Source: Spirosoma fluviale (GTDB lineage: Bacteria; Bacteroidota; Bacteroidia; Cytophagales; Spirosomataceae). From it: a stretch of DNA of 64,000 bases. The position numbers and the translations under genes are program-made. The notes under the pieces were generated by a model. The model saw only the letters and a list, made by a program, of their open reading frames with translations. It did no database searches and was not told the DNA's origin. Below, one piece after another: positions 1-64,000 of the stretch (position 1 is its first letter; the number at the start of each line of letters is the position of its first letter). The stretch spans positions 1-64,000 of the forward strand of contig CAMDRO010000007.1 of the NCBI GenBank assembly GCA_945906795.1, given 5' to 3'.

Positions 1-35
1 TCAAGCAAGCTTGAAGGTCTCCAGTCGATTAATCG

Positions 36-121
36 TACTTGGGATGGGAATCGAACCCACACGAGCGTTACGGCTCACAGGATTTTAAGTCCTGCGTGTC
101 TACCAGTTCCACCACCCAAGC
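36..121 (-). tRNA. tRNA-Leu (anticodon TAA)
   Basis: Read on the minus strand it folds as an 86-nt class II tRNA: acceptor stem GCTTGGG/CCCAAGT with discriminator A, anticodon stem CAGGA/TCCTG with loop CTTAAAA (anticodon TAA), a long variable arm typical of Leu, and a GGTTCGATTCC T-arm. CCA is not encoded. It lies 45 bases downstream of tRNA-Gly on the same strand and is probably co-transcribed with it. Confidence 0.97.
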
Positions 122-166
122 GTCCCTGTAAAACTCAAAAGCACCGGAAAGTGCCTTCTTGTTTTG

Positions 167-239
167 AGCGAAAGACGGGGTTCGAACCCGCGACCTCGAC
201 CTTGGCAAGGTCGCGCTCTACCAGCTGAGCTACTTTCGC
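167..239 (-). tRNA. tRNA-Gly (anticodon GCC)
   Basis: 73-nt cloverleaf on the minus strand: acceptor GCGAAAG/CTTTCGC with discriminator T, anticodon stem CGACC/GGTCG with loop TTGCCAA (anticodon GCC), and T-arm GGGTTCGAACCC. It is the first tRNA of a two-tRNA transcript with tRNA-Leu(TAA). CCA is not encoded. Confidence 0.97.
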
Positions 240-251
240 AATTTGTGGATG

Positions 252-282
252 CAAAATTAAGTGGTTAGACTCATTTATGCAA
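252..282 (-). promoter_or_regulatory. promoter of the tRNA-Gly/tRNA-Leu operon
   Basis: On the minus strand a TTG (282-280) is followed after exactly 20 bases by TAATTTTG (259-252), matching the Bacteroidota sigma-70-type consensus TTG-N19-21-TAnnTTTG. The expected start of transcription lies just before tRNA-Gly, which begins at 239. Confidence 0.75.
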
Positions 283-312
283 GAGGAAAGCTAATTTAAA
301 TGAAATATTCTC

Positions 313-320
313 TAATTTTG
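313..320 (+). promoter_or_regulatory. possible -7 element of the Lrp-family gene
   Basis: TAATTTTG matches the Bacteroidota -7 motif TAnnTTTG, 17 bases before the ATG of the regulator. No TTG is found at the expected -33 position, so this rests on the -7 match alone. Confidence 0.4.
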
Positions 321-337
321 TATTTGACATAATTATC

Positions 338-808
338 ATGAGCACCAATAAGCTAGACCAAATTGACCATCAATTACTTGAAATACTTCAAAGTAATGCC
401 AAAATTACCAACGCTCAGTTATCCAAGGAGGTCGGGCTTTCACCTGCGCCTACCCTCGAGCGTGTGAAGAAATTAGAGGCCACCGGAATCATCCAAAGTT
501 ATCATGCTCAATTAGATAGGGATAAAGTGGGTTTGGGCGTCACTACTTTTGTGACAGTTACTTTGACGGGTCACAAGAAGCAAGTGACGGAGTCATTTGT
601 CAATCAAATCAATTCAATTCCAGAAGTCATCGAATGCCATCACGTGACTGGCGCCGGAGATTTTATGTTGAAAATTATTTCAAAAGATATTTCAACCTAT
701 CAGAAATTGATGTTGGAAAAAATAAACGAAATCGAAGAGGTTTCTGCTACATCCACCATGGTTATCTTGTCCACCTTCAAAGAAAGCAAGGTTTTGCCTA
801 TTCCTTGA
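338..808 (+). CDS. Lrp/AsnC family transcriptional regulator
   Basis: 156-residue protein with the two-domain architecture of Lrp/AsnC regulators. The N-terminal winged helix-turn-helix (about residues 5-52) carries the AQLSKEVGLS and PTLERVKKLE segments typical of the family. A C-terminal RAM ligand-binding domain follows (about 70-145), with the characteristic segment EVIECHHVTGAGDFMLKI. Such proteins assemble as octamers and control amino-acid metabolism in response to an amino acid; the ligand here cannot be told. Length is normal. The gene is monocistronic and convergent with tgt, with 6 bases between the stop codons, and is divergent from the tRNA pair. Confidence 0.93.
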   Translation: MSTNKLDQIDHQLLEILQSNAKITNAQLSKEVGLSPAPTLERVKKLEATGIIQSYHAQLDRDKVGLGVTTFVTVTLTGHKKQVTESFVNQINSIPEVIECHHVTGAGDFMLKIISKDISTYQKLMLEKINEIEEVSATSTMVILSTFKESKVLPIP

Positions 809-814
809 TTTAAT

Positions 815-1948
815 TTATAGGCGATTCATGAATTGTGGCAACATGCGACTTTTCCAAGCCATGAATGTCCCAGCAAGAATTTCTTTTCGAGCCTCGCCCA
901 CAAGCCAGAGGTAAAATCTAAGATTAAAAACACTAGCGATCATCGGGCCGAGCATCTCCTCGCATCGGATCAAATGGCGCAAATAAGCTTTGGTATATTG
1001 GCCATGCGTGTCTTCAGCGAAGAATGGGTCAATGACCGAAAAGTCGGACTTCCATTTTTCATTTTTGATATTGATGATTCCTTCCGTGGTAAATATCATT
1101 CCATTTCGGGCATTTCTTGTTGGCATCACACAGTCAAACATATCAATCCCTAATGCTATTCCCTCTAAAATATTAGCAGGTGTCCCCACCCCCATTAAAT
1201 ACCGGGGCTTATCTTTGGGTAAAATATCGGTTACCTCGTCCGCCATTTTATACATATCTTCTACCGGTTCGCCCACGGAAAGTCCACCGATGGCGTTCCC
1301 AAACGCATTTTTTGACGCAATATATTCAGCAGAAACTTTGCGTAAATCGGAATAAACACTTCCCTGAACAATGGGGAAAAGGGCTTGTTGGTACCCATAT
1401 TTTGGACTCGTTTCGTCAAAACGCGTAATGCAACGATCTAACCAACGATGCGTCATGTCCATCGAGTTTCTCGCATATTCATAGGTACAAGGATATGGCG
1501 TGCATTCGTCAAAAGCCATGATAATGTCCGCGCCGATTGTCCGTTGAATATCCATGACATATTCGGGACTGAAAAAATGCGTACTACCGTCGATGTGTGA
1601 CTTGAATTTTACGCCTTCCTCGACAATTTTTCTTCCAGTTCCGGCCAATGAATACACTTGGTATCCTCCTGAATCGGTCAGTATGGGTTTTCCCCAACCA
1701 TTAAACCGATGCAAGCCACCCGCCGCTTCGATGATTTCTAAGCCAGGGCGAAGGTATAAATGGTAGGTGTTTCCCAAAATTATTTGGGCATTAATCGGTT
1801 TGCTTAATTCAGAAATATGTACGGCTTTGACTGTTCCGGCAGTCCCCACAGGCATGAAAATGGGCGTTTGGATAGTCCCATGATCTGTTGTTATTTCCCC
1901 TGCACGCGCCTTTGAGCTAGGATCCGTATGACTTATTTCAAATTTCAT
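815..1948 (-). CDS. tgt: queuine/preQ1 tRNA-guanine transglycosylase
   Basis: 377-residue Tgt. It exchanges the wobble guanine of GUN anticodons for preQ1 in queuosine biosynthesis. The pocket motif TDSGGYQ is at residues 91-97 (Asp92), followed by GGLSVGEP, MGVGTP and the signature FDCVMPTRNARNG (271-283). The C-terminal zinc site usual for bacterial Tgt (CxCxxC plus a distal His) is absent: the stretch after VIDP (residues 307-316) has no cysteine and the NLHFYL histidine is Arg344. I recall the same loss in other Bacteroidota Tgt proteins, so it is probably a lineage trait and not decay. ATG at 1948 gives the standard N-terminus. Convergent with the Lrp gene. Confidence 0.96.
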   Translation of the reverse strand: MKFEISHTDPSSKARAGEITTDHGTIQTPIFMPVGTAGTVKAVHISELSKPINAQIILGNTYHLYLRPGLEIIEAAGGLHRFNGWGKPILTDSGGYQVYSLAGTGRKIVEEGVKFKSHIDGSTHFFSPEYVMDIQRTIGADIIMAFDECTPYPCTYEYARNSMDMTHRWLDRCITRFDETSPKYGYQQALFPIVQGSVYSDLRKVSAEYIASKNAFGNAIGGLSVGEPVEDMYKMADEVTDILPKDKPRYLMGVGTPANILEGIALGIDMFDCVMPTRNARNGMIFTTEGIINIKNEKWKSDFSVIDPFFAEDTHGQYTKAYLRHLIRCEEMLGPMIASVFNLRFYLWLVGEARKEILAGTFMAWKSRMLPQFMNRL

Positions 1949-1952
1949 TCGA

Positions 1953-1960
1953 CAAAGCTA
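1953..1960 (-). promoter_or_regulatory. possible -7 element of tgt
   Basis: Minus-strand TAGCTTTG matches TAnnTTTG and ends only 4 bases before the tgt ATG, which would leave an almost leaderless mRNA. A TTG at 1987-1985 is 24 bases upstream, slightly too far for consensus. Confidence 0.4.
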
Positions 1961-1978
1961 GGCAAAAAATGAATGGAT

Positions 1979-2012
1979 GAATGGCAAATGCATTGAAAAA
2001 CATTTGCCATTC
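1979..2012 (-). terminator. hairpin terminator downstream of the PVC-type dehydrogenase gene
   Basis: Perfect 12-bp stem (GAATGGCAAATG / CATTTGCCATTC) with a 10-base loop, starting 7 bases after the stop codon of the leftward gene at 2020-5667. On the minus strand a T6 run follows 8 bases later, so it may be a factor-dependent or imperfect intrinsic terminator. It separates that gene from tgt. Confidence 0.6.
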
Positions 2013-2019
2013 ACACAGA

Positions 2020-5000
2020 TTATTCCACTTTCATAATACCATTCATAATTCGCCAGTGACCAGGGAATGTACACAAGAATGGATAATTTCCAGGGGTCGT
2101 TGGCGCCTTAAAGACCACTTTCACTCGGCCATTTGGCTCAACCAATGGCGTATAGGCCAAAATTTCTGGCAATGCAGGAATGTAGTTTTTAGCTACTCCG
2201 TCAGCAGCAGTGATCATTTTGTCCGCAGCCAATCCGATCTTCTCTTCACTTTTTAAAGCTCCTAACACCCAGTTATGAGGCATCGCATCTGTATTTTCAA
2301 AAATCAATTCAACCGTGGACCCAGCTGGAACAGTAAATTCTTTTTGATCATATTTCATCGCCTCAGGCACCGTTTTTAAAATCCGAGTAACCAACACACC
2401 CGCAACTTTTAAGGCAGGTATTTCCAACTTCCAAGCCATCGCCAATCGATCTAAAACTTCTAAATCTGTCGATCGAACACGGCTAGCTAATTCAGTTAAA
2501 TATGTTTTGGAATCTGTAGATAAATTAGCCACTCTTTTTACATTCCACGTTGCTGAAGCCCCTTTTAATGCGGCTCCAAAGGCAGGGGAAGAGATTTCCT
2601 TCATAGTCTGCAGATGTTGCACCACTCCATCAGCCGACCACGAAACAGCGCCGGCACGGAATAATTTTTCAATCATGATGACATTTAATCCGGATGATTG
2701 TGATACATCGATAGCTTTTCTATAAATATTATTTCCCCGTTCTTTTTCGCCTAAAACGGCCGAACGATCTAATTGAACCTCCATGATATATTGACCCGCA
2801 GTTTCAGGTGCCCAACCAAAATTTCCGACCCAAGGCCCATTGTTATTTTTAGTCACAGAAACCGTTTCCCCCGGAGCCACGCCATCTACGAAGGTATATG
2901 AATCATAGTCAATCCGATTGCCCATCCCCTCAATTTTGATGGTTAAAGGCAATGGTGTTCCCTTTGGAAGGGCGACTGTTCCCCTATTTTTTACGCGAAC
3001 GGTGAAGGGTAAACCTTCCCGAAGTTTGAAATTTCCTCCTTTGATTTGAATTTCTTGTACGACTAAATCAATTCCCGATGATGATCCTTCAGGACTAGGG
3101 TTTGCTAGATTTTTACCTAAAGATTCTGCGACAACTGGAATCTTTTTTGAGCCTTCCGCTGTGATGAATGCAGTTCTTCGTACTCCATTATGCGCCATCA
3201 TGTAGGCGGTGTAGGCCTCTGGAAGCCAGCGGTCTTTGTTGGTCTGTTCCGTAGAAATTTTGGTCATTAAAGCTTTTTCGACTTCTGGCGAATTTGGCAT
3301 TTCAATGAATGCTAAAACGGTGTTTAAGACTACAAGCGTGTCTTTATCGGCCATTAATTTCTTGTCTAACAATAATTTGGCCATCTCGGAAGTTCTAGGC
3401 AAAACCTGTACCGCTTGCTTTCTTACCGCAGCACTGGTATGTGATAAGGCATTTTTTAATGCAATTTTCACGGCTGGCAATTCTAATGCCCCTAAACCCT
3501 CTAGCGTTCTTAGCGCATGAATAGCTCCCACCGCTAAGCCGATTTCATCTGTTTTAGCCGTAGCCAAAACCTTTAAAAGTGCTGGAACCACATCTTTATT
3601 TCCTCTTTCAACTAACAATCTTTGGGCCTGTAAACGCCAAAATAAATTCGAATTACTTAAAGCAGCCACACAATTTTCTGGAGAATTTAAGGTTACCGGA
3701 GTATAAGCAGGCGCTTGATTATAGCCTACACGGTAAATTCTACCATGTGTATAATCCCGCAAATCATGGTCATAGGCATTTCCTAAACCATTAGTCCAAC
3801 CTTTTGGCGTGGGGTTATGTTGGATGATGAAACTATACCAATCTGCAATCCAAAGAGCTCCATCCGGACCCACTTGTGCAAACACCGGAGAAACCCATTC
3901 ATCAGCTCCCGCCAAGAAATTAAATGCCTCTTGGTCATTGAAATCGGACCCGGTTTTAACGGTTCTATTTTGGTGTACCACATGTCCTGTAGGCTCAGAA
4001 ACAAAGGCAATTTGATTCCAATATTTTTTAGGAAATGCGCGCGCAGAATAAAAATTATGTCCAGCAGCAGCGGTATATCCACCAAAGACATCCACCTGAC
4101 GTACTTTTTTGGTGATCGTCTTCATGTCTTTATGGGTGTCGATATTCTTACTTCCATTCAAGCTAAAAGGAGCATTCCAGATATTACGATGGGGAATCGC
4201 CATGTACCAACCGTGCGCATTGTTGGCCGTAGAACCAAAAACATCCCCCGCCTCATTGAAATCAAAACCCCAAGTATTATTGGAAGTGGTCGTCATGTGC
4301 TCCATTTTTGAACCATCGGGTTTAAATCTGAAAAAAGCCTGAGCAAATTGCAAAGAATCTGAACCCACTTTGCCTTTATAACCAGAATAACCGACACAAC
4401 CCCAAATCCAGTTGTCAAATCCATAATGTAAATTAGAGGGCCCCGCATGCGTATCACCGGTTCCAAAACCCGTGATTAACACTTTTTGCTGATCAGCAAC
4501 CCCATCTTCATTGGTATCTTTGATGAATAAAATATGAGGCGCTTGTGAAACGATTAATCCTCCATTGGCAAAAACCATACCTGTTGGGATGCTTAAACCC
4601 TCCGCAAAGCGAGTAAATTTATCGGCTTTGCCATCGTTATTCGTGTCTTCGCAACGTAAAATATAGTCGCTTCCGCCACTGGCCTTGCGTTCATTCGGAT
4701 AGTCCTTTGTAATTAACACGTATAATAATCCTTTTTCATCCCATGCCATCGCGATTGGGTGCATGACATTGGGTTCAGAGGCAAAAACTTGTAAATTAAA
4801 ATCCACAGGGATTTGAATGTATTTCACAGATTCCTCTGGGCTTAAGGGCAATTGCTGTAATTGTACCCCAGGTCGCTTTTCGTAGTTGGGCAGTTTGGCT
4901 TCGCGATAAGCTAAAGGAGCAAGTTTTAATTGGTCCAACAAAGCTCTTTTTTCCTCGCCAACCGCATACAATATACCTTGCGTGACTAATTGTTGGAATC

Positions 5001-5667
5001 CTTCTGTTTCCCAAGTTCTTTCATCGTGCCCATAGGCCGTATAAAAAACATTTCCTTTTCCATAGGTACGAATCCAAGTGTAAGGCTCTGTGCTGGCACC
5101 TGGCTTATCTTTTGCTTGTTCTGGACCAAGAATTCTAGACTGCAAAACGATATTATCGGGCTGTAATTTACTGTGCAAATAGGTTTCGTCCACGGTCTTG
5201 ATTCCAGGAAAATCTTTTAGCACGAGATGTCCAGGCATTTCATTTTTGATGCGAATGGAATCCATTTTATGGCGCCAAAATTGGCCTCCCACCATTTTGA
5301 CAAATTCAGGAGAATTTCTAAAACACCAAGAAGCACAATGTAAAGCGACTAAACCATGTCCTGAAGCAACATATTTTAAAAGCGCTTTTTCCTGAGGAGC
5401 GGCGATGGAATCCTGATTGGCAAATAAAATTAATGCGTCAAATTTATTTAAATAATCATCATTTAAGTCCTTTAAATTATCAGTATAGGTGATGTTCATC
5501 CCTTTAACGCCAACCGCAGATTGCAGGGCTGGATATCTGTCAAATGGTTTGTGGTGACCTTTGTCGCCTAAAAATAGGAGTTGGAGACGTCTGCCTTTCG
5601 GAGCATTTTGCGCCAAAGTGGTCACAATCGAACAAATTGAAAACAATACGATTAATAATTTTTTCAT
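2020..5667 (-). CDS. ThuA / PVC-type dehydrogenase / blue-copper multidomain secreted protein
   Basis: 1215-residue exported protein. In order: signal peptide (1-19); a ThuA-like domain (about 24-240, with the GHGLVALHCASWCF segment); a PVC-type beta-propeller dehydrogenase domain (about 280-640, with EPNVMHPIAMAWDEKG, DTNNDGKAD and THAGPSNLHYG); HEAT-like alpha repeats (about 670-810); a CARDB-like beta domain (about 870-1000); and a C-terminal plastocyanin/azurin domain. The azurin ligand set is intact: His1131 in MPHNWVLG, Cys1199, His1204 and Met1208 in CTFPGHWRIM. PVC homologues usually carry heme c; here a type-1 copper site would take that role. The likely role is extracytoplasmic oxidation of a sugar-related substrate with electrons passed to copper (inference). 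It follows the MocA-family oxidoreductase by 36 bases and an AAACCTA motif sits 6 bases before its ATG. Confidence 0.85.
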   Translation of the reverse strand: MKKLLIVLFSICSIVTTLAQNAPKGRRLQLLFLGDKGHHKPFDRYPALQSAVGVKGMNITYTDNLKDLNDDYLNKFDALILFANQDSIAAPQEKALLKYVASGHGLVALHCASWCFRNSPEFVKMVGGQFWRHKMDSIRIKNEMPGHLVLKDFPGIKTVDETYLHSKLQPDNIVLQSRILGPEQAKDKPGASTEPYTWIRTYGKGNVFYTAYGHDERTWETEGFQQLVTQGILYAVGEEKRALLDQLKLAPLAYREAKLPNYEKRPGVQLQQLPLSPEESVKYIQIPVDFNLQVFASEPNVMHPIAMAWDEKGLLYVLITKDYPNERKASGGSDYILRCEDTNNDGKADKFTRFAEGLSIPTGMVFANGGLIVSQAPHILFIKDTNEDGVADQQKVLITGFGTGDTHAGPSNLHYGFDNWIWGCVGYSGYKGKVGSDSLQFAQAFFRFKPDGSKMEHMTTTSNNTWGFDFNEAGDVFGSTANNAHGWYMAIPHRNIWNAPFSLNGSKNIDTHKDMKTITKKVRQVDVFGGYTAAAGHNFYSARAFPKKYWNQIAFVSEPTGHVVHQNRTVKTGSDFNDQEAFNFLAGADEWVSPVFAQVGPDGALWIADWYSFIIQHNPTPKGWTNGLGNAYDHDLRDYTHGRIYRVGYNQAPAYTPVTLNSPENCVAALSNSNLFWRLQAQRLLVERGNKDVVPALLKVLATAKTDEIGLAVGAIHALRTLEGLGALELPAVKIALKNALSHTSAAVRKQAVQVLPRTSEMAKLLLDKKLMADKDTLVVLNTVLAFIEMPNSPEVEKALMTKISTEQTNKDRWLPEAYTAYMMAHNGVRRTAFITAEGSKKIPVVAESLGKNLANPSPEGSSSGIDLVVQEIQIKGGNFKLREGLPFTVRVKNRGTVALPKGTPLPLTIKIEGMGNRIDYDSYTFVDGVAPGETVSVTKNNNGPWVGNFGWAPETAGQYIMEVQLDRSAVLGEKERGNNIYRKAIDVSQSSGLNVIMIEKLFRAGAVSWSADGVVQHLQTMKEISSPAFGAALKGASATWNVKRVANLSTDSKTYLTELASRVRSTDLEVLDRLAMAWKLEIPALKVAGVLVTRILKTVPEAMKYDQKEFTVPAGSTVELIFENTDAMPHNWVLGALKSEEKIGLAADKMITAADGVAKNYIPALPEILAYTPLVEPNGRVKVVFKAPTTPGNYPFLCTFPGHWRIMNGIMKVE

Positions 5668-5673
5668 TTTAAA

Positions 5674-5680
5674 TAGGTTT
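5674..5680 (-). promoter_or_regulatory. AAACCTA leader motif before the PVC dehydrogenase gene
   Basis: Minus-strand AAACCTA 6 bases upstream of the ATG at 5667. The same heptamer occurs at 6-8 bases before four other catabolic genes in the window. It is not complementary to the 16S rRNA tail, so it is not a Shine-Dalgarno sequence; its role is unknown. Confidence 0.45.
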
Positions 5681-5703
5681 TGTTGGCCGTAATTTTTCTG
5701 CTA

Positions 5704-6816
5704 TTAGAATTTGGGTATTTCAATAATCTTTCCACCTTGTAAAGCAGATTCATGGGCTAATATACCCACGGAAGTCCAATTGGCCGACTGAGGAGCATTA
5801 GGGAATGGATCGCGATCTGCAGCTAATGCCTGTAAAAATTCATTGACCAAATGTGGATGTGATCCACCATGGCCTCCTCCTTGAGTAAATGAAAGATGTT
5901 GGTTTTCATCTTCATCGTATACCCCTTTAGTGGTAAATCGCTGAATTTCTTCGGGCAAATAATGGGCAAAATCGGGCGTTGCTACCTTTTCCGGGATTTC
6001 TGGTTCTGGTTTTTTGGCCGTGTGAATAACTAATTCTTCTCCTTCTACCAAAGGCCATTCCACTGATTTTTTTGATCCATATACCTCAAAACTTTCGCGA
6101 TATTGCCTTGCTACATCAAATAATGAGCGGTAAACCATCGCGCTTAAATCAGAATCTCTGAATTTGATATGGGCGGACTCAACGGCAAAAGGTGAGTTAT
6201 AGTGCGAAATGAGTTCTTCGCGAATAGTACCCGACCCAAAACAAGAAACATATTCTGCCTCCAAACGCAATAATCCTGCAACTGGCCCCACACAATGGGT
6301 TGCATAGTGCATCGGAGGAAGCCCAGGCCAGTAATCAGGCCAACCATCCATTTCTTGTTGGTGCGAAGCTTTCAAAAACTGCACTTTCCCCAATTCCCCT
6401 TTATTATAAAGCTCTTTGATGTATAAAAACTCTCTGGAATAAACCACGGTTTCCATCATCATGTACTTTTTCCCCATTTTACGGGACGCCTCCACAATGG
6501 CCTTGCACTCGTCCACACTGGTAGCCATAGGAACGGTGCATGCTACATGTTTTCCTGCAAGCAAAGCTTTAAGGGTTTGCTCGGCATGTAAATGAATGGG
6601 AGAATTGATATGAACCACGTCAACAGCCGGATCTTTAATTAATTCTTCAAAATCAGTATAGCGTTTTTCGATTCCGTATGCATCACCGATGGCCTGCAAC
6701 TTATCTGCGTTTCGCTGGCAAATGGCATACATATTTGCCAAAGGATGTTTTAAATAAATAGGGATAAATTCAGCCCCAAAACCAAGGCCCACAATGGCAA
6801 CGTTGTACTTTTTCAT
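5704..6816 (-). CDS. Gfo/Idh/MocA family oxidoreductase
   Basis: 370-residue NAD(P)-dependent oxidoreductase. The N-terminal Rossmann fold has GLGFGAE at residues 10-16, and a C-terminal beta-sheet substrate domain follows. The family usually carries an EKP motif whose lysine contacts substrate and cofactor; here the corresponding site reads CTVP in GKHVACTVPMATS, so the Glu and Lys are missing. A histidine-rich segment (GGGHGGSHPH) near the C-terminus may bind metal or sugar. Family members act on sugars, inositols and glycosides; the substrate cannot be read from sequence. No signal peptide is seen, so it is probably cytoplasmic. Pairing with the downstream PVC protein (36-base gap) suggests one catabolic unit. 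Confidence 0.88.
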   Translation of the reverse strand: MKKYNVAIVGLGFGAEFIPIYLKHPLANMYAICQRNADKLQAIGDAYGIEKRYTDFEELIKDPAVDVVHINSPIHLHAEQTLKALLAGKHVACTVPMATSVDECKAIVEASRKMGKKYMMMETVVYSREFLYIKELYNKGELGKVQFLKASHQQEMDGWPDYWPGLPPMHYATHCVGPVAGLLRLEAEYVSCFGSGTIREELISHYNSPFAVESAHIKFRDSDLSAMVYRSLFDVARQYRESFEVYGSKKSVEWPLVEGEELVIHTAKKPEPEIPEKVATPDFAHYLPEEIQRFTTKGVYDEDENQHLSFTQGGGHGGSHPHLVNEFLQALAADRDPFPNAPQSANWTSVGILAHESALQGGKIIEIPKF

Positions 6817-6824
6817 TTAATTAA

Positions 6825-6831
6825 TAGGTTT
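6825..6831 (-). promoter_or_regulatory. AAACCTA leader motif before the MocA-family gene
   Basis: Minus-strand AAACCTA located 8 bases before the ATG at 6816. One of five exact copies placed 6-8 bases before a start codon in this window. Confidence 0.45.
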
Positions 6832-6894
6832 AAATTCAACAGGTAACTTATTTTTTGGTGCTCAAAAGCCTTAATTTTCGAATTAGCTTTTTCC

Positions 6895-6927
6895 AGCTTT
6901 ACTAACTTTTTAAAAGTTAGTAAAGCT
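6895..6927. repeat. dispersed inverted repeat, copy 1
   Basis: Perfect inverted repeat with 16-base arms (AGCTTTACTAACTTTT / AAAAGTTAGTAAAGCT) and a 1-base centre, between the EamA stop and the MocA-family start. A closely related element, sharing the core CTTTACTAACTTT and its complement, is at 39469-39501. Two intergenic copies 32 kb apart suggest a REP-like or small palindromic element that could also act as a terminator. Confidence 0.75.
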
Positions 6928-6967
6928 AAAAAAGCTTTTTGACAAAGGGGAATAGAAAATAGATTTT

Positions 6968-7852
6968 TTAGACCAATTTGTTGGATTTCTTTAAAAAAGG
7001 GTGTGCCATAACGGTTAATACCAGCAAAACGGTGCCCCAATAAAAGCCGGGATGCATGATTTCTTTGCTACCAAAAATATAAATCGCTAAAATAATTCCA
7101 TATACAGGTTCTAATGTGATCACTAAATTGATGGAGAAAACAGAGAAAACTTTATATAAATGTATGGTTTCAGTATAGGCATACACGGTACAAACAAGTG
7201 CTAAAATTCCGATCCAGAGCCAGTCAAGCCCTATTGGGAAATATCCAGTAAGCCCCTCAAAAGCGCCAAAACTCCAAACAATTCCTGTCAATATTCCGGC
7301 CGCAATCATTTCATATAGGGTGATTAATTTGGGGTCATGTGTATTAGTAAATTGGCCATTGACCACCGAAAATAAAGCACCAAAAAATCCAGAACCTATG
7401 CCCATGAGCAGCCCGAGCCACTGCGCTTGTTGGACCGAAAAAATAATGATCAAAGCCACGATCACCAATAATCCTAAAAAAACTTCGATCATCGATATGC
7501 GTACTTTTTTTGCAATTGGCTCAATTAATGAGGTCCAAAAAGTTTGCGTAGATAAGCCTGCGAGACACATGGTCACCGTGGAAACTTTGGCTGCGCCAAA
7601 AAACAATAGCCAATGTAAGGCAATGAACACCCCATTTAAAATCCAAACCCATAAAACAGGAGTACTTACTCGAATTTTTTTTTTAGTAAAACGAATAATC
7701 AGCCCCAAGCTAATCGCCGTGATCACACATCTGACAAATACAATGGTGAGCGCATTTGCCTGAGTCGCGTTTCCAAGTATCGCAGTAAATGCATAAATAA
7801 TGACGATGAAATGGATTTTGAAATAGTCCAATAAGTGAGGAGCGGTCTTCAT
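6968..7852 (-). CDS. EamA/DMT-family transporter
   Basis: 294-residue integral membrane protein with about ten hydrophobic segments arranged as two repeats, as in EamA drug/metabolite transporters. Examples are the segments around LLDYFKIHFIVIIYAF and the repeat near LISLYEM-like positions of the second half. The start is taken at the ATG at 7852, which leaves one base after the lptG-type stop codon (TAA-G-ATG); an upstream in-frame ATG at 7885 would overlap that gene by about 30 bases. Substrate unknown. It is translationally coupled to the LptG and DUF983 genes upstream. Confidence 0.85.
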   Translation of the reverse strand: MKTAPHLLDYFKIHFIVIIYAFTAILGNATQANALTIVFVRCVITAISLGLIIRFTKKKIRVSTPVLWVWILNGVFIALHWLLFFGAAKVSTVTMCLAGLSTQTFWTSLIEPIAKKVRISMIEVFLGLLVIVALIIIFSVQQAQWLGLLMGIGSGFFGALFSVVNGQFTNTHDPKLITLYEMIAAGILTGIVWSFGAFEGLTGYFPIGLDWLWIGILALVCTVYAYTETIHLYKVFSVFSINLVITLEPVYGIILAIYIFGSKEIMHPGFYWGTVLLVLTVMAHPFLKKSNKLV

Positions 7853-7853
7853 C

Positions 7854-8930
7854 TTATCGAGGTAATGTATAATAAAGCCCAACACCTACGGAGCCAAAAA
7901 CGATGTTTGGGAGCCATACAGCTAATAATGGTGGCATTCCTCCTCCTTCAGCAATTCCCTTACTCATCATAAAAAACAAGATGTAAATAAAAGCCAAACT
8001 AAAGCCAAGCGCGATTTGAAATCCTACGCCACCGCGGGATTTACGCGCCGAAACTAAGAAGCCAATGATCGTTAAAATGATAACGGAAATGGGATTAGCA
8101 AAGCGTAAATATTTTTCAATTAAAAATACTTCTATACCATCAGCGCCACGAGAACGAACTAAATCGATGTGCCTATTGAGTTCTGGCAAGGTAAAAGTTT
8201 CGTGCAACAAATGTTTATTTTGAAAGTCTTTGGGAAATAAATTTAAGGTCGTGTCAATTTTCACTCCCGTAAAAATCCCAGCTTTCCCCGGCATTAAATT
8301 CCTAATTCGGTAATCATGAATCGTCCATTTTTTGCGAATCGTATCCCATGATATTCGATCGGACATCAATTTTTCTTTAATCTCATTATTTGAAATCCGT
8401 TCTAAACTGAAGCGATAACCCGTATTTGTGTTGTTGTCGTAGCTTTCGATATAGGCATACACATCAGGGGCGATTTTGATATGCACATCTCGTTTGTCGA
8501 AAAAATAAGTGCCGTTGATGTATTGATGCTCAAAGGGAACGCGGATTTTATTGGCATTTGGGACAACCCAACCAATCATGATAAAAGTACCGATGGCAAT
8601 GATGGAAGACCCGATCAAATAAGGCCGCATTAAGCGTGTAAAACTTACTCCAGAGCTTAAAATAGCTATTATTTCCGTTTTAGCGGCTAAGTTGGCCGTA
8701 AAAAAAACCGTCGCAATAAACACCATCAACGGCGAAATATAATTGGCCCAATAGGGAATAAAATTCAAATAATAATCAAAAATAATGGCATGCATGGGAG
8801 CCTGCTTCCGAATGAAATCATCGATTTTTTCCGTATAATCAATGACCATGACAATTAATACAATTAAAAAAACCGCGAAAACGTAAGTCTTCAGAAACTT
8901 TTTTAAAATGTAATAATCGAGTATTTTCAT
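7854..8930 (-). CDS. LptF/LptG-type permease (YjgP/YjgQ family)
   Basis: 358-residue YjgP/YjgQ-family protein. The N-terminal MKILDYYILKKFLKTYVFA is the usual cytoplasmic lead into the first of three membrane helices. A large periplasmic beta-jellyroll domain (about residues 130-265) and three further C-terminal helices follow. The family forms the membrane part of the Lpt ABC exporter that extracts LPS from the inner membrane, powered by LptB; an lptB gene is at 21536-22267. Whether this is the F or G paralogue cannot be decided here. Its ATG shares one base with the stop codon of the DUF983 gene (TAATG). Confidence 0.9.
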   Translation of the reverse strand: MKILDYYILKKFLKTYVFAVFLIVLIVMVIDYTEKIDDFIRKQAPMHAIIFDYYLNFIPYWANYISPLMVFIATVFFTANLAAKTEIIAILSSGVSFTRLMRPYLIGSSIIAIGTFIMIGWVVPNANKIRVPFEHQYINGTYFFDKRDVHIKIAPDVYAYIESYDNNTNTGYRFSLERISNNEIKEKLMSDRISWDTIRKKWTIHDYRIRNLMPGKAGIFTGVKIDTTLNLFPKDFQNKHLLHETFTLPELNRHIDLVRSRGADGIEVFLIEKYLRFANPISVIILTIIGFLVSARKSRGGVGFQIALGFSLAFIYILFFMMSKGIAEGGGMPPLLAVWLPNIVFGSVGVGLYYTLPR

Positions 8931-9316
8931 TAGCTTTTTATCGAATCTTGTTCATAGGAAATACCAGAAAACAAATGAATAAATATCACACGCGCAGTCC
9001 TAAAATTAAATGGGACCATAACCAAAGAAAATGTGGTAATTGGCACCACATAACCCATAGCTGGAGGGTCGTTGAAAAAATTGAAAACGATAATACCGCC
9101 GATTAACATGATCCCCACCGTAAAGGCATAGGAAATGTACATGGCGCCATAAAAAAATCCGGGCTCAACTTCATATCTCAAGCCGCAATGTGGACAATTT
9201 TCATGCATTTGGGCAAAATTGAACAAATTCCACCACGTATATTTAAAAAGTCGGCCTTCATGACATTGTGGACAACGCGCTTTGATCATCGCAGTTAGCT
9301 TACTTGGATCTGCCAT
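8930..9316 (-). CDS. DUF983 family zinc-ribbon membrane protein
   Basis: About 128 residues from the ATG at 9316. It begins with a zinc ribbon of two pairs (RCPQCHEG and NCPHCGLRYE) followed by EPGFFYGAMYISYA and two or three hydrophobic helices, the layout of DUF983. Function unknown. A start at 9409 is possible by frame, but it would place the N-terminus across the promoter of the divergent gene and add 31 residues unlike the family. Its stop overlaps the LptG-type start by one base, so the three genes DUF983-LptG-EamA form one coupled unit. Confidence 0.85.
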   Translation of the reverse strand: MADPSKLTAMIKARCPQCHEGRLFKYTWWNLFNFAQMHENCPHCGLRYEVEPGFFYGAMYISYAFTVGIMLIGGIIVFNFFNDPPAMGYVVPITTFSLVMVPFNFRTARVIFIHLFSGISYEQDSIKS

Positions 9317-9396
9317 CAATTGAGAAAATTTAGCCCTAAAGGTAAAGAAAATTGGAGGATTAAACGTAATTAAGGTCACGTTCCACTCCCTTTTTG

Positions 9397-9404
9397 TATC
9401 TTTG
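9397..9404 (+). promoter_or_regulatory. -7 promoter element TATCTTTG
   Basis: TATCTTTG is an exact TAnnTTTG match, 21 bases before the ATG at 9426. It overlaps a potential TTG start at 9402, which argues for the later ATG as the true start. No clear TTG at -33. Confidence 0.5.
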
Positions 9405-9425
9405 CACAAATCAAACTTACACGAT

Positions 9426-9866
9426 ATGTATTCTATTGTAACAAATGTTCACATTGTGCTTTTTGTACTTGTGTTTATTTTAGGTTTAAATCTATTGGTT
9501 AGGGCTATTCGCGGATTATCAAGCGGAAGCGCTTTTGTCGAAGCGGATCGCAAGGCAGGATTGTTTTTCATGATCTCTTTACACACTCAATTGCTGATCG
9601 GCCTAGTACTTTATTTTTTCTTAAGCCCAGTGACTGCTGCAGCTTTTGCTGATTTTGGTGCGGCGATGAAAGATTCGGCTACTCGTTTAATTGCCGTTGA
9701 GCATATTTCAGTAAATGTGATTGCGGTAGTATTAGCGACGATTGCGAATGCCAAAAACAAGAAAAATATAGCTGATGCAGCTAAGCATAAAAATGCGTTG
9801 ATCTTAAATGGAATCGGTCTTTTATTAATTTTAAGCCGTATTCCTTGGTCTCGTTTGTTTGCTTAA
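9426..9866 (+). CDS. conserved four-helix membrane protein of unknown function
   Basis: 146 residues from the ATG at 9426, with four hydrophobic segments: one at the N-terminus (IVTNVHIVLFVLVFILGLNL), one around FMISLHTQLLIGLVLYFF, one around VEHISVNVIAVVL and one at ALILNGIGLLLILSRIPW. Histidines within helices 1-3 (NVHIV, SLHTQ, VEHIS) could ligate heme. I recall similar Bacteroidota proteins being labelled cytochrome b-like, but that assignment is weak. It is followed after 6 bases by the HAD phosphatase gene. Confidence 0.75.
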   Translation: MYSIVTNVHIVLFVLVFILGLNLLVRAIRGLSSGSAFVEADRKAGLFFMISLHTQLLIGLVLYFFLSPVTAAAFADFGAAMKDSATRLIAVEHISVNVIAVVLATIANAKNKKNIADAAKHKNALILNGIGLLLILSRIPWSRLFA

Positions 9867-9872
9867 GTAAAT

Positions 9873-10388
9873 ATGAAAAAAAAGTGCATTTTTTTGGATC
9901 GAGACGGTGTTCTTAATGTGGATCGTGTGGATTACGTGTACCGCATGGAAGATTTTATCATTCCAAAAGGTGTCCCTGAGGCCTTAATCGCCTTAAAAGA
10001 AGCTGGATATTTATTAGTGGTTATTACGAATCAAAGTGGTATCGCCAAAGGACTTTATGAACGTAAGCACGTATATGCGATTCATGACGCGATTCAAAAT
10101 GCCTGTGGCGGTGTTTTAGATGATTTATATTTTTGTCCTTATCATGAAAATTTTGACAGCCAATCTTTAACGAGAAAACCGGGGTCTTTATTAATTGAAA
10201 AGGCGGCGGCCAAATATCAGGTCGACTTTGATCTTTCATTTATGGTGGGCGATCATGAGCGTGATATCATCGCGGGAACAAGAGCTGGGCTCAGGACGAT
10301 CCGATTGGCCCCCGAAGGAGAAAAAACGAATGCCACCTTTGTCGTTCGTGATTTACGCGAAGCCTCGACTTTAATTTTAAGTAGTTAA
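9873..10388 (+). CDS. gmhB: HAD-IIIA phosphatase, D-glycero-D-manno-heptose 1,7-bisphosphate phosphatase type
   Basis: 171-residue HAD-superfamily phosphatase of the GmhB/HisB-N group: nucleophile motif FLDRDGVLN (residues 7-15), motif II TNQSG, and motif IV VGDHERDI. GmhB removes the C7 phosphate in ADP-heptose synthesis for LPS core. The GmhB zinc loop, normally C-x-H-(n)-C-x-C, is reduced: only the CPYH half is present and the CxC before RKPG is missing (FDSQSLTRKPG). Substrate choice is therefore less certain. No other heptose genes are in the window. Probably co-transcribed with the membrane protein before it and the aldo/keto reductase after it (3-base gap). Confidence 0.8.
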   Translation: MKKKCIFLDRDGVLNVDRVDYVYRMEDFIIPKGVPEALIALKEAGYLLVVITNQSGIAKGLYERKHVYAIHDAIQNACGGVLDDLYFCPYHENFDSQSLTRKPGSLLIEKAAAKYQVDFDLSFMVGDHERDIIAGTRAGLRTIRLAPEGEKTNATFVVRDLREASTLILSS

Positions 10389-10391
10389 CAC

Positions 10392-11285
10392 ATGGAAAAA
10401 GTATATTTAAGTGATGCCGGCCCAAAAGTTTCTCCGGCTATTTACGGATTTTGGCGTTGGGAAAATGACGCGACTTCTATGGAGAAAATAGTCCAATTAT
10501 GCCTTGAGTTGGGGATTAATACATTTGATCATGCGGATCGATATGGCGATTATTCTTGTGAAAAAACTTTTGGAGACCTCATTTCTTCGGGATCTGTGCG
10601 CCGCTCAGATATTATTTTATTTTCTAAATGTGGCGTTTGTTTACCTAATTCAGCCCGACCCGACATTCGCGTTAAGCATGTGAATACATCCGCGGATCAT
10701 ATTTCAAATTCCGTTGAGAATTCTTTAAGAAATTTAAAAACAGATTATTTAGATGTGTTTTTGTTGGACCAATTAGACCCTTTGTCAGATTTGGAATCAA
10801 CCGCTTTGGCGCTTGAAAAATTGAAAAGTTCGGGAAAAGTCAAAAATATAGGGGTATCTAATTTCTCGGTATACCAACATCAATTACTCGTATCGTATTT
10901 AAATATTCCGGTGGTTTCCAATCACATCGATTTAAATTTATTACAAACAGCGGCTTTGGATAATGGAGCGTTGGATTATATCAAGCAAAAATACATGCGA
11001 CCATTAGCTGTATCGCCTTTAGCCGGAGGTCGGATCGAACAAGGAACAGATGAAATAGCACTCCGAGTACGAAAAAAATTAGTGGAGATGGCCGCCAAAT
11101 ACAATAGTAACATTGAGTCTATCGCAGTCGCTTGGGTGGTTAAATTAGGGGCCCTTCCTTTAATTGGGACCTTGGAGGAATCGCGCATTCGTAATATTGT
11201 GAATTCATTTAAAATTGATCTTGAACATCAAGACTGGTACGATTTATATCAGACCTCGAGACCTGGACCACAAGTACAAGACTAA
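10392..11285 (+). CDS. aldo/keto reductase family protein with substituted catalytic histidine
   Basis: 297-residue (beta/alpha)8 aldo/keto reductase of the YdhF-like group. Asp46 and Tyr51 (FDHADRYG) and Lys79 (FSKCG) correspond to three members of the Asp-Tyr-Lys-His tetrad. The fourth, normally in LIHRPDP, reads LLDQLDP here, so the histidine is Asp126. NADPH-site segments GVSNFS and IGTLEESRI are kept. It may be an active reductase with altered chemistry or a diverged paralogue. It starts 3 bases after the gmhB-like gene, and a strong hairpin terminator follows. Confidence 0.88.
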   Translation: MEKVYLSDAGPKVSPAIYGFWRWENDATSMEKIVQLCLELGINTFDHADRYGDYSCEKTFGDLISSGSVRRSDIILFSKCGVCLPNSARPDIRVKHVNTSADHISNSVENSLRNLKTDYLDVFLLDQLDPLSDLESTALALEKLKSSGKVKNIGVSNFSVYQHQLLVSYLNIPVVSNHIDLNLLQTAALDNGALDYIKQKYMRPLAVSPLAGGRIEQGTDEIALRVRKKLVEMAAKYNSNIESIAVAWVVKLGALPLIGTLEESRIRNIVNSFKIDLEHQDWYDLYQTSRPGPQVQD

Positions 11286-11356
11286 GTTCACTCGTGCAAG
11301 ATCAAATTCGAGGATAGAAATAATCGATTCCTTAAATAGATATAGAGTTAAATAGA

Positions 11357-11384
11357 AAAGCCCGACATGCATGTCGGGCTTTTT
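11357..11384. terminator. bidirectional intrinsic terminator
   Basis: Near-perfect palindrome AAAAGCCCGACAT-GC-ATGTCGGGCTTTT with a GC-rich core, A-run on the left and T-run on the right. It lies between the convergent aldo/keto reductase and rnr genes and can serve both strands. Confidence 0.88.
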
Positions 11385-11405
11385 GCTTTTTTCAGGACAA
11401 GACAC

Positions 11406-11477
11406 TATTACCTTTTAATATTACCTTATTACCTTTTACTTATTACCTAATCCCTATTACCTTTTACCTTATTACCT
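11406..11477 (-). repeat. AGGTAATA short tandem repeat array 1
   Basis: On the minus strand the octamer AGGTAATA occurs about five times within 72 bases, separated by short A-rich variants such as AGGTAAA and AGTAAA. The array begins inside the rnr stop codon (AGG-AGG-TAA) and extends into the intergenic region. A second array with the same unit is at 21473-21546. Confidence 0.8.
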
Positions 11478-13727
11478 CCTACCGGTATTTCGGCGGCGTT
11501 CGTTGCCTTTAGGGATGACCCGATTGCCACGCGGTGACTCTCTTTTTCGAGAACGATTGTTGGTAAATCCACTTCCAGCACGCATGCCCACCATTTCTAA
11601 ATCGATGGTTCTTTTGGCCAAATTCGTATCGCGTACTTTCACTTTTACCGCATCGCCAAAGGTGAATACCCGGCCATTGGACTTACCCACGATCCGGTAA
11701 TTTTCTTTATCTAAATCGTAAAAATCGTCGTTCAGGTCGACCATGCGCACAAGTCCCTCACAAGAGGTTTCGCCTATTTCCACAAACAAACCAAATTCAG
11801 TCACTCCCGTAATGATTCCGTCAAACACTTGTGGCTCATGTAAACTCATGAACTCCACTTGCTTGTATTTAATGGAAGCACGTTCGGCCTCAGAAGCCAA
11901 CTTCTCACGATCAGAAGAATGCTTGCATTGAATTTCAATCGGCGAGCGATCTTTCGTCTCTCCGCTATCTAAATAATGTTGCAATAATCGATGCGTAATG
12001 ACATCCGGATACCGACGAATAGGACTAGTAAAGTGAGAATAAAATGGAAAGGCAAGGCCAAAATGTCCAATCGCATCCGTGCTATATTTAGCCTTCGACA
12101 TAGTCCGCACAGCCAAACTTTGCAATACATTTTCCTCCGCTTTTCCCTGAATATTTTCCATCAATGCATTGAATGATTGACTCACTTGCTTGGGTTCAGT
12201 GGTTACTTGGTACCCAAATTTCTTTGCAAAGGAAGAAAACACCCTTAATTTCTCAGGATCAGGTGCCTCGTGGATCCGATAAACCATCGTATTCCGAGGA
12301 TCCGTTTGCTTTAATTCATGTACATATTCCGCTACTTTTTTGTTGGCCAATAACATAAACTCCTCGATTAGCTTGTGTGCATCTTTGCGCTCACGGGGAT
12401 ACACGGCAATGGGTTTGCAATTTTCGTCCAACAAAAACCGAAGCTCCGTCGTGTCGAAATTGACCGAACCATGCTTGAATCGAGCATTTCTAAATGTTTT
12501 AGCAATCCGATTTAAATCTTTGATAAATGGCTCATATGGATCCTCAGATGGCCCCTCATGTTCGATTAAAACTTGGGCATCTTCGTATGCAAACCTGCGA
12601 TCAGAATGGATTAAAGTTCTTCCAAACCACTCTTTAACAATTTTACCTTTTTTGTCTAATTCGAAAACGGCCGAAAAAGTACATTTATCTTCATTGGGTC
12701 TCAAAGAACAAAGGCCATTGGACAGTTTTTCGGGCAACATGGGAACCACGCGATCCACTAAATAAACAGAGGTTGCTCGCCTGTAAGCCTCTTGGTCTAA
12801 GACACTTCCTGGCTTCACATAATGCGAAACATCGGCTATGTGAACGCCAATTTCCGTATGTCCATTGGCCAAAATTTGATAGCTAATGGCGTCGTCAAAA
12901 TCTTTTGCGTCGACGGGATCTATGGTAAAGGTCAACACCTTTCTAAAATCTTTTCTCTTTTTAATTTCCTCTTTTGAAATGGTGGTTGGGATATCCTCAG
13001 CAGCCAATTCCACTTCTTCCGGAAATTCATAAGGAAGCCCAAATTCCGCTAAAATGGAGTGCATTTCAGTTTCATTTTCACCGGCTTTTCCTAAGACTTT
13101 AATCACTCTGCCTTCTGCTTTTTTTCCGGCGGAAGCCCAACGAGTCACCTCGACGATCACTTTATCTAGGTGATTGGCGGCCATCGTTTCCGTGCGAGGC
13201 ACGTAAATATCTTCGTATATTTTTTTTGAATCGGGGATTAAAAACGCATAGTGTGGGGTGACTTGAATAACACCCACTAACTCGGGCGATCGTCTTTCTA
13301 AAATCTTAACCACCTCTCCTTCAGGTCGGTCATTTTTCTTTTTTTCAGAAGGTCTACGCGCTTGAACGAGCACGGTATCTCCATCTTTGGCAAACATTAA
13401 ATCAGCCGTTGCGACCCAAATATCCTTTCCTTCCCCTTCGGTTACAATGAAAGCAAAGCGAGAATTGACGTGATCAACACGTCCTTTTACTTGGAATGAC
13501 TCACTGTCAAATCTATAGTTTCCATCCGATTGGCGAATGATCCTGTTTTCTTGTGCTAAATTATGTACGGCGTCGGAATAAAATTCCTTGGTCTTTCGGT
13601 CGCGAATCGCAAATGCTTTGTGAATTTGGTTGACCGAGTACGATCGATAATCGTTGAGTTCAAAAAATTCGAGTATCTCTGCTTGAATTTCTTTTAAAAA
13701 CTTTTCTTGTTTGGGGTTAATGCCCAT
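11472..13727 (-). CDS. rnr: ribonuclease R
   Basis: 751-residue 3'-5' exoribonuclease of the RNB family. It has an N-terminal winged helix (about 10-75), cold-shock OB domains (about 78-215), a catalytic RNB domain starting with FTIDPVDAKDFDDA (268-280, metal ligands Asp270, Asp276, Asp278 and Asp279), a C-terminal S1 domain (about 625-710) and a basic tail rich in Arg and Asn. It degrades structured RNA and takes part in rRNA and mRNA turnover. Length is normal. It is convergent with the aldo/keto reductase and divergent from the M28 gene with 75 bases between starts. Confidence 0.96.
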   Translation of the reverse strand: MGINPKQEKFLKEIQAEILEFFELNDYRSYSVNQIHKAFAIRDRKTKEFYSDAVHNLAQENRIIRQSDGNYRFDSESFQVKGRVDHVNSRFAFIVTEGEGKDIWVATADLMFAKDGDTVLVQARRPSEKKKNDRPEGEVVKILERRSPELVGVIQVTPHYAFLIPDSKKIYEDIYVPRTETMAANHLDKVIVEVTRWASAGKKAEGRVIKVLGKAGENETEMHSILAEFGLPYEFPEEVELAAEDIPTTISKEEIKKRKDFRKVLTFTIDPVDAKDFDDAISYQILANGHTEIGVHIADVSHYVKPGSVLDQEAYRRATSVYLVDRVVPMLPEKLSNGLCSLRPNEDKCTFSAVFELDKKGKIVKEWFGRTLIHSDRRFAYEDAQVLIEHEGPSEDPYEPFIKDLNRIAKTFRNARFKHGSVNFDTTELRFLLDENCKPIAVYPRERKDAHKLIEEFMLLANKKVAEYVHELKQTDPRNTMVYRIHEAPDPEKLRVFSSFAKKFGYQVTTEPKQVSQSFNALMENIQGKAEENVLQSLAVRTMSKAKYSTDAIGHFGLAFPFYSHFTSPIRRYPDVITHRLLQHYLDSGETKDRSPIEIQCKHSSDREKLASEAERASIKYKQVEFMSLHEPQVFDGIITGVTEFGLFVEIGETSCEGLVRMVDLNDDFYDLDKENYRIVGKSNGRVFTFGDAVKVKVRDTNLAKRTIDLEMVGMRAGSGFTNNRSRKRESPRGNRVIPKGNERRRNTGRR

Positions 13728-13790
13728 GATTTATTTGTAATTAGCCCGCAAGGTACGAATATCAAATAGGAATTCTTAATTCCAAGCCCT

Positions 13791-13798
13791 TATCTTTG
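13791..13798 (+). promoter_or_regulatory. -7 promoter element of the M28 operon
   Basis: TATCTTTG is an exact TAnnTTTG match and ends 4 bases before the ATG at 13803, so the transcript would be nearly leaderless. No TTG lies at the expected -33 position. Confidence 0.45.
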
Positions 13799-13802
13799 TA
13801 AA

Positions 13803-14807
13803 ATGAATCGTTCTCGCATCGCATTATTTTTGTTGGTCCTTTTTATTCTCAGCGGAGTTTATCTTTGGTTTAAAAGCAATAAAAGTCAAGAAAAAAGCGT
13901 GGAATCTAAGGCAATCATCGTTGAAACTCCCGTATTTAATTCCGATTCGGCCTATGCACACATCGCGAAGCAAGTCAGTTTTGGTCCTCGAATTCCCAAT
14001 TCCCCAGCACAAATTAAGTGCAAGGATTGGATTGTTGAAAAATTAAAGGGCTACGGTTGGCAAGTCAAAATCCAAGAATTTACGTCCTTTCGTTATGATG
14101 GATATAAAATGAAGGGTTTTAATGTGATTGCACAATACCAACCGCAAATCTCCAAGAGGATTTTATTGGGAGCGCATTGGGATGCCAGGAGTATCGCCGA
14201 TAAAGATTCGGTGGATAAAAATAAGCCGATTGACGCGGCAAATGATGGCGCTAGTGGAGTAGGTGTGATGTTGGAAATCGCTAGACTTTTATCGGAAACA
14301 ACCCCAAAGCCAACAGTAGGCGTGGACTTAATTTTCTTTGATTTAGAAGATCACGGCGAACCTCATGATTTTACCGGAAATCCGTCGACGACCAGTTGGG
14401 CCCTCGGATCTCAACATTGGGCGACCAACATGATGCCAGAAAACTACCGACCTTATTATGGAATTTTATTGGATATGGTGGGGGCTAGAGGAGCTAAATT
14501 TCCACATGAAGGCACTTCGATGCAATATGCACCTGGAATTGTTCGGTCCATTTGGGCGACGGCTGCTGATTTAGGATATGGAAATATGTTCATTGACGAA
14601 GATGCATTTGGGATTTCGGATGACCATACGGCGGTCAATGAAGTAGCAAAAATCCAAATGATTGACATCATCGATTTGAGGCCCGTGAATGGGGGGTTTG
14701 ATTTTGGACCCTTTCACCATACTCACCAAGACAATTTAAATACCATCGACAAGTCCACGTTAAAAGCGGTGGGGCAGACATTATTACAAGTTTTATATAG
14801 AGAATAA
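13803..14807 (+). CDS. M28-family metalloprotein, glutaminyl cyclase-like
   Basis: 334 residues with an N-terminal membrane anchor or signal (about 7-22) and an M28 fold. Metal-site residues are visible: His125 (GAHWDAR), Asp148 (AANDGASG), Glu182/Asp183 (FFDLEDHG), an Asp in LLDMVGARG and a His in FHHTHQDN. The combination of WALGSQHWA and the FDLEDHGEP segment resembles bacterial glutaminyl-peptide cyclotransferases, which form N-terminal pyroglutamate on exported proteins, more than aminopeptidases. An aminopeptidase is still possible. First gene of the M28-gcvT-comB-thrC run; gcvT starts one base after its stop. Confidence 0.85.
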   Translation: MNRSRIALFLLVLFILSGVYLWFKSNKSQEKSVESKAIIVETPVFNSDSAYAHIAKQVSFGPRIPNSPAQIKCKDWIVEKLKGYGWQVKIQEFTSFRYDGYKMKGFNVIAQYQPQISKRILLGAHWDARSIADKDSVDKNKPIDAANDGASGVGVMLEIARLLSETTPKPTVGVDLIFFDLEDHGEPHDFTGNPSTTSWALGSQHWATNMMPENYRPYYGILLDMVGARGAKFPHEGTSMQYAPGIVRSIWATAADLGYGNMFIDEDAFGISDDHTAVNEVAKIQMIDIIDLRPVNGGFDFGPFHHTHQDNLNTIDKSTLKAVGQTLLQVLYRE

Positions 14808-14808
14808 T

Positions 14809-15900
14809 ATGGAAGAAAGCGCTTTGCAATTTGTACATTTGAATGACACGCATGTTGGCTTGGGAGCTAAAATGGTTCCTTTTGCAGGTTTTAACATGCC
14901 TGTTTTATACACGAATTTAATTGAAGAGCATGTTTGTGTGCGCAATAATGTGGGGGTTTTTGACGTGAGTCACATGGGTGAATTTTTATTAAAGGGAGAA
15001 AAAGCCTTGGATTTAATTCAATATGTCTGCTCAAATGATGCGTCTAAATTAACAGATGGCAAAGTGCAATACAGCTGCTTGCCGAATGCCACTGGGGGTA
15101 TCGTGGACGATTTATTGGTATATCGAGTGAACGCCCACGAATATTATTTGGTAGTTAATGCGTCTAATATTGAGAAAGATTGGAACTGGATTTCGTCTCA
15201 TAACACCTTTGGGGTTGAGATGTACAATCGATCTAATGAATATAGTTTATTTGCGGTTCAGGGGCCAAATGCGCTGTCTGTTTTGCAAAAATTGACCGAT
15301 GTTAATTTATCTGAAATGCCTTATTATACTTTTAAAATAGGTAATATGGCTGGTTTTTCGGATGTAATTATTTCCAATACAGGGTATACGGGTGCCGGGG
15401 GTTTTGAGATATATGTAGCAAATAAAAACGCCCTAGCCATGTGGAATGTAATTTTTAAGGCGGGCGAATCGCATGGAATCCAGCCGGTTGGTTTGGGTGC
15501 GCGCGATACATTGAGAACCGAAATGGGTTATTGTTTATATGGCCATGACATTGATGATACGACTTCGCCGATCGAGGCGGGCTTGGGTTGGATTACGTCT
15601 TTTTCTAAAGATTTTATCATGAAGGATTTCCATGCGGCGATTAAGGCGGCTGGACCTAAGAAAAAGTTGGTTGGTTTTGAGATGATTGATCGAGGAATTC
15701 CACGCCAACATTACCCCATTTTGAATGCGGCGGGAGAGGTGATTGGCGAAGTGACCTCGGGAACACAGTCCCCAAATTTGTCTAAGGGCATAGGGATGGG
15801 GTATGTGGAAACATCCCAAAGCACCATGGGTTCCGAGATTTTTATTTCCATTCGCGACAAAGCTTTAAAAGCTCAAATCGTTAAAATGCCCTTTATTTAA
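14809..15900 (+). CDS. gcvT: glycine cleavage system T protein (aminomethyltransferase)
   Basis: 363-residue GcvT, full length. It transfers the methylene unit from aminomethylated H-protein to tetrahydrofolate and releases ammonia. Diagnostic segments are MVPFAGFNMPVLY near the start, GVFDVSHMGEF, VDDLLVYR, TGYTGAGGFEIY, GLGARDTLRTEMGYCLYGHDI and the C-terminal SGTQSPNLSKGIGMGYV. GcvH and GcvP are not in the window. It lies one base after the M28 gene and one base before comB. Confidence 0.97.
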   Translation: MEESALQFVHLNDTHVGLGAKMVPFAGFNMPVLYTNLIEEHVCVRNNVGVFDVSHMGEFLLKGEKALDLIQYVCSNDASKLTDGKVQYSCLPNATGGIVDDLLVYRVNAHEYYLVVNASNIEKDWNWISSHNTFGVEMYNRSNEYSLFAVQGPNALSVLQKLTDVNLSEMPYYTFKIGNMAGFSDVIISNTGYTGAGGFEIYVANKNALAMWNVIFKAGESHGIQPVGLGARDTLRTEMGYCLYGHDIDDTTSPIEAGLGWITSFSKDFIMKDFHAAIKAAGPKKKLVGFEMIDRGIPRQHYPILNAAGEVIGEVTSGTQSPNLSKGIGMGYVETSQSTMGSEIFISIRDKALKAQIVKMPFI

Positions 15901-15901
15901 G

Positions 15902-16612
15902 ATGCGTAAAATAGATGTTTGTTTATCGCCGGATTTAATTCATTTATATGATTTGTCAGATAAATGTGTCGTGGTGGTGGACATTTTTAGGGCTACCTCC
16001 TGCATGGTGACGGCTTTTGCGCATGGAGCGGCAGAAATTGTTCCGGTGGAGCAGATTGAATTATGTCAATCGTTTCGTGAAAAAGAATATTTGATTTCGG
16101 CAGAGCGCAATGGCATAACTCCGGAGGGTTTTGACTTTGATAATTCTCCCTTTTCGTATCAAGATCCGAAGGTTAAAGGGGCAAAAATTTGTGTGACGAC
16201 GACCAATGGGACCGTGGCGATTCGTCGTTCGTCGGGTGCGGCCAAGGTATATGTCGGTGCTTTTTTAAATCTGTCCAGCATCTCAGAAGCTTTAAAAAGC
16301 TGGCAGGGGGATGCTTTGATCGTTTGTGCAGGATGGAAAGGCAAACCTAATTTAGAAGATACATTGTTTGCGGGAGCCTTGATAGACCAATTGACCGGTG
16401 TCTATGAGGTAGCGGATGATGCCGCATTAATGGCTTGGAAAAACTTCAATGTCGCCTCTAAAGATATGTTGATCGCCGTAAAAAATTCTTCTCACGTGAA
16501 AAGATTGTTAGGTTTAGGCATAGAAAAAGATATCGCTTTTTGTTTAGAAATGGACCGATATGATGTCTTACCTTTATTGGAAGGAGAACGATTAATTAAT
16601 GCAAATCTTTAA
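15902..16612 (+). CDS. comB: 2-phosphosulfolactate phosphatase family protein
   Basis: 236-residue ComB-family acid phosphatase. Family features are VVVDIFRATS near residue 25, SAERNG, GFDFDNSPF, TTTNGT and the DDAALMAWK segment. In methanogens ComB makes sulfolactate for coenzyme M. In Bacteroidota, which do not make coenzyme M, the product might feed other sulfonates such as sulfonolipid precursors (inference), or the protein might act on another phosphate ester. No comA or comC is in the window. It is sandwiched between gcvT (1-base gap) and thrC (30-base gap). Confidence 0.88.
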   Translation: MRKIDVCLSPDLIHLYDLSDKCVVVVDIFRATSCMVTAFAHGAAEIVPVEQIELCQSFREKEYLISAERNGITPEGFDFDNSPFSYQDPKVKGAKICVTTTNGTVAIRRSSGAAKVYVGAFLNLSSISEALKSWQGDALIVCAGWKGKPNLEDTLFAGALIDQLTGVYEVADDAALMAWKNFNVASKDMLIAVKNSSHVKRLLGLGIEKDIAFCLEMDRYDVLPLLEGERLINANL

Positions 16613-16642
16613 TTAAAAGCCCATGTAGGGCTATTTGAAAAT

Positions 16643-17947
16643 ATGATTCTTTACAGTACGAAAAAGTCGAGTCCACATGTTTCTTTTGAGGAAGCAATTT
16701 TCAGGGGTTTACCTCCGGATAATGGGCTATATATGCCTACTGAAATTAAGCGTTTGCCGGACACATTTTTTGATACCATTCAGGATTTGTCTTTGCTGGA
16801 AATTGCGGAGGCGGTATGTAAAAATCTTTTGGAAGATGAATTAAGTGATGCGGAGATTGCTTCGATTATTGCGAGTTCGATGACCTTTGAGGCGCCTCTA
16901 TTTCCATTGGAGCCTGGGGTGGAAATTTTGGAATTATTTCATGGTCCATCGATGGCCTTTAAGGATTTTGGGGCTCGATTTATGGCTGCGGTCATGTCAC
17001 ATTATTTGGTCCAGCATAGGAGGGAAATACGAATTTTAGTCGCTACTTCGGGTGATACGGGAGGGGCGGTGGCCCAAGGTTTTTTTAATACGCCTGGAAT
17101 ATCAGTGACGATTTTGTACCCATCTGGAAAAGTTTCTGATATTCAGGAAATGCAGTTGACGACGGTAGGTGGAAATGTGGAAGCTTTGGAGATTGAAGGG
17201 ACTTTTGATGATTGCCAACGATTAGTCAAACAGGCCTTTTTGGATGCTGATTTAAGGGAGAAGTTTAATTTGGCTTCGGCTAATTCGATTAATATAGCCA
17301 GGTTAATCCCGCAATCCTTTTATTATTTTGCGGCTTTTGCGGAGGCTAAAAGAAAGGGATTACATGACCCATTGGTTTTCAGTGTGCCATCTGGAAATTT
17401 CGGAAATTTAAGTGCGGGCTTGTTGGCGTATCAAATGGGTTTGCCTGTCAAAGCTTTTATTGCCGCGTGTAATGAAAATCATCCCGTTCCCGATTATTTG
17501 TCGACCGGCGTTTTTGATCCGGAGCCCAGTGTAGAGACTATTTCAAATGCGATGGACGTAGGAAGTCCTTCTAATTTTGTGCGGATGCAAATTCTATCTG
17601 GGGGAGTTTTGAATGAAATAAAGCAGGTGGTAAAAGGCTATTTTACCGATGACGCTCAAACGAAAAAGAGAATGTCGGAGGTATATGAAAAAACGGGTTA
17701 TATCATGTGTCCACATACTGCGGTGGGCTACGATGGTCTTTTGCAATATAAAAATGAGCATATGCAAAAGGTTACCGGTGTGGTTTTATCTACGGCACAT
17801 TATGCTAAATTTTTGCCCACCGTCGAGGCGGTGATCGGCGGAAAAGTTCCGGTTCCCTTGCGATTATCTGAGTTGTTGGACAAGCAAAAAAAATCCATCT
17901 TGTTGGGGACGGATTTTGTAGGATTCAAAAAGTTTTTGCTAGGCTAA
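16643..17947 (+). CDS. thrC: threonine synthase
   Basis: 434-residue PLP enzyme of the E. coli-type threonine synthase class. It opens with YSTKKSSPHVSFEEA, followed by GLPPDNGLYMP, LFHGPSMAFKDFGARFM (with the PLP lysine in AFKDFG) and ATSGDTGGAVAQGF. It converts O-phosphohomoserine to threonine. A cysteate synthase role next to comB was considered, but the sequence is a classical ThrC. Last gene of the four-gene run. Confidence 0.96.
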   Translation: MILYSTKKSSPHVSFEEAIFRGLPPDNGLYMPTEIKRLPDTFFDTIQDLSLLEIAEAVCKNLLEDELSDAEIASIIASSMTFEAPLFPLEPGVEILELFHGPSMAFKDFGARFMAAVMSHYLVQHRREIRILVATSGDTGGAVAQGFFNTPGISVTILYPSGKVSDIQEMQLTTVGGNVEALEIEGTFDDCQRLVKQAFLDADLREKFNLASANSINIARLIPQSFYYFAAFAEAKRKGLHDPLVFSVPSGNFGNLSAGLLAYQMGLPVKAFIAACNENHPVPDYLSTGVFDPEPSVETISNAMDVGSPSNFVRMQILSGGVLNEIKQVVKGYFTDDAQTKKRMSEVYEKTGYIMCPHTAVGYDGLLQYKNEHMQKVTGVVLSTAHYAKFLPTVEAVIGGKVPVPLRLSELLDKQKKSILLGTDFVGFKKFLLG

Positions 17948-17976
17948 TTTATCTAAGCCTTTTGCCTTTTCAGGCT

Positions 17977-18339
17977 TTATAGTAATGCCATAAATTTCTG
18001 TTTTTCTTGGTAGATCAAAATGCCTATCAATGCGATGAGCAAAATTCCAATTCCAGGAGTACCCACGATACAAACTTCAAAAAGTAAAATGTTGACTGAA
18101 ATGGGTGCTAAAATAAGAGTTGCTAAGGCACGTTTTGTGGGCAAGATGATTAAGGCACCACCAATAATTTCAACTATTTTTACAACAGCCATATAACCGG
18201 TGCTGGCCAAAAGGTTAAAAAACGTAAATTGGTTGCCTGTTATTTTTACCACAGGAATCATTGGAAAAAAGAAATTGACGCCGCCAAATAAGAATAAAAA
18301 AGCTAAGATAGCTGCGGGGATGTGTTTTAGGAATTTCAT
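17977..18339 (-). CDS. DoxX-like four-helix membrane protein
   Basis: 120 residues, almost entirely hydrophobic, with four predicted helices. The first segment ends in FLFGGVNFFFP and the second contains VKIVEIIGGALIILP, as in DoxX-like proteins of Bacteroidota. Function is not established; members have been linked to quinone or redox chemistry. It is convergent with thrC. A weak stem (AAGCCT/AGGCTT) in the 29-base gap may serve as a terminator. recJ is transcribed in the same direction 32 bases upstream. Confidence 0.75.
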   Translation of the reverse strand: MKFLKHIPAAILAFLFLFGGVNFFFPMIPVVKITGNQFTFFNLLASTGYMAVVKIVEIIGGALIILPTKRALATLILAPISVNILLFEVCIVGTPGIGILLIALIGILIYQEKQKFMALL

Positions 18340-18371
18340 TTTTTAGGGGCTTGTATTAGTTTAATTATTTT

Positions 18372-20111
18372 TTAGATATCTGAAATATCCAAAATCCTCA
18401 ATTGCAAATTGCGATCGCCTCGAAATTCATTAACTTCCACATGATAAACCATTTGGAACGCGAGCTGCTTTTCATAAGCCTCCAAAAGACCCTCATAAAA
18501 ATCTCTTCGAATGCCAAAACCAACTGCCTCCCAATGAGAACCAGATGGGGAAGAAGCAATATGTAATTTCAAATGATCTTCTTTCATGATGATTGGGGCT
18601 TTCGTTAAATAAATCGGGCCGCTAAGAAAATTAGGCATCATGTTGCCCGGTCCATAGGGCGAAAGCCTGGATAATAATTGATCGTAAAAGGAGATTGTCA
18701 TGGCTTCTAAAGGAACTTGCAAGTCGACCGTCAATTCAGCCTTCAATTCGCCTGTTGGCAATCCTGCTTGCACGAGCGCCTCAAAACGCTCAATAAAAGC
18801 TTGCAAGTTTTCTGGTTTTAGGTGTAATCCTGCCGCGTGGGTATGTCCGCCAAATTGAGCCAGCAAATCGGCACATTTCTCTAAAGCTGCATGTATGTCA
18901 AAACCTTTGACTGATCGTGCTGAACCCACAATTTGGCCATGCGACTCTGTTAAAATAATCGTGGGCCTAAAATAAAATTCTTGAATTTTACTGGCGACGA
19001 TGCCGACGACCCCCTTGTGCCAACCGGCTTGATAGAGAACGGTGCTTTTGGCGGTTTGCAGAAATGCATTTGTGTCAAATAATGAAAGCGCTTGGCTTAC
19101 GATTTCTTTTTCCACCACTCGGCGCTCTAGGTTTTGTTGGATGACAGCTTCGGCCAACATTTGAGCTTCGATGAGGTCGGAGGCCAACAATAACTTCACG
19201 GCGCCATGGGCATGTTCCATCCGACCCGCGGCGTTGATGATGGGCGAAATGGAAAAGACAATATCGGTGATTTGAATAGGTGCTTTTTTATTGGCTTTTT
19301 GCAATAAATAGGAAAGGCCGGGACTTGGATTTGCGCCTAGTTTGACTAGTCCATGAAAAGCCAAAATTCTATTTTCTCCCGTGATCGGAACCATGTCGGC
19401 CGCGATGGAGCAGGCTAGTAAATCTAATCGGTCAAACAAGGGATCGAGGTCTAAATCTTGCGATTGTGCCAAGGCGCATAAAAGCTTAAATCCGACTCCG
19501 CAACCTGTTAGTTCTTTAAATGGATAGGCGCAATTGACCCTTTTGGGATCTAGCACGGCGATGGCTTTTGGGATCGTTTCTTCAGGTAAATGATGGTCAC
19601 AAATGATAAAATCGATGCCCATTTCATTGCACCATTCGACACGTTCATGGGCTTTGATTCCACAATCCAAGGAGATGATTAGGCTATATTCATTGTCATA
19701 GGCATATTGAATTCCGGCTTGGGATACGCCATAGCCTTCAGTATAACGATCGGGGATATAATAATCGGCATCCGCCCCTAAAATTTCCGTTAGATATCCA
19801 TAGACTAAAGCGACGGAAGTGGTTCCATCCACATCATAATCGCCATAAATGAGTATTTTTTCGCCATTTTCTAAGGCCAAAGCCAATCTTTCTACTGCAA
19901 TGTCCATGTCTTGCATTAGAAAGGGATCGGGTAGATCTGCCAACGAGGGCACCATGAAATGTTTCGCTTGTACAAAAGAATGAATGCCCCGACTAACCAT
20001 TAAAGACAGGAAGTACGGATTTTTAGTGGTTTTTAATTCCCCCTGTAACTGATTTATAGCTAGAGGATTTGGAGGAGGCAAAAATTTCCAATTTTTTTTG
20101 GCTTGTAGCAT
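18372..20111 (-). CDS. recJ: single-stranded-DNA-specific exonuclease RecJ
   Basis: 579-residue RecJ of the DHH phosphoesterase family, a 5'-3' exonuclease for recombination and mismatch repair. Motifs in order: IYGDYDVDGTTS (88-99), LDCGIK (149-154), DHH at 172-174, the NAAGRMEHA segment, and the DHHA1 motif QFGGHTHAAG. A C-terminal OB-like region ends in NLQLRILDI. Length matches the family. It lies 237 bases downstream of the trans-sulfuration gene, and no promoter is obvious in that gap. Confidence 0.96.
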   Translation of the reverse strand: MLQAKKNWKFLPPPNPLAINQLQGELKTTKNPYFLSLMVSRGIHSFVQAKHFMVPSLADLPDPFLMQDMDIAVERLALALENGEKILIYGDYDVDGTTSVALVYGYLTEILGADADYYIPDRYTEGYGVSQAGIQYAYDNEYSLIISLDCGIKAHERVEWCNEMGIDFIICDHHLPEETIPKAIAVLDPKRVNCAYPFKELTGCGVGFKLLCALAQSQDLDLDPLFDRLDLLACSIAADMVPITGENRILAFHGLVKLGANPSPGLSYLLQKANKKAPIQITDIVFSISPIINAAGRMEHAHGAVKLLLASDLIEAQMLAEAVIQQNLERRVVEKEIVSQALSLFDTNAFLQTAKSTVLYQAGWHKGVVGIVASKIQEFYFRPTIILTESHGQIVGSARSVKGFDIHAALEKCADLLAQFGGHTHAAGLHLKPENLQAFIERFEALVQAGLPTGELKAELTVDLQVPLEAMTISFYDQLLSRLSPYGPGNMMPNFLSGPIYLTKAPIIMKEDHLKLHIASSPSGSHWEAVGFGIRRDFYEGLLEAYEKQLAFQMVYHVEVNEFRGDRNLQLRILDISDI

Positions 20112-20348
20112 ATGAATGGTTGAGCCAAAATCTTTGGCAATATTTCGTTTAATCTTAGTAATATTTGAATGCTAATTTAGAAAGGGCTTTTGAATTGGTC
20201 ACTATAGTTGGTAAAATGATCAACTTATTGGCCTAAACTTAATTTTTATTAGTGAAAGCAGATAATTATAGTGCTTTAAATGTAAAGAAATCCCATAGGA
20301 TAAAGTTCGGTGATAACTTATACGCAAATAGTAAATCTTTTCAACTTT

Positions 20349-21473
20349 TTACAAAGTCAATCCTTGGGATAAATCTTCCCAGAGGTCATCCACATGTTCT
20401 AAACCGATCGACAAACGGAGTAAATTACTGGGAGTTTTACTGTCTGGACCTTCAATCGAACGGCGATGTTCCACTAGCGATTCCACTCCGCCTAGACTGG
20501 TGGCTTGTTGGAATAAGTTCAAATTGGAAGCCACTCTACGCGCATTTGCTTCATCTCCCTTTATTTGAATTGAGATCATTCCAGAAAACCCATCGGGCAT
20601 TTGACGCTTGGCCAGGGCATGCTGTGGATGTGAAGGTAAGCCTGGATAATGTACTTTTTCGATGGCTATATGACTTTCTAATCGTTGGGCCAGCGCTAAT
20701 GCGGAGGCAGAATGTTCCCGCATACGTAGTGGGAGGGTTTTTAGACCACGGGCCAATAGATAACAATCTAAGGGACTTTGGCTGGCACCCATGAGAATTT
20801 GGACACGTTTTAAGCGCGCCGACCATTCATCATCGTCCCGCACAATGATGGCTCCACCGAGTACGTCTGAATGACCCCCGATGTATTTAGTGGTGGCATG
20901 CATGACGATATCGGCTCCTAATGAGATGGGGTTTTGTAAAATGGGTGTGGCCATAGTATTGTCCACAGCTACTTTTATTCCTTGCGAATGTGCGAGTGAA
21001 GAAATAGCTTGAATATCGGATATTCCAAGAAGAGGATTAGCGGGAGTTTCTACCCAAATTAGTTTGGTATTTGGTTGGATCGCAGCCTTAATCGCATCTA
21101 AATCCTCCATGTCTACTTGGCTCATGTGAAGACCCCACGGACCCATTATTTCTTCTGCTAATTTCACGGAAGCATAATAACCTACTGACGGCATAAGGAC
21201 ATGATCGCCGGATTTTAAGCATTGAAACACGGCAGAAACAGCGGCTAATCCTGAACCAAAGGCGAAGGCTTTAGCTCCTCCTTCGAGGATAGCTAAGCCT
21301 TTTTCAAGGGCATCCCGATTTGGGTTCGAATTCCGGGAATACATGTGCCCTTTGGGATAGCTCCCATCTGCATCACGAGTAAAAGTGGTTGATAAAAATA
21401 TGGGGGTAGCTATCGCCCCCGCGGTCTCATCTAGCAGATTAGTCGCATGTATTGCTTGGGTTTCTTTCTTCAT
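20349..21473 (-). CDS. trans-sulfuration PLP enzyme (cystathionine gamma-synthase/lyase family)
   Basis: 374-residue Cys/Met-metabolism PLP enzyme. PLP lysine is Lys196 in TTKYIGGHSD. Other family segments are YSRNSNPNRDALEKGLAILEGG, AFGSGLAAVSA, WVETPANPLLG and the C-terminal SLGGVESLVEHRRS. Cystathionine gamma-synthase, gamma-lyase and related sulfhydrylases cannot be separated by eye. The gene starts 62 bases after lptB, and the gap is filled by the AGGTAATA repeat, so its leader lies inside a repeat. Confidence 0.92.
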   Translation of the reverse strand: MKKETQAIHATNLLDETAGAIATPIFLSTTFTRDADGSYPKGHMYSRNSNPNRDALEKGLAILEGGAKAFAFGSGLAAVSAVFQCLKSGDHVLMPSVGYYASVKLAEEIMGPWGLHMSQVDMEDLDAIKAAIQPNTKLIWVETPANPLLGISDIQAISSLAHSQGIKVAVDNTMATPILQNPISLGADIVMHATTKYIGGHSDVLGGAIIVRDDDEWSARLKRVQILMGASQSPLDCYLLARGLKTLPLRMREHSASALALAQRLESHIAIEKVHYPGLPSHPQHALAKRQMPDGFSGMISIQIKGDEANARRVASNLNLFQQATSLGGVESLVEHRRSIEGPDSKTPSNLLRLSIGLEHVDDLWEDLSQGLTL

Positions 21474-21546
21474 TACCTAATACTTATTACCTAATTTCCC
21501 TATTTTTCTATTACCTCTTACCTAATACTTATTACCTAATTTCCCT
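21473..21546 (-). repeat. AGGTAATA repeat array 2 with a 29-bp direct duplication
   Basis: A 29-base segment at 21473-21501 is repeated exactly at 21518-21546, and both contain the minus-strand unit AGGTAATA seen at 11406-11477. The array runs from the start codon of the trans-sulfuration gene to the stop codon of lptB (TAG at 21538-21536), overlapping both. Confidence 0.85.
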
Positions 21547-22267
21547 GCCTCAGTTTAAAATTCTTTCCTAAATACACCCTTCTCACCTGCTCATCATCAG
21601 CTAGTTCTTGTGGAGTACCGGCTTTTAAAATACGACCTTCAAAAAGCAAATAAGCCCGATCGGTAATGGATAATGTTTCATCCACATTGTGGTCTGTGAT
21701 TAAGATACCAATATTCCGGTATTTTAATTTGGCCACAATGCTTTGAATTTCTTCTACGGCGATGGGGTCAACTCCGGCAAAGGGCTCGTCTAATAGGATG
21801 AATTTCGGATCAACGGCCAAAGCTCGGGCAATTTCAGTTCGCCTGCGTTCTCCTCCAGAAAGGACTTGGCCTAAGCTTTTTCGTACATGGGTAAGAGAGA
21901 ATTCCTCAAGGAGACTTTCGGTTTTTTCCTTCTGTTCTGATTTTGAAAGGGTGGTCATTTCAAGGACGGCAAGGATATTTTCTTCTACAGATAATGTTCT
22001 AAAAACAGATGCTTCCTGAGCTAAATACCCGATTCCTAAACGTGCTCGTTTGTACATCGGCAAACTAGTCACATCTAAATCATCTAAATAAACTTTACCT
22101 GAATTCGGTTTAACTAAACCGGTGGCAATATAAAAAGATGTGGTTTTTCCGGCACCGTTGGGGCCCAATAAGCCCACTATTTCTCCTTGAGCTACTTGGT
22201 ATGAGATGTGGTCATTCACCAATCGTGCTCCATATTTTTTTACCAGATTTTCTGTCCTAAGAATCAT
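21536..22267 (-). CDS. lptB: LPS export ABC transporter ATP-binding protein LptB
   Basis: 243-residue ABC ATPase. Walker [12 protein letters not shown]-loop [17 protein letters not shown], signature [15 protein letters not shown], Walker [13 protein letters not shown] and the H-loop ITDHNV are all intact. The [10 protein letters not shown] and [11 protein letters not shown] segments are typical of LptB. It powers LPS transport with LptF/LptG, one of which is at 7854-8930. Housekeeping gene at the left border of the polysaccharide region. Confidence 0.95.
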
Positions 22268-22364
22268 AGGGTAAAAATAGGAATTAATTTGATTAGTTTA
22301 AGCCCTACCCATTTATGGAATTCTATTCGCACTTCAAAAACCCTATTTTAGTGTTCAATAGATT

Positions 22365-22372
22365 TAATTTTG
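22365..22372 (+). promoter_or_regulatory. possible -7 element before the small methyltransferase
   Basis: TAATTTTG matches TAnnTTTG in an AT-rich intergenic region, 92 bases before the ATG at 22465. No TTG partner is seen, so chance is possible in sequence of this composition. Confidence 0.3.
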
Positions 22373-22464
22373 TATTTTTACAAAAGGGATATTAAGGAGA
22401 AAGTATTTAAAATTAGGTACTTTAAATAAGTAGAATCAGGTGAAATCTTTATTTAATTAACATT

Positions 22465-22956
22465 ATGATAGATAGTAGTAAAGTATTTGAAAAGCTATTG
22501 CAAAACTTTCGGTTTAATAGAGTTAAGAATTTATTAATTGGGGATGTTTTAGATTTTGGGGGGAATGAAGGCGAATTAAATCAATTCGTGAAGGGCAATT
22601 ATACAATTGTAAATTATGACCATAGCCCAATGGAAGGGAAACAATTTGATACTATAGTTCTTTTGGCTGTAATTGAACATATCAACGTAAGTGAGGTTCA
22701 TTTAATTTTTGATAAATTTTCAAAACACTTAAAAAAGAGCGGAAAAATTTTAATTACAACTCCTACTCCAAAATCTAAATGGATTTTAGAATTGCTTGCA
22801 GCGATTGGAATCTTAGATAAACAAAATATAGATGAACATAAGCATTATTGGGATAAAAAAGATATAATTGACCTAGCCAACAAAAATGGCTTTAAAGTAA
22901 TAGAATACATAAATTTTCAATTGGGATTTAATCAATTCGCAATAATGTCGCACTAA
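22465..22956 (+). CDS. small class I SAM-dependent methyltransferase
   Basis: 163-residue protein with a compact Rossmann methyltransferase core: motif I variant DVLDFGGNEGELNQF (about 27-41), VLLAVIEHINVSE, and HLKKSGKILITTPTPKS. It is shorter than usual for Methyltransf_11-type enzymes (about 200-250 residues) and lacks an N-terminal extension, but no frameshift is visible. Strongly AT-rich codons differ from the neighbouring lptB, which suggests recent acquisition. Probably part of the surface-polysaccharide region; the acceptor is unknown. Confidence 0.75.
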   Translation: MIDSSKVFEKLLQNFRFNRVKNLLIGDVLDFGGNEGELNQFVKGNYTIVNYDHSPMEGKQFDTIVLLAVIEHINVSEVHLIFDKFSKHLKKSGKILITTPTPKSKWILELLAAIGILDKQNIDEHKHYWDKKDIIDLANKNGFKVIEYINFQLGFNQFAIMSH

Positions 22957-23001
22957 ATTAAAGCCTAGATATTGTGGATATTTGACGGAAGTTAAAATTC
23001 G

Positions 23002-24474
23002 TTATTTGTTGGGCCAAGTAAGCACTTTATACATACCATTTTTGGGAAAATGTCCGCGCTTCGCGCGATCAAAATTTTTTATTTTTGAATAATACCAAGT
23101 ACCTGAATAGTCTAAACTAAGAGTATCTTTTAATAGAATATTATTTCTTTTATTATATTTGTTATAAGCGTATGCACTTGTATAAATATATGCTAATTCA
23201 CTTTTTTTCACAGTTTTATCAGGAAATAAGTAGGTATTTAGTTGAACTTCTGTAAAGTTGATTGTTTGCGCAAATGTAAAAAAATGTGCAAAAATGGAAC
23301 AAGATAAAATCGATATAAATACAATTTCTTTTGATCTTGATTTTAATAATGCAGAAACAGAAAAAATAAAAAGTACAAATAATGAAGCTGCTCTTGCATA
23401 ACCATAATGGGTTACATCTAAGTATCCTCCAGGCAATCCAATAAAGTTTATAAAAATGAATATGAATAACCAAAATAAGTAATTGTGCGCCTCTTTGTCG
23501 TTAGTAAAAACATCAATTTTTTCAGATAATGTATTTTTAGAATTGGTGAGTAGAAAATATTTTACAACAATTTTATAATAAAACCCAACGAATAAAATTA
23601 GTATGGTTAATAAGCCAACGGAATAAATCCCAATCCCACCTTTGGTATGGCCAATAAATATTTCTTGCATGATCCAGCCTAGGTTTCTCGGGAGCTCTAA
23701 AATTGAATTATTGTTACTTGAAATTACGCTTTGATGTTTTGCTATTGAAAAAAAGGAAGTTCCTGTATTAAAGACCATTGCATTTATGCCGTAAAAAGAG
23801 GTAAGAAATATGATGCTGATTAGTACAGGTATAGTAAATAGTCGATGAGGGGTAGAAATCTTTAAAAAGCTTAAATTGGCAGCTAAAAAACGGATTGATG
23901 CAAAATAAAGGATTAACATGCCAGAAAATAGGCCAAATTCATCTGATAAAGCTGCTAGTGTAAAAAATACAATTTTCCAAAATTGTTTTTTCGAATACAT
24001 AAAAGCTAAAATGAAGGTAAGCCAAATAATTTTTCCATATAGGATTAATAAAATGATTGGACTGATTGAAAAGCAACTTGTTAAAAACAGAAGAGAGATT
24101 AAAATTGGAGTGATATTGCGAATTTTTGAAATAAACGATGTTTTCAACAATTGTCCAATTAAAAATGCATTAATCAGCACAAAAGCAATCATTATATAAT
24201 TTAAAAATGGGAGAACTATGTAACGTCGACTAATAGCATCTATGTAGATTAACAAAGATTGAACATGTCGACTTCTTCCTAAATCATATAAATTAGCATC
24301 TTTTAGAAAATGGTATAATTGTTCCTTGTATGAATAAAGGTCATAATTTTTTTGCGCTAAAGAAAAAAATCTAAAAACATCTGGTGAGATACAGGAAAAA
24401 GTGTTTGTAGTTACCGTATGAATTACGTAAAAACTGGTCAAAAGAAAAAACAAAAAAGAAATTTTTTTTTGCAT
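23002..24474 (-). CDS. polytopic membrane protein, possible polysaccharide-locus GT-C or polymerase-like
   Basis: 490 residues with an N-terminal helix and about nine to eleven further hydrophobic segments, then a roughly 80-residue soluble tail. I recognise no firm family. Position next to a methyltransferase and epimerase and the overall shape fit a GT-C glycosyltransferase, Wzy-type polymerase or export protein, without proof. Base composition is much more AT-rich than lptB or the downstream epimerase. It is convergent with the small methyltransferase (45-base gap). Confidence 0.7.
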   Translation of the reverse strand: MQKKISFLFFLLTSFYVIHTVTTNTFSCISPDVFRFFSLAQKNYDLYSYKEQLYHFLKDANLYDLGRSRHVQSLLIYIDAISRRYIVLPFLNYIMIAFVLINAFLIGQLLKTSFISKIRNITPILISLLFLTSCFSISPIILLILYGKIIWLTFILAFMYSKKQFWKIVFFTLAALSDEFGLFSGMLILYFASIRFLAANLSFLKISTPHRLFTIPVLISIIFLTSFYGINAMVFNTGTSFFSIAKHQSVISSNNNSILELPRNLGWIMQEIFIGHTKGGIGIYSVGLLTILILFVGFYYKIVVKYFLLTNSKNTLSEKIDVFTNDKEAHNYLFWLFIFIFINFIGLPGGYLDVTHYGYARAASLFVLFIFSVSALLKSRSKEIVFISILSCSIFAHFFTFAQTINFTEVQLNTYLFPDKTVKKSELAYIYTSAYAYNKYNKRNNILLKDTLSLDYSGTWYYSKIKNFDRAKRGHFPKNGMYKVLTWPNK

Positions 24475-24833
24475 GAAACGAAAATTAATTTTTCGTTAAC
24501 TACACCTCAAGAACTAAGAAAAGAGGGAATTAACGTAAGCTTTATTTCAAGATCAAAGAGTGATAACTTGCCTTTATACAAGAGTAATTTAAAATTACAA
24601 TAATTTTCTAGTTTAGTCTTATTTTAGCTTGATGCATTTTAAAAATTCTAATTGGTATTTTTCAAAAAATGTGTAATCTATTGATTTAGTGGTATTATAT
24701 GTTGGATATTGGTCCTCTTTTTATTTAAAAGTGAGAGCTTAATGATTTTTATTTTAATAATTCTTAGGCGTCATAATTATTAAATTGTAATTTTATTTAG
24801 AGATCAATTTTTAAATTTGGCGGCTATATTAGA
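24475..24833. other. AT-rich divergent intergenic region, no gene seen
   Basis: About 359 bases between the divergent starts of the membrane protein and the epimerase. It holds only short AT-rich reading frames without family resemblance. It marks the right edge of the first AT-rich block. A TAAATTTG element for the epimerase is at 24812-24819. Confidence 0.6.
24812..24819 (+). promoter_or_regulatory. possible -7 element of the epimerase operon
   Basis: TAAATTTG matches TAnnTTTG, 14 bases before the ATG at 24834. A TTG at 24785-24787 lies 24 bases upstream, a little beyond the usual spacing. Confidence 0.4.
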
Positions 24834-25787
24834 ATGACTAAAATTTTACTCACAGGTGCCGCGGGGTTTATAGGTAGCCACGTAGCCGAATACCTTTTAG
24901 ATCAGGGCCATCAGGTTATTGGAATCGATAATTTTGATGATTTCTATGCGAGATCAATCAAAGAACAAAACATAATGGCTTGTCGTCAAAAACCCTCATT
25001 CACGTTCATTGAAGGCAATGTGGGGGACGTGGCCTTGTTCCTTCCAGAAGCAAATTTTGATGTGGTTATTCATCTTGCTGCGAAAGCAGGTGTCCGTCCT
25101 TCTATCGCCCAGCCTGAACAATACATAGATGCCAACTTGTGTCAAACCATGGCTTTGCTCCAATGGATGAAGGTTCATGGTATGCATAAATTGGTCTTTG
25201 CCTCTTCCTCTTCAGTTTATGGCAATAATGCGAAGGTCCCATTTGCTGAATCTGATCCGGTTGATCATCCGATTTCTCCTTATGCTTTCACAAAAAAGGC
25301 AGGAGAGTTGTTGACTCATACTTTTCACCATTTAGCCGATATTGATGTGATTAACCTTCGTTTTTTTACCGTATATGGCGAAAGACAAAGGCCCGATTTA
25401 GCGATTTATAAATTTGCCAAGGCAATGTTGGATGACCAACCAATTACGCTGTTTGGCAATGGCTCTACTTCTCGCGATTATACCTATGTAGGCGATATCG
25501 TTCAAGGAATTATCTCTTCCATGGAATATGTGATGTCGAATAGGCCGGTATTTGAAACGATTAATTTGGGAAGCAAAAATCCAATTCGGTTAATCGATTT
25601 AGTGCACTCTTTGGAGGAAATCATCGGCCAACCCGCTAATATCCATTGGATGGATATGCAGGACGGTGATGTGGATCGCACATTCGCTGACATACAAAAA
25701 GCGGGAAGACTCCTCCATTATACCCCCAATATAAGCCTCATGGATGGCTTAACTCGTTTTGTAGCTTGGTTAAAATTAAATAGCTAA
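24834..25787 (+). CDS. NAD-dependent nucleotide-sugar epimerase, UDP-glucuronate 4-epimerase-like
   Basis: 317-residue extended SDR. The NAD motif GAAGFIGSH is at residues 8-16, followed by GIDNFDDFY (typical of UDP-glucuronate epimerases), FASSSSVYG and the catalytic YAFTKK (Tyr-x-x-x-Lys), then RFFTVYGERQRPD. It probably interconverts UDP-glucuronate and UDP-galacturonate or a similar pair in the cytoplasm. First gene of a rightward run with a GT-C, a GT2 and an AsnB; the next gene starts 34 bases on. Confidence 0.88.
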   Translation: MTKILLTGAAGFIGSHVAEYLLDQGHQVIGIDNFDDFYARSIKEQNIMACRQKPSFTFIEGNVGDVALFLPEANFDVVIHLAAKAGVRPSIAQPEQYIDANLCQTMALLQWMKVHGMHKLVFASSSSVYGNNAKVPFAESDPVDHPISPYAFTKKAGELLTHTFHHLADIDVINLRFFTVYGERQRPDLAIYKFAKAMLDDQPITLFGNGSTSRDYTYVGDIVQGIISSMEYVMSNRPVFETINLGSKNPIRLIDLVHSLEEIIGQPANIHWMDMQDGDVDRTFADIQKAGRLLHYTPNISLMDGLTRFVAWLKLNS

Positions 25788-25821
25788 TTAATGCATCATA
25801 TTTTTGTAAGCTTTTCTTGAG

Positions 25822-27300
25822 ATGCCTAAATTAAGTACTTCTATCTTTTCAGGCATCTGCCTAAACCTGGTAAAAATGCTAGGCATATACTTGGTCATGG
25901 TTTTGCTTTTTCATCGCCCTGATTATTTTATCCACATTCATGGTGATACCATGAGCTATTTTGAGCCGATCATCCACTTGTTGGAGCAAGGCTCCTACAG
26001 CCCCGATTATCGCATGCCGGGATATGGATTTTTGTTTTATGGATTTTTTCTTTTGAGCCATTCCCAAGAGGCAAGCTTTTTTCTTATTGTCCTATTGCAA
26101 TTTATCTTAACGGGGATGGCCTATGGGTTAATAGCCCAAATGGTTTTTGAACTCACGGGCTCTCGTAAGTTTTATGCATTAAGTTTTCTGTTGATGGAGG
26201 TAAATTACTACCTACTTTTCGACTCCTACCTAAGTACGGAATCTATTGCCACCAGCTTGCTAATTCTCATTAGCTATTTATGCTTCCGACCAGGTCGATT
26301 CCCTCTATTCATGGGCTTAGCGGTTTGTTGGCTCATTTTCCTGAAATCTATTTTTTGCCTCCTTTTTATCCCTTTAGGATTTTATCTTTTGCAAAAAAAA
26401 CTTTCTAAACGCTTTTTCCTACTTTTATTAATTCCCCTTGTTTTAATCGAAGGCTCCTGGATCTTAAGAAACGCCATCAAATTCCATGCTTTTGTTCCCC
26501 TCACCTATCAAACATTTTATCCAGAGGGGCAGTATGGAAGTATTTATGGATTCCAGTCGATACAAGAAATCATCCGTGCCTATGGGGGTTCTCACCAGTT
26601 CTGGCGCATGGACTCAGAGGCCGCTTGGTATTTTTCGGGTGGTTTTGCAGATCCAGTTTTTATCCAAGGGATACCCTATCCAAATTTTAAGGAGGAGCAA
26701 TTTGTGAAACCCAATCCTCGTTTCATGACAAGCCAAATGAACTTGGATTCCTTGCTTAAACTTAAACGTGCCATGACGTCAGTGTATTTGACGACGGTCA
26801 CTACTAAAAATCCGCAAAATATTCTGAAAGAATGCAAGGGTGAATTGGTATATATTCGTTCACGTAGTCCCCTATATGTAGCAAGCATTCGAAAGGAAAA
26901 GCCTTCTCTTTTTTATGTGGAGGCTAATTTTCTGCGCCTTAAAAACATATTCTTTACCATTTATTTTTTCGATAATGTTTTTCGGAATCCTGCGATTTAT
27001 GCGCGCTTAAATCCTTTTTTAAATGCTAGCTTGCAAGCCTTTATTTACCTGATCAATGGTATGATGTGGTTTTTCTCATCTCTATCATTATTGATTACCT
27101 TGTATTTTGGCCTTCGCTGGAAAGATCCCAAGATTCTTACATGGCTTTCTTGGCTCAATGCCTATACATTATTTTTATACCTCTTTGTTTTTAAACAAGC
27201 AGAAGAAAGGTATTTTTGTGTATTGTATCCCATTTGGATTCTCATGAGTTTGACGGTGCTACATCGTATATTTAATTACCTACAAAGAAAATGGAATTAA
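25822..27300 (+). CDS. GT-C type glycosyltransferase-like membrane protein (ArnT/PMT related)
   Basis: 492 residues with about ten to twelve membrane helices. An acidic first loop (HIHGDTMSYFEP) is followed by YRMPGYGFLFYG and a WILRN motif, a layout found in ArnT/PMT-like GT-C enzymes that use polyprenyl-phosphate sugars as donors. That assignment fits the next gene, a polyprenyl-phosphate GT2 that overlaps it by 10 bases. No experimentally known subfamily is recognised. Confidence 0.7.
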   Translation: MPKLSTSIFSGICLNLVKMLGIYLVMVLLFHRPDYFIHIHGDTMSYFEPIIHLLEQGSYSPDYRMPGYGFLFYGFFLLSHSQEASFFLIVLLQFILTGMAYGLIAQMVFELTGSRKFYALSFLLMEVNYYLLFDSYLSTESIATSLLILISYLCFRPGRFPLFMGLAVCWLIFLKSIFCLLFIPLGFYLLQKKLSKRFFLLLLIPLVLIEGSWILRNAIKFHAFVPLTYQTFYPEGQYGSIYGFQSIQEIIRAYGGSHQFWRMDSEAAWYFSGGFADPVFIQGIPYPNFKEEQFVKPNPRFMTSQMNLDSLLKLKRAMTSVYLTTVTTKNPQNILKECKGELVYIRSRSPLYVASIRKEKPSLFYVEANFLRLKNIFFTIYFFDNVFRNPAIYARLNPFLNASLQAFIYLINGMMWFFSSLSLLITLYFGLRWKDPKILTWLSWLNAYTLFLYLFVFKQAEERYFCVLYPIWILMSLTVLHRIFNYLQRKWN

Positions 27301-28229
27301 CCGTCGTATTGCCTATCTACAATGAAGCTCCCTCCATTCCCCTCTTGTTTGAGGAGTTAGAACGGGCTGTAAAAGACTATCGTTATGAAATCATAGCGGT
27401 CAACGATGGGTCCAAAGATCAATCGTGGCCCGAATTACAAAAGATGGCTGCCAAAAACAATCGGATTAAATTGTTGAATTTTAGACGCAATTATGGGCAA
27501 ACAGCTGCGCTAAGTGCCGGCATCCAGGCTGCTTCAGGTGATATTATTGTGCTTATTGACAGTGATTTAGAGAATGACCCTAAGGACATTCGATTGTTGG
27601 TTGACAAATTAAATGAAGGATATGATGTGGTATCTGGTTGGCGCAAAGGAAGATGGGAAGGCCAATTTCTAACTCGGAAATTACCTTCTTTATTAGCTAA
27701 CCTACTCATCTCTAAAATTGGCGGAGTCCCCTTGCATGATTATGGATGCACCTTGAAGGCTTATCGGCGCGATATCGTTCAGGATGTCAAATTGTATGGC
27801 CAAATGCATCGCTTTATTCCTGTTTTTTGCAAATGGCAAGGTGGAACGGTAACGGAATTACCGGTAAGTTATCGGCCTAGGATGTTTGGGCAGTCCAACT
27901 ACGGTTTGTTTCGTATCTATAAAGTTATTTTAGATCTGATCTTAATTCGATTTTTAGAAAAGTTTATGACTAGGCCTATCCACTTTTTTGGGGGAGTGGG
28001 GATATTATCTTTTTTAATGAGTTTTTTCACCTTTGGTGTGGCGGGATATTTTAAGTTGATGGGCGAAAAAGATTTTGTGGAAACGCCTTTACCTATTTTG
28101 AGTGCTATGTTCTTTACGGTGGGGGTCTTAATGGTTCTCTTGGGTATTATATCTGAAATCATGATGCGGACTTATTTTGAGAGCCAAAATTCGGCACCAT
28201 TTTCCATTCGAGACCGAGTGAATTTCTAA
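27291..28229 (+). CDS. GT2 polyprenyl-phosphate glycosyltransferase (ArnC/GtrB/DPM1-like)
   Basis: 312-residue family-2 glycosyltransferase. GT-A core: VLPIYNEAPSIP, VNDGSKDQS, DSDLENDP (the metal-binding acidic motif), GWRKGRWE and DYGCTLKAYRRD. Two C-terminal membrane helices follow (about 230-295). Such enzymes load a sugar onto undecaprenyl phosphate at the cytoplasmic face for use by GT-C enzymes after flipping. It overlaps the upstream GT-C gene by 10 bases and ends one base before asnB. Confidence 0.92.
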   Translation: MELTVVLPIYNEAPSIPLLFEELERAVKDYRYEIIAVNDGSKDQSWPELQKMAAKNNRIKLLNFRRNYGQTAALSAGIQAASGDIIVLIDSDLENDPKDIRLLVDKLNEGYDVVSGWRKGRWEGQFLTRKLPSLLANLLISKIGGVPLHDYGCTLKAYRRDIVQDVKLYGQMHRFIPVFCKWQGGTVTELPVSYRPRMFGQSNYGLFRIYKVILDLILIRFLEKFMTRPIHFFGGVGILSFLMSFFTFGVAGYFKLMGEKDFVETPLPILSAMFFTVGVLMVLLGIISEIMMRTYFESQNSAPFSIRDRVNF

Positions 28230-28230
28230 T

Positions 28231-30099
28231 ATGTGTGGGATAGCAGGTTTTTGGGGGAAGGGTAATGAGTCCGTGATGCGAGCCATGACGGAGGCATTGC
28301 ATCATCGAGGGCCTGATTTTACAGGAACATTTTTTGATCCTAAAATGGCAATGGGTTTAGGCCAAGCCCGATTAAGTATTTTAGATCTTTCTTCTGGGGC
28401 ACATCAGCCATTTTTTTCTCTGGATAAGCGTTTTGCCATCGTCTTTAATGGGGAGATCTATAATTTTAAATCCATTCGGCAGGATTTAGTGGAACGCGGC
28501 TATGGTCCTTTTCGTACCCAGGGCGACACAGAAGTACTTTTAAAAGCCTATCAAGCGGATGGGATTGCTTGCCTTTCTAAACTGAATGGGATGTTTGCCT
28601 TTGCCATCTTTGACTATGAGCGAAATGAAATGGTGCTCGCAAGGGATCGAATGGGCAAAAAGCCTCTTTATATAGCCCAAGCCTCAAGTACTTTACTATT
28701 TGCCTCTGAGCTTAAAGCTATTTTAAAGCATCCTGAATTTAAATCGGAATTAAATGTCAATGCCCTAAATCATTATTTGACCTTAGATTATGTGCCCACC
28801 CCTACCAGTATTTTTGATGGAGTGGAGAAATTAGAAGGGGGACATTATTTACGCATTGATTATAAAGGTAACATCATTCGAGGCACTTTTTGGGAACCTA
28901 ATTTTATTCCTCTTGAGATTTCATTTGACGAATCCAAAGAGGAATTAGACCGGTTATTGGCAAAAGCTACGGCATTACGCTTAGTAGCAGACGTACCCGT
29001 AGGAATCTTTTTAAGCGGCGGATTGGACAGTAGTGCTGTAGCCTATTACGCCCAAAAGCAAGCTGTAAGCCCCATTCAAACATTCTCTATTGGCTTTAAC
29101 GAAAAGAGTTATGATGAACGGGCTTATGCGCAACAAGTAGCGAAACAATTAGGCACGGATCACCATGAACGTATTTTAACAGCCCAAGAGTCCATAGACC
29201 TGATTCCTACTGTTTTCTCTTCTTTGGATGAGCCATTTGCCGACCCCTCCATTTTACCTACCTATTTGCTTTCTCAATTTACACGCTCAAAAGTGACAGT
29301 GGCTTTAGGCGGGGACGGAAGTGATGAATTACTTGCCGGTTATCCTACTTTTATATCTGAGAAATTAGCCCCATTGATGTCTTGGATGCCATTTTCTATG
29401 GTTCAAGGATTACAAAAAATGGTTAATTTTTTACCAGCTAGTGATCGAAATATTTCTTTAGACTTTAAATTAAGGCAGTTTTTAAAAGGCTTTGAGAGCT
29501 CAAAGAGGTTTAGGCATAGCCATTGGCTCGGAAGTTTCAGTATTCCAGAAAAAAAGAAACTTTGGAATAAGGAACAATCTTTGAAAATCCCGCATCAAAA
29601 CACCTTGCGTGTGGTCGATAACTATATCTTGCGAGGTTCGGAGGAGGAATTGATTTATATGTATCTGAAGACCTATTTGCAGGATGATATTTTAGTGAAG
29701 GTAGACAGGGCCTCCATGATGAATTCCTTAGAAGTTCGCGCCCCTTTCATGGATGTACATGTGGTCGAGTTTCTAAATCGTCTGCCCTATGCATATAAAT
29801 TGAAAGGCTTTACTGGGAAACATTTACTGAAGGAAACGATGCGCGGGAAACTACCTGCAGACATTATTGATCGGCCAAAGAAGGGATTTGGAATACCGGT
29901 TTCCTTATGGCTAAAAAATGAATTAAAGGATCTCTGCAATGATTTATTGAGCAAAGAAGCCATTGAATCACAGGGCTTGTTTGATTATAATTACGTTGAG
30001 CAATTGAAGCAAAATCATTTTAAAGGCCGACAAAATAACCGGAAGGAATTATGGAATTTGATGGTATTTCAGTTGTGGCGACGTAATTTCTTAAAATGA
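28231..30099 (+). CDS. asnB: asparagine synthase (glutamine-hydrolysing) family protein
   Basis: 622-residue AsnB. The N-terminal glutaminase domain begins with the catalytic Cys2 (MCGIAGFWG) and has HHRGPDF and FNGEIYNF. The synthetase domain carries the ATP pyrophosphatase loop SGGLDSS at 262-268. In surface-polysaccharide loci, AsnB-like proteins such as WbpS are associated with amidation of uronic acids. Its place after a UDP-glucuronate-type epimerase makes that role as plausible as free asparagine synthesis (inference). Convergent with the Wzi-like gene, 50 bases away. Confidence 0.9.
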   Translation: MCGIAGFWGKGNESVMRAMTEALHHRGPDFTGTFFDPKMAMGLGQARLSILDLSSGAHQPFFSLDKRFAIVFNGEIYNFKSIRQDLVERGYGPFRTQGDTEVLLKAYQADGIACLSKLNGMFAFAIFDYERNEMVLARDRMGKKPLYIAQASSTLLFASELKAILKHPEFKSELNVNALNHYLTLDYVPTPTSIFDGVEKLEGGHYLRIDYKGNIIRGTFWEPNFIPLEISFDESKEELDRLLAKATALRLVADVPVGIFLSGGLDSSAVAYYAQKQAVSPIQTFSIGFNEKSYDERAYAQQVAKQLGTDHHERILTAQESIDLIPTVFSSLDEPFADPSILPTYLLSQFTRSKVTVALGGDGSDELLAGYPTFISEKLAPLMSWMPFSMVQGLQKMVNFLPASDRNISLDFKLRQFLKGFESSKRFRHSHWLGSFSIPEKKKLWNKEQSLKIPHQNTLRVVDNYILRGSEEELIYMYLKTYLQDDILVKVDRASMMNSLEVRAPFMDVHVVEFLNRLPYAYKLKGFTGKHLLKETMRGKLPADIIDRPKKGFGIPVSLWLKNELKDLCNDLLSKEAIESQGLFDYNYVEQLKQNHFKGRQNNRKELWNLMVFQLWRRNFLK

Positions 30100-30149
30100 T
30101 TAGCGTTATTTTTACCCTAATCTTAACCAATTCCATCAAATTTTTGCAG

Positions 30150-31562
30150 CTAGTTTAATGAATATTTTAAGCCTAGTGTCAGTCCTAAAGTATTGCTTAC
30201 TCGTTCACCTTGATCATAGCCAATTTCAGTGTGCAAACTTAAGTCTTTAGTGGCATTTTTTGAAATTTTAAAAGCTAATGATGTTTGGGGAATGAATCCA
30301 TCAAAATCTCGAATTGGGAAGCCAAAATATCGCGCACGCGTATGTAAACTATATGCAGCTCTCAGCTTCCAATAAAGATTATTTGGCAATTGCCCTTGAA
30401 GGCCCACATAATAGGCTTTTACAGCATTTAATGAAAATTCATAGCCATTTCTGCTTTTACTTTCCATATCATACACCAAAAAAGGAGTTCCAATTCCCCT
30501 ATTAAAGTAATGCCAACCTCCATGGGTACCATTAAAATTATTTTCAATTTCAGTCTTATGGGGGTCATCCATTTTTAATAATTTGGCTAAACCAGAATAA
30601 TATTGTCCTTGATTGGCTGTATAGACGTATTCAAATATGATATTTTGGAGCAATTTTGCTCGATTGAATTTTACACTGAGTCCAGTAATTCCATCATTCG
30701 CTGTCATTAGTGCTGCAATTCTTCCCGTCTCCCACGCAGTTTGTCGGTACAATGAAATAGTGCCCAATTTCGGCTTAATGTTTAGCATAAAATCAATGGA
30801 CCCTAAATGCGCTCCATATTGATACCCATATTCAGTTTGAGGTGCATTGGGATCCGTTTCGAGTAAAGTTCTATTTTTACTGGTAGTCACAACATAAAAA
30901 AAAGTATTTAACCCTTGTCCAAAAGCAGTCCCATCTTTATATTGCCCCGACCACATGACTTGATGATTGACTCCACCAAAAAAATTAATTAAAGCATTGC
31001 GCCTGCCTATTCGACCGTATAAAGTTTTTTGATGAAGAAATCCATCGAGGACGGGGCCTTGGTTGTCGAGCCAACCGTGTGCAAAGGTCATAAAAATACC
31101 TAAATGTCCTTTTGCGAAATCGACGTAATCTCTTGTACCAAACTGGATTTTGGGGATGGGAACTGCATTGCCAGACCAAGAGTAAAAACCGGATGTCATG
31201 GCTGTATCTCCTAAGCCATAAACTTCTTTTCTGCGGCCAACCCAGAATTCCCATTTACCTCGTCGGCCACTGACATAGGCCTCGGTCAACCAGAAGTCGT
31301 TCTGCTTTCCAGCCCAGCCTGTTGCCTGAACCTGGTATTTCCAATCATACTTTTTCTTCAAATTATAATTCTTGCCATTTCGAACGATCGCCACAATCCC
31401 AGGATTGTCTAATGGGATCGCCCCATACTGCAATCGACTCAGCCAAAAAGGCGTTGCGCCCACATCCGATACGATTGCCTGCAATTCGACACTAGAATGA
31501 TTGGTTGAATCCGCCAGCTTTGTCAAGGAAAGAATCGAACTTAGTAAAATCAATAAAGTCAT
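30150..31562 (-). CDS. Wzi-like capsule assembly outer-membrane beta-barrel protein
   Basis: 470 residues with a signal peptide (about 1-17) and alternating amphipathic strands through to the C-terminus, which ends LGLTLGLKYSLN as in outer-membrane barrels. The segments GRRGKWEFWVGRRKEVYGLGDT and RIGRRNALINFFGGVNHQVMWSG resemble the Wzi family, which anchors capsular or exopolysaccharide at the cell surface. This supports reading the neighbouring genes as a surface-polysaccharide locus. Opposite in direction to the epimerase-AsnB run. Confidence 0.82.
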   Translation of the reverse strand: MTLLILLSSILSLTKLADSTNHSSVELQAIVSDVGATPFWLSRLQYGAIPLDNPGIVAIVRNGKNYNLKKKYDWKYQVQATGWAGKQNDFWLTEAYVSGRRGKWEFWVGRRKEVYGLGDTAMTSGFYSWSGNAVPIPKIQFGTRDYVDFAKGHLGIFMTFAHGWLDNQGPVLDGFLHQKTLYGRIGRRNALINFFGGVNHQVMWSGQYKDGTAFGQGLNTFFYVVTTSKNRTLLETDPNAPQTEYGYQYGAHLGSIDFMLNIKPKLGTISLYRQTAWETGRIAALMTANDGITGLSVKFNRAKLLQNIIFEYVYTANQGQYYSGLAKLLKMDDPHKTEIENNFNGTHGGWHYFNRGIGTPFLVYDMESKSRNGYEFSLNAVKAYYVGLQGQLPNNLYWKLRAAYSLHTRARYFGFPIRDFDGFIPQTSLAFKISKNATKDLSLHTEIGYDQGERVSNTLGLTLGLKYSLN

Positions 31563-31681
31563 TAGAACTGGCTTTTGGAACCCTACAAAGTAATGGTTTT
31601 AATTTCAAAAAGGCAAGATGCGTTTAGTCAACGGTCACACTTTTCCTATTTTCAATTAATTTAACAATTTTCAACGCCTAA

Positions 31682-31712
31682 TTGGGATTAAAAAAAAATA
31701 TCCGTATTTTTG
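31682..31712 (+). promoter_or_regulatory. promoter of tRNA-Phe
   Basis: TTG at 31682-31684 and TATTTTTG at 31705-31712 are separated by 20 bases, matching the Bacteroidota consensus. Transcription would begin some 20 bases before the tRNA. Confidence 0.72.
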
Positions 31713-31740
31713 CAGTCCCAACGCACACGCCAGGGTGAAT

Positions 31741-31816
31741 GGTGGATTAGCTCAGTTGGTAGAGCATCGGACTGAAAATCCGTGTGTCCCCGGTTCGAGT
31801 CCGGGATCTACCACCA
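31741..31816 (+). tRNA. tRNA-Phe (anticodon GAA)
   Basis: Cloverleaf with acceptor GGTGGAT/ATCTACC, anticodon stem CGGAC-type with loop containing GAA, T-arm CCGGTTCGAGTCCGG, discriminator A at 31813 and encoded CCA at 31814-31816. It stands alone between Wzi and the transketolase genes, at the boundary to an AT-rich block; tRNA genes are common integration sites. Confidence 0.97.
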
Positions 31817-31826
31817 TTTCAATTAA

Positions 31827-31862
31827 TTAAAGCCCTTTATATGAAAATATAAAGGGCTTTAA
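31827..31862 (+). terminator. hairpin terminator after tRNA-Phe
   Basis: Perfect 16-bp stem (TTAAAGCCCTTTATAT and its complement) closed by a GAAA loop, 11 bases after the tRNA. The following sequence is AT-rich but has no long T-run. Confidence 0.75.
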
Positions 31863-31959
31863 AGTTTAATACCTTTAATTTTTTTTAATTATGGATTTAT
31901 GTTAAAAATTTTTATTTTTAGAAATAATTTAAATTTTAATTATCGTCAAATTCTTTATT

Positions 31960-32736
31960 TTGATACAGTTTTTATTAAGAAAAAATCTTTTAAATCTTTA
32001 TAATAGTGCAAATTGTGGGCATATTGCATGCTCTTTAAGTTGCATAGACATCCTATATGTATTATTTGAAAATAAATTAGATACAGAAAGAGTAATTTTA
32101 TCAAAAGGACACGCTGCTGGAGCCCTTTATGTAATTTTAAATTATTTTGGAGAAATTTCAGATGATGAATTAAGTACATTTTATCAGAATGGTACTAAAT
32201 TATCAGCACATCCTTCTGCTAATTCATTTAAAAATATTCCGTTTGCTCTCGGTTCACTTGGACATGGTTTCCCAATAGCTTGTGGGATGGCATTGGCAAA
32301 AAAAAATGAAAATAATAAGGATTTTGTTTACGTGTTAATGTCAGATGGAGAAACTAATGAGGGGACAACCTGGGAAGCCGCTCACTTTGCTGTTGCCAAT
32401 GAATTATCCAACTTAATTATTTGCATTGACCGAAATAGGCTTCAAGGCTTTGGGAAATTAACGGATATTTTAGGAGACACTGCGGATAAAAATAAATGGG
32501 AAAGTATTGGCTTTGAAGTTTTTGAAATTGATGGGCATGATTTAATATCACTTTCGGAATGCGTAGCAAATTGTAAGAGTTTAACCACGAACCGCCCAAA
32601 ATTAATTATTGCCAACACAGTTAAGGGGAAAGGAGTTGATTTTATGGAAAATGAAATGGAGTGGCATTATTTGCCAATGACAGGCGATCAATATAAAAAT
32701 GCCATGATGTCAATAGAAAAAAATTATCATGCGTAA
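31960..32736 (+). CDS. transketolase, N-terminal (ThDP-binding) subunit
   Basis: 258-residue equivalent of the first half of transketolase: NCGHIACSLSCIDILYVLF, SKGHAAGALY, GHGFPIACGMALA, and the ThDP/Mg motif SDGETNEG...DRNRLQ, where the usual GDG is SDG. Split transketolases occur as two subunits, and the partner follows with an 8-base overlap. No ATG fits: upstream ATGs are out of frame or blocked by a stop at 31930-31932. TTG at 31960 is the best start and gives an N-terminus of normal length. AT-rich and in a polysaccharide locus, so it probably serves a special sugar pathway, not the central pentose phosphate pathway (inference). Confidence 0.88.
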   Translation: MIQFLLRKNLLNLYNSANCGHIACSLSCIDILYVLFENKLDTERVILSKGHAAGALYVILNYFGEISDDELSTFYQNGTKLSAHPSANSFKNIPFALGSLGHGFPIACGMALAKKNENNKDFVYVLMSDGETNEGTTWEAAHFAVANELSNLIICIDRNRLQGFGKLTDILGDTADKNKWESIGFEVFEIDGHDLISLSECVANCKSLTTNRPKLIIANTVKGKGVDFMENEMEWHYLPMTGDQYKNAMMSIEKNYHA

Positions 32737-33637
32737 TCGATTTTCAAAAAAAATTCATGAGATTTTTGAAAAGCAAAATAACCTAATATTTTTAACAGGG
32801 GATTTGGGTTATAATGCATTAGAAAATATACAAGAGACTTTCCCCAAGCGGTTTTTAAATGCGGGTGTTGCTGAGCAAAATATGGTGGGTGTTGCTGCTG
32901 GATTAGCTTATGAAGGCAAATCTGTTTTTATTTACAGCATAGCTCCGTTTGTTGTTTTTAGATGTCTTGAACAAATAAAACTTGACATTTGCATTCATAA
33001 TCATCCGGTATTTATAATAGGGAATGGTGGAGGTTATGGGTATGGTATTATGGGGGCAACACATCATGCAATTGAAGACATAGCTTGCTTAAGTCCTTTA
33101 CCCAATATGATTTGTTGGGTGCCATCTTTTTTAGAAGATGTGGATTATTGTATTGAGCAAATTATAGAGAGAAAAGGCCCTGCATATCTTAGATTAGGAT
33201 TAGGGATTTCTTATCCAAACAAAATTGAAATAGGGTGCATCAATCATATTGTTAAATCAACAGAGGAATTAAAAGTTACAATTATATCTCAGGGCCCGAT
33301 TGTCAAATCGGTATTAAGTGCAATAGAGGGATTAACTGGAATAGACTTATTTACGATTTTGACGGTACCATTAACGTCAATTACTCAAAATTTATTAAAT
33401 AGTATTAGAACATCAAATAAGGTTTTAATTATAGAAGAGCATGTTGAAAGAGGGGGCTTAGCGGAACATTTAATTATTCAATTTGTTAAAATGAATTTAG
33501 GCATTCTTCACTATGAAACATTGTCAGCGAAGGGTTATCCTAGTAAAACATTTGGAAATCAAGAGTTTCATTTACAAGAGTCTGGTCTTGATTCAAAAAA
33601 TATAAAACAAGTTTTAACCAAATTATTAAATCAATAA
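32729..33637 (+). CDS. transketolase, C-terminal (pyrimidine-binding) subunit
   Basis: 302 residues matching the second half of transketolase. TGDLGYNALENIQ and FLNAGVAEQNMVGVAAGLA contain the catalytic glutamate that activates ThDP, followed by the pyrimidine-domain segment and a C-terminal domain with EEHVERGGLAEHL. It overlaps the N-terminal subunit gene by 8 bases, so the two are made together and should form a heterotetramer. Related to the C-terminal half of DXS-like enzymes, but the pairing with the N-terminal subunit supports transketolase. Confidence 0.9.
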   Translation: MRNRFSKKIHEIFEKQNNLIFLTGDLGYNALENIQETFPKRFLNAGVAEQNMVGVAAGLAYEGKSVFIYSIAPFVVFRCLEQIKLDICIHNHPVFIIGNGGGYGYGIMGATHHAIEDIACLSPLPNMICWVPSFLEDVDYCIEQIIERKGPAYLRLGLGISYPNKIEIGCINHIVKSTEELKVTIISQGPIVKSVLSAIEGLTGIDLFTILTVPLTSITQNLLNSIRTSNKVLIIEEHVERGGLAEHLIIQFVKMNLGILHYETLSAKGYPSKTFGNQEFHLQESGLDSKNIKQVLTKLLNQ

Positions 33638-33641
33638 GAAG

Positions 33642-35609
33642 GTGAATATAGAAGCAGATATCTTAAAATTAAATGGCCCCATTTTTATATTTGGTGCTAG
33701 TGGTTTTATTGGGGCGAATATATTAGAAACTGTTTTAACATACAGATCAGATATATATGCTATCACGCATAACCCAAGATCAGCTTGGAGATTAAAATTA
33801 TTAGGTATCAAAGAAGATAAAATTCTATATTGTGACGTTACCTATAAGAATTCTGTAGATAAAATTTTTGAAAAATTTCAGCCTAAAACGGTTTTTAATT
33901 TATCTGCATATGGAGCTTATTCTAAACAGAATAATCATATTACCACCTATCAAACAAATTTTATAGGGACTCTAAATATTTTGGATGCCTGTAAAAATAT
34001 TTCAGCTTATATTCATGCTGGGAGTAGTTCAGAATATGGATTAAATTGTACTAACCCATCGGAAAATGAGCATTTCATTCCAAATTCACATTATTCGGTT
34101 TCTAAAATATCAAGTTCATATTTAATAGATTATTATGGAAATTTTTTAAATGTTCCTTGTATAAATTTAAGATTATATTCTATTTATGGTGCATGGGAAG
34201 AACCAGATAGATTAATACCGAGACTAATAGAGATGGGTCGAAAAGGAGGATATCCAGCACTTGTCAGCCCAGATACTAGCAGAGATTTTGTTCATATCCA
34301 TGATTGTGTTCGGGCATTTATTTTTGCCGCGCTAAAGGTGAATTTAAAAATTGCTGGTAATTCTTACAATATTGGTTCGGGAGTAAAAACTACCTTGAAA
34401 GAGTTAGTAGAAATAATTAAAAATCAATTTAATATTTTACCGGACCCATTATGGGGAGAAATGTCTGCACGCGAATGGGATACAAAAGAATGGGTAGGAA
34501 ATTATATAAAAGCTAAAAAGGATATTGATTGGTCTCCAACAATTACTTTGAAGGAAGGAATTAAGGATGTTGCCGCATGGCAGGAATATCAAAATTACGA
34601 CAAACAGATACTTGGAGCATTTGAAGATCCTAAAAGAGTCTTAATGATCACTGCTATTATTGCATGTTACAAAGACGAGGAAGCAATTCCCGATATGTAC
34701 CGTAGGCTAATAGCAACTTTTCAAAAAATCGGATGTAATTATCAAATAATATTTGTTAATGATAATTCTCCAGATAATTCACAAGATGTATTAGAGAAGT
34801 TATGTGCGGAAGATTCAAATGTGGTAGCGATAAAACACTCTAGAAATTTTGGTTCCCAAGCAGCCTTTTCAAGTGGTATGGGTATTTCAATGGGCGATGC
34901 AATTGTCTTAATGGATGGCGATTTACAAGACCCACCTGAAATTATTGAGGAGTTTTTTGAGAAATGGCAGGATGGATATGATGTTATATATGGTCGACGA
35001 ATTAAAAGAGAGGCCTCAATTTTTATGAATATAGCATATAAAATGTTTTATAAAGTGTTTAGTAAATTATCTTATATAGATATTCCACGTGATGCGGGGG
35101 ATTTTTCACTTATAGACAAAAAGGTCGTGGAACACTTAAACGCTCTACCTGAGAAGGAGCAATTTTTAAGAGGCCTAAGAGCTTGGGTTGGATTTAAGCA
35201 AACAGGTGTCGATTATATAAGGCCAGAACGAATATATGGCGTAACAACAAATAATTTCAGGAAAAATATTTGGTGGGCTAAAAAAGGGATATTTTCTTTT
35301 AGCTATGTGCCACTAGAAGTCATGAGTTATAGTGGTATTATTTTAACGTTTTTATCAATACTTGCAATTGCCTTTCAGACGTATATGAAATTCTCTCATC
35401 CAGAAATTCCCCATGGTATAAGTGCTATTATTGTATTAATACTTTTTTTTGGAGGGATTCAATTGTTATCAATGTCAATATTAGGAGAATATATGATTAA
35501 AGTTTTGGAGGAAACAAAAGGAAGACCAAAATTTATCAGGGAGAGTGTAATTATTAAAGGGAAGAAAATAGATTCATTTTCAGAATTAAATAATTTAATA
35601 AACAAATAA
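33642..35609 (+). CDS. fused NAD-dependent epimerase/dehydratase and GT2 polyprenyl-phosphate glycosyltransferase
   Basis: 655 residues with two complete enzymes. Residues 1-310 form an extended SDR: GASGFIG at 18-24, HAGSSSEYG, catalytic Tyr151 and Lys155 (YSVSK), and NIGSG. Residues 335-655 form a GT2: ITAIIACYKDEE, FVNDNSPDNS, DGD at 425-427 in LMDGDLQDPPE, and two C-terminal membrane helices (about 565-630). The frame is open throughout with no stop between the domains. An internal ATG at 34644 (Met335) sits exactly where a stand-alone GT2 would start, so separate GT2 synthesis is possible. The start is GTG at 33642, 4 bases after the transketolase stop. Likely to make and load an unusual sugar in the transketolase pathway (inference). 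Confidence 0.88.
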   Translation: MNIEADILKLNGPIFIFGASGFIGANILETVLTYRSDIYAITHNPRSAWRLKLLGIKEDKILYCDVTYKNSVDKIFEKFQPKTVFNLSAYGAYSKQNNHITTYQTNFIGTLNILDACKNISAYIHAGSSSEYGLNCTNPSENEHFIPNSHYSVSKISSSYLIDYYGNFLNVPCINLRLYSIYGAWEEPDRLIPRLIEMGRKGGYPALVSPDTSRDFVHIHDCVRAFIFAALKVNLKIAGNSYNIGSGVKTTLKELVEIIKNQFNILPDPLWGEMSAREWDTKEWVGNYIKAKKDIDWSPTITLKEGIKDVAAWQEYQNYDKQILGAFEDPKRVLMITAIIACYKDEEAIPDMYRRLIATFQKIGCNYQIIFVNDNSPDNSQDVLEKLCAEDSNVVAIKHSRNFGSQAAFSSGMGISMGDAIVLMDGDLQDPPEIIEEFFEKWQDGYDVIYGRRIKREASIFMNIAYKMFYKVFSKLSYIDIPRDAGDFSLIDKKVVEHLNALPEKEQFLRGLRAWVGFKQTGVDYIRPERIYGVTTNNFRKNIWWAKKGIFSFSYVPLEVMSYSGIILTFLSILAIAFQTYMKFSHPEIPHGISAIIVLILFFGGIQLLSMSILGEYMIKVLEETKGRPKFIRESVIIKGKKIDSFSELNNLINK

Positions 35610-35612
35610 AGA

Positions 35613-36326
35613 ATGACTTCAATTAAAGACGAAAGAGGTTTTAATCAAATTTTTATAGACAGCCCTGCAGCACGGATACGGAAAAAACGCAGGTTTGATT
35701 ATATGATTTCTAAAATGGATGTTAATAAACCAGATTTGTCAATTTTAGAAATTGGAAGCGGCACTGGTGAAGGGATTTCATATATTACTGAAATAACAAA
35801 TGCTACAGGTATTGGCCTTGATTTGTCGGCTAAATTTATAGAAATATCTAAAAATAGATATTTGAGTAAAAATCTGAATTTTATTCAAGCAAATTTTAAT
35901 GAAAGCAATATAAATGAGGTTCTAGGAAATAGAAAGTTTGATTATATTATTGGTAATGGTATTCTACATCATTTATATTTTAATTTAGACAGCTCACTTA
36001 TAAATTTGAAATTGCTTTTGAAACCACAGGGGAAATTAATTTTTATTGAACCCAATTTGTATAATCCGTACGTTGCAGCTATTTTTTCAATACCTTTTTT
36101 ACGTCGTAAAACATTTCTTGAACCGGATGAAATGGCTTTTAGCAAAACGTTTATTAAGAAAAAATGCAAAAAGGCGGGCTTTACAAATATTGAAGTAAAA
36201 ATAAAAGATTTTTTACTGCCTACTATTCCTGATTATCTAATAGGTACGACAATTAAAATTGGAGAAATTCTCGAAAAGACGCCATTAACCGTAATTGCAC
36301 AATCTTTATATATAACGGCGGAATAA
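35613..36326 (+). CDS. class I SAM-dependent methyltransferase
   Basis: 237 residues with motif I LEIGSGTGEGISYI (about 46-59), acidic motif II GLDLSAKF, QANFNESN, and IGNGILHHL. A C-terminal region with hydrophobic segments follows. It starts 3 bases after the SDR-GT2 fusion gene and is likely translated with it; probable O- or N-methylation of a sugar or lipid-linked intermediate (inference). AT-rich like its neighbours. Confidence 0.82.
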   Translation: MTSIKDERGFNQIFIDSPAARIRKKRRFDYMISKMDVNKPDLSILEIGSGTGEGISYITEITNATGIGLDLSAKFIEISKNRYLSKNLNFIQANFNESNINEVLGNRKFDYIIGNGILHHLYFNLDSSLINLKLLLKPQGKLIFIEPNLYNPYVAAIFSIPFLRRKTFLEPDEMAFSKTFIKKKCKKAGFTNIEVKIKDFLLPTIPDYLIGTTIKIGEILEKTPLTVIAQSLYITAE

Positions 36327-36360
36327 AATATTTGGATTGATTATTTTAGAAGGCTTCTCA

Positions 36361-36389
36361 ATAGTATCATTTGATACTATCATAATTTA
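36361..36389. repeat. palindrome and direct repeat, copy 1
   Basis: 36361-36380 is a palindrome with 9-base arms (ATAGTATCA / TGATACTAT) around TT. The overlapping segment 36366-36382 (ATCATTTGATACTATCA) recurs exactly at 37291-37307, and the match extends to 23 of 24 bases. The two copies bracket the methyltransferase gene at 36430-37182. Confidence 0.75.
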
Positions 36390-36429
36390 TTTATCAAAAA
36401 AACTTTTTGTACAAATCTAAACTATAAAA

Positions 36430-37182
36430 ATGTCAACTACAAAAGAGTCCTTTAAGCCAAAATCAAATACTCCGCCAATAGGTTTTTTCAATTCAATTCG
36501 ATTTTATATTAGATTATGTTTGGATTTACAAACAATATCAGCTTATCGACATTTAAAAGATTTTCTTCAAAATACCAACGGTCAATTATTGGATGTAGGT
36601 TGTGGAGGGTCACCTTATAGATTTTTAATCAACGAAAACTCTACCCGTTATTTTGGATTAGACATAGTTGATGCAGATGAGAAATTTAATTATAATCGAA
36701 AAGATATCTATAGTTTTGATGGCAATAAAATACCTTTTTCAGAAAATCATTTTGATTTTTTGATCTGTACTGAAGTGCTTGAGCATGTAGAAAATTATCA
36801 ATCACTTGTTGATGAAATTTATCGAGTATTAAAATCAAATGGAAAAGCTTTAATTACCATTCCTTGGAGTGCCCGCTTTCATTATATTCCTTATGATTAT
36901 TTCAGATACACTCCAACAACACTTTTAAAAATGTTTAGTCATTTTAAAGATATTGAAATTATTCCTCGTGGTACGGATGTTACATCCATTGCCGCAAAGT
37001 TAATTGTGTTATTTGTTCGCAATATCCTGCCAAACAATCTTCTTCGATATTTATTTATTCCATTCTGGCTAATTGCTTCACCTATCGTCATTATTGGAAT
37101 GATCTTGGGTCATATTAGTTTGCTAACTAGATTTGGAAATGATTCAGATCCATTAGGCTATACCATACTGGTAAAAAAATAA
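36430..37182 (+). CDS. class I SAM-dependent methyltransferase bracketed by direct repeats
   Basis: 250 residues. Core motifs: LLDVGCGGSPYRF (about 54-66), GLDIVDADE, IPFSENHFDFLICTEVLEHVEN (Methyltransf_11 signature) and KSNGKALITIPW. A C-terminal hydrophobic segment (about 205-235) suggests membrane association. Separated from the preceding gene by 103 bases containing a palindrome, and flanked by two copies of a 24-base repeat about 925 bases apart, which makes it look like a discrete cassette. Acceptor unknown. Confidence 0.85.
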   Translation: MSTTKESFKPKSNTPPIGFFNSIRFYIRLCLDLQTISAYRHLKDFLQNTNGQLLDVGCGGSPYRFLINENSTRYFGLDIVDADEKFNYNRKDIYSFDGNKIPFSENHFDFLICTEVLEHVENYQSLVDEIYRVLKSNGKALITIPWSARFHYIPYDYFRYTPTTLLKMFSHFKDIEIIPRGTDVTSIAAKLIVLFVRNILPNNLLRYLFIPFWLIASPIVIIGMILGHISLLTRFGNDSDPLGYTILVKK

Positions 37183-37290
37183 AAGAATATTTGTTTTTAT
37201 TTTGAATTTCTTGTAGTAATTCTTGGCAAAGAGGCCATTTTGAAATTGAAGAGTAATTAATTGTGTAAATCGTGCAAACGAAACTATAAG

Positions 37291-37314
37291 ATCATTTGAT
37301 ACTATCAAAATTTA
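37291..37314. repeat. direct repeat, copy 2
   Basis: ATCATTTGATACTATCA at 37291-37307 is identical to 36366-36382, and 23 of 24 bases match over the full length. Unlike copy 1, its left flank does not complete the palindrome. Confidence 0.75.
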
Positions 37315-37439
37315 ACTAGGTTGATTTTTTATAAAAATAGACCTCTCTCTTTCGAAAGGGGTTTATGCAATAATTTGTTTGTCATTTAATTGGATCTATC
37401 TTTTAATGCTACAAGAAACATTTCGGGATACTTCGTCTC

Positions 37440-38246
37440 CTATTTCACCACCCCACCAAACTTCCAAGAATTTCCGTTTCGGAAGATCATGTAGGTCTTC
37501 ACTGGGTCTACTTTTTCATTATTTGCCAACCATTGTTCAATCGTGGCACGGTCAATGTATTTTGTTTGCGGAGTAACCAATTGGTCAAATGCCACATGCC
37601 TAAAAAAAATGAAATTACGCTTACAAATCCAACGGCTATACTCATACAAGGGTAGAAAGGATATGCCCAAGGCCACAATAAAGTGTGCATATAAAAAATA
37701 TAAAAAAGATAACGGCGTGGCAATGAAGTATTTGTTGATCCACCAAGGTAATTGGGAGGCCAACTTTCGAATGGGATCAACGACCCAAATGATTAGTCCA
37801 TTGCCCTCTTTGGCATATACCCAGCAATGAAAGGCCCCATCCGCTTTGGTATTTTCAACCGCCGAAGTGAATCCCTCAATTGGATTTTTTAAATGATGCA
37901 AGACCCCAATCGAATAAACCATATCAAATTTTTCTGCCGAACGGTATTCCGTTAAATCTGCCTGCTCTATTCGATAGTTTTTAAATCCCGTTTGGGACAT
38001 ATTTTGGTTGGCCGAGACAATACTTTCGCCCAAGTCAATACCGACTAAATTAGCCGGCTCCCACTGAGTCGCATGCACCAATAAACTGGCATTTCCACAC
38101 CCTAATTCAAGCACTTTCTTGCCTTTAAAATCTGATTTTTGTAGCGGCGCAAACCAATCTTCAAATTGATCAAAGGTATATATAGATCCTCCTGGGAGGT
38201 TATTCCATGAGGTGGCAAAGGCCTCAGCCGTCTTAATATCTTTCAT
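37440..38246 (-). CDS. class I SAM-dependent methyltransferase with C-terminal membrane segment
   Basis: 268 residues: KVLELGCGNASLL motif I (about 44-56), GIDLGESI, DMVYSIGVLHHLKNP, then a hydrophobic region (about 165-205) with FLYFLYAHFIVALG. This fold with an embedded membrane segment is common for methyltransferases in Bacteroidota polysaccharide loci. Composition is closer to the bulk genome than the two preceding methyltransferases. It faces them tail-to-tail and marks the right end of the polysaccharide region. Confidence 0.85.
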   Translation of the reverse strand: MKDIKTAEAFATSWNNLPGGSIYTFDQFEDWFAPLQKSDFKGKKVLELGCGNASLLVHATQWEPANLVGIDLGESIVSANQNMSQTGFKNYRIEQADLTEYRSAEKFDMVYSIGVLHHLKNPIEGFTSAVENTKADGAFHCWVYAKEGNGLIIWVVDPIRKLASQLPWWINKYFIATPLSFLYFLYAHFIVALGISFLPLYEYSRWICKRNFIFFRHVAFDQLVTPQTKYIDRATIEQWLANNEKVDPVKTYMIFRNGNSWKFGGVVK

Positions 38247-38470
38247 GCGTAATGTTTTTCAATTATTTTTTAAACGCAAATATAGGCAAATTATATGTAT
38301 TCAATTTTCTGCCTAAGCGGGAATTAATCATAACATGTTGAGGAATACCAATGGAAGAGAGGGTTTTGATAATCCTATTTTAAAGTGGATCGAGAATAGT
38401 TTTAAGGCCGGCAAATCGTATCAAGAGTAAAATTATTTTTTGTTCTTTTTATTTATCCTTAATTTGCATC

Positions 38471-38477
38471 AAACCTA
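38471..38477 (+). promoter_or_regulatory. AAACCTA leader motif before the TIM-barrel gene
   Basis: AAACCTA ends 8 bases before the ATG at 38486. It is the only plus-strand member of the five exact copies found 6-8 bases upstream of catabolic genes. Confidence 0.45.
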
Positions 38478-38485
38478 TATAAATT

Positions 38486-39433
38486 ATGATGCAAATAAGT
38501 CGTCGTACGCTGATTAAAGCGTCTGGAACTGCCGCCGGAATGGCGTTAATTCCTTCCATGTCAGAAGCAAAATCTAATTCTTTCGCCAATAGTTCTGCCG
38601 CGGCCAAAAATAAATTTGAATTTTCGCTCAATATGAGTACCATCATGGGCCAAAAACTTGGCTTCATCAAGGAACTTGAAGTGGCCGCTCAAGCCGGATA
38701 TAAACATTGTGAAATTTGGGTGCCTACCCTGGAAACCTATCTTAAATCGGGAGGGACCATCGCTGATGCACGCAAGCGCATTGCCGACCTTGGTATTAAA
38801 GTTCAAAATGCCATCGGCTTTGCTCAGTGGATTGTTGACGATGAATCTACCCGCAACAAAGGAATCGAACAGCTTAAACGCGAAATGGATCTCTTAGCCC
38901 AATTAGGTTGTCATCGGACGGCCGCGCCTCCGATGGGTGCCACAAAGGAAGGTGGCTTAGACCTTCGCCGCGCCGCGGAACGCTACCGGACTATTTTGGA
39001 CCTCGGGGTTTCGATGTCGGTGATTCCCCAACTAGAAATGTGGGGCCATTCCAAAAATCTTAATCGCGTAGCTGATGTGCTTTTTGTCGCCGCAGAAGCT
39101 GGCCACCCCGCCGCCCGATTATTACTCGACGTTTTTCATATTTATAAAGGAGAGTCAAGCCATGCTTGCTTGCACTTAGTGGGGGAAAATGCGATCGAAG
39201 TATTCCACGTTAATGACTATGTGACCACCATGAAACCAGGAGTCATCACAGACGCTGACCGCATTTATGCGGGCGACGGCGAGGCACCGATTAAGAAGAT
39301 TGTTGGTTTACTCAAACCTTCCTCCCAGCCGGTGATTTTATCTCTTGAGCTATTTAACAAAACGCTATACCAACAGGATGCTTTAATGGTCGCAAAAACT
39401 GGATTGGCGAAACTAAAAGCGCTAAATTTATAG
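38486..39433 (+). CDS. Tat-exported sugar isomerase/epimerase-like TIM-barrel protein
   Basis: 315 residues. The N-terminus carries a twin-arginine signal (SRRTLIKASG) with a hydrophobic stretch and cleavage site near residue 26. The remainder is an AP-endonuclease-2/xylose-isomerase-like TIM barrel as in hydroxypyruvate isomerase and sugar phosphate isomerase/epimerase proteins; likely metal ligands lie in IPQLEMWGH, LLLDVFHIYKG, VFHVNDY and ILSLELFN. Tat export implies folding with its metal in the cytoplasm and action in the periplasm. Begins the catabolic region. An alternative ATG is at 38489. Confidence 0.85.
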   Translation: MMQISRRTLIKASGTAAGMALIPSMSEAKSNSFANSSAAAKNKFEFSLNMSTIMGQKLGFIKELEVAAQAGYKHCEIWVPTLETYLKSGGTIADARKRIADLGIKVQNAIGFAQWIVDDESTRNKGIEQLKREMDLLAQLGCHRTAAPPMGATKEGGLDLRRAAERYRTILDLGVSMSVIPQLEMWGHSKNLNRVADVLFVAAEAGHPAARLLLDVFHIYKGESSHACLHLVGENAIEVFHVNDYVTTMKPGVITDADRIYAGDGEAPIKKIVGLLKPSSQPVILSLELFNKTLYQQDALMVAKTGLAKLKALNL

Positions 39434-39468
39434 GGATTTTTGCTTCGATATTTTGATTGGTAATTTAC

Positions 39469-39501
39469 AACTTTACTAACTTTGCAAAAGTTAGTAAAGT
39501 T
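39469..39501. repeat. dispersed inverted repeat, copy 2
   Basis: Perfect 15-base arms (AACTTTACTAACTTT / AAAGTTAGTAAAGTT) with a 3-base centre, between the TIM-barrel and GH95 genes. It shares its core with the element at 6895-6927. Confidence 0.75.
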
Positions 39502-39559
39502 AAATTACCCCCCTTACCCCCCAAAGATATTGTATTTCTAAAATTAATGTATACCCCGC

Positions 39560-41974
39560 ATGAAAATTATCAATTACCTGATCGTTGCCATTTTATTTCC
39601 GCTTTTCTTAGCAGCGGCTCCTAAACCAACAGCTTCCAAACCAGCGGCCATTGTCACCCCTAAAAAGCTTAAACTTTGGTACAATAAACCTGCGAAGTAT
39701 TTTGAGGAAGCTTTGGTCTTAGGAAATGGGACACAGGGAGCTACTGTTTTTGGAGGCACCGACACGGATAAAATATACTTAAATGATTTGACTCTTTGGT
39801 CGGGTGAGCCGGTGGACCCTTACATGAACAAAGATGCCTATAAGTATTTGCCGGGTGTTAGAGAAGCCTTAAAACAGGAAAAATATAAAATGGCTGATTC
39901 CCTAATAAGGAAAATACAAGGTAAGTTTTCGGAGTCCTATGCCCCTTTGGGGACTTTATACCTCGATTTTCAGCCTAATCAAAGCGCTAATTATTACCGT
40001 GAGCTAGACCTTGAACGCGCCATTGCTACCGTCAATCATGAAGTCAACGGCAACAAAATTAAACGCGAATATTTTGTTTCACATCCAGATAAAGTTTTTG
40101 TGATTCACCTAACGAGCCAACAAAAAAATGGCTTGAATTTTACAGTTCGATTTAACTCTCTGCTTAAATTTAGTGGTAGCTCGACGATCAATCATTTGCA
40201 TTTTAAGGGGGTGGCACCGGTTAGAGCAGATCCAAGCTATGTGCGTAAAAAAGGGAATCCCATTCTATTTTCGGATGATAAAGGGACGCGCTTTTCGACC
40301 GATGTTTTACTGCAATCCACCGACGGGAAAGTATCGCGAACAGATACCAGTTTAACGCTTTTCGGGGCAACAGAAGCCGTTGTGTTAGTGAGCATGGCCA
40401 CCTCATTCAATGGCTTTGATAAAAATCCAGCAACGCAGGGACGCGATGATCATGCCATTGTTCAAAAACAAATTCAAGAGGCCAGCGTAAAAGGCATTCA
40501 AAATTTGACCGCCCGTCACCTAAAAGATTATAAGTCCTTTTTTAATCGGGTTTCATTGTATTTAGCAGGGACTGAAAATGCACCGGATTTGCCTACAGAT
40601 GATCGTTTAAGGCGTTATGCCAAAGGAGAATCGGATCCTTATTTGGAGTCACTTTACTTCCAATTTGGGCGTTATTTGTTGATATCAAGTTCTCGGACAA
40701 AGGGAGTTCCTGCTAATTTGCAGGGTTTGTGGAATCCACATATCCAACCGCCTTGGTCGAGTAATTATACGATGAATATCAACGCGGAGGAAAATTACTG
40801 GTTGGCCGAGAACACCAACCTCCCAGAAATGCATCAATCTTTTTTATCATTCATTGAAAATTTAGAAAAAACTGGACGCGTCACTGCAAAGACTTTTTAT
40901 AATTTGCCAGGTTGGACTTGCCATCACAATTCAGATATTTGGGCCATGACAAATCCTGTGGGGGATTTTGGTGGCGGAAGTCCGAGTTGGGCCAACTGGC
41001 CACTAGGAGGTGCGTGGGCGTCTGCACATTTATGGGAACATTATTTATTTAGTCAGGACAAGAAATTTTTGGCGGACAAGGCATATCCTTTGATGAAAGG
41101 TGCCGCCGAATTTTGCTTAGCATGGTTGATTCCAGACTCCAAAGAACGTTTAATTACTTCCCCTTCCACCTCGCCAGAAAATCGATTCATCACACCTACT
41201 GGCTACAAGGGTGAGACGGCTTATGGGGGAACGGCCGATTTAGCGATGATTCGCGAACTATTTTTAGACATGATTCAAGCTGAACAATTGTTGAAAAAAG
41301 ATCCGATATTCCAAAAATCGCTTGAAGATGCATTGGCTAAGATGTTGCCATACCAAATAGGTGCTGCAGGAAACTTACAAGAATGGTATTTCGATTGGGC
41401 CGACACCGACCCCAAACATCGCCACCAAAGTCATTTGTATGGACTTTATCCAGGGACTCACGTGACGGTAGATCAAACACCAACCATCGCCGCAGCCTCC
41501 AAAAAAACCTTGGAAATTAAAGGCGACGAAACGACTGGCTGGTCAAAAGGTTGGCGCATCAATTTATGGGCCCGCTTAAAAGACGGTGACCATGCCTATA
41601 AAATGTACCGCGAACTATTAAAATATGTGGAACCCGATGGGGTGAAAGTAGATTATCAAAGAGGTGGGGGGACTTATCCCAACCTATTTGATGCACATCC
41701 TCCATTCCAAATTGACGGAAATTTTGGTGGCTCAGCGGCCGTTGCTGAAATGTTAGTACAGTCGACGCCAGATTTAATCGAATTATTACCTGCGGTACCC
41801 AAAGCGTGGTCTTCGGGGAAAGTATCCGGTTTAAAAGCGCGCGGTGGATATGAGATTTCCATGCAATGGGAGGGAGGCCAAGTGAAAAGCGTCGTGGTGA
41901 AATCTAAAAATTCGGCTTTGGTGCGAGTACGAATGAATGGCGAAATTAAAGTGATAAAAACGAAAAGGATATAA
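39560..41974 (+). CDS. GH95 family alpha-L-fucosidase-like glycoside hydrolase
   Basis: 804 residues with a signal peptide (about 1-19). Family GH95 layout: N-terminal beta-sandwich (KLWYNKPAKYFEEALVLGNG), then an (alpha/alpha)6 barrel. Residues corresponding to the GH95 catalytic set are present: Asn406/Asn408 in TMNINAEENYW, Glu540 in SPSTSPENRF and Asp719 in FQIDGNFGG. The family releases terminal L-fucose (some members L-galactose) by an inverting mechanism using Asn-activated water. Length fits. No SusCD pair is adjacent; two sulfatases lie 8-13 kb downstream, so a sulfated fucose-containing glycan is a candidate (inference). Confidence 0.93.
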   Translation: MKIINYLIVAILFPLFLAAAPKPTASKPAAIVTPKKLKLWYNKPAKYFEEALVLGNGTQGATVFGGTDTDKIYLNDLTLWSGEPVDPYMNKDAYKYLPGVREALKQEKYKMADSLIRKIQGKFSESYAPLGTLYLDFQPNQSANYYRELDLERAIATVNHEVNGNKIKREYFVSHPDKVFVIHLTSQQKNGLNFTVRFNSLLKFSGSSTINHLHFKGVAPVRADPSYVRKKGNPILFSDDKGTRFSTDVLLQSTDGKVSRTDTSLTLFGATEAVVLVSMATSFNGFDKNPATQGRDDHAIVQKQIQEASVKGIQNLTARHLKDYKSFFNRVSLYLAGTENAPDLPTDDRLRRYAKGESDPYLESLYFQFGRYLLISSSRTKGVPANLQGLWNPHIQPPWSSNYTMNINAEENYWLAENTNLPEMHQSFLSFIENLEKTGRVTAKTFYNLPGWTCHHNSDIWAMTNPVGDFGGGSPSWANWPLGGAWASAHLWEHYLFSQDKKFLADKAYPLMKGAAEFCLAWLIPDSKERLITSPSTSPENRFITPTGYKGETAYGGTADLAMIRELFLDMIQAEQLLKKDPIFQKSLEDALAKMLPYQIGAAGNLQEWYFDWADTDPKHRHQSHLYGLYPGTHVTVDQTPTIAAASKKTLEIKGDETTGWSKGWRINLWARLKDGDHAYKMYRELLKYVEPDGVKVDYQRGGGTYPNLFDAHPPFQIDGNFGGSAAVAEMLVQSTPDLIELLPAVPKAWSSGKVSGLKARGGYEISMQWEGGQVKSVVVKSKNSALVRVRMNGEIKVIKTKRI

Positions 41975-42216
41975 TTTTTTTTCTTGTATTGCCATTGTAA
42001 TTGTGTGTTTTATGTGATAATTATCGTGTTTAAAAGCAAGCAAAAGAAATGCGTTTTTTAGTTTTGAGATGATGAAAAAGCTTGTTTACAATATCTAAGC
42101 AATAAATCTAAACGCTTCAAAAGACTAAAGAATTAAAATAGCGCTTTTGCAAAAATAGCTAGCCTAAAATTATAACGATTGCGGGCTAAAATGATGCGAG
42201 CATAGAAAATCTTTGT

Positions 42217-43476
42217 ATGGAAAAACCAAGAATTATTTCGGTAGATGTTTTGCGAGGTTTGACCATCATGATGATGACCATCGTGAATAATCCGGGTGAT
42301 TGGGCGCACATTTTTTCACCCCTTGAACATGCGGTTTGGCATGGATGGACTCCGACCGATTTAGTCTTCCCTTTCTTTTTATTTATTGTCGGAATATCCG
42401 TAGTCTTGTCAAATCCAGAACGAACAATGGACTGGAAAAAATTAATCACAAGAACGCTTCGGATTTTTTTATTAGGCATGACGCTTGCTTTTTTTTCTCG
42501 GATTAAAATAGGCGAATTATCAGGACTAGGATTGTTGGCAATCCGACTTATTTACACGGCCATCATGACGGTTTTATTGCTAGGAAATTACGCCCTTAAA
42601 AAACAATTTTATGTGGCCATTGGGCTATTTATTTTAACGATCTTTTTATGTTTTGGTGGGTTTGAATCTTTTGAATATGTTCGGATTCCTGGGGTACTTC
42701 AAAGAATTTCATTGGTCTTTTTTGTCATCAGTTTATTGTACCATTTTTTGTCATTGCGCCTTCTGGGAGCTTTGGGTATATTTTTTCTTATTTTATATTA
42801 TGTATTGATGACACAAATTCCCGTTCCCGGCTTTGGTGCGGCCAATGTAGAAGTGGGCAAAAATTTAGCCGCATGGCTTGATCATTATGTATTGCCAGGG
42901 CATTTGTGGACCACCTCAAAAACCTGGGATCCCGAAGGAATTTTAAGTACAATACCAGCTATATCAACCGGTATCAGCGGTATTTTTGCAGGCAAGATTT
43001 TGATGTATTCTCAGCCGAGAAAAAGTATTTATTTAATCATCATTGGGGTAATTTTTATAGGATTAGGACTTTGTTGGAATCCTTATTTTCCGATCAATAA
43101 ATCCTTGTGGACGAGTTCATTTGTATTACTTTCCTCAGGTTTTGCTTTTTTATTTATAGGAATTTTACACGAAATTATTGAGCAAAGAAACATCAAAAAA
43201 TGGACGTCTATTTTTGTTATTTTTGGCGTTAATCCCATGCTGGTTTTTTTCTTGTCAGGGGTCATTCCAAGGGCCTTGAATATGATTAAAATTCTGCTAA
43301 CCGGAGATCCGGAACAATTTGAGTTGGGACTTATTTCGTATGTATACCGACAAGGAATTCAACCGTATTTTATTGACTTGCGTTGGGCTTCTTTCGCCGG
43401 CGCATTCGTATATCTGTTGATTTGGTTTTTTATTTTATATCTATTTAAACGTCAAAATATAATCTTCAAAGTCTAA
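42217..43476 (+). CDS. HGSNAT/NagX-like membrane acyltransferase (DUF5009)
   Basis: 419 residues with about ten to eleven helices. The start SVDVLRGLTIMMMTIVNNPGDW and HGWTPTDLVFPFFLFIVGIS are diagnostic of the heparan-alpha-glucosaminide N-acetyltransferase-like family, which moves acetyl groups across a membrane to amino sugars. In Bacteroidota such genes sit in glycan-degradation loci. An AATCTTTG near-match to the -7 motif ends one base before the ATG. Its stop codon shares one base with the start of the FAD oxidoreductase (TAATG), so the two are coupled. Confidence 0.88.
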   Translation: MEKPRIISVDVLRGLTIMMMTIVNNPGDWAHIFSPLEHAVWHGWTPTDLVFPFFLFIVGISVVLSNPERTMDWKKLITRTLRIFLLGMTLAFFSRIKIGELSGLGLLAIRLIYTAIMTVLLLGNYALKKQFYVAIGLFILTIFLCFGGFESFEYVRIPGVLQRISLVFFVISLLYHFLSLRLLGALGIFFLILYYVLMTQIPVPGFGAANVEVGKNLAAWLDHYVLPGHLWTTSKTWDPEGILSTIPAISTGISGIFAGKILMYSQPRKSIYLIIIGVIFIGLGLCWNPYFPINKSLWTSSFVLLSSGFAFLFIGILHEIIEQRNIKKWTSIFVIFGVNPMLVFFLSGVIPRALNMIKILLTGDPEQFELGLISYVYRQGIQPYFIDLRWASFAGAFVYLLIWFFILYLFKRQNIIFKV

Positions 43477-45110
43477 TGAAACGTAACCTAATTTTACTCA
43501 TTTTATTTTTTCCCTATATCGTTTTATCCCAAATTAAAACCGCCGATGTGATTATTTATGGGGGTAATGCTTCTGCAGTGATTGCGGCAGTCCAAGTTAA
43601 AAAAATGGGGAAATCGGTTCTTATTGTTTGTCCAGATATCCATTTAGGAGGTTTGACTTCGGGAGGCTTGGGTTTTACGGATACGGGCAACAAGGAAGTG
43701 ATCGGAGGATTAGCACGTGATTTTTACCAACGCGTTTATCAACATTATCAAAAAGATGCGAATTGGATGTGGCAGAAAAAATCCGAATATGGCAATAAAG
43801 GACAAGGGACCGTGGCCATGGACGGGGTAAATCGGACGATGTGGATTTTTGAACCTCATGCGGCAGAACAGATTTTTGAAGATTACGCAAAGGAATTTGG
43901 CATTCAAATTTTTAGAAATGAATGGCTTGATCGAAGTTCAAATGGCATTAAAAAGAAGGATGGAAAAATCCAATCGATTCGAATGCTTTCGGGAAAAACA
44001 TATCTAGGCAAAATGTTTATCGACGCTACCTACGAGGGTGATTTAATGGCTTTGGCTGGGGTCAATTTCCATGTGGGCCGAGAGCCTAATTCGATGTTTG
44101 GAGAACAATGGAATGGCGTCCAAGTAGGCGTGTTTCAGCATGGACATTATTTTAAATCTAAAATAAGTCCGTATAAAATTATTGGTAATCCTAGCAGTGG
44201 ATTATTGCCCGAAATATCATCCGAATCACCGGGGATTAATGGTTCAGGAGATCATAAAATTCAAGCGTATTGTTACCGTATGTGTTTGAGTAATCACCCC
44301 GACAACCGAATTCCATTTGCAAAACCAGTGGGCTATGATCCCGCACGTTACGAAATTATTGCGCGTGTTTTTGCTAGCGGTTGGCGTGAAACTTTTGACA
44401 AATTTGATTTTATCCCGAACAGAAAAACAGATACCAATAATCACGGCCCATTCAGCACGGATTTTCTTGGTAAAAATTATGACTATCCAGAAGCCACTTA
44501 TGCTAGAAGAAATCAAATTTTAATGGAGCATCAATTATACCAAAAGGGATTGATGTACTTTTTGCAAAATGACTCACGTGTTCCAACGGAAGTCCAAGAA
44601 AAGATGAAAACGTGGGGTTTGGCCAAGGATGAATTTGTTAAAAATGGCGGTTGGCCACATCAAATTTACGTCCGCGAAGCTAGGCGCATGCGGGGGGAAT
44701 TCATTATGAAAGAAGCGGATGCATTAGGAAAAACTCAAGTTCCATCTCCTGTAGGAATGGGATCCTATGCATTAGACGCACATAATGCTCAGAGATTTGT
44801 GACTAAAGAGGGCTTCGTACAGAACGAGGGAGACATCGGCGTGGCTCCATTAAAACCTTATTCCATCGCTTATGGATCCATTATTCCCAAGGAAAAGGAG
44901 TGCACTAACTTGTTGGTCCCCGTGTGCATGTCCAGCACCCACATTGCCTATGGATCGATTCGAATGGAACCCGTTTTCATGATTTTAGGCCAGTCGGCAG
45001 CCACCGCAGCAGTGCTTTCTATTGAACATAAAACTAGCCCACAAAAGTTGCCCTATGAAATGCTTAAAAAACGTTTATTGGCAGACCAACAAATTATAGA
45101 GAGAAATTAG
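43476..45110 (+). CDS. exported FAD-dependent oxidoreductase (PF12831 type)
   Basis: 544 residues with a signal peptide (about 1-18). FAD Rossmann motif IIYGGNASAVIAAVQ, then GGLTSGGLGFTD, MFIDATYEGDLMALAG and the C-terminal GQSAATAAVLSIE, as in the FAD_oxidored family. These proteins are common in Bacteroidota and Planctomycetes carbohydrate loci, but their substrates are mostly unknown. Coupled to the HGSNAT-like gene through overlapping TAATG. Confidence 0.88.
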   Translation: MKRNLILLILFFPYIVLSQIKTADVIIYGGNASAVIAAVQVKKMGKSVLIVCPDIHLGGLTSGGLGFTDTGNKEVIGGLARDFYQRVYQHYQKDANWMWQKKSEYGNKGQGTVAMDGVNRTMWIFEPHAAEQIFEDYAKEFGIQIFRNEWLDRSSNGIKKKDGKIQSIRMLSGKTYLGKMFIDATYEGDLMALAGVNFHVGREPNSMFGEQWNGVQVGVFQHGHYFKSKISPYKIIGNPSSGLLPEISSESPGINGSGDHKIQAYCYRMCLSNHPDNRIPFAKPVGYDPARYEIIARVFASGWRETFDKFDFIPNRKTDTNNHGPFSTDFLGKNYDYPEATYARRNQILMEHQLYQKGLMYFLQNDSRVPTEVQEKMKTWGLAKDEFVKNGGWPHQIYVREARRMRGEFIMKEADALGKTQVPSPVGMGSYALDAHNAQRFVTKEGFVQNEGDIGVAPLKPYSIAYGSIIPKEKECTNLLVPVCMSSTHIAYGSIRMEPVFMILGQSAATAAVLSIEHKTSPQKLPYEMLKKRLLADQQIIERN

Positions 45111-45303
45111 TTGCCATTTTATTAAACAAAGGAATCCCCTTTAATACACGGCTATTTTTATGGGTTAAGTCATTAGGGACCAAAAATATTTATTTTTCGG
45201 CAAAATCGTTTATCCAAGGTCCTGATTTAAATCAAGTTTAAAATTGCTTAACCGATAATCATTTGTAATATGTAGATGTTCTAAATATTTTAACCACTAA
45301 CCT

Positions 45304-46503
45304 ATGTTATTAAGCATCTCTTATTCGGGATTTATCATTTCGTTCGTTTTAGTTTTTTTCCTGAATAAAACCAATCGAGCCAACATCTATTTAATCTTTT
45401 TTTTTCTAATCAATAGCATTTATGGCTTATCACATCACTCCGTTATGTATTCGAAATCGCCTATATTGATTGCGATTTTATTCATCAATTTCATCCCTAT
45501 TTTTGCACTATCAGGGCCCATGATTTATTTCTATTTTAGGTCAACGATAAACGGGGGAAATGCTAAAATAAGGCCCTGGGATTTTTTACATTTTTTGCCA
45601 TCATGCGTGTTGTTTCTGAATGCATTGCCCTATATCTTGACTTCCTTTCAATACAAAATTGAGGTAGCCAAATTGGCCATTTTAAATACTTCTACCTTAG
45701 CCTTAATACCACATCCTTTTTTCCCCGCAAATTTAACTTTTGCATTTTTTCCTATTCAAGGGCTTTTATATATTTCTTTTTGTATCGTGCTGTATTTCAT
45801 TCACCTAAAAAAGCAGAATCAATATTTAATTCCTCCCTTTAAATTTCGTTGGGATAAAAATTGGCATTTTATTTTTTTACTCATTTCTTTCTTCCTTTAC
45901 TTTTCCTATTCTTTAACGTCAGTAGTTATTTTAATTTATGGGATTCCTACCATAAAAAATGAGGCAGTGACTCTGATATTAAATGTTTCTGTTATTTTCT
46001 TTTTCTTTTCAAATCTATCTATTTTACTCTTTCCAAGAGAATTGTATGGCATTCCTTTGATTGGTAAACACATTAAAAAATTAGGCCAACAAATGTCAGC
46101 CATGGAGGATGATCTACAGTTGAATAGAAATTCAAACGTTTTCTTCTTAGTTCCCAAGCGGTTAAATGAAATTACAGAAGTCATTCGAGATTATTTATTA
46201 GGCAGTCCTTGCATCCGTCCTGGTTTTAACTTAAGCCAAATGTCTTTGGAACTGCACATTCCTAAACACCAGTTGACCTACTTTTTCAATGATCACCTCA
46301 AAATCACATTCAACGACTGGAAAAATGAAATTCGAATTACACATTTTATAAGTTTACTGAAAAATGGACAGGCAATAAATAATACACAAGAAAGCCTCTC
46401 TCAATCCTCGGGATTTTTATCTAGGTCTAAATTCACGAATGCCTTCAAGAAAAGCCAAGGGATGACGCCGTCCGCCTTCATAAAAGATTTAATTTTAGAT
46501 TAG
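45304..46503 (+). CDS. membrane-anchored AraC-family transcriptional regulator
   Basis: 399 residues. The first about 245 residues form seven hydrophobic segments. A linker follows, then an AraC-type double helix-turn-helix (about 290-395: LSQMSLELHIPKHQLTYFFN and SQSSGFLSRSKFTNAFKKSQGMTPSAF). 7TM-AraC fusions are a Bacteroidota speciality in which the membrane part may sense an extracellular or lipid signal. Candidate regulator of the catabolic genes on either side (inference). The leader contains AACCTATG directly at the start codon. Confidence 0.85.
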   Translation: MLLSISYSGFIISFVLVFFLNKTNRANIYLIFFFLINSIYGLSHHSVMYSKSPILIAILFINFIPIFALSGPMIYFYFRSTINGGNAKIRPWDFLHFLPSCVLFLNALPYILTSFQYKIEVAKLAILNTSTLALIPHPFFPANLTFAFFPIQGLLYISFCIVLYFIHLKKQNQYLIPPFKFRWDKNWHFIFLLISFFLYFSYSLTSVVILIYGIPTIKNEAVTLILNVSVIFFFFSNLSILLFPRELYGIPLIGKHIKKLGQQMSAMEDDLQLNRNSNVFFLVPKRLNEITEVIRDYLLGSPCIRPGFNLSQMSLELHIPKHQLTYFFNDHLKITFNDWKNEIRITHFISLLKNGQAINNTQESLSQSSGFLSRSKFTNAFKKSQGMTPSAFIKDLILD

Positions 46504-46871
46504 ACTGTACCCATTTGTCAAAAGGGTATATTTTAAAATTGGGCTCAGATGTCTTTAATGAGCTTAATCTAAGTTCAACTTGTACCTTTTCAATAATAGG
46601 GTTCAACTGAATAGCCCTTCACCAATTTCTTAGCTTTTTCTTCTCTTATATTTGAATCAATCCTCCTAAGGATTTTAGTTCAAAATTACCATAACCACTA
46701 ATGAAGATGTTCATTTCATAAGATTGCTTATTTAATGAAAGAAGAATGTAAAAAAACAGGGTTTTATAAATCCTGCTTTTTTTGTGCCCTATGGCTCGTA
46801 AATAAGCTTTCGATTGCATCCATTCTCCTAATTTTTTTAGAACAATTTCATAATCCATTCGTTAGATTCGC
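46504..46871. other. intergenic region with a hairpin and an unsupported small reading frame
   Basis: 368 bases between the AraC-type and flavin reductase genes. A hairpin-like element at about 46750-46784 (AAAAAACAGG ... CCTG-C-TTTTTT, one bulge) could terminate transcription. A 70-codon minus-strand frame (46646-46858) starts 13 bases from the flavin reductase ATG but runs through the hairpin and resembles no family I know. A decayed gene is possible. Confidence 0.45.
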
Positions 46872-47483
46872 ATGAAATCATTCTCAATAGACCAAATAAA
46901 ATCGCTGGATCGATTTACGCGAACTCATTTAATCAATACGCTGAGTGGCTTTAAAAGTGTTTCTTTGATAGGGACTTTAAATCAAGAAGGGCAGGCCAAC
47001 TTAGCCATATTTAGTAATCTGGTACACATAGGGGCGGAACCAGCGCTGATTGGATTTATCAATAGACCTTTGGAAGCTGCACCGCATACACTAACTAATA
47101 TTCAAGCGACCGAGTTTTATACCGTGAATCATGTGCACCAAGATATTTATGCCAAGGCCCATCAGACCAGTGCAAAATATCCTGAACACATTTCTGAGTT
47201 TGAGGCTGTGGGCCTAACTCCCCTTTTTAGACCTGGAATTTCAGCTCCATTTGTGGAGGAATCTAACATTCAATACGTACTTAAATTGGAAGAGGTAATT
47301 CCGATCCAATTGAATGGGACTTTCTTGGTTGTTGGCTCGCTCCAACAAGCATTCATTCCAGAGGAAATCATGGATGAGGAGGGTTATTTGTCCATCGAAA
47401 AAGCCAATAGCCTTTGCTCATTAGGGATTAATGGCTATTACGAAACAAAACTTTTGGAAAAGTTACCCTATGCCAAAGCCTAA
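46872..47483 (+). CDS. flavin reductase-like FMN-binding protein
   Basis: 203 residues of the flavin reductase/FMN-binding split-barrel group: TLSGFKSVSLIGTLNQEGQ, ANLAIFSNLVHIGAEP, GFINRPLEAAPHT and FYTVNHV. Members of this cytoplasmic family reduce flavins or act as flavoenzymes. No obvious functional link to the neighbouring glycan genes. Its stop is one base from the stop of the convergent gene at 47485. Confidence 0.88.
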   Translation: MKSFSIDQIKSLDRFTRTHLINTLSGFKSVSLIGTLNQEGQANLAIFSNLVHIGAEPALIGFINRPLEAAPHTLTNIQATEFYTVNHVHQDIYAKAHQTSAKYPEHISEFEAVGLTPLFRPGISAPFVEESNIQYVLKLEEVIPIQLNGTFLVVGSLQQAFIPEEIMDEEGYLSIEKANSLCSLGINGYYETKLLEKLPYAKA

Positions 47484-47484
47484 T

Positions 47485-49644
47485 TTACTCAATCAAAAAC
47501 CAAGTATAGGAATCTGGAGCAATGGTGAAATCTAACCTAATTTCCTTGGTAGGGTTTAATGAAATTGCTTTTTTCATACCATCTTTCGAGGTAAGATTGG
47601 CCGTTTTTGAAATACCCGTATAATACAAGGGCAAGGAAATTTTCCGCTGCATAATTTCTTTTGTAGGATTATATAGCATCACAAAACCCTTATGCTTTCC
47701 CCCCGGATTTACATGTAAAAACCCATCCCAATCCCTGCCATCCGGTCGGCGCATTTGAATCATATCCGCATTTAATACATCTCGATATTTTTTGTACCAA
47801 TCCAAGGTTTCTTTCACCATGATCCTGGTTTCTTCACTATCAAAGAGCCTTGGGCCTCGATAACAGGCTTGTACCCCCGCCCCATAATATTGAATCATGA
47901 GTTGGTGATAATCTTTTAAATGCTCTTTCAACGGTTCTAAAACTGCCTCAGGCCCTCCTCCTTGGTATCGAGTCAATGGGACAAAACCCCAGCTCATTGA
48001 CGCTGTTTTTTCAATGGTTCCATCGTGTATATTTTGCCGATTTAATATTTTTTGCTGGTCCCTCGAAAGACTAAAATTCACCTCTCGATACCCAATGCCA
48101 ATCTTATGTGTGCCGTCCAGAAAATACCAATCTGGGGCATTGATATAGACTCCTTTCTCATTGAGCCAACGATATAATTCCTTTTGAATTTCCATTTGGC
48201 GCCATTGTGAATCTTTCAAACCTTCATGGCCCGGGTGTACTGTAGAGGCACAAACATCTCCTGGATAGGGGCCGTCATTTTCCCAAATATCAAAACCCGT
48301 TTTCGTGTAAAACAGCTTTATTTTATCTCGATAGGCCAGTCCCCACGGACTTCCAAAACAGGGAGCATTACCAAAAAATGCACCGCCCGGTTTGCCCGTT
48401 TTGGGGTCTATTACATCGTCGGCATCACTGATGCGCCGACTGCTAAACAACGAATATCCGCCAATTAGAATATTTTTAGCATGAGCATAATCGGCCAGTG
48501 ATTTCCAGCGACTTATATTTGCCGCTGCCGAATCCTCCATTTTCAAATGACTCCCAAAACTTAGAATTACGGCCTCATATCCCGTAGCCACACATTGGTC
48601 GATGGCCGTTTTAACTTCAGCGTCATTCTTGCTAACTAAGTGCATGAAGATCGGATTTTGAGTAGTCCAAGGAGAAATTTTTTGATACATCTTTCGAATC
48701 ATTAAACCCCTTCTTTGGCGATCATAGCTATCCATGAGCAACTCATGTGTTCTTGGAGATTTAAAAATTTCACCAGGTTTCAAATCGATGCCCGGAGCTT
48801 TATCCGGATATATTTCCAACAAACATGGGGTCTCAAAATTATAATTGACCTGCGATGTATATGCCGGCTCCGTCTTCCAATGCGTCGTCTGATCACTAAT
48901 ATCATAGCGCATCGCATTGTTAAATGCGTAATTGGTCTCCACATAAATACCATGCTGTTTCTTCATTTCTTCTGGTTTCCCCACCACCGCACTTTCTTCC
49001 TCCACCAATCCCAACACCTCATGAATCACCCGATCGATCGCTAATTTTTGCGCACTCTTGTTTTCGATTTGTACCCATTTGATGAGCAAGGGTAAGCCAT
49101 GGATCAACTCATAATTAACATATAAATGAATGCCTTTAAGTTCGGCAAGTGGAGAGGTGAATTCAAAAGAAATTTGTTTTCCAGTGGCCTGCGCATGATT
49201 CGATGCCCAGGTTTTTCTTTGCCATGAAATAAAGGGCTTGACATCTGATATAGTAGATCCTACAAAAACAAAATCTTCCTGTCCCGCAGTCATTTGGGAT
49301 AACCACTCGGGCTTTAAATAAGCCCTTTCTTTTTGGCCTTCCATTCCTCCCACCGCATACATTTTCCCATTTAAAATAATTTTGGCCTCTGGCTGTACCG
49401 CCCGCAAAAGTTGTTGGCCATTGCTTAAATTGGCATAACTATAACAGACTAAATTCTTGCCCACATAAAATTCTCTTCGTAAAAGTCCATTATCCAAAAT
49501 AAAGTTTGAACCTTTCTGGATAATGCTTGCTTTCTGCAATACGGGTTTAATTAACCAGTCATTTGCAACGTTAACAAATTGGCTTTTACTTTCTAATGAT
49601 AAGAAAATTAGGATAATAGGAAAATATTTTAGTATTTTCATCAT
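47485..49644 (-). CDS. exported glycoside hydrolase-like protein, family not certain
   Basis: 719 residues with a signal peptide (about 1-21). The N-terminal half is beta-rich (about 25-290), like the sandwich domain of GH36-type enzymes. The middle suggests a TIM barrel, with AVILSFGSH, LIGGYSLFSSRR, FDIWENDGPYPGD and APDWYFLDGTHKIGIGYRE as possible active-site loops. The C-terminus looks like a small beta domain. Distant similarity to clan GH-D (alpha-galactosidase-like) is my best guess. A TTGGTTT element (one mismatch to the TAGGTTT leader motif) precedes it, and only 19 bases separate it from the divergent sulfatase. Confidence 0.6.
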   Translation of the reverse strand: MMKILKYFPIILIFLSLESKSQFVNVANDWLIKPVLQKASIIQKGSNFILDNGLLRREFYVGKNLVCYSYANLSNGQQLLRAVQPEAKIILNGKMYAVGGMEGQKERAYLKPEWLSQMTAGQEDFVFVGSTISDVKPFISWQRKTWASNHAQATGKQISFEFTSPLAELKGIHLYVNYELIHGLPLLIKWVQIENKSAQKLAIDRVIHEVLGLVEEESAVVGKPEEMKKQHGIYVETNYAFNNAMRYDISDQTTHWKTEPAYTSQVNYNFETPCLLEIYPDKAPGIDLKPGEIFKSPRTHELLMDSYDRQRRGLMIRKMYQKISPWTTQNPIFMHLVSKNDAEVKTAIDQCVATGYEAVILSFGSHLKMEDSAAANISRWKSLADYAHAKNILIGGYSLFSSRRISDADDVIDPKTGKPGGAFFGNAPCFGSPWGLAYRDKIKLFYTKTGFDIWENDGPYPGDVCASTVHPGHEGLKDSQWRQMEIQKELYRWLNEKGVYINAPDWYFLDGTHKIGIGYREVNFSLSRDQQKILNRQNIHDGTIEKTASMSWGFVPLTRYQGGGPEAVLEPLKEHLKDYHQLMIQYYGAGVQACYRGPRLFDSEETRIMVKETLDWYKKYRDVLNADMIQMRRPDGRDWDGFLHVNPGGKHKGFVMLYNPTKEIMQRKISLPLYYTGISKTANLTSKDGMKKAISLNPTKEIRLDFTIAPDSYTWFLIE

Positions 49645-49663
49645 GTCAAAATTGGTTTAAATC

Positions 49664-51277
49664 ATGCGAAATATACTCATAATTTTTTGTTCTCTTTTTC
49701 CCTTTTCCGGGCTATTTGCAAAGCCGCAAAACCCAATCAAAAAGCCAAACATCGTTTGGATTGTGTGTGAAGACATGTCTCCTCACCTCGGTTCCTATGG
49801 TGAAAGAGTGGCTAATACACCCGTATTAGACCAATTAGCTAAAGAAGCGGTTCGTTATACCCAAGTATATTCTACCGCAGGAGTATGTGCCCCGAGCCGT
49901 TGTGCGCTCATTACTGGAAATTACCAAACTGCTATCGGTGGGCATAATATGCGCACGTTAGGTCTTTCTGCTAACGCATTAGATGATTATCCCAAAGGCC
50001 TAAAACCTTATTCAGCCGTCATCCCGGCTGGGGTAAAATGCTTTTCCGAATACCTTCGAATGGCCGGTTATTATTGCACCAATAATGCCAAACAAGATTA
50101 TCAGTTTGAGGCGCCAGTGACGGCTTGGGATGAAAGTAGCAAGAAGGCTCATTGGCGTAAAAGACCAGATAAATCCCAGCCTTTCTTCTCTGTTTTTAAT
50201 ATTGAGACAACACATGAATCCCAAGTTTGGGCTCGAGAAAAACAACCACTTTTGGTTAATCCTAAAGATGTGATGGTGCCGCCTTTTTATCCGGATGATT
50301 CTGTAAGCCGCAAAACCATGGCTCGCTTTCTGTCGAATGTGATGGTGATGGACCAACAAGTTGGCGCGATCATCAACCAATTAAAAGAGGATGGGTTGTA
50401 TGAAGAAAGCATTATCTTTTTTTACAGCGACCATGGCGATGGGATGCCATTTGTGAAGCGGGAGTTATCCCAAAGGGGATTAAAAGTTCCTTTGCTGATT
50501 AAAGCACCTAATTTACCCAAAGGAAAAGTAGATAATCAGTTGATCAGCTTTGTTGATTTTGGGCCAACGGTCCTTTCCTTGGCAGGTGTAACTTTGCCTA
50601 AAACGCTTCATGGCCAGCCTTTTTTAGGGATTCAAAAAGCAAAAGCAAAGCGTCAATATATTTATGCCGCTCGCGATCGAATGGATTCAGAATATGACCG
50701 AGTACGTGCCGTCAGTGATGGCCGCTTTAAATACATTCGGAATTATATGCCCGAAAAATCATACTATCAAAACATTAAATATCGACTTCAAAATCCTTTG
50801 ATGAAGCATATGTTAGCGCTGAAAGATGCGGGAAAATTGAATGAAACTCAGTTGAAATGGTTTAGGCCAACCAAATCCGTGGAGGAATTATTTGACACCC
50901 AAAATGATCCGCATGAATTTAATAATTTGGCGAATAATCCTACCTATAAAGATAAATTACTCGAACTAAGAGGGAAACATTTGGCCTGGATAAAACAATA
51001 CGGTGACCTGGGGGCAAAGCCTGAATTAGAGATGATTAAAGAATGGTGGAATGGCGAGTCTGGTCCCCCTGTTACCGATAAGGCCATTGTTTCTTTAGCC
51101 GATGGGGCGGTGAAATTATCCTGCCCAACCGCCGGAGCGTCGATCGGTTTTAGAAAGAATTCAAAGGAAACTTGGAAAGTTTATACCCAACCGTTTGCCG
51201 TCAATAACGGAGATTCGCTTTATGTCATGAGCCATCGAATCGGATTTGTACCTACCGAAATACGGTTGAAAAACTAG
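49664..51277 (+). CDS. secreted sulfatase (formylglycine-dependent)
   Basis: 537 residues with a signal peptide (about 1-20). The family opening NIVWIVCEDMSPHLGSYG supplies metal ligands, the formylglycine motif CAPSR begins at Cys75 (GVCAPSRCALITGNY), and FFYSDHGDGMP carries the second metal site. A C-terminal extension (about 470-537) looks like a small beta domain. It would hydrolyse sulfate esters on a polysaccharide; the S1 subfamily cannot be assigned by eye. Cys75 must be converted to formylglycine, and no maturase gene is in the window. Convergent with the next sulfatase, sharing CTAG. Confidence 0.92.
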   Translation: MRNILIIFCSLFPFSGLFAKPQNPIKKPNIVWIVCEDMSPHLGSYGERVANTPVLDQLAKEAVRYTQVYSTAGVCAPSRCALITGNYQTAIGGHNMRTLGLSANALDDYPKGLKPYSAVIPAGVKCFSEYLRMAGYYCTNNAKQDYQFEAPVTAWDESSKKAHWRKRPDKSQPFFSVFNIETTHESQVWAREKQPLLVNPKDVMVPPFYPDDSVSRKTMARFLSNVMVMDQQVGAIINQLKEDGLYEESIIFFYSDHGDGMPFVKRELSQRGLKVPLLIKAPNLPKGKVDNQLISFVDFGPTVLSLAGVTLPKTLHGQPFLGIQKAKAKRQYIYAARDRMDSEYDRVRAVSDGRFKYIRNYMPEKSYYQNIKYRLQNPLMKHMLALKDAGKLNETQLKWFRPTKSVEELFDTQNDPHEFNNLANNPTYKDKLLELRGKHLAWIKQYGDLGAKPELEMIKEWWNGESGPPVTDKAIVSLADGAVKLSCPTAGASIGFRKNSKETWKVYTQPFAVNNGDSLYVMSHRIGFVPTEIRLKN

Positions 51278-52749
51278 TTTCCCGATGACTTTTGCTTGGC
51301 CGTTCTTCCCCAGTCGGGAAGGTCAATATGGAGGTTGTCGTGCTTTTCTGACATCTCCTTTTTCAATAGATTTCGCATTCTTAAAACTTGACTTTGTCGG
51401 GCTTTATCTTGAGCCAAATTATGCTTTTCCCAAGGATCGGTTTTGAGGTTAAATAGTTGGCTCATCAACACCCCATCCACATTATACAAAATCAATTTAT
51501 ATCCATCCTTTGTCTTCAAACTCCTACTCCAATGTCCATAGACATTATAAATTTGATCTCTTACCGATTTGGTCGGATTGCGGATAATCGCCTTTAGACT
51601 TTTTGCTTCTACGGTTTTAGGCGCTTTGATTTTTAAATAATCATATATCGTAGGCGTGATATCACTCAAATAAACAAATGAATTATTGCGCACATTTTTG
51701 GGGATCCCAGGACCGGAAAAAATCATAGGAACACGGATGCTATGTTCATATAAATTCTGCTTTCCCAAAAGGCCATGTTGGCCCATCGCCAAGCCATTAT
51801 CTCCCGCAAAAACAATCAACGTATTTTTTAATAATCCTTCTTTCTCCAGCGTCGACATGATTCGCCCGATCTGCTCGTCGAGCTCCGAAATCATCCCATA
51901 ATACGCCGCGATATCTTGTTTAATTGCCTCCTCGGTTCTGGGATGAGGCAATAAATTTTCATCGCGCACTTTTAAATCACCATTGTTGAAGGGATGTTCC
52001 GGCAGAAAATTTGGAGGTAATGTAATTTTTGAAGGATCGTATGCCTTGGCAAATTTTGCGGTGGGTGTTCTAGGGTCATGCGGGGACGTGAAGGCCACGT
52101 AGGCAAAAAAGGGTTTATCTTTTGCCGCAGGACTTTGTAAAAAATCGATCGCTGTTTGGGCGTACAAATAGGAACTGTAGGTCTCACTTAAAAAACTTTT
52201 TTCTGCTGGATATTTTCCTGTTGGATCAAAGGGATTCACGCGAGGATGTTCCTGACCCCCTTCTTTTGGAAAATGCATGCCTCCAAAAAATATGTTGTCG
52301 GCTTTGGAAAACATACGTGCATAGGAATTTTTATCGCTATGCCATTTACCTGTATGAAAAGTAGTATACCCTTTTTGGCGCAAAATTTCGGGTAGACTTA
52401 TTATGCTATCGGGGATAACATTTCCATCGCTAGGCAATCGATTCACATATCGGCCCGTCAGCAACATCACCCGAGAGGGAATACAAACCGCACCCTGGTG
52501 CCCGCCCATCACGTGTGCTTGTTGGAACGTCAAACCACTCCTCACCAATTGATCTAAATGAGGGGTTTTGATTTCTTTATTCCCTAAAGCCTGAATGGTT
52601 CTGTAAGATTGATCATCACTATACAGGATTAATATGTTTTTTGCAGGGGAATTTTTAGGGGCTATATGTGGATTAACTTGACCCAACATATTGCACATCG
52701 GCAATGCCAAAAAGCATAAAATCAAAAAGATAAAGAAGTGATTTTTCAT
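51274..52749 (-). CDS. secreted sulfatase (formylglycine-dependent)
   Basis: 491 residues from the ATG at 52749, which gives a clean signal peptide (about 1-24); the ATG 18 bases upstream would add MFRPNI before it. The sulfatase opening NILILYSDDQSYRTIQALG, formylglycine motif CIPSR at Cys89, and FAGDNGLAMGQHGLLGKQN in the second metal site are intact. It is of a different subtype from the neighbouring sulfatase. Last gene of the leftward run from the MFS transporter. A TAGGTCT variant of the leader motif lies 5 bases before the start. Confidence 0.92.
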   Translation of the reverse strand: MKNHFFIFLILCFLALPMCNMLGQVNPHIAPKNSPAKNILILYSDDQSYRTIQALGNKEIKTPHLDQLVRSGLTFQQAHVMGGHQGAVCIPSRVMLLTGRYVNRLPSDGNVIPDSIISLPEILRQKGYTTFHTGKWHSDKNSYARMFSKADNIFFGGMHFPKEGGQEHPRVNPFDPTGKYPAEKSFLSETYSSYLYAQTAIDFLQSPAAKDKPFFAYVAFTSPHDPRTPTAKFAKAYDPSKITLPPNFLPEHPFNNGDLKVRDENLLPHPRTEEAIKQDIAAYYGMISELDEQIGRIMSTLEKEGLLKNTLIVFAGDNGLAMGQHGLLGKQNLYEHSIRVPMIFSGPGIPKNVRNNSFVYLSDITPTIYDYLKIKAPKTVEAKSLKAIIRNPTKSVRDQIYNVYGHWSRSLKTKDGYKLILYNVDGVLMSQLFNLKTDPWEKHNLAQDKARQSQVLRMRNLLKKEMSEKHDNLHIDLPDWGRTAKQKSSGN

Positions 52750-52838
52750 GATATTAGGTCTAAACAATCTCCAGGTTTTATATCAAATACAAAACATGAT
52801 TGAATTTTTTCATGCGAAATTCGACCTAGGCAATTGGA

Positions 52839-54314
52839 TTATTTAGCTTTTTCTTCCACTTTAACCGTGTCGATTTCCAAAGGCCATTTTCCTTTAAATC
52901 CAAATTCGACCAATAAACCTGGTCTCATTTTTTTGAGTTTGGCCACCCCCGCCTCGCTAAATTTGCTTTGCCATAAAAATACTCTTTTTAACGATTTGAT
53001 TTTGGCTAAACTCAAAATAGCCGCATCCGAAACTTGGGTTCCATAGAGGTTTAAAGATTCTAAATATTTCAAATTTTCTAAAGCGGCTATACCTTTATCA
53101 CCAATTTTGGTATGGTCTAAATCCAATTGGATTAATAGCGGCATATCAGTTATTTGTGGCATAAAACTATCAGACACCTTCGTTTGGCCTAATTTTAATT
53201 GGACTATTTGCTCCTGAATCGAAGACAATTCCGACAATTCTTTATCGGCAAGCCCGTGCGCATTCACCGCATTAACTTCCAGAAATGCTTGGTCTTTTGC
53301 TGCTGGATTTACTAATAATCCTAATTTTCGAAGGCCTTTAATATCATCTTCATCGGCCTCTGAAATGGACATTTTAAATACGGGAGACCAATAAGGTTCC
53401 GTAGCCGTTGTGCCTGAAGCATATTTGGTCAAGATGGTTTTTATTTTAGTATCGGCAGGAAAAGCAACCACTTTTTTATTGAAATCGGCCCCATGCTGCA
53501 CCCACCACTGCAAAACAGCGATCTCATCCTCGGTGAACGGAGTTTTACCTTTAGGCGGCATGTGATGCTCTTCGTTGGCTTCCATTAAAAGCCTCTTAAT
53601 AATTTCGCTTTCTAGTGGCATCCCTGCTTTAATGATGACTCCATCTTCGCCGCCCGCCATTAAAAACTCAGGTGTATCCATCCTTAATTTCCCCTTTTGT
53701 TTCTCAGCATTATGGCAGGACCAGCACTTTTGTTTTAATACCGGTTGGACTAATTGCTGGTACACAATCGCTTGTTGGATGTTGACAATCTTAGGAATAA
53801 TAAGTCCTCCCTCAGTCGCTTCTGCTCGAGGTTCCATCCCAACCCAAGTACGCATCGGTTGCGGCAAGTAGGCCGTCAAATAATCAGAACCATGGGTTAA
53901 ATTTCCTCCTAAATGTCCTGTAACGGTAATTAAAACTAAAGAAACCCATAAAACTGGTTTAAATAATTTAGACATCGTTTTTTCGTCGGACCAAAATTTG
54001 GCCATGTACGATAAAACGGCTGAAATAACGCCAGTAGATATACCTAGCCATTGGTGAAAAAACAGGGTATCTTCATCGTATTCACCTGTTTGAGACAAAG
54101 CCCAGCCCATGGCGCAAGATATGAATGCACTCAGGGAAGCCCATAAAAAAATAGTTATAACGGATTTTTGGCGCAAGCTCTCATTCTGTTCCTTTGAAAA
54201 AAAGTACATGAGAAAGGCGAGTACGAGCATCCCGACAGGCAAGTGCACGAGTACAGGATGAAAATGCCCAAAAAACAATACCCAATCCGATGGGCCAGCG
54301 TCCAATAAAATCAT
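52839..54314 (-). CDS. membrane cytochrome c protein with C-terminal leucine-rich repeats
   Basis: 491 residues. The N-terminus has four membrane helices (about 10-135) with histidine-rich HFHPVLVHLPVGM, as in DUF2231-type domains. A planctomycete-type cytochrome c domain follows, with the heme site CWSCH at 197-201 and a probable Met axial ligand in HHMPPKG. A run of LRR-like repeats closes the protein (about 375-475: LIQLDLDHTKIGDKGI, LESLNLYGTQVSDAAI). The layout suits an inner-membrane electron carrier with a periplasmic binding scaffold. The stop of the preceding propeller gene is 5 bases away. Confidence 0.85.
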   Translation of the reverse strand: MILLDAGPSDWVLFFGHFHPVLVHLPVGMLVLAFLMYFFSKEQNESLRQKSVITIFLWASLSAFISCAMGWALSQTGEYDEDTLFFHQWLGISTGVISAVLSYMAKFWSDEKTMSKLFKPVLWVSLVLITVTGHLGGNLTHGSDYLTAYLPQPMRTWVGMEPRAEATEGGLIIPKIVNIQQAIVYQQLVQPVLKQKCWSCHNAEKQKGKLRMDTPEFLMAGGEDGVIIKAGMPLESEIIKRLLMEANEEHHMPPKGKTPFTEDEIAVLQWWVQHGADFNKKVVAFPADTKIKTILTKYASGTTATEPYWSPVFKMSISEADEDDIKGLRKLGLLVNPAAKDQAFLEVNAVNAHGLADKELSELSSIQEQIVQLKLGQTKVSDSFMPQITDMPLLIQLDLDHTKIGDKGIAALENLKYLESLNLYGTQVSDAAILSLAKIKSLKRVFLWQSKFSEAGVAKLKKMRPGLLVEFGFKGKWPLEIDTVKVEEKAK

Positions 54315-54319
54315 GTAAA

Positions 54320-55387
54320 CTAAATTCGTTCTAATTTAATGGGATACGTTTTTTGAGACGCCCACTGAGGTACATAAATATTATGATCCGAATCGGCATA
54401 CACATCATGTGGATGGATAAACACTTTGTTTTCATCCTCCTTAAATTGTCTCTGCAAAACGCCATTTTTATAGATTGGCTCTGAACCACCCGGGGTAGAA
54501 ACAACCTTCATGTTTTTGTCTAAAATTTGAACATAGCCAGAGCCAACCCACGATCCATCGGTGCTTCTATAACAAGCGGCGATGATGTAGTCGCCATGTA
54601 AAACGGGCCGACAAACAAACGAACCGGGAAGGTGATAGCGCGTAATGAATTTACCGTCTAAGGTGAACCTTTTTAAGCTGTTATTTACTCGGTCTGTAAT
54701 CAATAAAGTCCAGTTGGCAGGATCACGTGTATCCACTAAAACACCATGGCAGCAATTGAATTTATCGTCTGCATATTCACTTGTTTTTCCACCAAAATGG
54801 CGGATATAACGCCCTTTTGAATCGTATTGTGTGATGTAATTCGCTCCGTAACCGTCGGCTACATAAATGTCTCCGTTCTTAGGATTGACCGCAGTTTCGG
54901 TTGGAACAAATTGGTTTGGATGATCGTAAACACCTGTTTCCCTAGGGTATTCGATTTTAAATATTTCTTTTCCTTTTAAATCCGTTTTGATGACTTGGTG
55001 ACGTGTATTGTCGCAAATCAATAAAAATTGCTCGCCTCCTTCATTTAAAATGGTTAAGCCGTGAGCGCCTGGATACGAATGTCCCCAAGTCTCTAATAAT
55101 TTACCGGATTTATCGTAAATAATGACGTTGTTTTTGACTTCATTGGTCAGTAAAATCAATCGGCCTTTCGCGTCTTCCACCATTTCGTGGCAGTCGTTCA
55201 CTGGGTTTTTGCCGGCGTCAAGAATACCCCAATTGGGCACCACTTTGTATTTAAATGAACCATGTCCAAGGTTAATTTCACCGGGCTTTGGGGCAATTTT
55301 TTTCATAGAGTTTGAGGTTAAAAGCGATCCGCCTATAAGCGCTGAACTTGTTTTCAAGAAGTCTCTGCGCGGTAAATGCTCGTTCAT
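54320..55387 (-). CDS. Tat-exported NHL-type beta-propeller protein
   Basis: 355 residues with a twin-arginine signal (PRRDFLKTSS, Arg7-Arg8). The rest forms repeats of the NHL/6-bladed propeller type, such as GAHGLTILNEGGEQFLLICDN, NPKNGDIYVADGYG and FIHPHDVYADSDHNIYVPQW. Propellers of this kind bind carbohydrates or act as lyase-like or scaffold proteins; no active site can be named. Tat export suggests a bound cofactor. An AAACCTA motif lies 7 bases before its ATG, which may mark a separate control point in the operon. Confidence 0.82.
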   Translation of the reverse strand: MNEHLPRRDFLKTSSALIGGSLLTSNSMKKIAPKPGEINLGHGSFKYKVVPNWGILDAGKNPVNDCHEMVEDAKGRLILLTNEVKNNVIIYDKSGKLLETWGHSYPGAHGLTILNEGGEQFLLICDNTRHQVIKTDLKGKEIFKIEYPRETGVYDHPNQFVPTETAVNPKNGDIYVADGYGANYITQYDSKGRYIRHFGGKTSEYADDKFNCCHGVLVDTRDPANWTLLITDRVNNSLKRFTLDGKFITRYHLPGSFVCRPVLHGDYIIAACYRSTDGSWVGSGYVQILDKNMKVVSTPGGSEPIYKNGVLQRQFKEDENKVFIHPHDVYADSDHNIYVPQWASQKTYPIKLERI

Positions 55388-55394
55388 AATGAAT

Positions 55395-55401
55395 TAGGTT
55401 T
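55395..55401 (-). promoter_or_regulatory. AAACCTA leader motif before the beta-propeller gene
   Basis: Minus-strand AAACCTA 7 bases upstream of the ATG at 55387, within the 47-base gap to the upstream DUF1553 gene. One of five exact copies at this position relative to a start codon. Confidence 0.45.
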
Positions 55402-55434
55402 ATTTGTAAGATCTAAATTAAACAAATATGTTGA

Positions 55435-58215
55435 TTATGGTTTATTTATGCTTTCATCAATATTAAATAATGCATTTGCCACCAACGTTTTGGCCACCAA
55501 AATAGCCGGGTCTTTAGGTACATTATTGTCTGGGCAAAGTTTTAAAAAGGCCAAAGTCTCATTATTATTCTTTGAATAATAGCTTAACATATTGACATAA
55601 AAAGCATGTAATTTGGCCAATTTATTTTCTGAAATAGGCTTCCCAAATAAATCTAAATATCCTTTTTTAATAAATTCGGCACCAGTGATTGGATATTTAC
55701 GCGCAAAAAATTGGGATGCTTCGATGAACACCGGATCATTTAACGTGTTCAAAGCCTGCATGGGAGTATTCGTCCTAATTCGCCTGGAAAGACAAACATC
55801 TCGAGTACCCGCGTCAAAGGAAACCATGGTCGGATATGGGCTACTTCTACGCCAATAGGTATAAAGCGATCTTCGCCACTGATCTTCCCCATCACTTTTT
55901 TCCCACTGCATCCCGCTATATGGCGCATTCCAAATACCATCTGGTTGGTCTGGCATGACACTCGCACCCCCTAATTTAGTGGATAAAATACCGGACCAAA
56001 GTAGCGCTTGATCTCGCAATTGTTCTGGGTTCAATCGGATTCTTGGACCCCTTGTGATGTAACGATTATAGGGATCTTTTTCACGATCTTTTTCTGAAAC
56101 GATGGAGCTTTGTTGATAACTCGCCGACATCACGATATATTTCAACAAGTCTTTTGTTTGGTACTTAAATTTATATTGAAATTGATAGGCCAAATGATCT
56201 AATAAACCTTGGTTCACGGGGGCTAAACCTTGGCTTCCCATATCCTCTAAAGTTTCCACAATTCCAGTCCCAAACAACTGTTCCCAAAAACGATTAACCG
56301 CTACTCGGGCCGTCAATGGGTTCTCTTTTCCACCCATCCATTCGGCTAATTCTAAGCGATTTGAAACGGGTTTTTTACTAAACAAAGCTGGTATTCCACG
56401 GGTCATTTCTTCCCCCGGATTAAGCCAAGACCCTCGCTTAAAGAGTCGGGTAGTTCGCGTAAATTCCGTTGGGTTTTCTAACATGACCGGTGTGGTTGTT
56501 TCAGGCGATGCGGAAATAATTTGATACGCAATTTTTTGAAAATCGGTCGGTTTTAAATTGGCCGGTACCTCAGGGATCATCATCCAAAAACCGATCGAAA
56601 CCGTGTTTTGATCTGGCTTTGTTTTGGCATTTGTAAATTCCCACACCAAGTCTTGTTTTCCGGGTAAGGCAGGAATTTTATAGAAAGCATAAGCCCAACC
56701 TTTCGACCAAAGTCCCTTGGGTTTAGCATATTTTTCTTGCAAGGTGGTGTCTAATTTTAAGCGCGTAACGATAGGTCCTGTTTTTGTTCCTTGGTGAATG
56801 GTCACGTAGGTGGGTGCTGGACCAGAATTTTTACCGGCAATCAGTAAGCTTGTTTTTCCCATTAATGGCACGGCTTTGAATCGAAGGGATCCTCCATTTC
56901 GCACAGCTAAATATTTATTATCGGCCAATGCCCCGTTGACAAATTGGTCTGCCCAGTGCGGGTGAATTTTAGGCTCTACAAAGCGCAATGTTTGCGTCCA
57001 TTCTTTTTGTATTTGCTTAGGTTGAGCTAATAAATAATTCTTTAAACTATCTAATTTTCCTTGGTCTTGCTGCTTAAAATGGCGGTAATAAGGCGAATCG
57101 TCAGGGATATCTTCATCTCGCGAGTTATTAAAGAAGGCCATGAACTTATAATATTCCTCATGTCGGATGGGGTCGTAAGGATGTGAATGACATTGGACAC
57201 AACCAAAACTGGTTCCTTGTAAAACTTCCCAAGTGGTATTCACTCGGTCTAAAATAGCCGCTGTTCTAAATTCCTCATCTTCGGTTCCCCCCTCGTCATT
57301 ATTGGTCGTATTGCGATGAAAAGCCGTGGCCACATAATCGGATTCAGTGGGGTTAGGGAACAGGTCGCCGGCCAATTGCTCCTTCAAGAAAAGGTCATAA
57401 GGTTTGTTTTGATTGAAGGCTGAGATGACATAGTCGCGGTATTTCCAAATGGTCCGCGCATCGTCTTTCTCATAGCCTTTGGTGTCAGCATATCGAGCTA
57501 AATCCATCCACATCGAAGCCCATTTTTCGCCAAAATGGGGAGATTTTAATAATTTATCTACTTGCTTTTCATAGGCATTATTTGACGCATCAGCTTCAAA
57601 TTCTTGATATTCTGCAGCGGTAGGGGGCAAACCGGTTAGGTCTAAATAAAGCCTGCGCAATAAATCAGGTTTTGATGCTTTTTCGGCATGCCCGAGCCCT
57701 TGTTTTTTTTGTTCGGCTCCCACAAAATAATCAATTTCATTCGCTTCCCAACCTGATTTAATTCCAATGAATGCGAGGGCTCTGCTCCACCAATGGCCTG
57801 ATGGGATGGATGGCTCTTTCAAGGCCTGGTATGCCCAGTGTTCCCCCCAACGAGCACCTTCCTTGACCCATGTGGTTAAAATGTCAACTTCCTCTTTTGT
57901 CAATGAAGGCCTTTGATAAGGCATTTTTTCTTCCGGATTTTTGGAATGTAGCCTTTGAATGAAACTCGAGTTTTCTGGTTGGCCCGGAATGATGGCAGGC
58001 TTCCCCGACTTGGTTTTACCTAAAGCCTCTTCTTGGAAAAGTAAGCTGAATCCCGCTTGTTTTTTCACTCCACCATGGCATGAAATACAGTTTTTATTGA
58101 TGATGGGCTTGACTTGTGTGCTGTAGTCGACGGTATAAGTTGGCCCTGAAGAAAAATGAAAATAAGTCCAAATCCCCCCTAAAAACATAACTGCAAAAAG
58201 GATGTATGCTTTCAT
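55435..58215 (-). CDS. PSD1-type protein: cytochrome c (PSCyt1), DUF1549 and DUF1553
   Basis: 926 residues with an N-terminal membrane anchor (about 3-20). The PSCyt1 domain holds a heme c site CISCH at 43-47. DUF1549 follows (about 158-360, with DLTGLPPTAAEYQEFE and ARYADTKGYEKDD), containing a second CxxCH, CVQCH at 338-342. The C-terminal DUF1553 domain (about 645-895) includes NPLTARVAVNRFWEQLFGTGIV and RRSSPYPTMVSFDAGTRD. This protein class is abundant in Planctomycetes next to DUF1501 proteins and sulfatases; function is unknown but redox activity is implied by the hemes. It starts 3 bases after the DUF1501 gene. Confidence 0.92.
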   Translation of the reverse strand: MKAYILFAVMFLGGIWTYFHFSSGPTYTVDYSTQVKPIINKNCISCHGGVKKQAGFSLLFQEEALGKTKSGKPAIIPGQPENSSFIQRLHSKNPEEKMPYQRPSLTKEEVDILTTWVKEGARWGEHWAYQALKEPSIPSGHWWSRALAFIGIKSGWEANEIDYFVGAEQKKQGLGHAEKASKPDLLRRLYLDLTGLPPTAAEYQEFEADASNNAYEKQVDKLLKSPHFGEKWASMWMDLARYADTKGYEKDDARTIWKYRDYVISAFNQNKPYDLFLKEQLAGDLFPNPTESDYVATAFHRNTTNNDEGGTEDEEFRTAAILDRVNTTWEVLQGTSFGCVQCHSHPYDPIRHEEYYKFMAFFNNSRDEDIPDDSPYYRHFKQQDQGKLDSLKNYLLAQPKQIQKEWTQTLRFVEPKIHPHWADQFVNGALADNKYLAVRNGGSLRFKAVPLMGKTSLLIAGKNSGPAPTYVTIHQGTKTGPIVTRLKLDTTLQEKYAKPKGLWSKGWAYAFYKIPALPGKQDLVWEFTNAKTKPDQNTVSIGFWMMIPEVPANLKPTDFQKIAYQIISASPETTTPVMLENPTEFTRTTRLFKRGSWLNPGEEMTRGIPALFSKKPVSNRLELAEWMGGKENPLTARVAVNRFWEQLFGTGIVETLEDMGSQGLAPVNQGLLDHLAYQFQYKFKYQTKDLLKYIVMSASYQQSSIVSEKDREKDPYNRYITRGPRIRLNPEQLRDQALLWSGILSTKLGGASVMPDQPDGIWNAPYSGMQWEKSDGEDQWRRSLYTYWRRSSPYPTMVSFDAGTRDVCLSRRIRTNTPMQALNTLNDPVFIEASQFFARKYPITGAEFIKKGYLDLFGKPISENKLAKLHAFYVNMLSYYSKNNNETLAFLKLCPDNNVPKDPAILVAKTLVANALFNIDESINKP

Positions 58216-58218
58216 GAT

Positions 58219-59679
58219 TTAGGCCAAAATAGGTTTAATGACTTTACCATATACATCGGTCAATCGGAAACTTCTTCCTTGGAATGGAAAGGTAAATTCC
58301 TCATGATTAAACCCGAGACAATGTAAAATAGTTGCCTGAAGGTCATAAATAGATGTTTTTCCATTCACTGTGGCATAGCCCAGTTCATCGGTTTCCCCAA
58401 AACTAAACCCAGGTTTTATGCCCCCTCCAGCAAGCCACATCGTGAATGCGTCTGTATGATGGTCGCGACCAAAATAGTCTTGAGTCTTTCCTTCTCGGTT
58501 TTCTTGCATCGGTGTTCGACCAAATTCCCCACCCCAAACCACCAAGGTTTCATCCAATAAACCTCTTTGTTCTAAGTCGATAAGTAAAGCTGAAATCGCG
58601 CGATCCGTTTCTAAACATTTTTGATGCAAACCCCAATCGACCGACCCACTTTTACTCGTACCGTGTGAATCCCAACCCCAATCAAATAACTGAACAAAAC
58701 GAACTCCTTGCTCGACCATTTTGCGGGCCAACAAACAGTTGTTGGCAAACGCCTCTTCCCCCGGTTTTGTCCCATACAATTGATGAATATATTCGGGCTC
58801 CTTGCTGATGTTCATGACTTCGGGTACCGAACTTTGCATTTTATAAGCCATCTCATATTGGGCAATTCTTGCCACTGTTTCAGGGTCACCAAATTCCTTA
58901 AAGGTTTCTTCATTGACCGAATTGATTGTTTCAATACTTGCTTTTCGAATATCAGCATTGACCCCATCGGGGTTTTGAATGAATAAAACAGGTTCGCCGG
59001 CGGATCTACATTGGACTCCTTGGTACACGGAGGGTAGGAATCCACTTCCCCAGGCCGATTTCCCTGCGTCCGGGTTTTTGCCACCTGAAGCAAGCACCAT
59101 GAACCCAGGTAAATTTTCATTTTCAGATCCTAAACCATAGGAAACCCATGAACCTAAAGAGGGCCGACCTAATCTCGCCGAACCTGTGTGCATCAGCAAT
59201 TGGGCCGGCGCATGGTTAAATTGGTCCGTGTACATTCCTTTTAAAAAGGTTATTTTATCGGATTGGGTGGCCAAATGTGGCATGTGGTCGGATATCCAAT
59301 GACCCGATTTCCCGTGTTGGGAAAATTTAGCCTTGGGTCCTAATAAATTGGGTATGCCTCGAATGAAGGCAAATTTCTTTCCCTCAATCAATTCTTTGGG
59401 GCATTCTTTGCCATCAAATTTGGCCAATACCGGCTTGTAATCGAATAATTCTAGTTGGGATGGCGCCCCCGCCATATGTAAAAATATCACGGATTTTGCT
59501 TTGCCAAAATGGGGCGGAATTTTAAAGGCTGAGTTTTGGGATTTATCGGAAGTCTGACAGTTCCAAAGTGCAGATCCCAAAGCAAGGGAACCAATACCCG
59601 TACCTAGGGTATTTAAAAAATGCCTTCTTGTCGCTAAAATAGCCTCATTTTCAATTGCTTCTTTAAATATTTTTTCCAT
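58219..59679 (-). CDS. DUF1501 domain protein with Tat-type signal
   Basis: 486 residues. The N-terminus has a twin-arginine motif (TRRHFLN, Arg18-Arg19) and a hydrophobic segment ending near LWNC. The DUF1501 body (alkaline-phosphatase/sulfatase-like fold) shows SVIFLHMAGAPSQLELFDYKP, HSGHWISDHMPH-like segments, VQLFDWGWDSHG and VVWGGEFGRTPM. It lacks the CxPSR formylglycine motif, so it is not a classical sulfatase. DUF1501 and DUF1553 proteins are nearly always neighbours, as here (3-base gap), and presumably act together outside the cytoplasm. Confidence 0.92.
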   Translation of the reverse strand: MEKIFKEAIENEAILATRRHFLNTLGTGIGSLALGSALWNCQTSDKSQNSAFKIPPHFGKAKSVIFLHMAGAPSQLELFDYKPVLAKFDGKECPKELIEGKKFAFIRGIPNLLGPKAKFSQHGKSGHWISDHMPHLATQSDKITFLKGMYTDQFNHAPAQLLMHTGSARLGRPSLGSWVSYGLGSENENLPGFMVLASGGKNPDAGKSAWGSGFLPSVYQGVQCRSAGEPVLFIQNPDGVNADIRKASIETINSVNEETFKEFGDPETVARIAQYEMAYKMQSSVPEVMNISKEPEYIHQLYGTKPGEEAFANNCLLARKMVEQGVRFVQLFDWGWDSHGTSKSGSVDWGLHQKCLETDRAISALLIDLEQRGLLDETLVVWGGEFGRTPMQENREGKTQDYFGRDHHTDAFTMWLAGGGIKPGFSFGETDELGYATVNGKTSIYDLQATILHCLGFNHEEFTFPFQGRSFRLTDVYGKVIKPILA

Positions 59680-59684
59680 AACGA

Positions 59685-61055
59685 TTAGTCCATAATAGGT
59701 TTACCTTTTGTTTCTGGCAAATAAATAATACCTATAACTACCGTGATTGCAGCCAAGGTGATGGGATAAAAAATCCCAGCAAAATTTGAATGTGTCACAG
59801 CGCCTAACCAGGTAGCTACAAAAGGAGCGCAACCGCCAAAAATCCCATTGGCAAAATGATAGGGTATCGACAATGAGGTATATCTGATTTTTGTAGGGAA
59901 AAGCTCCACTAAAAACGCAGCAATAGGCCCATAGGCCATCGCTGCAAAGGTAACCAATAAACAGCAAATAAACGCTAATTCTATTTTACCCCAGTTGGTC
60001 AGCTGAACCGCCCCATTCACCATCGTACCTTCTTTCCCCACAATATCGGACATCCAAGCAAACAATGGATAATAAAAAATAGCAGCTAGCGCCATTCCTC
60101 CCAGCATAATGACTTTTCGGCCCACGCGATCTGAAAGAGAACCGAAAACGACAAATAGGGGTGTACCTACAACTAAAGAAGCGGCAATCACTAAATTGGT
60201 CGTGACAAAGTCGACCTGCAGAATTTTATTAATGAATATTTGCGCGTAAAATTGGCCCGTATGCCAAACCACTCCTTGGCCTACAATGGCCCCAAACATT
60301 GCGATCAGCATGAGTCGGCGATTTTCTTTCGAAGCAAATGCTTCTTTTAGCGGATTTTGTGATAGTCGGCCTTCCGCCTTTAATTTTGAGAATAAGGGCG
60401 ATTCTTGCATGTTCCGACGAATAAAATAAGAGACTATGACTAAAATTCCAGAGAGTGCAAAGGGAATTCGCCAACCCCATTCTTTAAAATCCTCATCGCC
60501 CATGATGTTTTGACAAACTAAGACCACGATAATACTGACAAAAAAACCTAATGTAGCCGTGGTTTGTATATAGGAAGTATATTTTCCTCGGTGTGCATCT
60601 GGGGCATATTCAGCGACATAGGTAGCGGCACCCCCATATTCACCCCCCAAGGCTAGTCCTTGAATGATGCGCAACAACAATAAAATGGCGGGAGCCACAA
60701 GTCCAATTTGTGAATATGTGGGGATAAATGCAATAGCAAAAGTTGATCCACCCATTAACATTAAAGTCAATAAAAAAGTATATTTTCTGCCGATGCGGTC
60801 TCCTAGTCGGCCAAATATGACTCCTCCAAAAGGCCTGGCAATAAAACCTGCGCCAAAAGCCGCTAATGTGGATAAAAAGGCGGCTGTTGGGTCATCTTTT
60901 GGAAAAAATGACAAGGAAATAATAGCCGATAAAGAACCAAAAATATAAAAGTCATACCATTCAATTACGGTTCCCACCGAAGAGGCGATGATGACTTGCC
61001 ATAGTTTTTGAACAGGGATTTTATTATTGTCGAATGCAGGATTCGAAGTGGGCAT
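59685..61055 (-). CDS. MFS transporter, metabolite:H+ symporter (MHS) type
   Basis: 456 residues with twelve predicted helices. IEWYDFYIFGSLSAI in helix 1, the RPFGGVIFGRLGDRIGRKYTF motif between helices 2 and 3, and GLALGGEYGGAATYVAEYAP are typical of the MHS branch (ShiA/ProP/KgtP-like) of proton-coupled organic acid or betaine carriers. It heads the leftward operon, 5 bases before the DUF1501 gene, and so may import the product released by the cluster, possibly an acidic monosaccharide (inference). It is divergent from lacI, with a dyad (AATTAGGAA/TTCCTAATT, 61080-61110) in the gap. Confidence 0.92.
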   Translation of the reverse strand: MPTSNPAFDNNKIPVQKLWQVIIASSVGTVIEWYDFYIFGSLSAIISLSFFPKDDPTAAFLSTLAAFGAGFIARPFGGVIFGRLGDRIGRKYTFLLTLMLMGGSTFAIAFIPTYSQIGLVAPAILLLLRIIQGLALGGEYGGAATYVAEYAPDAHRGKYTSYIQTTATLGFFVSIIVVLVCQNIMGDEDFKEWGWRIPFALSGILVIVSYFIRRNMQESPLFSKLKAEGRLSQNPLKEAFASKENRRLMLIAMFGAIVGQGVVWHTGQFYAQIFINKILQVDFVTTNLVIAASLVVGTPLFVVFGSLSDRVGRKVIMLGGMALAAIFYYPLFAWMSDIVGKEGTMVNGAVQLTNWGKIELAFICCLLVTFAAMAYGPIAAFLVELFPTKIRYTSLSIPYHFANGIFGGCAPFVATWLGAVTHSNFAGIFYPITLAAITVVIGIIYLPETKGKPIMD

Positions 61056-61062
61056 ACGCTGA

Positions 61063-61069
61063 TAGGTTT
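61063..61069 (-). promoter_or_regulatory. AAACCTA leader motif before the MFS operon
   Basis: Minus-strand AAACCTA 7 bases upstream of the MFS ATG at 61055. It precedes the first gene of the six-gene leftward operon. Confidence 0.45.
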
Positions 61070-61181
61070 AGAAAGATGAAATTAGGAAGGGAGGGGGAAA
61101 ATTCCTAATTATTTGCCTGTTGTCATTGTAGGACATTAGTTATATTTATTAAATTAATGTAAGTTTTTCATCTAAAATTGA

Positions 61182-61189
61182 TATATTTG
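61182..61189 (+). promoter_or_regulatory. possible -7 element of the LacI-family gene
   Basis: TATATTTG matches TAnnTTTG, 34 bases before the ATG at 61224; no TTG partner at -33. Confidence 0.4.
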
Positions 61190-61223
61190 ACATATATACC
61201 AATATAAAAATATAAGAATTTAG

Positions 61224-62252
61224 ATGGGAAACGCTGTGTCAATTAAAGACCTTGCCCGTAAATTTAAATGTGCCCCTTCCACGATATCGAGGGCCTTGAA
61301 TGATCATCCCATGATCAATATTGATACAAGGAAAACGATTCAGGAGTATGCGCATAAGATTGGCTATCAAAAAAATACGATTTCACTCAGTTTGTTAAAT
61401 AAGTGTTCAAAGACTTTAGGTGTCATCATTCCCTCCATTTCTCATTATCATGAGACGGCCATTATTGAAGGTCTTGAGGCTATTTTACAGCCTGCGGGCT
61501 ACCTCTTAAATATTTGTGTGACCAATGAATGTCATGCATTAGAAAAGGAATATTTAAATCGATTGTACGCTAATCGGGTAGATGCTATTTGTATCTCGTT
61601 GTCCCAAGAAACCTTTGATCATTCATTAAATGAGCATATAGATCTAGCCATTAGCCGGTCCATGCCCATCATTTTTATGGATCGTTTTTACCATGAATCG
61701 GACGTGGACCGAGTGATTACGGATGATTTTAAGGGGGCTTTTTTAGCGACCGAACATCTCATACACATGGGATGCCAACGAATTGCTCACTTGCATGGGC
61801 CTAAGGGGATTACGGTGTCCCAACAAAGATTTAGAGGTTATCAGGTATGTTTGAAAAAATATGGAAGGGAGGTTGACGATGAATTAGTGAAGCAAGTTAT
61901 GTTTTCTCCTGAGAGTGGCATAGAAGCGGCTAAGTCTTTGTTAGACCAGGAAATAAAACCAGATGGAATTTTTGCTGTCAATGACGAAGTTTGTTTTGGA
62001 GCGATGAAAGTGATTCAAGAACGAAATTATAAAATTCCGGAGGATATTGCCTTAGTTGGTTTTGACGATATACCCCTTTCGGCTTTTGGCCCTATTGCCT
62101 TAAGTTCTGTTTCAAGAAAAAGCAAAAAAATAGGAGAGCAAACGGCTCATTTGTTTTTATCTAAAATGAATGGAATGCATCAACACCAACAGTTCACTTT
62201 AGAGCCCGAGTTAATCGTTCGAGAATCTTCTCAAAGGAATCATTATTCCTAG
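61224..62252 (+). CDS. LacI-family transcriptional regulator
   Basis: 342 residues. The N-terminal helix-turn-helix with hinge is clear (about 5-60: VSIKDLARKFKCAPSTISRALNDHP, then IGYQKNTISLSLLNKCSKTLGVIIP). A periplasmic-binding-protein-like sensor domain follows (about 62-335: GCQRIAHLHGP, KPDGIFAVNDEVCFGAM, ALVGFDDIPLS). It should bind a sugar or sugar phosphate and release a palindromic operator; such a palindrome lies 90 bases downstream at 62342-62353, before susC. Divergent from the MFS/DUF1501/sulfatase operon, so it may control both sides. Confidence 0.95.
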   Translation: MGNAVSIKDLARKFKCAPSTISRALNDHPMINIDTRKTIQEYAHKIGYQKNTISLSLLNKCSKTLGVIIPSISHYHETAIIEGLEAILQPAGYLLNICVTNECHALEKEYLNRLYANRVDAICISLSQETFDHSLNEHIDLAISRSMPIIFMDRFYHESDVDRVITDDFKGAFLATEHLIHMGCQRIAHLHGPKGITVSQQRFRGYQVCLKKYGREVDDELVKQVMFSPESGIEAAKSLLDQEIKPDGIFAVNDEVCFGAMKVIQERNYKIPEDIALVGFDDIPLSAFGPIALSSVSRKSKKIGEQTAHLFLSKMNGMHQHQQFTLEPELIVRESSQRNHYS

Positions 62253-62341
62253 ATTTAATTAATTTAATATTCGGTAACAATTTCTTAAAATAGGCCTCGT
62301 CTTCATTACTTATTTTTGCTCTGCCGTAGAATGATTCAATT

Positions 62342-62353
62342 GCAAACGTTTGC
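62342..62353. promoter_or_regulatory. LacI-type operator palindrome before susC
   Basis: GCAAACGTTTGC is a perfect 12-base palindrome with the central CG typical of LacI/PurR-family operators (PurR-like form ACGCAAACGTTTNCGT). It lies 90 bases after the lacI stop and 79 bases before the SusC start, a normal place for repression of the SusC gene. Confidence 0.7.
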
Positions 62354-62432
62354 GTAATTTTTCTGTCGATATTTAAATTAATTAGAATTACATTACTAAA
62401 ATCAAAATCTTCTATAATTTAATTTCATCTCT

Positions 62433-64000
62433 ATGAAAAAAATCTTACCGTATCATCAAGAGCTATTTTTGATGAAATCTGCAGGGTTGAAATTCATCAG
62501 TTTTTTGATGATTATCCTGTTAGGTTTATCCCCTTCACTGGTTTGGGGTCAAGGTTCTGGCAAAACCGTAAAAGGAACACTCATTGACGCCACGACTAAG
62601 GAGCCCTTAGTAGGAGGTAGTGTCTTAATCAAAGGAACGACCAAAGGTGCCACAGCAGATGCCAATGGTCAATATTCGATTAATGTATCGGATGAAAAGG
62701 CTGTTTTGGTCTTTCGCTTTTTGGGATATGATTCTCAAGAAATAGCTGTGGGAAGTCGCTCTGCCATCGACGTTTCCTTACAAGCAAATGCTTCTAGTTT
62801 AGAGCAGGTGGTTGTGGTGGGTTACGGAACTCAAAAGAAAACAGACGTTACAGGTTCTGTAAAATCAGTATCCAACGAAGCCTTTAATAAAGGTATTATC
62901 AATTCACCGGAGCAATTGCTTCAAGGTAAAGTAGCCGGTGTCAATGTTACTTCAGCCTCGGGGGAGCCAGGTGGATCGCAAGGCATTACGATTCGTGGGC
63001 CGGGTAGTATCCGGGTAGGTAGTGGACCCTTATATGTAATCGATGGCTTGCCATTGGATGGGGGAATTGGGAACTTTTTAAATCCTTCAGATATTGAAAA
63101 AATGGATGTGTTAAAGGACGCATCTGCTACCGCTATTTATGGAACTAGAGGAGCAAATGGTGTTATTTTGATTACAACGAAAAAGGGGAAAGTAGGATTT
63201 TCAACGATGAATTTCTCTACGGATTATGCCATATCAAGTTTGGCTAGGCCTTTGCCTGTGTTATCCGCAGCTGATTTTCGTACTCAAGTAGGAAAAAATG
63301 GGGGTATATTAGAGGATTTTGGCTCAAATACAGATTGGCAAAATCAAATTACTCGATCAGCGATTACGCAAAATCATAACCTAAGTTTAGGGGGTGGGGC
63401 AAAGAACTTAACTTATTATGCTTCTTTTGGTGCACAAATGCAACAAGGTATCCTGAAGAATAACCAGTTGGACCGCCTTTCAGGTCGTATGAATGTAACT
63501 CAAAAATTTTGGGAAGATCGTTTAATTATCGACGCCAATATCAGTTTTTCAAATGTGGTTAATTTACGCCCCCCGATCGAAAGTTTGTTGAGTACGGCTA
63601 TTTCAAATAACCCAACTTTGCCTGTTTATGAAGCGAACGGTATATCACCCGCCAAATTCTTGAATGCATCCAACCCGTTGATTACGTTAAATTTGAACAA
63701 AGATATTAATACGGCTAATCGATTTATAGCCAATATTTCACCATCCGTGAAATTAGCAAAAGGCTTAGTCTATAAATTGAACTATGGATATGACAACCAA
63801 ACCGCTGTACGCGATATTCAATCGTTGGCCAATTTAGTACCTCAGCAAAATGGTCGTTTGGATACCTATAATAATAGTAATCAAAATAGCTTGGTTGAGA
63901 ATTACCTTACGTTTAATTTAGAAGAAGGCGATCATGTTTTCTCTGCATTATTAGGTCATTCGTACCAAAAAATTCAATATCAAGGTCGTACTTGGAGTAT
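62433..64000 (+). CDS. SusC/RagA-type TonB-linked outer-membrane protein, 3' end beyond the window
   Basis: At least 522 residues, open to the window end. A long N-terminus with a signal segment (hydrophobic to about residue 45, ending VWGQ) leads to a carboxypeptidase-like beta-sandwich (VKGTLIDATTKEPLVGGSVLIKG, GQYSINV, FRFLGYDSQEI). A TonB-box-like region (EQVVVVGYGTQKKTDVTGSV) and a plug domain (LLQGKVAGVNVTSASGEPGGSQ, IRGPGSIRVGSGPLYVIDG, DASATAIYGTRGANGVILITTKKG) follow, then the barrel. It imports an oligosaccharide with a SusD partner, presumably encoded just outside. Start chosen at ATG 62433; Met14 at 62472 would give a more usual signal peptide. A LacI-type operator lies upstream. 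Confidence 0.95.
   Translation, partial: MKKILPYHQELFLMKSAGLKFISFLMIILLGLSPSLVWGQGSGKTVKGTLIDATTKEPLVGGSVLIKGTTKGATADANGQYSINVSDEKAVLVFRFLGYDSQEIAVGSRSAIDVSLQANASSLEQVVVVGYGTQKKTDVTGSVKSVSNEAFNKGIINSPEQLLQGKVAGVNVTSASGEPGGSQGITIRGPGSIRVGSGPLYVIDGLPLDGGIGNFLNPSDIEKMDVLKDASATAIYGTRGANGVILITTKKGKVGFSTMNFSTDYAISSLARPLPVLSAADFRTQVGKNGGILEDFGSNTDWQNQITRSAITQNHNLSLGGGAKNLTYYASFGAQMQQGILKNNQLDRLSGRMNVTQKFWEDRLIIDANISFSNVVNLRPPIESLLSTAISNNPTLPVYEANGISPAKFLNASNPLITLNLNKDINTANRFIANISPSVKLAKGLVYKLNYGYDNQTAVRDIQSLANLVPQQNGRLDTYNNSNQNSLVENYLTFNLEEGDHVFSALLGHSYQKIQYQGRTWS

Follow-up and report, generated by a model that had tools for sequence, protein, structure and literature searches.

ThuA-propeller-copper fusion proteins of Bacteroidota: a possible sugar-oxidising enzyme wired to its own copper domain

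Introduction

The window analysed here, a stretch of 64,000 nucleotides from Spirosoma fluviale, carries a gene in which a ThuA domain, a beta-propeller and a predicted type-1 copper domain are joined in a single chain. A preliminary description, made from the sequence, proposed a copper-linked sugar dehydrogenase. The locus raises the question of what the propeller does, and of what purpose the copper domain serves in such a protein.

Overall organization and distribution of the fusion protein

The list of open reading frames places the gene at 5667..2020 on the minus strand, with a product of 1215 amino acids; the coordinates first given were right, and the strand had been left unstated. The features of the gene are:

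2020..5667, minus strand, ThuA-DUF7133-helical repeat-CARDB-cupredoxin fusion gene (open reading frame, domain profiles and relatives, the best 80 of 278)
5608..5667, minus strand, putative signal peptide, residues 1-20 (read by eye; variable in the alignment of near relatives)
4963..5577, minus strand, ThuA domain, residues 31-235 (PF06283, 117.2 bits against a cut-off of 33.4; fold 4e5v)
3721..4842, minus strand, DUF7133 / PVC-type beta-propeller, residues 276-649 (PF23500, 394 bits; TIGR02604, 237.8 bits; fold 3a9g)
3151..3681, minus strand, alpha-helical repeat region, residues 663-839 (predicted secondary structure; HEAT_2 under cut-off)
2719..3069, minus strand, CARDB-like domain, residues 867-983 (Pfam CARDB E 0.21, under cut-off; Foldseek 3idu, E 2.4e-5)
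2434..2688, minus strand, helical linker, residues 994-1078 (predicted secondary structure)
2023..2373, minus strand, auracyanin/azurin-like type-1 copper domain, residues 1099-1215 (phmmer and VIA, both to 2aan)
2044..2073, minus strand, copper loop CTFPGHWRIM, residues 1199-1208 (ligands invariant, 77/77 rows with letters)

The Pfam matches above cut-off are ThuA (residues 31-235, E 1.6e-33), DUF7133 (276-649, E 1.2e-117) and Copper-bind (1102-1215, E 9e-10), and the propeller also matches the NCBIfam family TIGR02604, PVC-type heme-binding CxxCH protein, with 237.8 bits (cut-off 122.2). In the predicted structure the ThuA region superimposes on 4e5v (Z 22.6, root mean square deviation 2.5 over 209 residues). 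HEAT_2 (16.8 bits) and CARDB both stay under their Pfam cut-offs, though the predicted structure displays a helical region at residues 663-839 and a CARDB fold that Foldseek matches to 3idu (TM by target 0.68, root mean square deviation 5.9). The ThuA domain, PVC-type propeller, alpha repeats and CARDB-like domain of the preliminary description are thus all recovered.

The N-terminus is hydrophobic as read by eye, and 17 of 75 near rows (only those longer than 1150 amino acids) show a lipobox-like pattern, as do 12 of 29 distant rows. The protein is probably exported, as judged from its sequence, and its location would be periplasmic or surface-bound, the export route being likewise deduced.

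Relatives were located by peptides from the ThuA and propeller parts, irrespective of copper, which gave 278 loci, the best 80 of which were kept. Two loci whose fusion was missed by the ORF parser were read separately, namely L087, which the near-locus counts (n=81) omit, and the distant locus L145. Because full-length relatives recur across the genus and beyond, at 54-98% identity over the best segment and in many assemblies (best 80 of 278 loci), a chance reading frame or assembly artefact is ruled out. An architecture unique to the host genome is ruled out by the kept near loci and by the phylum sample, in which ThuA-propeller relatives are present in 27 of 392 sampled Bacteroidota genomes. 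The fusion architecture is widespread in the phylum and not unusual. Literature searches found no paper describing it, and searches on DUF7133 and on the TIGR02604 product name returned zero papers. The available text of an azurin survey (PMC8779525) states that hits longer than 200 amino acids were discarded, so azurin-propeller fusions fall outside that survey.

The C-terminal copper domain

In the predicted structure the C-terminal domain has a cupredoxin fold, whose closest match is auracyanin A (2aan; VIA Z 19.8, root mean square deviation 1.3, 119 residues aligned), tied with a Roseiflexus auracyanin (19.5) and followed by azurins at about 17. The relation to 2aan is also detected by sequence (phmmer E 9.7e-16). 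The ligands His1131, Cys1199, His1204 and Met1208 are all present, exactly as first described, and none of them varies among the 77 near rows with letters, the protein of the window included; the count excludes four of the 81 rows (L047, L048, L050 and L051), which end at contig ends before the copper domain. Among the distant rows, the cysteine, second histidine and methionine are kept in 23/23 with letters and the first histidine in 23/24.

Ligands and predicted fold together point to a type-1 copper domain of the auracyanin/azurin kind. The original label, azurin-like, needs adjustment, as the domain lies nearer to the auracyanins and does not reach the azurin equivalog TIGR02695 (43.5 against a cut-off of 105.1 bits). 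At the glycine position of the azurin motif MGHN, before the first histidine ligand, the fusion rows have proline or glutamine.

Copper and heme in the propeller family

No CxxCH motif is found in the fusion protein or in the 81 near rows, four of which are cut before the C-terminus. Among distant ThuA-propeller loci (n=30), the copper domain is fused in 24, encoded as a separate nearby cupredoxin gene in four, replaced by a CxxCH heme c in one and accompanied by neither in one; L154 has no copper domain and carries heme c near its C-terminus. Within this one propeller family, copper is variously fused at either end of the chain, encoded by a gene of its own, or replaced by heme c. Within the host genome, 13 DUF7133 proteins score above the cut-off: ten have CxxCH, two have a cupredoxin, and in one, a fragment at a contig end, neither is seen. 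This agrees with the earlier statement that heme c is the more usual partner in PVC homologues.

A wider count covered 93 DUF7133/PVC-type ORFs in 10 genomes, all selected for carrying a ThuA-propeller protein. Copper was found in 17/93 (Pfam) and heme in 39/93 (TIGR02603, one under the family cut-off), which are not phylum rates, and at least three of the 37 ORFs with neither (L131, L142 and L147) do have the copper loop. The host-genome and distant-locus counts support the view that copper here stands at a place taken by heme in many relatives, and the heme c of many sister proteins fits electron transfer as a shared theme.

The cupredoxin might instead be a copper store or sensor, or a structural element with no catalytic link. 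We regard such a role as highly improbable, given that the type-1 ligands are invariant and that relatives without copper (L154 and the host paralogues) have heme c near the C-terminus, which argues for electron transfer.

The propeller compared with PQQ sugar dehydrogenases

A sequence profile of the propeller retrieved no convincing solved relative, and matches came from fold comparison. The best folds are PQQ sugar dehydrogenases (Z 25.2 to 22.7), headed by 3a9g with a root mean square deviation of 3.4 over 287 residues, and the propeller is accordingly modelled with the fold of these enzymes. DFPase and lactonase propellers follow at Z about 22 (22.0), some 3 units under the best and in a tie with soluble glucose dehydrogenase (sGDH, 21.9).

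PF07995 is not among the Pfam matches to the fusion protein at E up to 1. In profile comparison (HHalign), a mixed DUF7133 alignment (A3) reached GSDH with a probability of 97.6%, one of 12 rows (L168, in the wrong frame) being left out of the alignment; the fusion rows alone gave 0.46% and the heme paralogues 97.2%. The link between DUF7133 and GSDH is thus due to the heme paralogues and not to the fusion rows.

Whichever alignment setting is used, Asn464 falls on the position of sGDH Asn229, and it is conserved in 110/110 relatives. Position 463, aligned with sGDH Arg228, is asparagine in all 110 and arginine in none; likewise, arginine is found in 0/110 at 591, 593 or 595, which cover the two possible registers for sGDH Arg406/Arg408. 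The catalytic histidine of GSDH (sGDH His144) aligns with column 408, an alanine in 110/110, and an invariant His407 is one residue away. In alignment A3, the heme rows have histidine at 408 in six of eight cases, and the heme paralogues of the host have arginine at the 463 position in four of eight and at 593 in seven of eight, L112 being the row that lacks it. A coupling of the loss of Arg593 to the copper domain is ruled out by an SGNH-propeller-azurin protein (L022, genome G028), which keeps the arginine in the sequence DPNFRPV as read by eye.

In an alternative reading, the propeller would not be a dehydrogenase, but would bind or hydrolyse a ligand like DFPase or gluconolactonase, or act as a scaffold, with any redox chemistry residing in the ThuA domain or a partner protein and the copper serving that partner. 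The close Z values of DFPase and lactonase, the arginines missing throughout, the histidine that aligns one residue away and the lack of a GSDH profile link for the fusion rows favour this reading; against it, the DUF7133 family as a whole links to GSDH, a DUF7133 protein of the host (G000:C67) also passes the PF07995 cut-off (34 against 25 bits), and heme c ends many sister proteins, consistent with electron transfer. On balance we find it rather unlikely.

The propeller could also be an ordinary PQQ-dependent dehydrogenase with altered PQQ contacts that passes electrons to copper. PQQ can be obtained by scavenging, and PqqC was above its cut-off in 0/39 genomes (25 of the same genus, the host included), of which the 14 control genomes yielded no positive control. 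The fold, the Asn229 position and the arginines retained by some host heme paralogues fit this proposal, as does the difference in carboxylate contacts between AA12 enzymes and sGDH described in the available text of PMC6881789. It is nevertheless improbable, since the equivalent of Arg228, conserved in bacterial and AA12 enzymes according to the available portions of PMC6881810 and PMC6881789, is asparagine in every relative and no arginine occurs in either register of the other pair. Of the copper-linked sugar dehydrogenase suggested at the outset, copper at the place of heme and the likeness to PQQ sugar dehydrogenase folds stand, and the enzymatic assignment is weakened by the tie of DFPase and lactonase with sGDH, the missing arginines and the fusion-row profile result.

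Gene neighbourhood

The flanking features are:

5704..6816, minus strand, Gfo/Idh/MocA-like gene, 370 amino acids (open reading frame and profile; EKP lysine replaced, CTVPM)
1977..2014, minus strand, terminator-like stem-loop 3' of the fusion gene (15-pair stem; inverted repeat 1978-1990/2001-2013)
6889..6933, minus strand, inverted repeat in the interval separating the MocA-like gene from the preceding one (22-nt arms, 91% complementary)

The MocA-family neighbour had been noticed before and lies 36 bp from the fusion gene, probably in the same operon. It contains the PF01408 NAD-binding Rossmann domain (85.9 bits against a cut-off of 24). The EKP motif is the catalytic lysine motif of Gfo/Idh/MocA oxidoreductases; GFOR reads CEKPM, whereas the lysine is missing from the MocA-like partner: of 95 rows, the 93 that have letters here all read CTVPM. 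Shuffled sequence yields about as many terminator-like sites as the region itself (a mean of 5.6 against 6). The inverted repeat at 6889..6933, which is possibly the terminator of the preceding unit, was not picked up by the scan for such sites.

At 75 of the 81 loci a MocA-like gene in the same orientation lies among the six upstream ORFs, and at 68 it is the direct neighbour; at L084, none is present among the six ORFs upstream. A ketose 3-epimerase-like gene belongs to the cluster at 49/81 loci; its product gives matches of about 1e-31 to D-tagatose 3-epimerases and a weak one (9.7e-10) to a 3-keto-D-glucoside 4-epimerase. The host homologue lies on a different contig (C2). The fusion gene, the MocA-like gene and often the epimerase-like gene form a conserved cluster.

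Proposed function

Our leading interpretation, with a probability of roughly 45%, is that the fusion protein is an enzyme that oxidises a sugar or keto-sugar, located in the periplasm or bound to the cell surface and wired to a copper of its own. The propeller would take electrons from the substrate, presumably by oxidation, and pass them along the same chain to the type-1 copper at the C-terminus, from where they would enter the respiratory chain; in this presumed direction of flow, the copper domain would fill the role of the C-terminal heme c in sister proteins. The ThuA domain may bind or process the oxidised product, and in many relatives the cluster-encoded ketose 3-epimerase-like and MocA-like proteins would act within the cell on this product or on compounds derived from it. 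The conserved copper domain, the exchange of carriers, the propeller fold and the gene cluster speak for this reading; counting against it are the missing PQQ arginines, the histidine that aligns one residue away, the fusion-row profile result, the tie of DFPase with sGDH, the PqqC count, for which the controls gave no positive, the host epimerase homologue on another contig, and L084 with its lack of a MocA-like gene among the six upstream ORFs.

More tentatively, and with doubt outweighing expectation, these proteins may represent a widespread class of Bacteroidota enzymes that oxidise carbohydrates, combining a propeller without the PQQ-binding arginines that uses another first electron acceptor, type-1 copper in the same chain and a ThuA product domain, and acting in a keto-sugar pathway together with an EKP-less MocA-like protein and a ketose 3-epimerase-like enzyme. 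As copper-fused, copper-separate and heme c forms occur in one propeller family, the electron-transfer role is testable by comparison. DUF7133/PVC-type proteins are numerous in the phylum (the 93 ORFs above, from ten genomes chosen for their ThuA-propeller protein), and the TIGR02604 name could wrongly label the fusion protein as heme-binding. An extracellular sugar-oxidation gene set in common freshwater bacteria would, if true, bear on carbon cycling.

Comparison with known systems

The fusion protein shares its propeller family with the PVC-type heme-binding CxxCH proteins (TIGR02604/DUF7133). These often end in heme c (TIGR02603), whereas the fusion protein has an auracyanin-like copper domain at that end and a ThuA domain at the N-terminus. 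The fold and four copper ligands are those of auracyanin A from Chloroflexus aurantiacus and of azurin, whose loop, CTFPGHSALM (from a PDB title), compares with CTFPGHWRIM here; auracyanin and azurin are free carriers, whereas this copper domain is part of a large enzyme-like chain.

The PQQ sugar dehydrogenases (3a9g, sGDH 1qbi and AA12) have in common with it the six-bladed propeller fold and the Asn229 position, but the fusion protein has no PQQ-binding arginines, has the nearest histidine one residue away from the catalytic one in the alignment and uses copper as the presumed carrier. The fungal AA12 pyranose dehydrogenase carries a cytochrome b, according to the available text of PMC6881789.

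The ThuA fold is that of ThuA-like proteins such as 4e5v, 4jqs and 1t0b; unlike these, the fusion protein is probably exported, is joined to a propeller and a copper domain, and has a MocA-like partner without the EKP lysine. In the rhizobial ThuA/ThuB trehalose system, ThuB belongs to the MocA family, so that a MocA-family gene likewise stands beside ThuA.

Domain organization and predicted structure

The multi-domain fusion proposed in the preliminary description was confirmed as one ORF with Pfam and NCBIfam domains and the copper ligands, and it is accompanied by a MocA-like gene.

5667..2020, minus strand: fusion ORF, 1215 aa
5704-6816, minus strand: MocA-like gene

ThuA, DUF7133/TIGR02604 and Copper-bind all score well above cut-off, and the Pfam matches to HEAT_2 and CARDB fall below it. 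TIGR02604 is assigned (window 2020-5667) although CxxCH is absent, and the automatic name "PVC-type heme-binding CxxCH protein" could therefore mislead. The genes nearest by identity (94%) belong to MAGs labelled Spirosoma fluviale or Cytophagaceae. Structure prediction, which had been proposed as a check, recovered the expected folds: a PDB fold search with the AlphaFold2 model of residues 21-1215, built on 47 aligned sequences (pTM 0.78, mean pLDDT 81.1), matched the ThuA domain to ThuA-like proteins (4e5v, E 3e-10), the CARDB domain to 3idu (E 2.4e-5) and the copper domain to auracyanins (2aan, TM by target 0.90, rmsd 1.6).

The copper domain

Folded by itself, the copper domain reaches a pLDDT of 92.7, and fold comparison (VIA) places it nearest to auracyanin A (Z 19.8, rmsd 1.3 over 119 residues), followed by other auracyanins (19.5, 18.2) and azurins (about 17). 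In a phmmer alignment, H1131, C1199, H1204 and M1208 pair with the His, Cys, His and Met of auracyanin A. All four are invariant in the 77 rows of close relatives that reach them, the window counted; in a more distant set, all 23 rows with letters retain the Cys, the second His and the Met, and 23/24 retain the first His. Azurins carry the motif MGHN, as named in an excerpt of PMC8779525, whereas the residue preceding the first His is Pro in 8 and Gln in 69 of the 77 near rows. Because Pro or Gln replaces the azurin Gly, the predicted copper domain is auracyanin-like; the ligands of the domain first described as azurin-like are thus retained, but its kinship shifts.

Distribution and exchange of the electron carrier

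A genome scan found 278 stretches encoding a relative. The best 80 of 278 include Aquirufa, Sandaracinomonas, Emticicia, Arcicella, Spirosoma, Larkinella, Runella and Dyadobacter, as well as one Flavobacterium and Saprospiraceae/Chitinophagales MAGs. In an even phylum sample, a ThuA-propeller relative (E 1e-150 or lower) occurs in 27/392 genomes, own included. The architecture is therefore common in the phylum and no local oddity, which answers the earlier question of its spread. A literature search found no description of the fusion; its novelty lies in a copper outlet replacing heme in a PVC-type protein that is widespread and apparently undescribed.

The 30 non-own matches from the phylum sample form the distant set. 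In 24 of these loci the chain itself carries the copper loop, close to its C-terminus; in four the domain is absent from the chain and a separate cupredoxin gene follows, about 50-150 bp downstream in L146, L150 and L152 and about 1.2 kb in L149. L154 has CxxCH in place of the copper domain, and L151 has neither. Thirteen of 15 DUF7133 matches in the host genome are above cut-off, comprising 10 with CxxCH, the C-terminal copper protein of the window, one N-terminal cupredoxin protein and one contig-end fragment; both matches under cut-off carry CxxCH. The N-terminal cupredoxin protein (L125 3-2717, minus strand, host contig C23) has the loop CTVPGHRAAGM; its sequence runs for 905 aa to the contig end without a CxxCH. 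Ten further genomes, picked for holding a ThuA-propeller protein so that counts are not phylum rates, encode 93 DUF7133 ORFs: 17 have Pfam Copper-bind (14 C-terminal, 3 N-terminal) and 39 match TIGR02603 heme, one match being below the family cut-off. With copper fused, detached or replaced by heme across these sets, the two carriers seem to stand in for each other as electron outlets within a single propeller family. Such exchange is the strongest support for the earlier central idea of copper where homologues use heme.

Other arrangements were also encountered. A 1109-aa protein (G412, L157 3758-7087, plus strand) has the permuted order propeller-repeats-azurin-ThuA, and its gene lies close to a ThuA-propeller-azurin gene and to epimerase and MocA-like genes. 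Another copper-ended architecture is the 1103-aa protein of G028 (L022 6135-9446, minus strand), which joins DUF7133 to an SGNH-like part at the N-terminus (by eye) and an azurin-like domain at the C-terminus. A 693-aa protein (G027, L023 4126-6207, plus strand) joins a shorter propeller to a cupredoxin at its C-terminus, and its gene has a molybdopterin-type dehydrogenase gene nearby (propeller and neighbour by eye); copper-domain ORFs of 655-725 aa occur in other genomes too.

Gene cluster

The MocA-family neighbour noted at the outset recurs: in 75/81 close loci the six ORFs upstream of the fusion include a MocA-like gene on the same strand, and in 68 it is the immediate neighbour. Four of the six other loci run into a contig edge (L032, L037, L049, L095), L021 has the gene downstream, and L084 lacks one in the six-ORF upstream range. 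In the window, a 36-bp gap separates it from the fusion, an inverted repeat lies ahead and a terminator-like stem behind, so the pair looks like a two-gene unit. The partner lacks the catalytic EKP lysine, reading CTVPM (93/93 MocA-like rows with letters) where glucose-fructose oxidoreductase has CEKPM; it may therefore not be an ordinary dehydrogenase, and its chemistry may have been lost or changed. An epimerase-like gene, matching D-tagatose/psicose 3-epimerases with scores below the NCBIfam equivalog cut-offs, occurs within six ORFs upstream in 49/81 loci. The host's ketose 3-epimerase homologue lies outside the window operon (C2:45186-45992); it follows a heme-type DUF7133 ORF at a distance of about 0.9 kb. 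Across the distant set the genes remain together in varying order and orientation, with copper, MocA-like and epimerase-like genes all present in 14/29 parsed loci.

The propeller and its proposed function

The top fold matches of the propeller are PQQ sugar dehydrogenases (VIA Z: 3a9g 25.2, 2ism 24.4, AA12 24.1, 3das 23.2). DFPases and lactonases, at Z about 22, tie with sGDH 1qbi (21.9). A mixed DUF7133 alignment (2 fusion, 8 heme and 1 N-terminal copper rows) matched 11 GSDH proteins with an HHalign probability of 97.6%; heme rows alone gave 97.2% and fusion rows alone 0.46%, implying that the link belongs to the family and not to the fusion branch by itself.

Under both alignment settings, sGDH Arg228 and Asn229 fall on N463 and N464. 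The Arg406/Arg408 segment is paired with W591/S593 in one setting and with S593/V595 in the other; Arg406 we take to be a PQQ-site position. The GSDH catalytic His aligns with column 408, Ala in the fusion, adjacent to the invariant H407. Roles of His144, Arg228, Asn229, Arg408 and Lys377 are given in excerpts of PMC6881810 and PMC6881789. H407, A408, N463, N464 and W591 are invariant over 110 relatives; Ser occupies position 593 in 91 of them, Ala in 16 and Ile in 3, and position 595 takes Val, Ile or Thr. Since 463, 591, 593 and 595 hold no Arg, the PQQ-binding arginines are, judged from the alignments, gone from the fusion and its relatives. No PqqC scored above cut-off in 39 genomes, in a search that lacked a positive control.

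The lost arginines and the tie with DFPases and lactonases would suit a propeller that is not a dehydrogenase, a less probable reading than the one that follows. Domains, ligands, predicted folds, cluster and carrier exchange are the observed basis for an extracytoplasmic oxidation, to which we give a probability of roughly 0.45. The propeller would oxidize a sugar or keto-sugar outside the cytoplasm, electrons would exit through the copper domain, and ThuA and the cluster enzymes would handle the keto-sugar; catalysis, substrate, direction of electron flow and localisation are what we infer. The copper-linked sugar dehydrogenase first suggested is thus partly supported, by the copper domain in the place of heme and by the predicted fold, but is weakened at the cofactor site and by the very low match probability of the fusion rows alone to GSDH: compared with PQQ sugar dehydrogenases, the fusion lacks the PQQ arginines but shares the predicted propeller fold and an Asn at the position of Asn229.
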